Source of the DNA: a virus
IMG/VR virus record: IMGVR_UViG_3300023109_000117
Span: 1 to 26,075 of that record
Strand: one strand, 5' to 3'
DNA length: 26,075 nt
Position 1 is the first letter of the stretch, and each line of letters starts with the position of its first letter. Of this stretch, positions 1 through 26,075 are shown piece by piece. The notes below the pieces were generated by a model. It searched no databases. It was given only the letters and a program-made list of their open reading frames with translations, and was not told the DNA's origin. A program made the position numbers and the translations under genes.

Positions 1-372
1 TTTTGTCCAATAATCTCTCTCAGTGAACGAAATATTATTATTGAAACACAGTTGGCTAGCTCCATGGATAAAACTAGTGCCCTCTGTGCTGAATCTTGAT
101 GCATTCACATTTGATAAAACTAATTCACTTGAAGAGCCTAAAACAGATAACGAGTCAGATCTCACAGTAGGTTCAGATCCAGAACTGAAACTTCCATCGG
201 TATGCCTAATGCTTCCCGTTGCTGCAGCGGAAGAAACATGGCACCAAAGAAAATTTTTCAATAAAGTGCCATCAGCTGTTGTATCCCATTGAATTGTTCT
301 GTTTTTAGAAACTTTCGCTTTAGATTGCTTTCTGGGGTTCCACTCGTCTCGATGCTTTCCATAAACTGCCAT
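1..372 (-). CDS. Partial hypothetical virion-associated protein (C-terminus beyond window)
   Basis: The first 124 codons of a gene that runs off the left edge without a stop. The ATG is at 372, 4 bp after the upstream gene's stop, with an AGAGG ribosome site about 8 nt before it. The N-terminus is basic (MAVYGKHRDEWNPRKQSKAK) and is followed by Ser/Thr/Gly-rich sequence typical of beta-structured virion proteins. I recognise no family. The tight spacing puts it in the tail-protein operon, so a tail or fibre role is inferred from position only. Confidence 0.7.
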   Translation of the reverse strand, partial: MAVYGKHRDEWNPRKQSKAKVSKNRTIQWDTTADGTLLKNFLWCHVSSAAATGSIRHTDGSFSSGSEPTVRSDSLSVLGSSSELVLSNVNASRFSTEGTSFIHGASQLCFNNNISFTERDYWTK

Positions 373-376
373 AACT

Positions 377-2026
377 TTACCTCTTCATTTCTCTATATAT
401 TATACCGTCTTGTCCAGTGTTTTGTGAATTAATAAATCCAGTCGAGGTATAAACATAATCAGATTCTTGCCACTCTCTTCTATCTATGTGGGTACTACGA
501 CCGGTTGATACCATAGGAGTAGAAGAATCACCATCATCATTATACTCTGTTACAGTTAAGAAAGTTAGCATATCATCATCAATCCTTGTCCATCTTTCAT
601 CTTCTACATAATCATGGTTTTCCAAAAGCGGCTGATCAAAATAATCTTCCCATATGCATTTGTCACCCTGTCTTGTGCCCTGTATATCTTCAAATGCTCT
701 ATCGGAATTGATATCATCGCGCTTTGGAAACCTATTTTCTTGCAAGTTAATAAAATCATCTAGAGGATCTAAAAATTGATCAAACACAGAATAAGGGTGC
801 CTTTCAAAGATCAGCTCAACATGTGTGTCAAATATTCTACTCAATCGCTTGAATACGTCGACTCTACCCGACATAGGGTTTCTATCGATATATTGCTCAT
901 CTGCAAAGTTAGAATCTAACATAGCCGTTATGTGCGATTCTAGATCAGAGTGATACATTGTTGCATACAAGGACATATTAGTCCATGTTTGCTGATCTGC
1001 AGACAAAAAGTGCACATCTTCTCGCCATGTAAAATTATCTGAGAATGTTCCAAAAAGTTCTTCTCGCTTAGGATACTGTCTGATAATCACTTCTGTTGAA
1101 TCATGCGTCGCAAACCTAGAAAGTAATTTTGGATCACCCGCTATGGAGTCTATGTTCGCATCGTAATTAGATTTGCTGCTTGTTGATTCGTACTGCGCTG
1201 CTCGAAACAAGTCAATAGTGCTCTTGAGAGAGTGCATAGTTGTACTTTGGATCGTATCTGTTCTTAAATCTTCGAAGAACTGTCGGCCATTCGAATCATC
1301 TTGGTGTACACCATTAAGTCTCCACCTATGGCTCTCTGATTGGTTAGCGAACATGTTCGAAGTAACATCTAGATAACCAGAAGAAGAATTGATTGCTGCG
1401 CTTCCTAAAGCCGAACTAGAAAGAACAAGCTCTAGTTTATCTTCGACTATAGTCGATTCTATTCCGTCTACTGTTTGAGTTGAACCAGAAGGAAACAAAG
1501 AGAAGCTGAATGTTTCTTTTGGGAATACAGCCTCTATAGAACCGGTTATCGCACTCAAGAGATCTGTGGCAGAGAATTTATTATTGACTATTCTTATTGA
1601 TTTGTTCGAGCTGGAAAGAGTGCCACCATTGACAACAGATGCGTCAGCTGAAAACTCGAAGGTGTTTGTTACGCCAGTTTGATCTGTTATCGCTAGCGTT
1701 TCTCCAACTAGTCCTTGTAAATTGTTAGAAGAACTCCATGCAGTTCTAGAAATATCTGGTGTTCCATCGGCTAATTTGAATACTATTTCAGCTCTAGGGT
1801 AATGCTCTTCTTGATCAACATCAATTATATATTGTTTGCGAACTTTCCTAATATCTCTTCTAGTTTGTAAACCACCTCGGCCGATGATTGCAAGCCCTCC
1901 GTGATCTTTATTAACTTCTGATATGTCTAATCCTTGGTACTGCGCTTCTAGACCATTCTGCTGTAATGGTCTCTTTTTTACGTTGGACCGGTATGTGTCT
2001 CGAGAATTTTTAGTTTTTATAGCCAT
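377..2026 (-). CDS. Hypothetical tail/virion structural protein, 549 aa
   Basis: The N-terminus (about residues 1-80) is charged and contains RGGLQTRRDIRKVRKQYIIDV. A Ser/Thr-rich beta-type region follows (about 85-230), and the C-terminal half is richer in Asp, Tyr and Trp. The start shares one base with the upstream stop (TAATG), with GGAG about 8 nt before it, so translation is probably coupled to the 1180-aa gene. I do not recognise the family. Its place at the end of a baseplate/tail operon and its composition suggest a tail, baseplate-periphery or fibre-attachment protein. No transmembrane segment, signal peptide or enzyme motif is visible. Confidence 0.8.
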   Translation of the reverse strand: MAIKTKNSRDTYRSNVKKRPLQQNGLEAQYQGLDISEVNKDHGGLAIIGRGGLQTRRDIRKVRKQYIIDVDQEEHYPRAEIVFKLADGTPDISRTAWSSSNNLQGLVGETLAITDQTGVTNTFEFSADASVVNGGTLSSSNKSIRIVNNKFSATDLLSAITGSIEAVFPKETFSFSLFPSGSTQTVDGIESTIVEDKLELVLSSSALGSAAINSSSGYLDVTSNMFANQSESHRWRLNGVHQDDSNGRQFFEDLRTDTIQSTTMHSLKSTIDLFRAAQYESTSSKSNYDANIDSIAGDPKLLSRFATHDSTEVIIRQYPKREELFGTFSDNFTWREDVHFLSADQQTWTNMSLYATMYHSDLESHITAMLDSNFADEQYIDRNPMSGRVDVFKRLSRIFDTHVELIFERHPYSVFDQFLDPLDDFINLQENRFPKRDDINSDRAFEDIQGTRQGDKCIWEDYFDQPLLENHDYVEDERWTRIDDDMLTFLTVTEYNDDGDSSTPMVSTGRSTHIDRREWQESDYVYTSTGFINSQNTGQDGIIYREMKR

Positions 2027-5000
2027 TACGTGATCTCCGATCGAACTGTTCCAAGAATAAGCGGTTCTTGAGAGAAAGCTTGTCTGTCTCTGATGTCGAC
2101 ATGTACATCACCTTGCTTGTATTCCATTTTATGTCTTTCTAAAATATGTGATTCAATCACAAAGTTAATTCCCAGAAAATCTGCGGTGTGTGGCATGAAC
2201 TGTGATACAAGACTCGAAAAATTATTATTGAACCATCTCTGAAATTCAATCATCGCATTGTAATTAGCTTGATCAGTTAATCTGTTAAAATAAAGATCCA
2301 TTGTCTTTTTAATTTCAGGATATTCGACTGCATATTCCATTTCAGGAGCACCAAGATACTCGTTTAATATTGATATATCTCCTAGAACATTCACCATGTC
2401 TTCATTCAACGCATTCACTATCGATGATTCAATCGAAAATCTTCTATCATCGATTCCAGTTTCGAAAGGAAGCTCAGTAAGATTTCCATGATGTGCGAAA
2501 TTATCATCTGCTGTTTCTTTATCAGAGAAAGACCTGATTCTTACTTTGTTTGAAGAAGAACTCGAATCAAAGTCAGGTGCTACGATAGTGTACACGAAAT
2601 CTTCTTTATACAATGCACCGGTTTGGCCGTAACACGTAATGTGATCATTATTTTGAGATGTATCTATCAATGACAGATTAGGGTCAAAAGTTAAATCGCT
2701 TTGGTTCATGTCGAAAGATTGTCTGATTCTCTCCCAAGAGCCGACAGGAAGTGTTCCTTCATATTGGTCACTGTAATCTCCTAATGGAGTTGTTTCATAT
2801 TTGCCGGAGCTGTTTAAAGATATAATTGGCTTGTTCGGAAAAGCAAAAGATGTCGTAGGATTTTTCACAGAGACAGAAAAAGGGTTGTATGCATGCTCTT
2901 TTTGTTCTGATGGAAGAAGTGATTTTGTCCAGAATCTCATGTGAGAAAGTGAGCCACTATAAGCTGTTGCATGAGACTGCAGCCTCTTTTCTGTCGAGAG
3001 AGTGGAGTAATTCCAAGTAGTATCAAAAGGTTTACCAGACACAGATCCTGTCGGGGGGTATATTGTGTTTGTTCCAATAGCGTACTTTAAATAGTTTCCT
3101 GTTGCTGCAGGAGAATATCCACGTTCCGGTATAGAGAACAAAGGAAGACCAGGATTAAGAACGTTACCAGATGCAGCAGCTCCTGGTTTTGTGTATCCAA
3201 TTGACGCAGAGTAGTGTTCTACTATATACTGGCCAGAAGTTTTGATACATCTCACAGACAGAGTATTCTCTGTTGCACCCCACTCATTGTTGACTGATAT
3301 GTACCATGGATTCTCATCCCATAAATTGATATTAGGCAACTCAAGTTCTACAGGGTCAGAAGATGTTTTATAGCCATCTAAGAAAAGCTTTAAATTAAAA
3401 TCCGGACCAGAGTTTGCACTCTTTCTCATAGCAACTAAGTTGACTAACACTTTGTCATCATTTTCGATTCGAAACAAAGAAGAAGTTGTCTCTGTCTTGA
3501 GAAGCTGATACCTTCCTTCCCATGCCCATGAACCACTCGTAAACAATGTTGGTATTGGAGGGCCATCCGGCGAAGTGATCGTTATATCACCCGATTGAAA
3601 TAAAATTTCGCCTTGTGTAGGGCCTCCGGATACGTCAGGTGCGCCAGGTTCATGCCTGTAAGCCCACAGAGGTGATGACTCTATGTAGCTTAGTTTATCA
3701 AACCGAAGAAAACCAGTGTTTGATTTTTTCTTTTTTCTTGAAGAAGTTATTTTTTTCGAAATAGCTCCACCAAATTCTTTGAACCTGAAAGTAGAATCGG
3801 CTTCTATACCTAGGGTATTCATGAGCGCTTTGATTCCCTGGACTGTTCCTCTAGATCTAAGCAAGAAAGGAAGATTAATCAGGATCCTTCTCCACATTTT
3901 ATCTATTGTTTGACTCAATGGTACCGCGGAGCCTTTATCGTTTGTCAAACTTTCACCTTTTCTAAACTTAGAAGGATTCTCATTTGCATAGGGATTGGGA
4001 AGATCTATTCCATAATATTCAGACATAAACATTATAACCTGCGGTGGTATCTGGTCGTAATCGTCATATGTGACTTTTCCTAGCGAGGAGAAAGAATCTA
4101 TGAATAGCTTGATATCATCAAAAAAGTTAGCCCAAACTAATAAGAAAGAAAGCATTACGACTCTAGGAGGAAGCTTTGAATGTCCAGGCAACGGAAGATT
4201 TGTTTGCGCCGTCTCTATGGCCATGGGTGTTTCTAAATTTTCTTCTATTCCTTCGAAGAACTGTGCTTCCTCAAAGTAATGAGGAGGAACTAATTTAGTT
4301 ATCAAGTTAGGGTTATTCCGGTCATAATGATTAGCGTCTACAAGAAGTGTGCTATTCAGTAATACATTCGGTGGCCAATCTGGGAATAGGACATAATTGT
4401 CTACTAGCCTCTCAGACTCTAGCGGTGTTGTAACACCTGATATTTTCAATTTAGGGTCATGACTTCCGGCTGCTTGCAGTACGGTGTGAAGGCCATTGCC
4501 AGAGTAATCTAAAACAATAGATGAAGCCCCATAAGATTCTGCTGTAAATGAAGGTTCGTTGAATCTGTGGTACAACGCTAGATTCGGCTCTGCAGATACA
4601 TTTTTGTGCATGTTGTTTTTTATTTGTGCCGTAGATCTTACTGTTGACCAGACTCTTAACTCGTCTATAAAACCTTCGAAGTTTGCAGGGTTTGATACAG
4701 TCTTAGCATGAGAATCAAAAGTGGAACCTTTTCCTATTCTAATATCGCCGTCTGCAATTTTAATATTGTCAAGCTCTGCTTGTGTATTCTCAGACGAACT
4801 ATTCAGTACACCATTTAAATATACTAATACACGCTCTGTGTCTGCTCTTTCATAAACAAATGAAACATGGTGCCATGTATCATAAGATAGATCTTCTATC
4901 CTGTGGTGTATTGCTTTGAAAGCACTTGAGCCTATATGGAAACCTACATGGTAAGAACTAGCTGAAGAATGACCTTCGTAGTATATAGTCACACCTCTGC

Positions 5001-5568
5001 TTGTATTTCCCGGGTCTATTTTTTGATATATAACCCTTTGTGTTCCAGCACTATGACTGGTGGCTGGAACACGAATCCAAAACTCATGAGTTGCACCTTT
5101 AGTATGAAAATTTTCTGTTGCTTTAGATTCTCCAATGATTTTTGTCAACTCAGGTGCATAGTATCCTGTTTGGTCTCTTACTTCTAGATATATATTTCCA
5201 TTGAAATTAAAATATCCTAGATTGGTATCGAATTTTTTCATCATCCAATCTGTAAATCCGCCAATGCTGGACAAAAATGTTTCCTTTTCAAGAGCTGAAC
5301 CATCGAAAGGATATCCGTTGACAATCTGATCAAATGCCAAATTGACTTTTGCTTCTGCAGAGTTAAAGAAAACATGTCTAGTGTAATCACTCCAGTCGAC
5401 TAAAAGCTGCTGAGTATTCTTCAGACCTGTGCCTATAGGGTCTTTGGTCCAAATATCCGCAGATGCACCCGGAGAATCCTCTTCTAGTGTTTCACCTGTC
5501 ACATTTCTAACAACAGATCTAGATTCATTTTTTGGATTTGTTGATTTTTTAAATAAGCCTGCAGCCAT
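2026..5568 (-). CDS. Large tail/baseplate-associated protein with LamG-like domains, 1180 aa
   Basis: Residues about 158-336 form a laminin-G/concanavalin-like jelly roll, shown by TWHHVSFVYE at 231-240, LVYLNGVL, and FEGFIDELRVWSTVR at 297-311. A second, weaker LamG-like region lies at about 680-950 and ends in SGSLSHMRFWTKSLLPSEQ. Between them, 559-600 (WRRILINLPFLLRSRGT, then GIKALMNTLGI and KEFGG) is a motif I recall from large tail or baseplate proteins of marine and gut phages. The C-terminus carries NFVIESHILERHKMEYK, another conserved signature of that type. LamG domains usually bind glycans, so a receptor or surface-glycan contact is plausible. It is joined to its neighbours by TAATG overlaps at both ends. 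It is probably a virion protein; the exact position in the virion is unknown. Confidence 0.85.
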   Translation of the reverse strand: MAAGLFKKSTNPKNESRSVVRNVTGETLEEDSPGASADIWTKDPIGTGLKNTQQLLVDWSDYTRHVFFNSAEAKVNLAFDQIVNGYPFDGSALEKETFLSSIGGFTDWMMKKFDTNLGYFNFNGNIYLEVRDQTGYYAPELTKIIGESKATENFHTKGATHEFWIRVPATSHSAGTQRVIYQKIDPGNTSRGVTIYYEGHSSASSYHVGFHIGSSAFKAIHHRIEDLSYDTWHHVSFVYERADTERVLVYLNGVLNSSSENTQAELDNIKIADGDIRIGKGSTFDSHAKTVSNPANFEGFIDELRVWSTVRSTAQIKNNMHKNVSAEPNLALYHRFNEPSFTAESYGASSIVLDYSGNGLHTVLQAAGSHDPKLKISGVTTPLESERLVDNYVLFPDWPPNVLLNSTLLVDANHYDRNNPNLITKLVPPHYFEEAQFFEGIEENLETPMAIETAQTNLPLPGHSKLPPRVVMLSFLLVWANFFDDIKLFIDSFSSLGKVTYDDYDQIPPQVIMFMSEYYGIDLPNPYANENPSKFRKGESLTNDKGSAVPLSQTIDKMWRRILINLPFLLRSRGTVQGIKALMNTLGIEADSTFRFKEFGGAISKKITSSRKKKKSNTGFLRFDKLSYIESSPLWAYRHEPGAPDVSGGPTQGEILFQSGDITITSPDGPPIPTLFTSGSWAWEGRYQLLKTETTSSLFRIENDDKVLVNLVAMRKSANSGPDFNLKLFLDGYKTSSDPVELELPNINLWDENPWYISVNNEWGATENTLSVRCIKTSGQYIVEHYSASIGYTKPGAAASGNVLNPGLPLFSIPERGYSPAATGNYLKYAIGTNTIYPPTGSVSGKPFDTTWNYSTLSTEKRLQSHATAYSGSLSHMRFWTKSLLPSEQKEHAYNPFSVSVKNPTTSFAFPNKPIISLNSSGKYETTPLGDYSDQYEGTLPVGSWERIRQSFDMNQSDLTFDPNLSLIDTSQNNDHITCYGQTGALYKEDFVYTIVAPDFDSSSSSNKVRIRSFSDKETADDNFAHHGNLTELPFETGIDDRRFSIESSIVNALNEDMVNVLGDISILNEYLGAPEMEYAVEYPEIKKTMDLYFNRLTDQANYNAMIEFQRWFNNNFSSLVSQFMPHTADFLGINFVIESHILERHKMEYKQGDVHVDIRDRQAFSQEPLILGTVRSEIT

Positions 5569-7076
5569 TATGTCACCTTGAATGCTATATTAGATTCGTG
5601 TACCCGCCTGTGCCCATAATCATAATAAGCAACATCGACCGTGTATGTTCTTCCATGAGGGCAGATAGATGCTGGGAAAGAAAAGTACATTCCATTTTCG
5701 TCTGCAGATAATCTGGTATACTCTGTAGGAGTTGATAATTTGTCAGAGAAAGGAATAATAATCACACCACTGTTAGCATCTTTGATCTGATAGTACATTT
5801 TCTCAAGTTTCATAGACTTGAGTTCGACTAATTGCCTTACTGACTTCATGGTTTTGTCTCTATCTTCGACAAAAAGTCTAATCACTGGATATTCACTTCT
5901 GTCATATGATGTTTCTACGTCATGTACTGCAATTCTTAAGTTTCTAGGCTGTGTAGAAGCAACAGATGACTGTTTTTTGAGGTTAATAGATCCACTGTAG
6001 ACTAACCTAGAGTCTATTGTCCATTTTTCTTGAAGAGTGATAGAGCCACTTACGTTCAAATGATCTACTAATTCTGAATGTGTTGCAGAGATAGAAGGAA
6101 CACTGACTTTATATACGCCGGTTTGAGATATTCCTGCAATGGACTGTGGTGCAGCTGTTGTTGCGCTAGTAGAAAAACTGCCAGTTGTAAGAGTGCATGT
6201 CAATGCTGTAGAACTAAGATCTTCGGTATATGCAGCAGGAATGCCATTAGAGAAATTCTTGACATATAAGTCATTAGCTTTTCCAGTTTCGAAATCTAAT
6301 CGATCATCGAGGATATATTCCTCCCAAGATACTTCTATCCTAGGAACAATAAATTTATTTTTTGAATGTCTAGATGCAAACCTTTTAACGAAATAAGTTT
6401 TTGAGTCAGTTTCTTTTGTAGAATCAAACTTTAGAATCCAGCCGTTATTTGTAACTGTTGCACTGCCGGTGTCTGTGTCTTCATTCCAGTAATCTTTTAC
6501 ATATGAAGTTATATCCATTCGAAGATCTTCATAGCCCTTTTCAAAAGTTTGTTTTGCCACATATCCATCAGCATGTACATCTTTCCAGAGAATATTCCAA
6601 TATCCTCCAGCTGCGTCCCAAGTGCTTCCAACTCCTGACGTATCAGTATCATTCCACTTAACTCCAAGTGATGAACTAACCCAATTTGTAGCGTCAAGCT
6701 CTGTGAACCCTATTATATCTGTTCCTATGCCTTCATCGAATCCTTGTTTAAGCGGAAACAGTTGCAAGTCGAAAGAAGAAGGCGCAACTTGAGTTCCTTG
6801 AATGTCTTTCAATACTAGTTCTATTTTTAAAGTAGAATCAGTTTTTGCAACTTTGGGTGCAAGAGCTGTTTCTAATGCATCTAAGTCAAAATACAGAAGA
6901 CCTCTTGAAAGCTCTTGTATATCTCCAGTCTCTCCTTTCATAGAAGATTCATTATGAAGCTTAAAAAGATCTATAGTGGAAGCGTATCCAACATTTGCTG
7001 TTGTTGCTCTTCTAGTTCCGCCTATAACTTTATTTGTTATATAAGAATCTTTTGAGCTGGTGAGATGGTATATCAT
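5568..7076 (-). CDS. Tail structural protein with DNRLRE-like N-terminus, 502 aa
   Basis: The N-terminal 130 or so residues resemble DNRLRE-type beta-sandwich domains (KDSYITNK, then ANVGYASTIDLFKL, ELSRGLLYFDLDAL and KIELVLKD). They are followed by a Trp/Gly-rich segment with WDAAGGYWNILWKD. The rest is beta-rich, ending in TYTVDVAYYDYGHRRVHESN. No catalytic motif is visible. AGGAG lies 5 nt before the ATG. The gene ends in a TAATG overlap with the LamG protein, so the two are probably made together. A structural role in the tail or baseplate rim is inferred from domain type and position. Confidence 0.8.
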   Translation of the reverse strand: MIYHLTSSKDSYITNKVIGGTRRATTANVGYASTIDLFKLHNESSMKGETGDIQELSRGLLYFDLDALETALAPKVAKTDSTLKIELVLKDIQGTQVAPSSFDLQLFPLKQGFDEGIGTDIIGFTELDATNWVSSSLGVKWNDTDTSGVGSTWDAAGGYWNILWKDVHADGYVAKQTFEKGYEDLRMDITSYVKDYWNEDTDTGSATVTNNGWILKFDSTKETDSKTYFVKRFASRHSKNKFIVPRIEVSWEEYILDDRLDFETGKANDLYVKNFSNGIPAAYTEDLSSTALTCTLTTGSFSTSATTAAPQSIAGISQTGVYKVSVPSISATHSELVDHLNVSGSITLQEKWTIDSRLVYSGSINLKKQSSVASTQPRNLRIAVHDVETSYDRSEYPVIRLFVEDRDKTMKSVRQLVELKSMKLEKMYYQIKDANSGVIIIPFSDKLSTPTEYTRLSADENGMYFSFPASICPHGRTYTVDVAYYDYGHRRVHESNIAFKVT

Positions 7077-7084
7077 GGTTGCTC

Positions 7085-8917
7085 CTATAAAACAGTCACT
7101 GAAATGTCTGATTTAGCATATCTGAGTTCGTATATCTCGTAAGGTTCTGCGATATACACATCGTTGATGAGAGATAATTCTAAATTTTTCTGTGTGTTTG
7201 AATACGTTTTGTTTTGAATTGTACCTGCAACATTAACTAATTCGATTTTTGGAACTGCTATTACGCCAGGTTGATTGAACACTTCATTAAATATTTCGCT
7301 TTTAATAACTGGCTTGCCTAAATGCAGCTTATCTGGCGTGAAAAGTGATTGAACTTTTCTAATTATAAGAGCTATCAGCTCGTATTTGTTAACGCTCGTT
7401 GAAAATGAACACTCTATATTTATTTTAAAATTAACTACGCTAGCATCTAACACGTCCATAGCATCGCCGATGAGCCTAAATTCATTTAAATAAGTAGAAA
7501 GATTTTTCTTAAGAGAATCACTAGCAGGAACTAACTTGCCAACTGAATCTCTAGAAACAACGTATAGTATCGAAGCAAGAGCATTTTCTGGGTTTGGCAA
7601 AACATTTGCTCGATAAACAACACCAAACTCTGTTGGAAGAGTGTATATGCGTGCTAAGAGATCTTCTGTAGTAACGACTCTATTCTGCATAGTTCTTGCG
7701 GAAGTTACAAAGTTCTTAAGATCTTGAAGGGATGGAGCTCGAGCTCCACCAGATCCGGCAATTGAATTATTAACAGACAAAGAGTTTCTGACGCTCTGTG
7801 CATCTGCAAATGATACAGCTGGAAGAAACTCAAACTCTATCTGAGAAACTGTATTGATAGAATCGATGGGAACATTGTGGTTAGCTCCTCCACCGTACCG
7901 ATAAGAAATAGTAATTGTTGTATCTGTTGGAGAAACGCCCAAAGATGTCGATTGCAACAGCTTATTTGGATCCAAACTGTAAGAAGAGAATGTAGTTTTA
8001 CCATAAAGTGGAAGAGCCATATCTGAAGGATCAGGAACTCTTGCTTCTTGTATGTTAGATCCATCACCAGAGCCAAACCGAATAGTTGTCGTTCTTCCTT
8101 GGATAGCTGTTGAAGAAATATACCGGTAAGGAGACGCGATGACTTCTATTGAACTAGTTCCATTCGATAATTTGTTTTTCTTGAAAACGGTATCTTGTGA
8201 TAATGATTCCACTTCGTAGTAATCATTACCATCTGAGTCATATACCCTAAGTATAGAAGTCACGTGAGGATTATCGATTGTTATCGTTCTGAAAGGTATG
8301 AAGGCGCTTCCTAAAACAACTGTTTGTGTTCCACTAGATCCTGACACGCATAAACCAGATCTTTTCATTACGAAAGACGATATAGCACCGGTTGCATCTG
8401 TAATTGCCACAGTTTCTGCTGTATATGTTCCGTTTTCACTTTTGTCAGAGAAATCAATTGGCTCAGAAAGATTAAAAGTTACACCTGTAGAAGACTCTAA
8501 AACTGCACCATCTTTGATGATTGGCATGTCACCTCTTTTTGGAACTCTTTGTTGCGTTATTGGATCTATTTCATAGCCTACTTCAATATAAAATTCAACA
8601 GATGTTGAAGCCGGTGCATTGCCCATAATCTTGATACCAGCATTCCTGACCATTGTCTCTATGTTCTGAGCTTCGACCACAGTAGCCGGATTCAGTTCTT
8701 TAAATTGATGGTCTAAATAAAATGACATATTGTCACCTATATAAGCAGCCATATCCAAAAATAAGCCACCCATAGAAGCTTCGGAGAAATCTTGTATCTT
8801 GTCTTTAAAATACGTATTGGCATATTTCAAAAGCTCTAATCTAAAATCTCCAAAATCTCGATTCAAATATGAGCGTTTTCTCTGTAAACCAAATTTATTT
8901 TTAATATTGTCAGCCAT
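7085..8917 (-). CDS. 6: Baseplate wedge protein, gp6-like (baseplate J family)
   Basis: Equivalent of T4 gp6, which builds the inner baseplate ring of contractile tails. The N-terminus carries a segment I know from marine T4-like gp6 proteins: SYLNRDFGDFRLELLKYANT, then DFSEASMGGLFLDMAAYIGDN and MSFYLDHQF (about residues 16-85). The baseplate-J-like middle contains FVTSARTMQNRVVTTEDLLARIYTLP. The length of 610 aa is close to T4 gp6 (about 660). GGGAGG lies 5 nt before the ATG, and the gene follows the gp25 stop by 1 bp. The gp25-gp6 pairing is standard for contractile tails. Confidence 0.92.
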   Translation of the reverse strand: MADNIKNKFGLQRKRSYLNRDFGDFRLELLKYANTYFKDKIQDFSEASMGGLFLDMAAYIGDNMSFYLDHQFKELNPATVVEAQNIETMVRNAGIKIMGNAPASTSVEFYIEVGYEIDPITQQRVPKRGDMPIIKDGAVLESSTGVTFNLSEPIDFSDKSENGTYTAETVAITDATGAISSFVMKRSGLCVSGSSGTQTVVLGSAFIPFRTITIDNPHVTSILRVYDSDGNDYYEVESLSQDTVFKKNKLSNGTSSIEVIASPYRYISSTAIQGRTTTIRFGSGDGSNIQEARVPDPSDMALPLYGKTTFSSYSLDPNKLLQSTSLGVSPTDTTITISYRYGGGANHNVPIDSINTVSQIEFEFLPAVSFADAQSVRNSLSVNNSIAGSGGARAPSLQDLKNFVTSARTMQNRVVTTEDLLARIYTLPTEFGVVYRANVLPNPENALASILYVVSRDSVGKLVPASDSLKKNLSTYLNEFRLIGDAMDVLDASVVNFKINIECSFSTSVNKYELIALIIRKVQSLFTPDKLHLGKPVIKSEIFNEVFNQPGVIAVPKIELVNVAGTIQNKTYSNTQKNLELSLINDVYIAEPYEIYELRYAKSDISVTVL

Positions 8918-8918
8918 A

Positions 8919-9416
8919 CTAGCCTCCCATGAAAAGCATTACTTCGATCGATCTTGTCAGATTATCCAGCTTAGGTATTTTATAAGTAATCTGAACTGCG
9001 ACTTTTGCAACTTCTTTATTATCATCTCTATCTACAAAGACTTGGAAGTTGCTCAAAGCCACAAAAGGCATGTATTTACCAACTGATTTTTTAATATTCT
9101 CTATGGCTTGTGTATCTGCAGATTCTTGGCCCAAGTTAAATAGCAGAGGTCTAAGATCAGCTCCGAAATCATAGAATCCTAATCTTTCACCATGATTAGT
9201 CATAATCAGATTTCGAAGATTATCAGATATTAGTTTTGCAATGTCAGTATGCATAGTAAAAACGCCTTCGTTCACTGACATCTCTATAGGTGTTTTTATC
9301 CCTAGAGGTGGCCTCTTTTGTACTGGTTCAATCTCGACTTTTTCTATGTCTGATACATTGTTACCGGCACTTTTGAAGCTATATGATTTTATCGTTTGAT
9401 TTCCAACTAAACTCAT
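8919..9416 (-). CDS. 25: Baseplate wedge protein, gp25-like (GPW_gp25 family)
   Basis: T4 gp25 is the wedge protein that nucleates sheath assembly. The family core is at about residues 56-162: DIAKLISDNLRNLIMTNHGE, then RLGFYDFGADLRPLLFN (79-94), and a C-terminal strand pair SNFQVFVDRDD and VAVQITYKIP. An extra N-terminal arm of about 50 residues, including RPPLGIKTPIE, makes it longer than T4 gp25 (132 aa). AGAGG precedes the ATG at a good distance. The name gp25 lysozyme is historical; no lysozyme catalytic motif is visible. Confidence 0.92.
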   Translation of the reverse strand: MSLVGNQTIKSYSFKSAGNNVSDIEKVEIEPVQKRPPLGIKTPIEMSVNEGVFTMHTDIAKLISDNLRNLIMTNHGERLGFYDFGADLRPLLFNLGQESADTQAIENIKKSVGKYMPFVALSNFQVFVDRDDNKEVAKVAVQITYKIPKLDNLTRSIEVMLFMGG

Positions 9417-9459
9417 TTACGTTCCTCTTTAAGTTGTAATTAGGGGATAGCATAAAAAT

Positions 9460-9738
9460 CTATAAGAGATTACCAGTGCCTGTGCCCGCAGAATTACCCC
9501 AAACTAGTGCAACACCGGTGGGTATTACTGGTGCAGCTGTGCCAATAACGGTACTAGAAGTCACTGTTGAAACAACAGCACTCATAGTGTATTCATGAAT
9601 TGCTGCAGCAAGATCTTTTGCTAATTCAGTCATGAGCTCTTCTGCATTGTCTCCGTCTGCTTGTGACGCATCTAGTAATTTTAAATATGCATTCTTAATT
9701 GCCTCTTCTAAAAGAGGATATGCTGCAGCTAATGGCAT
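9460..9738 (-). CDS. Small helical protein between hub and wedge genes, 92 aa
   Basis: The N-terminal two-thirds is a probable amphipathic helix (LEEAIKNAYLKLLDASQADG, then LAKDLAAAIHEYTMSAVV). The C-terminus is Gly/Thr/Pro-rich and ends GTGTGNLL. It starts 2 bp after the gp5-like stop with TGGAGA as ribosome site. Small proteins of this style sit beside spike genes in marine phages, and its size matches spike-tip proteins, but I see no PAAR signature. It is probably a tail or baseplate component of unknown function. Confidence 0.75.
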   Translation of the reverse strand: MPLAAAYPLLEEAIKNAYLKLLDASQADGDNAEELMTELAKDLAAAIHEYTMSAVVSTVTSSTVIGTAAPVIPTGVALVWGNSAGTGTGNLL

Positions 9739-9740
9739 GG

Positions 9741-11255
9741 CTATTCTCCAAATATTCTTTCTGATTGTAGTTTGTCTATTTTCTGCTTGTGAGATGCTAG
9801 ATCTCCTTGCAGTTTGCTAATTGCGCTATTTATCTGTGGTGAAGGTGCACCATAACCAGGCGTTGTGTGTGTCAGCATAGTATTGCAAAAAGCATCTAAA
9901 GAGGCATGCATGTCTTCTAAGTATTCTTTCATGACAGAGAATTTTATGTATGGCTGCATTCCTCCGTCTGCAGGGCCTGCGCCTTCACCACCTTCTTCTT
10001 TACTTTTTCCAATATATATTTTCTCTCCAGTCACATGTATTGTACCATCTGCATTAAGAATAATGCTAGCACCTGTGTCTTTTTCTCCTTTTTCTTTAAC
10101 TACTCTAACACTTCCATCTTCTCGAGAAACAATTCGTATCTCATTTGACTTAGCAACAATAGATGCATCCTCTTTATCTTCTTGAGATCCTGTTGCAAGA
10201 ATTGGAATCTCAGAGGCCAAAGATAACTTTTTATCAACTGCAGTGTTCATCGAAATATAGATTCTAGAAAGATCTGTATGAAAATCCGGATCTCCTTCGG
10301 CTCTATTTGGCTCTATGCCATTTAGTTTTGATATTTTATCTGTTTCAATACCATCCCTATCATTTTTTATTAATCTAGCTGCAGTTCTCTCAGGATCCGA
10401 ACCTGCATCTTTTTCAGTCGAAGGTTTTATTTCTTCTTCCGTCGTTCCTCTACCGGCTACAATGTCGATGGACCCTCGTTTTTCTTCCATTCCAATATTG
10501 TAATTAGAAGCTTTGAAATCTTCGTCTTCTTTGGACCAACCTCTATCTGAAGACAATGCTATTAAAGTATTGTTCGAACCTTGAAAGATTAAATCTCCTG
10601 GGCGAGGGGTGTACCTAGGAACGGCTTCTTTTACATTCTGTGAAAATTTAGAATTATCTAAGAGAGTTTTTGTGTCATACCCTTTTGGAGAGCTTTTAGC
10701 TCCTCCTTGATCTCCACCTGCTCCGTTATTAAATCTGGCGATTAATTTTTTAATAACACCTTTTTGTTCATCTGATTTTTCTTTAGCATCGCCTTCCTTT
10801 TCGGCTGGCGTTTCTAAGTCTCGATCTTTGTGCGTGTAATTAACATCTTCTGATGGCATGCCACCCGATATTCTAGAAAGCCAATATGCTGTTTCGCCAT
10901 CTTTAAATATCCATACCTGCTCTCCAACCTCTGTGGGTAGCATAATATGAGATTGGAAGAATGGATATGCACACGTAACAGTTTCACTAGCTCCTTCATT
11001 TAAAAGCTTGATCAATAGCGATCCCCGAGGTGCTTGCTTAGCTGCAGCTTCGTTAGATATTTTTTCTTTAAAAGGATTCTCTTCTTCTTTCAGTATGTCC
11101 ACTAGTGCATCTGGATCTGCAATTATTTCTACGACCGTTCCTTTTAGAAATAAGCCTTCACCTGTTGAAGCTTCCGATGATTTGTTCGATTGGCCTCTAG
11201 TTACGTCACTAGTCTTCGAAGAAGTTGTATCGACCCCTACTTTCCTAATAGCCAT
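9741..11255 (-). CDS. 5: Baseplate hub/spike protein, gp5/gpV-like, without lysozyme domain
   Basis: The central spike of contractile tails. Residues about 34-131 form the OB-fold-type domain (FLKGTVVEIIADPDALVDIL, then CAYPFFQSHIMLPTEVGEQVWIF and YWLSRISG). A linker rich in Asp, Lys and Gly leads to RYTPRPGDLIFQGSNNTLIA (about 215-235). A beta-repeat segment follows (IRIVSREDGSVRVVKEKG, SIILNADGTIHVTGEKIYIG), consistent with spike beta-helix, and the C-terminus is helical with HTTPGYGAPSPQI. Unlike T4 gp5 (575 aa) I see no T4-lysozyme-type insert. Its ATG directly abuts the upstream stop. Identity as hub/spike is strong from domain order and neighbours. Confidence 0.85.
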   Translation of the reverse strand: MAIRKVGVDTTSSKTSDVTRGQSNKSSEASTGEGLFLKGTVVEIIADPDALVDILKEEENPFKEKISNEAAAKQAPRGSLLIKLLNEGASETVTCAYPFFQSHIMLPTEVGEQVWIFKDGETAYWLSRISGGMPSEDVNYTHKDRDLETPAEKEGDAKEKSDEQKGVIKKLIARFNNGAGGDQGGAKSSPKGYDTKTLLDNSKFSQNVKEAVPRYTPRPGDLIFQGSNNTLIALSSDRGWSKEDEDFKASNYNIGMEEKRGSIDIVAGRGTTEEEIKPSTEKDAGSDPERTAARLIKNDRDGIETDKISKLNGIEPNRAEGDPDFHTDLSRIYISMNTAVDKKLSLASEIPILATGSQEDKEDASIVAKSNEIRIVSREDGSVRVVKEKGEKDTGASIILNADGTIHVTGEKIYIGKSKEEGGEGAGPADGGMQPYIKFSVMKEYLEDMHASLDAFCNTMLTHTTPGYGAPSPQINSAISKLQGDLASHKQKIDKLQSERIFGE

Positions 11256-11624
11256 TTACTTCCCCGAAATTTGTGCAAACAGATTATCTGGATCGATCTG
11301 GCTTGCTTTTTCTTCTTCTTTAGAGATAAGATCTGCTAATTTAATTAATTGATCATTTGCTTTGTTCATTCTCTCTATATATTTGGCCATCATAGGACCT
11401 AGAGTAACATGATCAGCTTTGTCACCAGACATTGTTCCGAACACATCTGTGAATAACATGTATGCATTCATCCTGTCAACGATTGCATTTTCATATATTT
11501 CTCTCCAAAGATGTTTCTTTTTGTCTTCAATATTTTCAATCGATTCCAAAAGTGCACCAAATTGCTCTGTCTTTTTGTTGACATCATCAAATGTCATAAT
11601 TGGGTCTTTGTTTTTGTCACTCAT
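11256..11624 (-). CDS. Conserved helical protein of unknown function, 122 aa
   Basis: Almost entirely alpha-helical and charged, with probable coiled-coil segments (KKTEQFGALLESIENIEDKK; YIERMNKANDQLIKLADLIS). Proteins with the pattern YENA-D-MNAYMLFTD followed by MAKYIERMNKANDQLIKLA are, as I recall, common small genes in marine T4-like phages. The size and helical character recall small terminase or assembly factors, but nothing visible establishes this. It overlaps the sigma-factor stop in ATGA, with AAGGAG 11 nt upstream. It sits between the late sigma factor and the spike gene, so late expression is likely. Confidence 0.75.
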   Translation of the reverse strand: MSDKNKDPIMTFDDVNKKTEQFGALLESIENIEDKKKHLWREIYENAIVDRMNAYMLFTDVFGTMSGDKADHVTLGPMMAKYIERMNKANDQLIKLADLISKEEEKASQIDPDNLFAQISGK

Positions 11625-12358
11625 AATATATCAAACTCCTTACCTGAACCATTTAATTGACGATATATACTTCGTATAGAAGACATACAGACCGACAATT
11701 GTTTTGAATTTAATCCTGACATCTCTCTAACATATACGAATATGGCTCTTTTGTTTAAAAAATCAAGTTCGTCTACTTTGTTAAATATCTCTATGATTGC
11801 GTCTACACACTTAATTTCTCGTTCATTACGCACTCTTTTTCTTATTTCGTTAAACAGCTGTCTAATCTCTTCAGTCTTTTCAGCTTTTTCCATCATTGAT
11901 GAAGGAGCTGCTACGTACTGCCCATTTCTGTGGAATAGTGCATCAACATTGATTTCATTGTCTGGATCATCTATTGACACATGTCTAAACTTATGTTTGT
12001 TCTTTTTTCTACTGTGTATTATCAGCCAATGTTTTGCAACAACATTGAAATAAGAAAATGCCCTGTGTCCTTTTGATGCATCAAACTTATGCAGTGTCTC
12101 ATATAAATTAATAACACAATCTTGCTTAAGAATATCTACATTGTCATGCTGTTTATGAAAACCATATACGTAAATTAGATTCTCAGAAAGCTTTTCTAGA
12201 GCTTCTCGTATAATATCTGTATAGAGTTGTTCTTTTTCTTTAGGGCAATCTGAACTGCAAAACTGAACAATTGCATCTTGATGTTCTTTGCGAAAGTACC
12301 CTTTATTCTTTGCTTTGGATTTCCCTCTACGCTTTCTAACTATTTTCTTCTTCGCCAT
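11621..12358 (-). CDS. 55: RNA polymerase sigma factor for late transcription, gp55-like
   Basis: T4 gp55 directs host RNA polymerase to late promoters together with the sliding clamp. Here a very basic N-terminus (MAKKKIVRKRRGKSKAKNKG) leads to YFRKEHQDAIVQF (21-33), as in gp55 proteins. A sigma region 2 core follows at about 72-125 (VDILKQDCVINLYETLHKFD, GHRAFSYFNVVAKHWLIIHSRKKN). The length of 245 aa is slightly above T4 gp55 (185 aa), the excess being mainly N-terminal and about 130-165. The C-terminus ends KEFDIL, an acidic-hydrophobic tail like those that bind sliding clamps. GAGGAGA lies 7-8 nt before the ATG. It overlaps the upstream membrane-protein gene by 23 bp. Confidence 0.88.
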   Translation of the reverse strand: MAKKKIVRKRRGKSKAKNKGYFRKEHQDAIVQFCSSDCPKEKEQLYTDIIREALEKLSENLIYVYGFHKQHDNVDILKQDCVINLYETLHKFDASKGHRAFSYFNVVAKHWLIIHSRKKNKHKFRHVSIDDPDNEINVDALFHRNGQYVAAPSSMMEKAEKTEEIRQLFNEIRKRVRNEREIKCVDAIIEIFNKVDELDFLNKRAIFVYVREMSGLNSKQLSVCMSSIRSIYRQLNGSGKEFDIL

Positions 12359-12641
12359 CGGTTGTCTCCTCTAAGCGGCCAATCTCGTTAGCTACGAATA
12401 AAATACTTCTCTGGCACTCTTTTATATCCGCCACTACTTGGCGAATTTGAGGAGAATCAGAAAACAAAGGTATTTCTAAAACCTTTGATATTGAGTTGTA
12501 TCTATCATCTAACTTTTCTATAGATTCTTCTAAAGCATCTTCCATCCGGATCAGAGCTCGGCCAAATTTATAATTATAATACAATGAAATTACTAACATA
12601 ACTGTAACTAGAAGAGAATACGTAGAAAGAATATAAATCAT
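12336..12641 (-). CDS. Small membrane protein with one TM helix and coiled coil, 101 aa
   Basis: Residues about 3-24 (IYILSTYSLLVTVMLVISLY) form one membrane helix. A cytoplasmic helical part follows (ALEESIEKLDDRYNSISKVL; VADIKECQRSILFVANEIG). I chose the ATG at 12641 because GGAGGAG lies 6 nt before it; the TTG (12656) and ATG (12647) further upstream fall inside or against that ribosome site. It overlaps the glycosyltransferase stop by 4 bp and the sigma-factor start by 23 bp. Similar small TM-plus-coiled-coil proteins occur in marine T4-like phages. The function is unknown. Confidence 0.75.
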   Translation of the reverse strand: MIYILSTYSLLVTVMLVISLYYNYKFGRALIRMEDALEESIEKLDDRYNSISKVLEIPLFSDSPQIRQVVADIKECQRSILFVANEIGRLEETTDGEEENS

Positions 12642-13777
12642 TTCCATCTCCTCCAAAATTTTGAATATTTTTCACTAATCTTACTGAAAGAATACCTGTT
12701 ATGTATCGCTGTTTGAAGCTCTTTTGCTGAGCTTTTAGTGTCTGAAACGAATTCTTTGAGTGTGGTTCTAGCAAAATCAATATCCGGATTGGCCCACTTT
12801 GCACCTTCAACAAATATTCTATTGTCAATTTTCTTAGCTGGTATTGTTTCTATTCTTCCTTTAATTTTTTTCCACCCACCGAGATTAAGAAATTCTGTGT
12901 GCGCTGACCAATTAGTCGCACATACTGGAAGGCCACATGCAGCTGCTTCTAACAAGGGGAGACCAAATCCTTCTCCGTGAGTAAGTGAAATTAACCCTTT
13001 TACTTTCGGATGTTTATACAGAGATGCTACTTCTTTGTCATTTAAGTATCCATGTAAAAAATATATTTTCGGAAAAGGACCTTTTCTAACTTGTTGAATT
13101 ATCGATTCCACCCTTAATTTTGTGATATATCGATCGACTGTTGAGTTACCACCAGAATTTGTTTTAATAATAAGCCCAACGTTAGGATTGTCTTTGAATG
13201 TGTCACAAAACAAAGATATAGTCATTGCTGTGTTCTTTCTGTCAGTTTCATAGTCACCAGATATTTGGCCAAACATAAGATAATTTTCTTGTGTTTGGAA
13301 GCTTATAGAAAGATCAACAGTATCTTCCAAACATGCATCTATAAAAGATTCTGGTATTACCGTTACTCTTTTTGCTTTGAGTCCAGAATTAACTAGACAC
13401 CTTTTTGCAAACTCGCTTGGTACAATAACATGATCCATCCTTTGGCATGCAATCACCCAATCTGGATGACATATGTCAGTTTCTACAACGGCTGATACTC
13501 CATAATTTTTCTTGGCCAACGCTGGATTCCATTCATTCGGCAACATGATCTGAAAAGACACATCTGGTTTTTCTCGGATTGGAGATGAAGCTTCCATGAT
13601 TTTTCCAATCAAACCATTGCATTCTTCTCTATCAGTATACCACGGAGTATTACCCCAAGGAGTGACTTCTGTCGTAATATAAAAATCTTGTTCAAAAGCC
13701 CATCTTGCTAATTGTCTAGCATGAACTCCATAGCCAGATATTGACAAGAGAGGACCTTTAATGTGTACGTGCGTCAT
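12638..13777 (-). CDS. Glycosyltransferase, GT4-like (GT-B fold), 379 aa
   Basis: Transfers a sugar from a nucleotide donor to an unidentified acceptor. The N-terminal half has the Gly-rich GPLLSISGYGVHARQLARWA (8-27) and VSFQIMLPNEW (73-83). The C-terminal donor-binding half has THGEGFGLPLLEAAACGLPV (266-285), the GT4 EX7E motif (E269, E277). VIVPSEFAKRCLVNSG (117-132) is also typical of GT4. GGAGG lies 7 nt before the ATG, which shares one base with the upstream GT gene stop (TAATG), so the two enzymes are coupled. Nothing here fixes sugar or acceptor. No T4-type DNA glucosyltransferase context is seen. Confidence 0.87.
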   Translation of the reverse strand: MTHVHIKGPLLSISGYGVHARQLARWAFEQDFYITTEVTPWGNTPWYTDREECNGLIGKIMEASSPIREKPDVSFQIMLPNEWNPALAKKNYGVSAVVETDICHPDWVIACQRMDHVIVPSEFAKRCLVNSGLKAKRVTVIPESFIDACLEDTVDLSISFQTQENYLMFGQISGDYETDRKNTAMTISLFCDTFKDNPNVGLIIKTNSGGNSTVDRYITKLRVESIIQQVRKGPFPKIYFLHGYLNDKEVASLYKHPKVKGLISLTHGEGFGLPLLEAAACGLPVCATNWSAHTEFLNLGGWKKIKGRIETIPAKKIDNRIFVEGAKWANPDIDFARTTLKEFVSDTKSSAKELQTAIHNRYSFSKISEKYSKFWRRWK

Positions 13778-15033
13778 TACATTGCCTCCATCTTATAGCG
13801 ATTATACCGGGTTTTCCACGTTTGGATAGTGTGATCAATCAATTCATCCCATTGATTCACTCTGTTTTCGTAATTAAATTCGTAATTTGCGTAATTTTGC
13901 ACTTTGTCACATAATGCCTTGTAGCTTTTTGGTAACTGTTTGATGTAATACATGTCTAGCATAGCTTCTGATATAGTTTCTACAGATGTGTAGTCTTCTA
14001 GAATATAGGGTATCTGCTGGTTTCCTACCATAGTTTGAAACTCAATCGGTAGAGCAATGCCATTCTGAGTATTGTCTCTATGATCTTGTACCTGTCGAGT
14101 TTGACCTCCTGTCAATGGAGCGATGATAGGAGTTCCAGTCATCATAGATTCTAAAGTTGACAATCCAAAACCTTCACTATGTGATATATTAATCGTAAAA
14201 TCTGATATATTGTAATATTCATTAAGTTGCTCGAATCCAACTCTTTCAGTGCTGAATACTACATTTTCTTGTATACCATAGTGATCTCTCAAAGCTAGAA
14301 GATTTGGGCCCTCTGTATCAAATGGATCAGTATGCATTAACAATATTGCTTTTCTGTGACCTTTTTCCTTTTCAAGCTTATCTAGGAAGAGAGACCAAGC
14401 CCACAATAAATCGTTAGGTCTTTTTCTTCTAGCATTCCTATTAGACCAAAATCCTACGAACCAATCTTGCTTGTTAGGCAACCATTTTCTTTTTGCTTCT
14501 TTAATTTTCTCATCATTCATTTTGAAATACACGTCTTGAGGAATCGAATGAGGCACAAAATGAGTCTTTTCAGGATAATGCTCTACTACTTGCTGGTATG
14601 TGTGATGAGAATGGCAAGCAATTAGATCTGTTCCTTCATAGTACATATCATTGAACTTAGGATACGGCTTGTTATCCCACACATGCCAATATGCAATTGG
14701 ACACACTTGGTGAATTTCATCTTCCATTCTGAACAACCAATGGAAGAATCTAGGATCAGTGAACAATAAGATCATGTCTGGCTTTTCAGTTACTAAAGCA
14801 AGTCGAATCATCTCTGGAGTCCCAAATCCATCTGTTGGTTTGATTATGAAGTCATCATTCACTTTTACTACATTGTAGTTTTCATGCTTCATTGCAGCAC
14901 CAAACTGCCTAATTGTGTACTTTCCAGTGTCAATCAAGCCGTTAATTAAAAATCTGCTTTGTGTACCGACTCCAGATGTGCTCAATGCATGATCTGAGAG
15001 TACTAGTATTTTCTTTTTACCATTGGCCGCCAT
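13777..15033 (-). CDS. Glycosyltransferase, GT4 family, 418 aa
   Basis: A GT-B enzyme. The N-terminal Rossmann half begins KKILVLSDHALSTSGVGTQS (7-26). The C-terminal half has VGFWSNRNARRKRP (193-206), probably contacting the donor phosphates, and SHSEGFGLSTLESMMTGTPI (284-303) with the EX7E pair E287 and E295. FVPHSIP (159-165) is a common GT4 linker. The start overlaps the Cas4-like nuclease gene by 17 bp, with GGAG 7 nt upstream. It probably works in the same pathway as the next GT. The acceptor is unknown: virion protein, host envelope glycan or small molecule are all possible. Confidence 0.88.
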   Translation of the reverse strand: MAANGKKKILVLSDHALSTSGVGTQSRFLINGLIDTGKYTIRQFGAAMKHENYNVVKVNDDFIIKPTDGFGTPEMIRLALVTEKPDMILLFTDPRFFHWLFRMEDEIHQVCPIAYWHVWDNKPYPKFNDMYYEGTDLIACHSHHTYQQVVEHYPEKTHFVPHSIPQDVYFKMNDEKIKEAKRKWLPNKQDWFVGFWSNRNARRKRPNDLLWAWSLFLDKLEKEKGHRKAILLMHTDPFDTEGPNLLALRDHYGIQENVVFSTERVGFEQLNEYYNISDFTINISHSEGFGLSTLESMMTGTPIIAPLTGGQTRQVQDHRDNTQNGIALPIEFQTMVGNQQIPYILEDYTSVETISEAMLDMYYIKQLPKSYKALCDKVQNYANYEFNYENRVNQWDELIDHTIQTWKTRYNRYKMEAM

Positions 15034-15859
15034 TGCAGTGCTCCGAGTTTGCGAAAGGACAGAATCGACATGAAGTGTAATTCTTCATTGCAAAGCCTTT
15101 CTTTACGTTTTTAATCATTGAATCTACCATTTTATCAGCTCTTTCTACAAACTTAGGGCCGACTGACACTGTAAAGATATCCAAGCATTTTTCTTTCTTA
15201 GCTCCACGCTTAAGAAATACGTAAGCACACCTGATATCTTTCAGTTCCACACCTAATTTTCTAGAAATATACCGCTTGTAGAGGCCTACTTGCGATGTTT
15301 TTAAGAAATCTTTTCGTTGTTTTCCAAACCAGCCGGCTTTACCAGTTGTTTTCCAATCAATCACCCACAGAAGGTCTTTTCCTTTCTTGTCTTTGCATCT
15401 AAGAAGACAATCGACAAATCCTTTGAAAGATACATCATCGTGGCCTTCAATAGATTCATATAGTTTATGTTCTGCATCTACTAATTCCCACTCAGGAAAT
15501 TGATTATCTAGCCATTCAGGAAAAGATTCTAAAACATCAGTCGCATATGATTGCCATTCTTCTACTGGAAGATCTTTGTACCACTTATTTGGTTTCATCT
15601 TTTCGAGGTATGCTTCACCCCTGTAATCATTTTCTACCCATTTTTGTACGATTTCTGCATGACAAGTCGGTATATCCATCGTCTTTGTCTTAAGATAGTT
15701 CTCAATCGCATTGTGTACGGCTGTCCCGTAGTCTGCATAAGGGTTTGCTTCATACGAGTCTAATTTGTCTACGTATGCTAGTTTGTGTCTATATGAGCAT
15801 TCTTTCCAGACTTTAACTTCTGAAAAGCTTACATGAGGTTTTCCTGTTGGAAATAACAT
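15017..15859 (-). CDS. Cas4/RecB-like PD-(D/E)XK nuclease with probable Fe-S cluster, 280 aa
   Basis: Nuclease motifs are in order: SFSEVKVWKECSYRHKLAY (11-29), GTAVHNAIE (45-53, H49), E130, FKGFVDCLL with D150, VIDWKTT with D168 and K170, and QVGLYKRY (190-197, the Q-x3-Y motif of RecB nucleases). Four cysteines, C21 and C264/C267/C275 (CRFCPFANSEHC), sit as in the 4Fe-4S cluster of Cas4 and AddB. This predicts a DNA exonuclease acting in recombination or genome processing. The start has GGGAGA 5 nt upstream and its own promoter candidate (15881-15908). No CRISPR or cas1/cas2 is present, so a Cas4 role in adaptation is not supported. Confidence 0.85.
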   Translation of the reverse strand: MLFPTGKPHVSFSEVKVWKECSYRHKLAYVDKLDSYEANPYADYGTAVHNAIENYLKTKTMDIPTCHAEIVQKWVENDYRGEAYLEKMKPNKWYKDLPVEEWQSYATDVLESFPEWLDNQFPEWELVDAEHKLYESIEGHDDVSFKGFVDCLLRCKDKKGKDLLWVIDWKTTGKAGWFGKQRKDFLKTSQVGLYKRYISRKLGVELKDIRCAYVFLKRGAKKEKCLDIFTVSVGPKFVERADKMVDSMIKNVKKGFAMKNYTSCRFCPFANSEHCNGGQW

Positions 15860-15880
15860 AATTCTCCCGTGCTATGATTA

Positions 15881-15908
15881 ATCATAACGAAAAATATGCC
15901 ATTGTACA
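15881..15908 (-). promoter_or_regulatory. Promoter candidate for the Cas4-like nuclease gene
   Basis: On the minus strand TGTACA (15908-15903) is followed after 16 bp by TATGAT (15886-15881). Predicted start is near 15874, leaving a leader of about 15 nt that contains the ribosome site. The spacing is identical to the two plus-strand promoters at 21765 and 24991. The -10 box is half of a perfect 14-bp palindrome, TATGATTAATCATA (15873-15886), which could be an operator. No experimental support. Confidence 0.5.
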
Positions 15909-15910
15909 AA

Positions 15911-16075
15911 TTAATGATTTTCTAATTCAGTTAGACTAGTATAGTCTTTAATATACTCTAAAAGTGCCTCTTTATACTTTGTTTTGTATCCTTCTTGGAT
16001 CCAACCATCATTTCGAAAACTTTTCGATTCTGATAGTAAAAAGATTAAATTCAGCTTTGCAACTACTCTTATCAT
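15911..16075 (-). CDS. Small ORF of 54 aa coupled to the GT4-GT2 gene
   Basis: An ATG at 16075 overlaps the upstream glycosyltransferase stop as ATGA, and the frame runs 54 codons to TAA at 15911-15913. The product begins MIRVVAKLNLIFLLSESKSF and continues with NDGWIQEGYKTKYKEALLEY and a short acidic tail ending ENH. It mixes a hydrophobic N-terminal stretch too short for a clear TM helix with a charged helix. No strong ribosome site is visible, so translation would depend on coupling. I recognise no family. It fills the otherwise empty gap before the nuclease promoter, which supports it being real. Confidence 0.55.
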   Translation of the reverse strand: MIRVVAKLNLIFLLSESKSFRNDGWIQEGYKTKYKEALLEYIKDYTSLTELENH

Positions 16076-17904
16076 GTGAGTGGGCCCTTTCTTCGTAACT
16101 CAATAGAAGGAACTTCTACAGACCAATCAACTTTGTTGTGGAATATATGCCCTCCTTTCTCCTCTTCGAGCCGTTGGGCTAACACTTTTATATCATCTTC
16201 TGTCACTTCGGCCCAGGGTTTGTCGAAGCATACATTATTTTCAGCTGTGTCTTCTGTGTCCAAGTCGTACATGGATTTCCAGAACTTGCCCCAGTGTGAT
16301 TTATAAGAAGTAATCTTTCGTTCTATATCAAACCAAGAATAGTGGTAGACAGTAGGAAGAGATTCTACACATGTGTCAAACCAATTCTGGTACTGTGCTG
16401 CAGCTATTTTATCTCCTTGTAAGGCTTTAATTCTTGCGTCATGTGCATTCTGATCATAGAAAGTCGCATGAGGAATCCTAGCATAAGAATCGGCTGTGAC
16501 ATAATCACACGAGTCGGTTCCTTTACCAGCATATACATTTCCTTCGTCGTCTTTCATCCTGAGTTCTGCAGGGATTCCATGAATGATTTCTTGTTTATTG
16601 CGACTTAGTCTCCATTTCCATGGATTAACATCCATTCTAACTTTTCCTGTAGATCCCCAATACTCTACAACTGGTAATGACAGGATGTCAAAAGCTTTTG
16701 GAGCTGTTTGAAGAAGTTTTTGAATCTTTTCTCTTTCTCCTTCATGAATGATTTCATCCACATCCATTTGCCAACACCAGTCAGACGTTACGTATTCTCT
16801 TGCGGTTGTTTTAAGATCGCCGTCTGATTTGATTGCCCATCTAGGATGACTAAAGTCTACGTCATGTTTATATGCCCTGATGCCTTCTATTTCTTGGAGT
16901 TTTTCCCATGTGCCATCCGTTGAGCCTGCGTCTACTACTATCACCTCGTCGAAGTTTGCTAGCAAAGACTCTATGCATTTTTCAAATGGGTAGCCTTGAG
17001 ATACGCAATTATACGTTGTAGTGTAAGCTCCTACTGTCGAAGTAATATCCATGCTACGCTTTGTTTCGTTCCAAAACCGATTGGGGAGATCTTTAATATG
17101 CTCGAGCATTGAATCTGGCGTACCACGTGAGAACCATGCTTCATCCGCCATTTGAACGTTTCTATTGATATGTAATTCGCAACCCAAAACTTTGGCTTCG
17201 ATAACAACTCGAGGGCATGTATCTCCTCCTCTAGGAAGAAAACAAAAAGAACCTGCATTGGCAACTTTATTCAAGAGAGCCACTCGAGATAGTTGAGAAA
17301 ATTTCTCATATTCTAGGCCTGAGTCGGTACAGAACTTGATAGCATCTTGGGTACCTTTTATCCAAGACTCAGAATCTTGTATCAATGTGGGCCCAGTTCC
17401 ATTTTCTGATTTAAGAAATTCCAACATCTGAATGTCATCTTTTGAGAAAACAGATCCAAGTACTCTTCCTTTGTCTTCTAGAAAAGGAAATCTATCTATA
17501 TATCTGGCCTCTTGTTCTGAAGACATCCAAAAGACTCTACTAGCACCGTAATAGAATGCTGAAACCATTTTTCCCAGATGCTGATCATGACAATCACATT
17601 CTTGGCCTGTCTCATGCTTGTGTTTTTCAATGGATCTGTATTTACAGAACTTATAATCGTATTCTAACACGCTATATTTTATATTTCCAACTATAGAAGG
17701 AATCAGCTCCATATTGAGTTGTGAAAAATTACCAAATATCCAGAAACAGTTTTGCAATTTTTGCAAAGTTTCTATGGTTACATCTTTTGCATTGAGCTTG
17801 ATTGATTCGAAAGGGCATGCTTCAATTAGTGCTTCTGTTGTTAATTCAGCTCCGCCAACATATTGTTCAGCAAACAAGTCAGCTACAAATACTATCTTCG
17901 TCAT
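16072..17904 (-). CDS. Two-domain glycosyltransferase: GT4-like N-half fused to GT2 C-half, 610 aa
   Basis: Residues 1-283 look like a GT-B enzyme: KIVFVADLFAEQYVGGAELT at 3-22, and a donor-site stretch FLPRGGDTCPRVVIEAKVLG at 222-241, the GT4 position for the EX7E motif, here with only E236 clear. From about 286 a GT-A/GT2 domain starts: FDEVIVVDAGSTDGTW (318-333) and WQMDVDEII (378-386), where D381-D383 are the metal-binding DXD. The fusion suggests two sequential sugar transfers, or one active and one degenerate domain. GGAGA lies 5 nt before the ATG. The start codon falls in one arm of an 11-bp inverted repeat (17897-17938). The acceptor is unknown. Confidence 0.85.
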   Translation of the reverse strand: MTKIVFVADLFAEQYVGGAELTTEALIEACPFESIKLNAKDVTIETLQKLQNCFWIFGNFSQLNMELIPSIVGNIKYSVLEYDYKFCKYRSIEKHKHETGQECDCHDQHLGKMVSAFYYGASRVFWMSSEQEARYIDRFPFLEDKGRVLGSVFSKDDIQMLEFLKSENGTGPTLIQDSESWIKGTQDAIKFCTDSGLEYEKFSQLSRVALLNKVANAGSFCFLPRGGDTCPRVVIEAKVLGCELHINRNVQMADEAWFSRGTPDSMLEHIKDLPNRFWNETKRSMDITSTVGAYTTTYNCVSQGYPFEKCIESLLANFDEVIVVDAGSTDGTWEKLQEIEGIRAYKHDVDFSHPRWAIKSDGDLKTTAREYVTSDWCWQMDVDEIIHEGEREKIQKLLQTAPKAFDILSLPVVEYWGSTGKVRMDVNPWKWRLSRNKQEIIHGIPAELRMKDDEGNVYAGKGTDSCDYVTADSYARIPHATFYDQNAHDARIKALQGDKIAAAQYQNWFDTCVESLPTVYHYSWFDIERKITSYKSHWGKFWKSMYDLDTEDTAENNVCFDKPWAEVTEDDIKVLAQRLEEEKGGHIFHNKVDWSVEVPSIELRRKGPLT

Positions 17905-17938
17905 AAAATCTCCATGTACGTAGAAACTTTATGACGAA
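17897..17938 (-). promoter_or_regulatory. Hairpin over the start codon of the GT4-GT2 gene
   Basis: TTCGTCATAAA (17897-17907) and TTTATGACGAA (17928-17938) are a perfect 11-bp inverted repeat with a 20-nt loop. In the minus-strand mRNA the 3' arm contains the ATG (17904-17902) and following codons, and the GGAGA ribosome site lies in the loop next to the stem. The structure would hide the start codon, so it may act as a translational switch, or operator for a repressor. This is a reading of the sequence only. Confidence 0.55.
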
Positions 17939-17949
17939 AACGAATAATG

Positions 17950-18456
17950 TTAAAGTGTTAATACAATAACTTCCCAATAAGCAGCTGCTGTTTTAAGAAA
18001 CAGTGCTCTTTGAGAAGGCCCAATATCAATTTGAGCTAGCTGTGCTGATGGATTGCTTTGTCTCCACCAAAATTGTTGGTCACTTGCGACTGTCTCTCGA
18101 ACTAAAGACAACGTCTTTAAAGAAGAATTTATAATCTCTAATTTTGCGTTAGTTCCATAAGATGCAACAGGAGGAACTTTAATTGTGTAACCAGTACTGT
18201 CTGACGTATTGTAATACACTAAAGATTCAATATCTATACCATCAGGCAGGGTCACTATAGCTGACCATGTATTTGACTTGACAGAATGTGAATTAGAAGG
18301 ATTCGAATCTATAGACTTCCATGATCCATCATAAAACTTAAGTGCTGCAGAAGAAGCTGATCCTACGAGTGCTACCATTCCTTCTGCAGCAGTCCCTGGC
18401 ACAGCTCCGTCGTTAGCATATCTTGTTAATTTTACTGTATCTGTTTTGAAAGGCAT
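17950..18456 (-). CDS. Small virion-type protein, 168 aa
   Basis: Begins MPFKTDTVKLTRYANDGAVP and continues GTAAEGMVALVGSASSAALK with FYDGSWKSID, a pattern I associate with fibre or decoration proteins of marine phages. The remainder is beta-rich and Ser/Ala-rich, with no signal peptide or enzyme motif. AAGGAG stands 9 nt before the ATG. A UUCG-loop terminator (18485-18510) lies between it and the upstream cupredoxin protein, so its expression probably depends on read-through or a nearby promoter. Function is inferred from composition and neighbours only. Confidence 0.75.
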   Translation of the reverse strand: MPFKTDTVKLTRYANDGAVPGTAAEGMVALVGSASSAALKFYDGSWKSIDSNPSNSHSVKSNTWSAIVTLPDGIDIESLVYYNTSDSTGYTIKVPPVASYGTNAKLEIINSSLKTLSLVRETVASDQQFWWRQSNPSAQLAQIDIGPSQRALFLKTAAAYWEVIVLTL

Positions 18457-18484
18457 ATTTTATTCTCCTTTTTTAAAAATTAAA

Positions 18485-18510
18485 TTCGATGGAGCCGAAG
18501 CTCCATCGAA
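18485..18510 (-). terminator. Intrinsic terminator with UUCG tetraloop
   Basis: A perfect 11-bp stem (TTCGATGGAGC with GCTCCATCGAA) closes a 4-nt loop that reads TTCG on the minus strand, followed there by TTTAATTTTT. It begins 8 nt after the stop of the 413-aa gene and ends 28 nt before the next start. UUCG loops and a following U-tract are typical of strong rho-independent terminators. Confidence 0.8.
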
Positions 18511-18518
18511 AGTGTGTA

Positions 18519-19760
18519 TTAGATAGATTGAACCATGTACTGCCAAGCAGATCCAGTATACAAAAGAACTAATTTTTGTGAATCACTTACAGAAATTCCA
18601 TCACTGTTACCAGTGGCGGCGGCAATCTGTGCTTGACCTCCAAAAGAATCTATTGCAGTTGTATCTGCTTTGAACCTGAAACCTTTTCCGGCAAGCGCTG
18701 ATATGATTTCATACCTTGCTTTGGTACCGGTCTGATTTAAAGAAGCGGTATTTACCATGAAGCCATCTGCAGCATTCGAGCCAGCAGCATTCTGAGATGA
18801 ATCTGAAACCATCAAAGTGCCACCGGAACCACTGTTTAATTCTGTATGCACAGCTGTATTCCCTGAAAGGGTTTTTGTAGCAAACATTATAATTGGAGCT
18901 GCAGGAACTTGTGCCCATTTAACGCCTGAAGCTTCGGCAGAGTCTGCTGTTAAAACATACGTATTAGTGCCTACTCCTAGAATTGTTGCGTCTCCTGTAC
19001 CATCTCCAACGACAATCTGGCCTTTTGTTGCAAGATCAGTGTGCATAATCGCACCAGCCGCATTTACATTAGTGGCATCAGTTACATCTGCAGAGGTTTC
19101 AATGCCATTAAGTTTCACGAAAAGTTCATCAGACATCACACCCCAGTTAGATGCATCCGCGAGAGGAAGAGCAACGTTGTCACCGGTTGAAGATTCAACT
19201 GTGAGACTTGTTCCGTTTGCGGTTACAGAAAGATTTGTAGCACTACTTCCACCAGAAGCATCGACAATCTTGATTTCACCTTTCATTGCTGCATGTGACG
19301 TACAATAGTAATACATTGTGCTTGGAACATCGTGCATTACATTCCATTCAAGAATGCCACTTGAAACGTTATTGTTTGTAATACCATCTGAATATGCGCC
19401 ACCGCCATCAGAAGATGAAATTCTGAATGGGTGTGCTCCCAAAAGGTTTTCAAATTGGTATTTCTGTCCACGAACAAGATAAATGGTAGGATTTCTATCT
19501 CCAGTATTACTGTTCGCAGTTGCATCAAAGCCTGGTCCGTTGAAAACATAGTGAGTGTCACTGTTGTTCGTGATATATAACTTCGTGATTGGATGGATTG
19601 GAACATCTTTCCAGTTGGTTGCATCTGATTGCTTGAGGGTATCATCACTTGTACTGTATACAAGGTCTCCTGATCCGTATGTATTAGCGTTTTCAGCTCC
19701 ACCACCTGAGGTGACGACTTGCTTTAAACGCTTTTCACTTTTAAGATTTACTATAGCCAT
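18519..19760 (-). CDS. Virion/fibre protein with cupredoxin domain, 413 aa
   Basis: Residues about 57-167 form a cupredoxin-like beta domain (TKLYITNNSDTHYVFNGPGF, LVRGQKYQFEN, GAHPFRISSSDGG, STMYYYCTSHAAMKGEIKIV). The four type-1 copper ligands are all present as H110, C153, H156 and M159; the C-x2-H-x2-M spacing is like amicyanin. The region after 170 has LFVKLNGIETSADVTDATNV and AAGAIMHTDLATKGQIVVGD, repeats typical of marine phage tail fibres. It ends SQKLVLLYTGSAWQYMVQSI. Similar domains occur in marine phage structural proteins as I recall; whether copper is bound is unknown. A terminator follows directly. Confidence 0.8.
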   Translation of the reverse strand: MAIVNLKSEKRLKQVVTSGGGAENANTYGSGDLVYSTSDDTLKQSDATNWKDVPIHPITKLYITNNSDTHYVFNGPGFDATANSNTGDRNPTIYLVRGQKYQFENLLGAHPFRISSSDGGGAYSDGITNNNVSSGILEWNVMHDVPSTMYYYCTSHAAMKGEIKIVDASGGSSATNLSVTANGTSLTVESSTGDNVALPLADASNWGVMSDELFVKLNGIETSADVTDATNVNAAGAIMHTDLATKGQIVVGDGTGDATILGVGTNTYVLTADSAEASGVKWAQVPAAPIIMFATKTLSGNTAVHTELNSGSGGTLMVSDSSQNAAGSNAADGFMVNTASLNQTGTKARYEIISALAGKGFRFKADTTAIDSFGGQAQIAAATGNSDGISVSDSQKLVLLYTGSAWQYMVQSI

Positions 19761-19801
19761 TATTTTTCTCCATTAAGAATTAATTATTAAACCTAACTAA
19801 A

Positions 19802-19815
19802 ATATTGATCAATAT
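19802..19815. repeat. 14-bp perfect palindrome between virion-protein genes
   Basis: ATATTGATCAATAT is a perfect palindrome in the 56-bp gap between the 90-aa and 413-aa genes, 2 bp beyond the stop of the 90-aa gene. It lacks a GC-rich stem, so terminator function is doubtful. It may be a protein-binding site, or part of a promoter for the 413-aa gene. Nothing else in this gap is clear. Confidence 0.35.
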
Positions 19816-19816
19816 A

Positions 19817-20089
19817 TCAAGTCTTAATAACAACTAATACTTTGCCAGCGAATGAAGAATCACTCACTTTTATAGTCCACTTATCCGGAGTAGTGGACCA
19901 TTCAATGTATGCTTTCACATTACCATCGCCATAACCATCATCTGTAGCATTTGTGTCTGCAGAGTCTGGGCCTATTGGGCACAAAACAATTGTATCTGTT
20001 TCCGCTGGAGAATAACCACCTCCTACATTAGCTGTATTCAAAACAAATTGACCTGATGCGCATGTCACTTCTTTTGCAAAAGTTCCCAT
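19817..20089 (-). CDS. Small beta-rich virion-type protein, 90 aa
   Basis: Begins MGTFAKEVTCASGQFVLNTA and ends with a strand-rich segment WTIKVSDSSFAGKVLVVIKT. It is rich in Gly, Thr, Asp and Val with no TM segment. The start shares one base with the stop of the 101-aa gene (TAATG), with GAGG 7 nt before it. The two small proteins look like a coupled pair of similar size, both ending in beta-type sequence. I do not recognise the family. A decoration or fibre role is inferred from the neighbouring fibre genes. Confidence 0.7.
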   Translation of the reverse strand: MGTFAKEVTCASGQFVLNTANVGGGYSPAETDTIVLCPIGPDSADTNATDDGYGDGNVKAYIEWSTTPDKWTIKVSDSSFAGKVLVVIKT

Positions 20090-20394
20090 TACGTGGCCTC
20101 ATGTGCATGCAGATGCACATCACCTGTATACTCTGCAGAAGCAGACACAGTCACATGCCATTTATTATTAGTTTTAACCAAACTTGATATCCACAGATTG
20201 ACATTGTCTTCGCCTCCTAAGACTACTACAGGGGCTGATGTGTATTCCCCTATCAGCAGAGTTTCAGAAATAGAAGCATTGAAAGACATTTTAAAAGTCT
20301 GCACTTCATTTGACTGATTAAAATATGAAGGTGATCGTTTTATTTGTGGATACACTTTTCTGAATCTATTCAAGTCAATTCTTGTTCTTGCCAT
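20089..20394 (-). CDS. Small virion-type protein, 101 aa
   Basis: A basic N-terminus (MARTRIDLNRFRKVYPQIKR) is followed by a beta-rich body (TFKMSFNASISETLLIGEYT, APVVVLGGEDNVNLWISSLV) and a C-terminal strand ending HLHAHEAT. No enzyme motif is visible. AGGAGA is 7 nt before the ATG, 10 bp downstream of the PhoH stop, so it is probably co-transcribed with PhoH. It is translationally coupled to the 90-aa gene. No family is recognised; a virion role is inferred from position and composition. Confidence 0.7.
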   Translation of the reverse strand: MARTRIDLNRFRKVYPQIKRSPSYFNQSNEVQTFKMSFNASISETLLIGEYTSAPVVVLGGEDNVNLWISSLVKTNNKWHVTVSASAEYTGDVHLHAHEAT

Positions 20395-20404
20395 TTATCG
20401 TCTC

Positions 20405-21751
20405 CTATAATATATTTGACGCAGTTGTGGCGAGATCAGATCTTTGTCCCTTAGAAAGATTAACATGCGCACACAGAGATGAGTTTTGGAACTTATCAAT
20501 AACTATACTCAAACCAGAGCTCTGTCTATCAATATATGGAGTATCAATCTGATCTACGTCTCCTAGTAAAACAATTTTTGAATTTGTGCCCATTCGAGTG
20601 ATAATTGTTTTCAACTCATGTATCGTAGCATTCTGTGCTTCATCGACAATCAAGAAAGAGTTACTAAAAGTTCTACCTCGAATGTATGGAATCGGAGCAA
20701 TTTCTATGTCTCCTTGGTCAATCATATCTTGAAAATACGAAGTGTCTTTGAATGCATGTCTTACATTGTCCAAGATAGGCATCAACCATGGTTGCATTTT
20801 TTCTTCAAGGGAACCAGGGAGATATCCTAGATCTCGACCAACAGGCTGTAATGTTCTAGAGATAACGATTCTGTCATACCCGATAGAAAATGACTCTATA
20901 ATATCTCTTGGGATCTGTAACCCAACTGTGTTTCCTTTTGGGGTACGACCCGAATTCATCTTCGAAAGAGCCGCCATCAGAGCAAGGAAGGTTTTACCCG
21001 AACCAGCTAGCCCGGTTAAACACACGAGGGGAATTTTTGGATCGAGTAGTGCCTCGATTGCGAACGATTGTTCTGCATTTCTAGGCTCTACAGTGATTAA
21101 TCCATCCATCTTATGCTGCATCTTTCTTATAAAGCCACCTTTGTGTATTCCTAAAAGTGATTGATTTGTTTGTGACTTCCCAATCACAAATTGGTTTTCT
21201 TTTAATTCCTCTGTTGTTCGAACTCTTCCAGAATCATAAAACTCTGCGAAATGATCTGGAGCTAAATCAACTTGTTTCCAGCCACAAAGTGTATCAACAT
21301 CTTCTTCTACTCGATCTTTCAAATAGTCTTCGACAAGAACTCCAACAGCATCACATTTAACTCTGAGATTAATGTCTTTTGTGATAATGTACACTTGTTC
21401 TGCAGACTTGCTAAGGTGTAGGGCACAACCGATAATAATATTGTCATTGTAGCCAATATCAAAACCTTCTGGCACACATTCGTGAATCTCTACACTAAGT
21501 TCGAACCGGTATCGTATGTCATGTAGCTCTTTAGTTCTCCAGCCATCTGAATCAATCGGCGTGCTTCTCATCTCATCTAAGAATCGATTGACGTATCTTG
21601 CATTTTGACCAATGAGACCTTGTCTTTCTTTAAATTTATCTAATTCTTCTAAAACTACTAGAGGAAGAACTATGTCATTGCCTGCAAATGCATGTATTGC
21701 TTGTGCATCGTACAGGAGAACTGAAGTATCTAAGATGAATGTCTTTCGCAT
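20405..21751 (-). CDS. phoH: PIN-PhoH fusion protein (PhoH-like ATPase), 448 aa
   Basis: Residues 4-140 form a PIN ribonuclease-type domain (FILDTSVLLYD with D8, LPLVVLEELDKF with E35/E36, ITKDINLRVKC with D126). From about 225 comes the PhoH ATPase: Walker A GLAGSGKT at 247-254, PVGRDLGYLPGSLEEKMQPW, Walker B FLIVDEAQNA (366-375) and LLGDVDQIDTPY. PIN-PhoH fusions are RNA-acting helicase/nucleases in bacteria, and PhoH is very common in marine phages. I chose the ATG at 21751 with AAAGGA upstream. An in-frame GTG 45 bp earlier lies in the divergent promoter zone and has no ribosome site. Confidence 0.93.
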   Translation of the reverse strand: MRKTFILDTSVLLYDAQAIHAFAGNDIVLPLVVLEELDKFKERQGLIGQNARYVNRFLDEMRSTPIDSDGWRTKELHDIRYRFELSVEIHECVPEGFDIGYNDNIIIGCALHLSKSAEQVYIITKDINLRVKCDAVGVLVEDYLKDRVEEDVDTLCGWKQVDLAPDHFAEFYDSGRVRTTEELKENQFVIGKSQTNQSLLGIHKGGFIRKMQHKMDGLITVEPRNAEQSFAIEALLDPKIPLVCLTGLAGSGKTFLALMAALSKMNSGRTPKGNTVGLQIPRDIIESFSIGYDRIVISRTLQPVGRDLGYLPGSLEEKMQPWLMPILDNVRHAFKDTSYFQDMIDQGDIEIAPIPYIRGRTFSNSFLIVDEAQNATIHELKTIITRMGTNSKIVLLGDVDQIDTPYIDRQSSGLSIVIDKFQNSSLCAHVNLSKGQRSDLATTASNIL

Positions 21752-21764
21752 AAGGTGATCCTTT

Positions 21765-21792
21765 TGTAAAATTAATTTTTGCCCTTTATAAT
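21765..21792 (+). promoter_or_regulatory. Promoter for the plus-strand sigma-region-4-like gene
   Basis: TGTAAA (21765-21770), a 16-bp spacer, and a perfect TATAAT (21787-21792). Read as TTGTAA from 21764 it gives a sigma70-type -35 with a 17-bp spacer. The predicted start is near 21799, and AAGGAG (21803-21808) sits 5 nt before the ATG. It shares TGTAmAA...TTAATTT and its geometry with the promoter at 24991-25018. Confidence 0.65.
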
Positions 21793-21813
21793 TCACTATT
21801 ATAAGGAGTAATC

Positions 21814-22056
21814 ATGAGTAATAAAAACGAAACTTGTTGGGAAGCCAACAAAAATAATGACAAACCATGCCAAAACAAGGAATGTCGACTATGGCTTAAG
21901 TGTGAAGCCAAACAAAATTGTACGATCATAGCAGCGCAAGACGGCCCTCTTACTTTACAGAAGATTGGGAATTTACATGAATTAACTCGCATGCGTATTT
22001 GCCAGGTTGAAAAGGAGGCCATGAGAAAAATTAGAGAATTTATCTTAGGCACATGA
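21814..22056 (+). CDS. Cys-rich sigma-region-4-like DNA-binding regulator, 80 aa
   Basis: Residues about 45-77 (PLTLQKIGNLHELTRMRICQ then VEKEAMRKIREF) match the helix-turn-helix of sigma70 region 4, which reads -35 elements. The N-terminal half has cysteines C8, C19, C24, C30 and C36 (KPCQNKECRLWLKC), a possible zinc-binding module. Such small Cys-head/HTH proteins are, as I recall, widespread in marine phages, but their role is not settled. It stands alone on the plus strand, diverging from PhoH, with its own strong promoter and a terminator after it. This fits an early transcription regulator, possibly redirecting host RNA polymerase. Confidence 0.8.
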   Translation: MSNKNETCWEANKNNDKPCQNKECRLWLKCEAKQNCTIIAAQDGPLTLQKIGNLHELTRMRICQVEKEAMRKIREFILGT

Positions 22057-22080
22057 TGTAATTAGGTACTACAAACTAAA

Positions 22081-22106
22081 AATGGATGGGCTAATGCCCA
22101 TCCATT
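22081..22106. terminator. Bidirectional intrinsic terminator between convergent genes
   Basis: A perfect 11-bp stem (AATGGATGGGC with GCCCATCCATT) and a 4-nt loop, lying 24 bp after the plus-strand regulator's stop and 26 bp from the stop of the minus-strand 66-aa gene. It is followed by CTACATTTTT on the plus strand and by TTTTTAG on the minus strand, so it can end transcripts from both sides. Confidence 0.8.
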
Positions 22107-22132
22107 CTACATTTTTACGTAAATTGTTTAAA

Positions 22133-22333
22133 TTACTTATCAGCTTTACGTGCCTTATCGCTTTCAACTGTGATTTTCACAAGTTCTGCGGCTTGATTTT
22201 TTAAAAGTCGAAGACCTTTTCGTGCACGTACTCCGGCAGAAACGTTTCCAGCCGCATTTTTGTGGACGTCCAGATCGATACTCTCAATCAGAGTCTTAAT
22301 TTCTTGCCACTTGTCAGTGATATCGTTACTCAT
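22133..22333 (-). CDS. Histone H1-like (Hc1-like) basic protein, 66 aa
   Basis: The sequence DKWQEIKTLIESIDLDVHKN, then AAGNVSAGVRARKGLRLLKN and QAAELVKITVE, follows the pattern of bacterial Hc1/histone-H1-like proteins, in which a helix leads into GNKAAGTRVRKGLQELKNLA. Those proteins bind and compact DNA. It is lysine/arginine-rich in the C-terminal half and ends KARKADK. AGGAGAG is 6 nt before the ATG. It is the last gene before the bidirectional terminator. DNA or RNA binding is inferred from the family pattern; another small basic phage protein is the alternative. Confidence 0.6.
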   Translation of the reverse strand: MSNDITDKWQEIKTLIESIDLDVHKNAAGNVSAGVRARKGLRLLKNQAAELVKITVESDKARKADK

Positions 22334-22335
22334 AA

Positions 22336-22569
22336 TTACTCTCCTGTAATGATGTTGGATTTAGTCCCTTTGCGAGACTGGTTAATTGTATTTGTCAAAT
22401 CTTTCATAAGATTGACATTTTCAAGCTCCATCGAAAAAAGATAGATTATTTGCTCGATTTGTTGTTGGTTCACTCCATACTGAAGGACTGATTGGACAAT
22501 TTCTCTAGCTTTGATCTTGTCTTCAATCTTTTCTTCTTCTATAGAAGTTCCAAATGCTTTTGTTTTCAT
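22336..22569 (-). CDS. Small conserved phage protein of unknown function, 77 aa
   Basis: Begins MKTKAFGTSIEEEKIEDKIK and continues with helical sequence (AREIVQSVLQYGVNQQQIEQ then IIYLFSMELENVNLMKDLTN). I recall small marine phage genes with the same KTKAFG start and MELEN core, none with a known function. No TM or metal-binding motif is visible. The start overlaps the upstream stop in ATGA and the stop lies 2 bp before the histone-like gene, so all three are probably translated together. The protein looks soluble and fully helical. Confidence 0.75.
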   Translation of the reverse strand: MKTKAFGTSIEEEKIEDKIKAREIVQSVLQYGVNQQQIEQIIYLFSMELENVNLMKDLTNTINQSRKGTKSNIITGE

Positions 22570-23027
22570 ACAGTCCTCTTTTGCAAAAATGGTTCCAACC
22601 TATAATTTCCTGGACCATTGAATCTTAAGATTTTACCAGTCAGATCACCTGCTTCGGTTTCTTCTCGGTGTATAATAATAAAGTCACCCCATTTTTCATT
22701 TTGTAAAATAAATAGCGCGTGTTCCCAATCAGGGACATCGCAACCGTACGTATCTAGAACCTGTTTGACTCCAGCTGGTAACATAAGGCCACAATCTTCT
22801 ATAGTCATGACTGCTCCTACTTCTTGACCTGCTTGTATTTCCGATTTGCATATATCCAACACATTGTGAATCACTCCACAGTTATTGCATCTAGCATGTT
22901 TTGGGATTGCAGTATCTGATTTGTCAAACAAAGAAAAAACCACAAATGAGTGATACGGTGGATTCTTTCGTTTTCTAAATTGCGGTAGCACACAATGGCA
23001 TTCTACTAAATGTTTCAATCCTTTCAT
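22566..23027 (-). CDS. Conserved Cys-containing protein of unknown function, 153 aa
   Basis: Begins MKGLKHLVECHCVLPQFRKR; residues 47-54 hold CNNCGVIH, a CxxC zinc-knuckle pattern, with a further CHC at 10-12, so one metal site is likely. The middle has VGAVMTIEDCGLMLPAGVKQ and VPDWEHALFILQNEKWGDFI. I recognise this layout (HLVECHCILPQ, CNNCG, YGCD, WE-A) from marine T4-like phages, where it is annotated only as hypothetical. GAGGA precedes the ATG by 5 nt. It is the first gene of a tight three-gene group ending at the bidirectional terminator. Confidence 0.78.
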   Translation of the reverse strand: MKGLKHLVECHCVLPQFRKRKNPPYHSFVVFSLFDKSDTAIPKHARCNNCGVIHNVLDICKSEIQAGQEVGAVMTIEDCGLMLPAGVKQVLDTYGCDVPDWEHALFILQNEKWGDFIIIHREETEAGDLTGKILRFNGPGNYRLEPFLQKRTV

Positions 23028-23082
23028 ACGTTCCTCACAGACATTAATTATGTGTGGTAAGTGAGAATCGTAAAATTATTTT

Positions 23083-23523
23083 TCACCTTGTATGATAATC
23101 TGCACAAGATGTTGCACACCAAGACCCAGGCTTGTTCTTGTATATAAATCCACAGCCTGTCACATACCCTTTAGCTGATGCATCTAGAGAAGACGACGGA
23201 AATCTAGTATCAGAATTTATGTCACAGTGTACTTCTATCGTGATATCTGGCAGTCTTTCTTTTATCTTCCATGCTATTTCTAAAGATTTTTCAACTTCTG
23301 TCCACAAGCGGTGTTTTATCTGCTGAGTCATCGAATAAGAAATTTCTTTTGAGTACCAGTATGTCACGCATGGATTACGATACACTCCGATCGCTGTAGC
23401 AAACTTTGTGCCTTGTGTATGGTATTTAGAATCCGTACCTACGTACACTGTATCAAAGTTTGCTACAAACTCTATCACTCGATCGAAAGACCATTCATCA
23501 TCTTCATCCAGCCACCATTTCAT
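23083..23523 (-). CDS. YkuK/DUF458-family RNase H-like protein, 146 aa
   Basis: Strands and acidic residues fit an RNase H-like fold as in YkuK (DUF458): FDTVYVGTDSKYHTQGTKFA (23-42, D31), then WTEVEKSLEIAW with a Glu, ITIEVHCDINSD (95-106, D101 and D105), and SSLDASAKGYVTGCGF (111-126, D114). These could form the metal-binding active site. I chose the ATG at 23523 with AGGGG 6 nt upstream rather than a TTG two codons earlier. It overlaps the chaperonin-like gene by 20 bp. The substrate is unknown; a role in RNA/DNA turnover is inferred from the fold. Confidence 0.8.
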   Translation of the reverse strand: MKWWLDEDDEWSFDRVIEFVANFDTVYVGTDSKYHTQGTKFATAIGVYRNPCVTYWYSKEISYSMTQQIKHRLWTEVEKSLEIAWKIKERLPDITIEVHCDINSDTRFPSSSLDASAKGYVTGCGFIYKNKPGSWCATSCADYHTR

Positions 23524-24727
23524 TGTCAACCCCTACCAGAAAGCCACCAATATTAACTATCTTATCTTTAAGAGACTGTGATGTTTCTTTGGCAGCTCTT
23601 GCAAAAGAGCTAGGTATTTCCCCAACTGATGTGTTTACTGTTCCGCTCGTTACAAATCCGTTGTAGTGCTTTATAAGAGAATCCAATTCTTCTAGTACTT
23701 GTTCATTATTTCTGTTGATCCAAACTTCGATTGCATCATTAGAAAGTGATAAAATTCTATCTCGATATATTTTTTGCACTTCATCTTCTTCAATCGTTTT
23801 CATCTTTTGAATTAAATTAGCAACATGTCTCGAAACATCCACTTCTTTTTGCAAAGATAAAATTCCATTTGACCATTCAACTCTTTCAACTTCGCCCCAC
23901 TTATCTTCGTTGAGTACTGATGCAGATATAATATCCCCAAAGTGTGCACTAATGAGCTCTCCTTTCGATATAGCACACATGTCAGCCGCTAGATTGATTG
24001 ATTCGATTGATGTCCCGTACGGTATCGGAAGTACGCTTAAAGAGCCTCTGAGCCAATTTGTAGCCAATGTAGCTGATATCTCTTCTGGAAATGATCTTGC
24101 TATCAAAAGTACAGGTCTTTGTTGCTCATGGTTCCATTGCAATAGGGAATTAATTTCTCCGATTGTCTCCGGAGAACCTTCGATCATAATCACAATTGGA
24201 TTAGTCTGCTCTATTAAGTCTGTGTGGCCTATCATTTTGTGGAATTGTGCATCAAGACCCAAAGGGAATGAAAATGCATTCCTATACTTGATTACATTTT
24301 CAGTTTCGTAGGACTTTTTAATAATAATTTTTGTCAAAGGCCCTACAATTTCGTATATTGACTTAAACAATTGTTTGACTTCTTGATTGTAAGACAAACC
24401 AAGTGTTGACTCTAGATAATCAGCTGATGATTTTCTAGTTTGACTGTGTATGTAATCTTCAAAAAGAAACAAAGGAACATACACACCAGATCCAGGAGCA
24501 GATGCATCTGCAGACATCATGGCATCCAATATTAGATTTCTAAGAATTAATTCTTTATTGGAAAACTTATGTCCTAATATCCATTTTGTCATTCTCAAAT
24601 GGGAAACTTTATGAATGTCTGAAGTGACAAAATGTTTCTCTGTATGATACAGATCCACTAATGATTTACACCACTGAATCCAATCTGTTTCGGTTGAAAC
24701 TTTTTCAAATTTAGTCTTTATTGACAT
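23504..24727 (-). CDS. Reduced GroEL-like chaperonin without a canonical ATP site, 407 aa
   Basis: Residues about 176-293 line up with the GroEL apical domain almost without gaps: PIVIMIEGSPETIGEINSLL, then RPVLLIARSFPEEISATLAT and NWLRGSLSVLPIPYG, ending IISASVLNEDKWGEVERVEW. In GroEL the same places read [20 protein letters not shown] and [20 protein letters not shown]. Residues 300-350 resemble the intermediate domain. The GroEL ATP motif GDGTT would fall at 77-81, where this protein has APGSG. The C-terminal equatorial part is only about 45 residues (about 130 in GroEL). It may be a non-ATPase scaffold or client-binding protein. The comparison is from memory, by eye. AAAGGA lies 8 nt before the ATG. 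Confidence 0.65.
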   Translation of the reverse strand: MSIKTKFEKVSTETDWIQWCKSLVDLYHTEKHFVTSDIHKVSHLRMTKWILGHKFSNKELILRNLILDAMMSADASAPGSGVYVPLFLFEDYIHSQTRKSSADYLESTLGLSYNQEVKQLFKSIYEIVGPLTKIIIKKSYETENVIKYRNAFSFPLGLDAQFHKMIGHTDLIEQTNPIVIMIEGSPETIGEINSLLQWNHEQQRPVLLIARSFPEEISATLATNWLRGSLSVLPIPYGTSIESINLAADMCAISKGELISAHFGDIISASVLNEDKWGEVERVEWSNGILSLQKEVDVSRHVANLIQKMKTIEEDEVQKIYRDRILSLSNDAIEVWINRNNEQVLEELDSLIKHYNGFVTSGTVNTSVGEIPSSFARAAKETSQSLKDKIVNIGGFLVGVDNEMVAG

Positions 24728-24938
24728 TGAATAATCCTTTTAAGACTTCACTAGCCTCCTCTACAGAACTATTTAAAGATTCAGCCTTCTTTATTTTTTC
24801 ACTATAAGCCATCACATAATCTATAATTCTAGCTGCAACAGCTAATGAGAAAGACAAGATAGAAAATCCAAAAGACTGAGGATATATCATCAAAGAAAAG
24901 ATAACTAAAATTTCAGGCATACCTATTTTAATATTCAT
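24711..24938 (-). CDS. Small membrane protein with one or two TM helices, 75 aa
   Basis: Two hydrophobic stretches, about 8-20 (PEILVIFSLMIYP) and 22-45 (SFGFSILSFSLAVAARIIDY), could be a membrane hairpin or one long helix. A charged helical tail follows (SEKIKKAESLNSSVEEASEV). GGAG is 6 nt before the ATG. The stop overlaps the chaperonin-like start by 17 bp, so the two are probably coupled and lead the block that runs to the terminator at 22081. I recognise no family. The size would allow a holin-like role, but nothing else supports that. Confidence 0.7.
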   Translation of the reverse strand: MNIKIGMPEILVIFSLMIYPQSFGFSILSFSLAVAARIIDYVMAYSEKIKKAESLNSSVEEASEVLKGLFNVNKD

Positions 24939-24967
24939 TGTTACTCCAAAAGTAGAACAGATAGTTA

Positions 24968-24997
24968 ATTCTACCTTTCGGAACTAGTAATGTACAA
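24968..24997 (-). promoter_or_regulatory. Weak promoter candidate for the minus-strand block led by the 75-aa gene
   Basis: On the minus strand TGTACA (palindromic, shared with the plus-strand promoter) is followed after 17 bp by TAGAAT (24973-24968), about 30 bp before the ATG at 24938. Both directions would use the same upstream box. The spacer is one base longer than in the three better matches. Confidence 0.3.
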
Positions 24998-25018
24998 ATT
25001 AATTTATGAAATTATAAT
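24991..25018 (+). promoter_or_regulatory. Promoter for the GIY-YIG gene, possibly leaderless
   Basis: TGTACA (24991-24996), a 16-bp spacer and a perfect TATAAT (25013-25018). A start 7 nt downstream would be 25025, the A of the gene's ATG. No ribosome site is visible between the -10 box and the ATG. Confidence 0.6.
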
Positions 25019-25024
25019 ATACTT

Positions 25025-25273
25025 ATGAATAAATGGTACGTATATATAGTCGAGTGTGCAGATGGAAGTCTCTACACTGGGATATCCACAGATGTCGATA
25101 GAAGGCTTCTAGAACATAATTTTTCTTTCAAAGCAGCAAAATATACTAGGTCTAGACGTCCTGTTAGACTAGTCTGGTCCAAAGAGGTGCCAAACAGGTC
25201 AGTAGCTTCAAAAGAAGAATACAGGATCAAACGATTGAAAAGGAAACAGAAGTTAGAATTAATTAATAATTAA
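25025..25273 (+). CDS. GIY-YIG endonuclease domain protein, YhbQ/UPF0213-like, 82 aa
   Basis: The GIY-YIG core is complete: YVYIVECADGSLYTGISTDV (5-24) with the YVY and YTG elements, R26/R27, then RRPVRLVWSKEVPNRSVASK and EEYRIKRLKRKQKLELI, with E64/E65 as the probable metal ligand. The second half matches the E. coli YhbQ/UPF0213 pattern ([22 protein letters not shown]) as I recall it. Such single-domain proteins cleave or repair DNA. It is a lone plus-strand gene with no ribosome site before the ATG. Its stop overlaps the convergent gene's stop at TTAA (25270-25273). Capture from a host or homing element is possible. Confidence 0.87.
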   Translation: MNKWYVYIVECADGSLYTGISTDVDRRLLEHNFSFKAAKYTRSRRPVRLVWSKEVPNRSVASKEEYRIKRLKRKQKLELINN

Positions 25274-25788
25274 CCTTCACCCATTTCCATCATCTCAACT
25301 TCCATAATCCAGTCATTCAAAGAATCAAACACTTCATGGATTTCAGAATCAACAGAGTAGCAAGTTTCTTGCCATTTATCTCTCCACTTTCTAGGGGCTT
25401 TCATTTCAAACCTGAACTCTCCGTAGTCGTTTGTCACTACAACTACCATATCGCCGGACTTAATTTTGATCACGTTTGTGTTATTGGTAGCCTCTACATC
25501 CATCCAATCACCAATTTCATGGTCTTCTAAACAATCAGCCACTTGTCTAATAACATCGCCCATGATTCCTCTCTTTCTTGAAGAGGATGGCTTGGTACTA
25601 TAGTCCCAATTAGGGTCGAACCCAATTGTGCCACCGTCCATTCCTATTCCAATCATCCTTTCCCTGTTCTGTGATTGTCTAATAACGTCAGCATCATTCT
25701 CGCCATATTCTCTAATAAGGCCTTTTCTTTTCAATTTAGAGTACTCTTCTCGAATAATTCTTTTGAGTTGTCTTTTTGTAATTTTCAT
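25270..25788 (-). CDS. Hypothetical protein with MKITKRQLKRIIREE tag, 172 aa
   Basis: The first 15 residues are identical to those of the gene at 25821-26066. A linker follows (YSKLKRKGLIREYGENDADV, IRQSQNRERM), then a Gly/Asp-rich segment. The folded C-terminal part (about 78-172) contains MGDVIRQVADCLEDHEIGDW, VIKIKSGDMVVVVTNDYGEF and RFEMKAPRKWRDKWQETCYS, ending in an acidic Met/Glu-rich helix. No known domain is recognised. AGGAG is 7 nt before the ATG. The tag resembles a targeting peptide, with I-R-E in the position of a T4 prohead-protease site. Confidence 0.8.
   Translation of the reverse strand: MKITKRQLKRIIREEYSKLKRKGLIREYGENDADVIRQSQNRERMIGIGMDGGTIGFDPNWDYSTKPSSSRKRGIMGDVIRQVADCLEDHEIGDWMDVEATNNTNVIKIKSGDMVVVVTNDYGEFRFEMKAPRKWRDKWQETCYSVDSEIHEVFDSLNDWIMEVEMMEMGEG
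25745..25788 (-). repeat. Copy 1 of 44-bp repeat encoding the N-terminal tag
   Basis: Encodes MKITKRQLKRIIRE and part of the next codon at the start of the 172-aa gene. It matches copy 2 (26023-26066) at 41 of 44 bases. All three differences are synonymous (Leu CTC/CTT, and Ile ATT/ATC with Arg CGA/AGA). Similarity stops abruptly after the tag. Confidence 0.85.
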
Positions 25789-25820
25789 TATGTTCTCCTA
25801 AGGTTCAACAGTTAATAATT

Positions 25821-26066
25821 TCATCTTGAACTTTTCATTTGTCTATCAGCTTCATAGATTCCATATAATACATCTATTAATTCTTTGAGCTCATTGATTG
25901 GAAATTCAATTATTTGATTATCATTCAGTTGAGTGATCTGAACTGTACCGTCGTCTAAGCTTTGTGCATATAAAGAGTCTGTCTCACCTTCGGGGCCATA
26001 GGATTCTATTAATTTTTGTTTTTCTTCTCTGATAATTCTTTTAAGTTGTCTTTTTGTAATTTTCAT
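25821..26066 (-). CDS. Hypothetical protein with MKITKRQLKRIIREE tag, 81 aa
   Basis: Starts with the same 15-residue tag as the 172-aa protein. A basic stretch then leads to YGPEGETDSLYAQSLDDGTV, QITQLNDNQIIEFPINELKE and LIDVLYGIYEADRQMKSSR, a small beta strand plus C-terminal helix. The upstream region is mostly outside the window; only GAGAC is seen before the ATG. I know of many marine phage genes that begin with this tag, but not its function. It lies 32 bp upstream of the other tagged gene, so the two are probably co-transcribed. Confidence 0.8.
   Translation of the reverse strand: MKITKRQLKRIIREEKQKLIESYGPEGETDSLYAQSLDDGTVQITQLNDNQIIEFPINELKELIDVLYGIYEADRQMKSSR
26023..26066 (-). repeat. 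Copy 2 of 44-bp repeat encoding the N-terminal tag
   Basis: Same 44-bp segment as 25745-25788 at the start of the 81-aa gene, with three synonymous differences. See copy 1 for what it encodes. Confidence 0.85.
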
Positions 26067-26075
26067 TGATGTCTC

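Follow-up and report, generated by a model that had tools for sequence, protein, structure and literature searches.

Comparative sequence analysis confirms that three sites in the 26,075-nt stretch of viral DNA considered here (the window) belong to a real class of predicted promoters carried by large, mostly marine uncultured jumbo phages. In each of them, TGTAMA is joined to TATRAT across a spacer of 16 bases (motif 1; Table 1). We believe that a split phage sigma factor, working on host RNA polymerase, may well be the reader of these promoters, without going so far as to call this probable. Slightly more tentative is our broader proposal that in widespread uncultured jumbo phages a sigma factor spanning regions 1.2 to 4.1 would join a distant, Cys-rich region 4.2 to yield a new TTG-N-AMA specificity, driving replication and transcription genes.

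The three exact matches lie where the preliminary description of this DNA had placed them, on the same strands and with the common N16 spacing. The downstream genes are also as it had named them, judging from their Pfam matches, and all three sites fall in gaps between genes, given that phoH starts at the ATG at 21751. Shuffled windows contained 0.09 matches to TGTAMA-N16-TATRAT on average and never three, although this expectation is post hoc because the pattern had been fitted to these very sites; allowing one mismatch added just one further site in the window. Since the pattern had been written around the three sites, it was tested on unseen sequence of relatives, six of which, close or moderate, were obtained from PhoH and sigR4 searches in IMG/VR. 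Two of the relatives, G003 (288.7 kb) and G007 (273.0 kb), are uncultured jumbo phages with genes nearly all on one strand. An out-of-sample weight matrix built from these two genomes alone and then applied to the window placed the three sites at ranks 1, 2 and 3 among all window positions, with scores of 15.5, 12.3 and 11.8, the next position scoring 11.0.

Table 1. Predicted promoters, promoter-like elements and associated genes in the window.
Feature	Position	Strand	Details
Predicted promoter of sigR4 gene	21764..21792	+	tTGTAAA-N16-TATAAT; top-scoring window site; core match 21765-21792 TGTAAAATTAATTTTTGCCCTTTATAAT
Predicted promoter of GIY-YIG gene	24990..25018	+	TGTACA-N16-TATAAT; core match 24991-25018 TGTACAAATTAATTTATGAAATTATAAT
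Predicted promoter of PD-(D/E)XK nuclease gene	15881..15909	-	TTGTACA-N16-TATGAT; core match 15908-15881 TGTACAATGGCATATTTTTCGTTATGAT
Possible divergent promoter	24968..24996	-	TGTACA-N17-TAGAAT, toward gene 24711-24938; -35 is the same palindromic TGTACA
Late-type element (other promoter class)	23045..23052	-	CATAATTA; 18 nt 5' of gene 22566-23027
sigR4, 80-aa Cys-rich protein with sigma region 4.2	21814..22056	+	Pfam PF04545 positions 18-50, E 8.7e-8
GIY-YIG nuclease, 82 aa	25025..25273	+	PF01541, E 2.7e-18
PD-(D/E)XK (RecB/Cas4-like) nuclease	15017..15859	-	PF12705, E 1.1e-26; PHROG exonuclease
gp55-like late sigma, farther down the operon headed by the 15908 promoter	11621..12358	-	phrog_234 E 9e-4; Pfam Sigma70_r2 E 0.013
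PhoH-like protein, divergent from sigR4	20405..21751	-	PF02562 and PIN_4

The sigR4 gene is oriented opposite to nearly all other genes and diverges from phoH. Its promoter position is kept in the five relatives that hold the gap and also in the contig L209, with variants such as CGTACA...TACAAT (G007) and TGTAAA...TAAAAT (G003). The promoter at 15908 is identical in G006, a match that is not independent because the two phages are near-identical at that locus; it heads a tight minus-strand run of genes for the PD-(D/E)XK nuclease, glycosyltransferases, the gp55-like protein and baseplate proteins. At the GIY-YIG locus the -10 box ends 7 nt 5' of the ATG in the window and in G001, G002 and G004, with six differing bases in between. 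With a transcript start expected 7 nt downstream of the box, the message is probably leaderless (window 25019-25025), an arrangement kept in the four phages. In the same four, TAGAAT stands on the other strand 16 or 17 bases from TGTACA; as TGTACA is palindromic, this one box may serve two divergent promoters. Adjoining the sigR4 gene, 22133-22333 (-) encodes a highly conserved (up to 100%) 66-aa histone H1/Hc1-like protein (PF07432, E 6.7e-9). Two small proteins of the window, 25270-25788 and 25821-26066 (-), begin with a tag like MKITKRQLKRIIREE; such N-terminal tags, of ~20-30 residues and up to 90% identical, occur in many genes of G003 and G007 and are common to dozens of small proteins otherwise unrelated.

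In G003 and G007 the pattern TGTAMA-N16-TATRAT has 12 and 13 matches, respectively, and none in the reversed control. When the spacer was varied from 10 to 23 bases over five contigs, 33 matches were found at 16 and 0-3 at every other length. The intergenic enrichment that the preliminary description had proposed as a check is present: the -10 box is intergenic in 17 of the 25 matches in the two genomes, compared with 5.5% intergenic sequence (p 3e-16). Many of the sites lie 20-33 nt 5' of a start codon. The matches combine a -35 and a -10 element at fixed spacing, upstream of genes and on the gene strand. Expectation-maximisation blind to the pattern, run after trimming Shine-Dalgarno boxes, returned tTGTAaa-N16-TATaaT as the best or second-best motif in each of the two genomes; on untrimmed upstream regions, motif discovery found the Shine-Dalgarno GGAG alone. 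In the motif fit at full width, the spacer contributed little information. The TTAATTT noted earlier in the two plus-strand spacers is real, but its conservation does not extend beyond direct orthologues of the two sites concerned, and as a part of the motif it was rejected as not general.

The full -35 box reads tTGTAMA, in which the TTG of TTGACA stands at its normal distance from the -10 and the second half is shifted by one base. TTGACA-N17-TATRAT had a single match in the same five contigs, and the consensus TTGACA is thus not the -35 of this class. The earlier suggestion that TGTA replaces the host -35 is right insofar as the host-type combination is nearly absent, but it overlooks that tTGTAMA keeps the TTG in place; this register would make weak reading by host sigma70 possible.

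Genes downstream of motif 1 (51 scanned in G003 and G007) include matches to UvsX/RecA, gp32 SSB, DnaB-type helicase and clamp loader, as well as 5'-3' exonuclease, thymidylate synthase, DNA methyltransferase, Hsp20 and the phage sigma itself, with one baseplate-hub homologue as the exception. In the remaining upstream regions of these two genomes a different element, cATAnTTA, predominates, and portal gp20, tail sheath, baseplate gp25, neck and spanin are among the matches of its genes (68 scanned). The two elements tend not to occur together (Fisher p 0.002 in G003, likewise in G007). The cATAnTTA class consists of a -10 only, differs from T4 TATAAATA, and is also seen upstream of window gene 18519-19760 (-). 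A gp55-like protein is encoded, with weak family matches (Table 1) in a gene conserved in G003, G006 and G007, which makes it plausible that cATAnTTA marks a late class; probably it is the late class of this gp55-like sigma. With a separate class at portal, sheath and baseplate genes, motif 1 looks like an early or middle class beside it, a timing read from gene function only. The preliminary description's idea of a promoter class is thereby borne out, the sites being intergenic, fixed in spacing, mostly ahead of genes with nucleic-acid functions and separate from the class found at structural genes. Its remark that the motif does not precede structural genes holds for the proximal gene, but not for the run from 15908, which reaches baseplate genes, nor for the baseplate-hub homologue.

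What could read such a box? The preliminary description drew no line from the motif to a split sigma. G003 and G007 encode RpoD-like sigma factors of 245 and 233 aa, in which regions 1.2, 2 and 3 are present together with just the start of region 4, the proteins ending after RLRFGI. A continuation with region 4.2 was looked for in the other frames behind these two genes, and none was found, the space being taken by the ORF of another protein, A8. A profile search brought up the sigma in 139 relatives, and in all of the best 80 it stops inside region 4, ~5-40 residues past R[LM]RFG, two of these ends (L186 and L192), which lack the exact motif, having been judged by inspection. The missing segment is matched by sigR4: the G003 sigma covers positions 1-18 of the 50 of Sigma70_r4 and sigR4 proteins cover 16/18-50, and on Staphylococcus aureus SigA (8x6f) the sigma profile (A7) spans 99-327 and the sigR4 profile (A6) 326-356. 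The latter profile matches SigA region 4 with E 7e-8, identifying a region 4.2 helix-turn-helix at the level of sequence, and the two proteins jointly cover regions 2 to 4, as expected of a split sigma. Motif-1 promoters stand at both genes in G003 and G007. The two genes are about 50-180 kb apart, so that fragments hold one of the two only; both are present on 8 of 9 sigma-bearing contigs of at least 200 kb and on 1 of 38 shorter ones. The window is such a fragment, without a sigma gene, and for this phage we infer the sigma from its relatives.

In the sigR4 alignment (A6), for which 80 of 200 loci were retained, five cysteines are invariant (C8, C19, C24, C36, C63) and there is a helix TRMRICQ.EK, of which TRMRICQ is kept in 80 of the 80, a count partly due to the search pattern itself. 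The -35 element is read by sigma region 4.2, and the recognition helix of Escherichia coli sigma70 is TRERIRQIE. Compared with it, TRMRICQ[IV]E of sigR4 is changed at two recognition-helix positions, which we consider a lead as to the -35 specificity. The near invariance of this helix counts against the split-sigma case. AlphaFold2 single-chain models gave pLDDT 89.7 for sigR4 and 85.9 for the sigma; the sigma model matches SigA structurally (E 2.5e-15), and for sigR4 the model's top Foldseek matches are chains of sigma region 4, all with E above 1. A search for multisubunit RNA polymerase genes found none, and a phage-encoded multisubunit polymerase as reader of the motif was rejected for want of an Rpb2-type gene. 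No match to sigR4 was found by tblastn in 50,697 phage records. MaAM05 and MD-2021a, deposited phage records with RpoD matches, were discarded as cultured relatives: at about 358 and 628 aa, the sigma frames exceed the truncated phage sigma in length, and the genes around them look bacterial.

Over a wider sample, GTA[AC]A-N16-TAnnnT stands upstream of the sigR4 gene in 24 of 61 non-redundant relatives, compared with 0-6 when the spacing is changed and 0-2 when the other strand is read. Four further phages with the split sigma (G008, G009, G027 and G049) have TGTAMA-N16 at 6-7 genes each, their reversed controls giving about one or fewer. G075 uses TGCAMA-N17 as its -35, at 26 genes as against 0.4 in the control. 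In G075 (L262-L271) a GGTGCAAAG repeat occurs at many gene starts with TATAMT 17 bases on, a lineage-specific version of the promoter. Among other phages carrying both proteins the box is weak in G023 (TGAACA-N16) and G060 (GTGYA) and indistinct in G052, which tells against the split-sigma reading. The form common to the -35 across split-sigma phages is TTG-N-AMA. G008 and G009 also contain an intergenic repeat family, TTCTGTAAAAAA...TGGTATAATactactataagg, whose copies, about ten of them in G008, are near-identical and have an -10 of the extended type (TGGTATAAT); their TGTAAA-N18, taken as a lineage variant, was not counted toward N16. In KVP40, P-SSM2, T4 and AR9 (50 kb each, 200 kb in total) motif 1 was found at 0-1 genes. 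The host control was one 2-Mb metagenome bin in which a 306-kb contig comes from a phage of this family; that contig accounts for 7 of the bin's 8 motif matches. The contig, L209 (NHDW01000006.1), is filed under 'Methylococcaceae bacterium TMED69' and looks like a mis-binned jumbo phage of the family, the order of phoH, sigR4 and their neighbours being the same.

According to our proposal, the sites would form one promoter class of host-polymerase-dependent jumbo phages, used ahead of the late class for genes of replication, recombination and transcription. The truncated sigma would bind host core polymerase and open the TATAAT box, while sigR4 would dock at the flap, replacing the missing half-domain, and read TTGTAMA. 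Weak reading by host sigma70 would start the system, and because both sigma parts are under motif-1 promoters in the relatives, a feedback loop would result. The main rival, which we consider rather unlikely yet worth serious attention, is that the unmodified host sigma70 holoenzyme reads these sites as ordinary early promoters, TTGTAMA being the local look of a host or phage -35, and that the promoters served by the truncated sigma and sigR4 are of another class. The -10 is after all a plain sigma70 box, the TTG of TTGTAMA sits exactly at the TTG position of TTGACA-N17, and, as the promoters of the sigma parts belong to motif 1, some reader is needed first. Against this stand the imbalance between TTGACA-N17-TATRAT and motif 1 (1 versus 33), the concentration of matches on the phage contig within the 2-Mb bin, and a spacing stricter than sigma70 usually needs; T4 early promoters, by contrast, fit sigma70 well (PMC2988021). 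That the class is a chance pattern, fitted post hoc in an AT-rich genome, is scarcely credible: the degenerate pattern was indeed chosen around three sites and gains one more when a mismatch is allowed, but the out-of-sample matrix ranks, the blind discovery in two genomes and the strict spacing refute it.

Two other readers deserve mention. A8, an HTH-like protein and the foremost alternative to sigR4 as partner of the truncated sigma, might read the -35 box, either as one half of a split sigma or in the role of an activator, which we regard as improbable. It is present in all 80 sigma loci (the best 80 of 139), directly downstream in 75 with a short gap or none, and a few of its members weakly match Sigma70_r4_2; however, it is not significantly related to either sigma region 4 or sigR4, no clear relation to known families was found, and the sequence match to the missing segment belongs to sigR4. 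A8 is conserved over 90 aa (MSMPKG.K...GYATV...YREIAEKMT..G.KMNHSTARNVFL.AM.K; for example L129:3741-4013 and L039:8548-8820). Still less probable, by a clear step, is an appropriation of the T4 kind, with an AsiA-like protein remodelling host sigma70 and a MotA-like activator reading the box. T4 middle promoters, where the MotA box takes the place of the -35 (PMC2988021), do resemble motif 1 in joining a host-type -10 to a phage element at replication, recombination and transcription genes, and T4 likewise has a separate late class with a gp55-type sigma. The MotA box, however, is TGCTTtA at 12 +/- 1 bp from the -10, in place of tTGTAMA at 16, and unlike T4 middle transcription the present system includes a truncated sigma along with a region 4.2 protein encoded by the phage. 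AsiA and MotA gave no Pfam match in six genomes, where the positive control was also silent.

The split sigma that we favour has partial likenesses elsewhere. T4 late gp55 is a sigma-like protein without region 4, and gp33 is a separate flap-binding protein, so that a sigma lacking region 4 with a separate flap partner has a counterpart there; gp33 is not known to be homologous in sequence to region 4, nor are T4 late promoters known to have a -35. The late role of T4 gp55 seems here to be that of the gp55-like protein and the cATAnTTA class. Late promoters of phage 7-11, GTAAtg-(16)-aCTA, are read by the phage sigma gp47 (PMC8948821); they are alike in having two elements, a GTAA-type -35, a 16-base spacer and a phage sigma on host core. 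They differ in serving late genes, in having a -10 other than TATAAT and in being read by a single-polypeptide sigma that brings its own region 4. SigO-RsoA of Bacillus subtilis is a two-subunit sigma with region-2 and region-4 functions on separate polypeptides (PMC8103513), but it is bacterial and divided between domains 2 and 4, whereas the RpoD-like phage sigma is cut between 4.1 and 4.2. A search of open-licence full text found no paper on a split phage sigma. For group 2 jumbo phages without RNAP, the text of Iyer et al. (2021, PMC7824862) considered here describes a 'minimal' single-HTH sigma and a fuller RpoD-like sigma, probably the same as, or related to, sigR4 and the truncated sigma. 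That text treats them as two alternative types, without mention of the missing region 4.2, of complementary halves or of a promoter.

The present work offers a computed promoter map and a candidate sigma for a large phage group in which we found no cultured member. If the split-sigma proposal is true, an RpoD-like sigma would be divisible inside the very domain that reads the -35, a point of relevance to the redirection of host polymerase by phages, and an orthogonal two-part sigma with its promoter set would be on offer. The 'minimal' and 'complete' sigmas of jumbo phages would then be joined into one machine.
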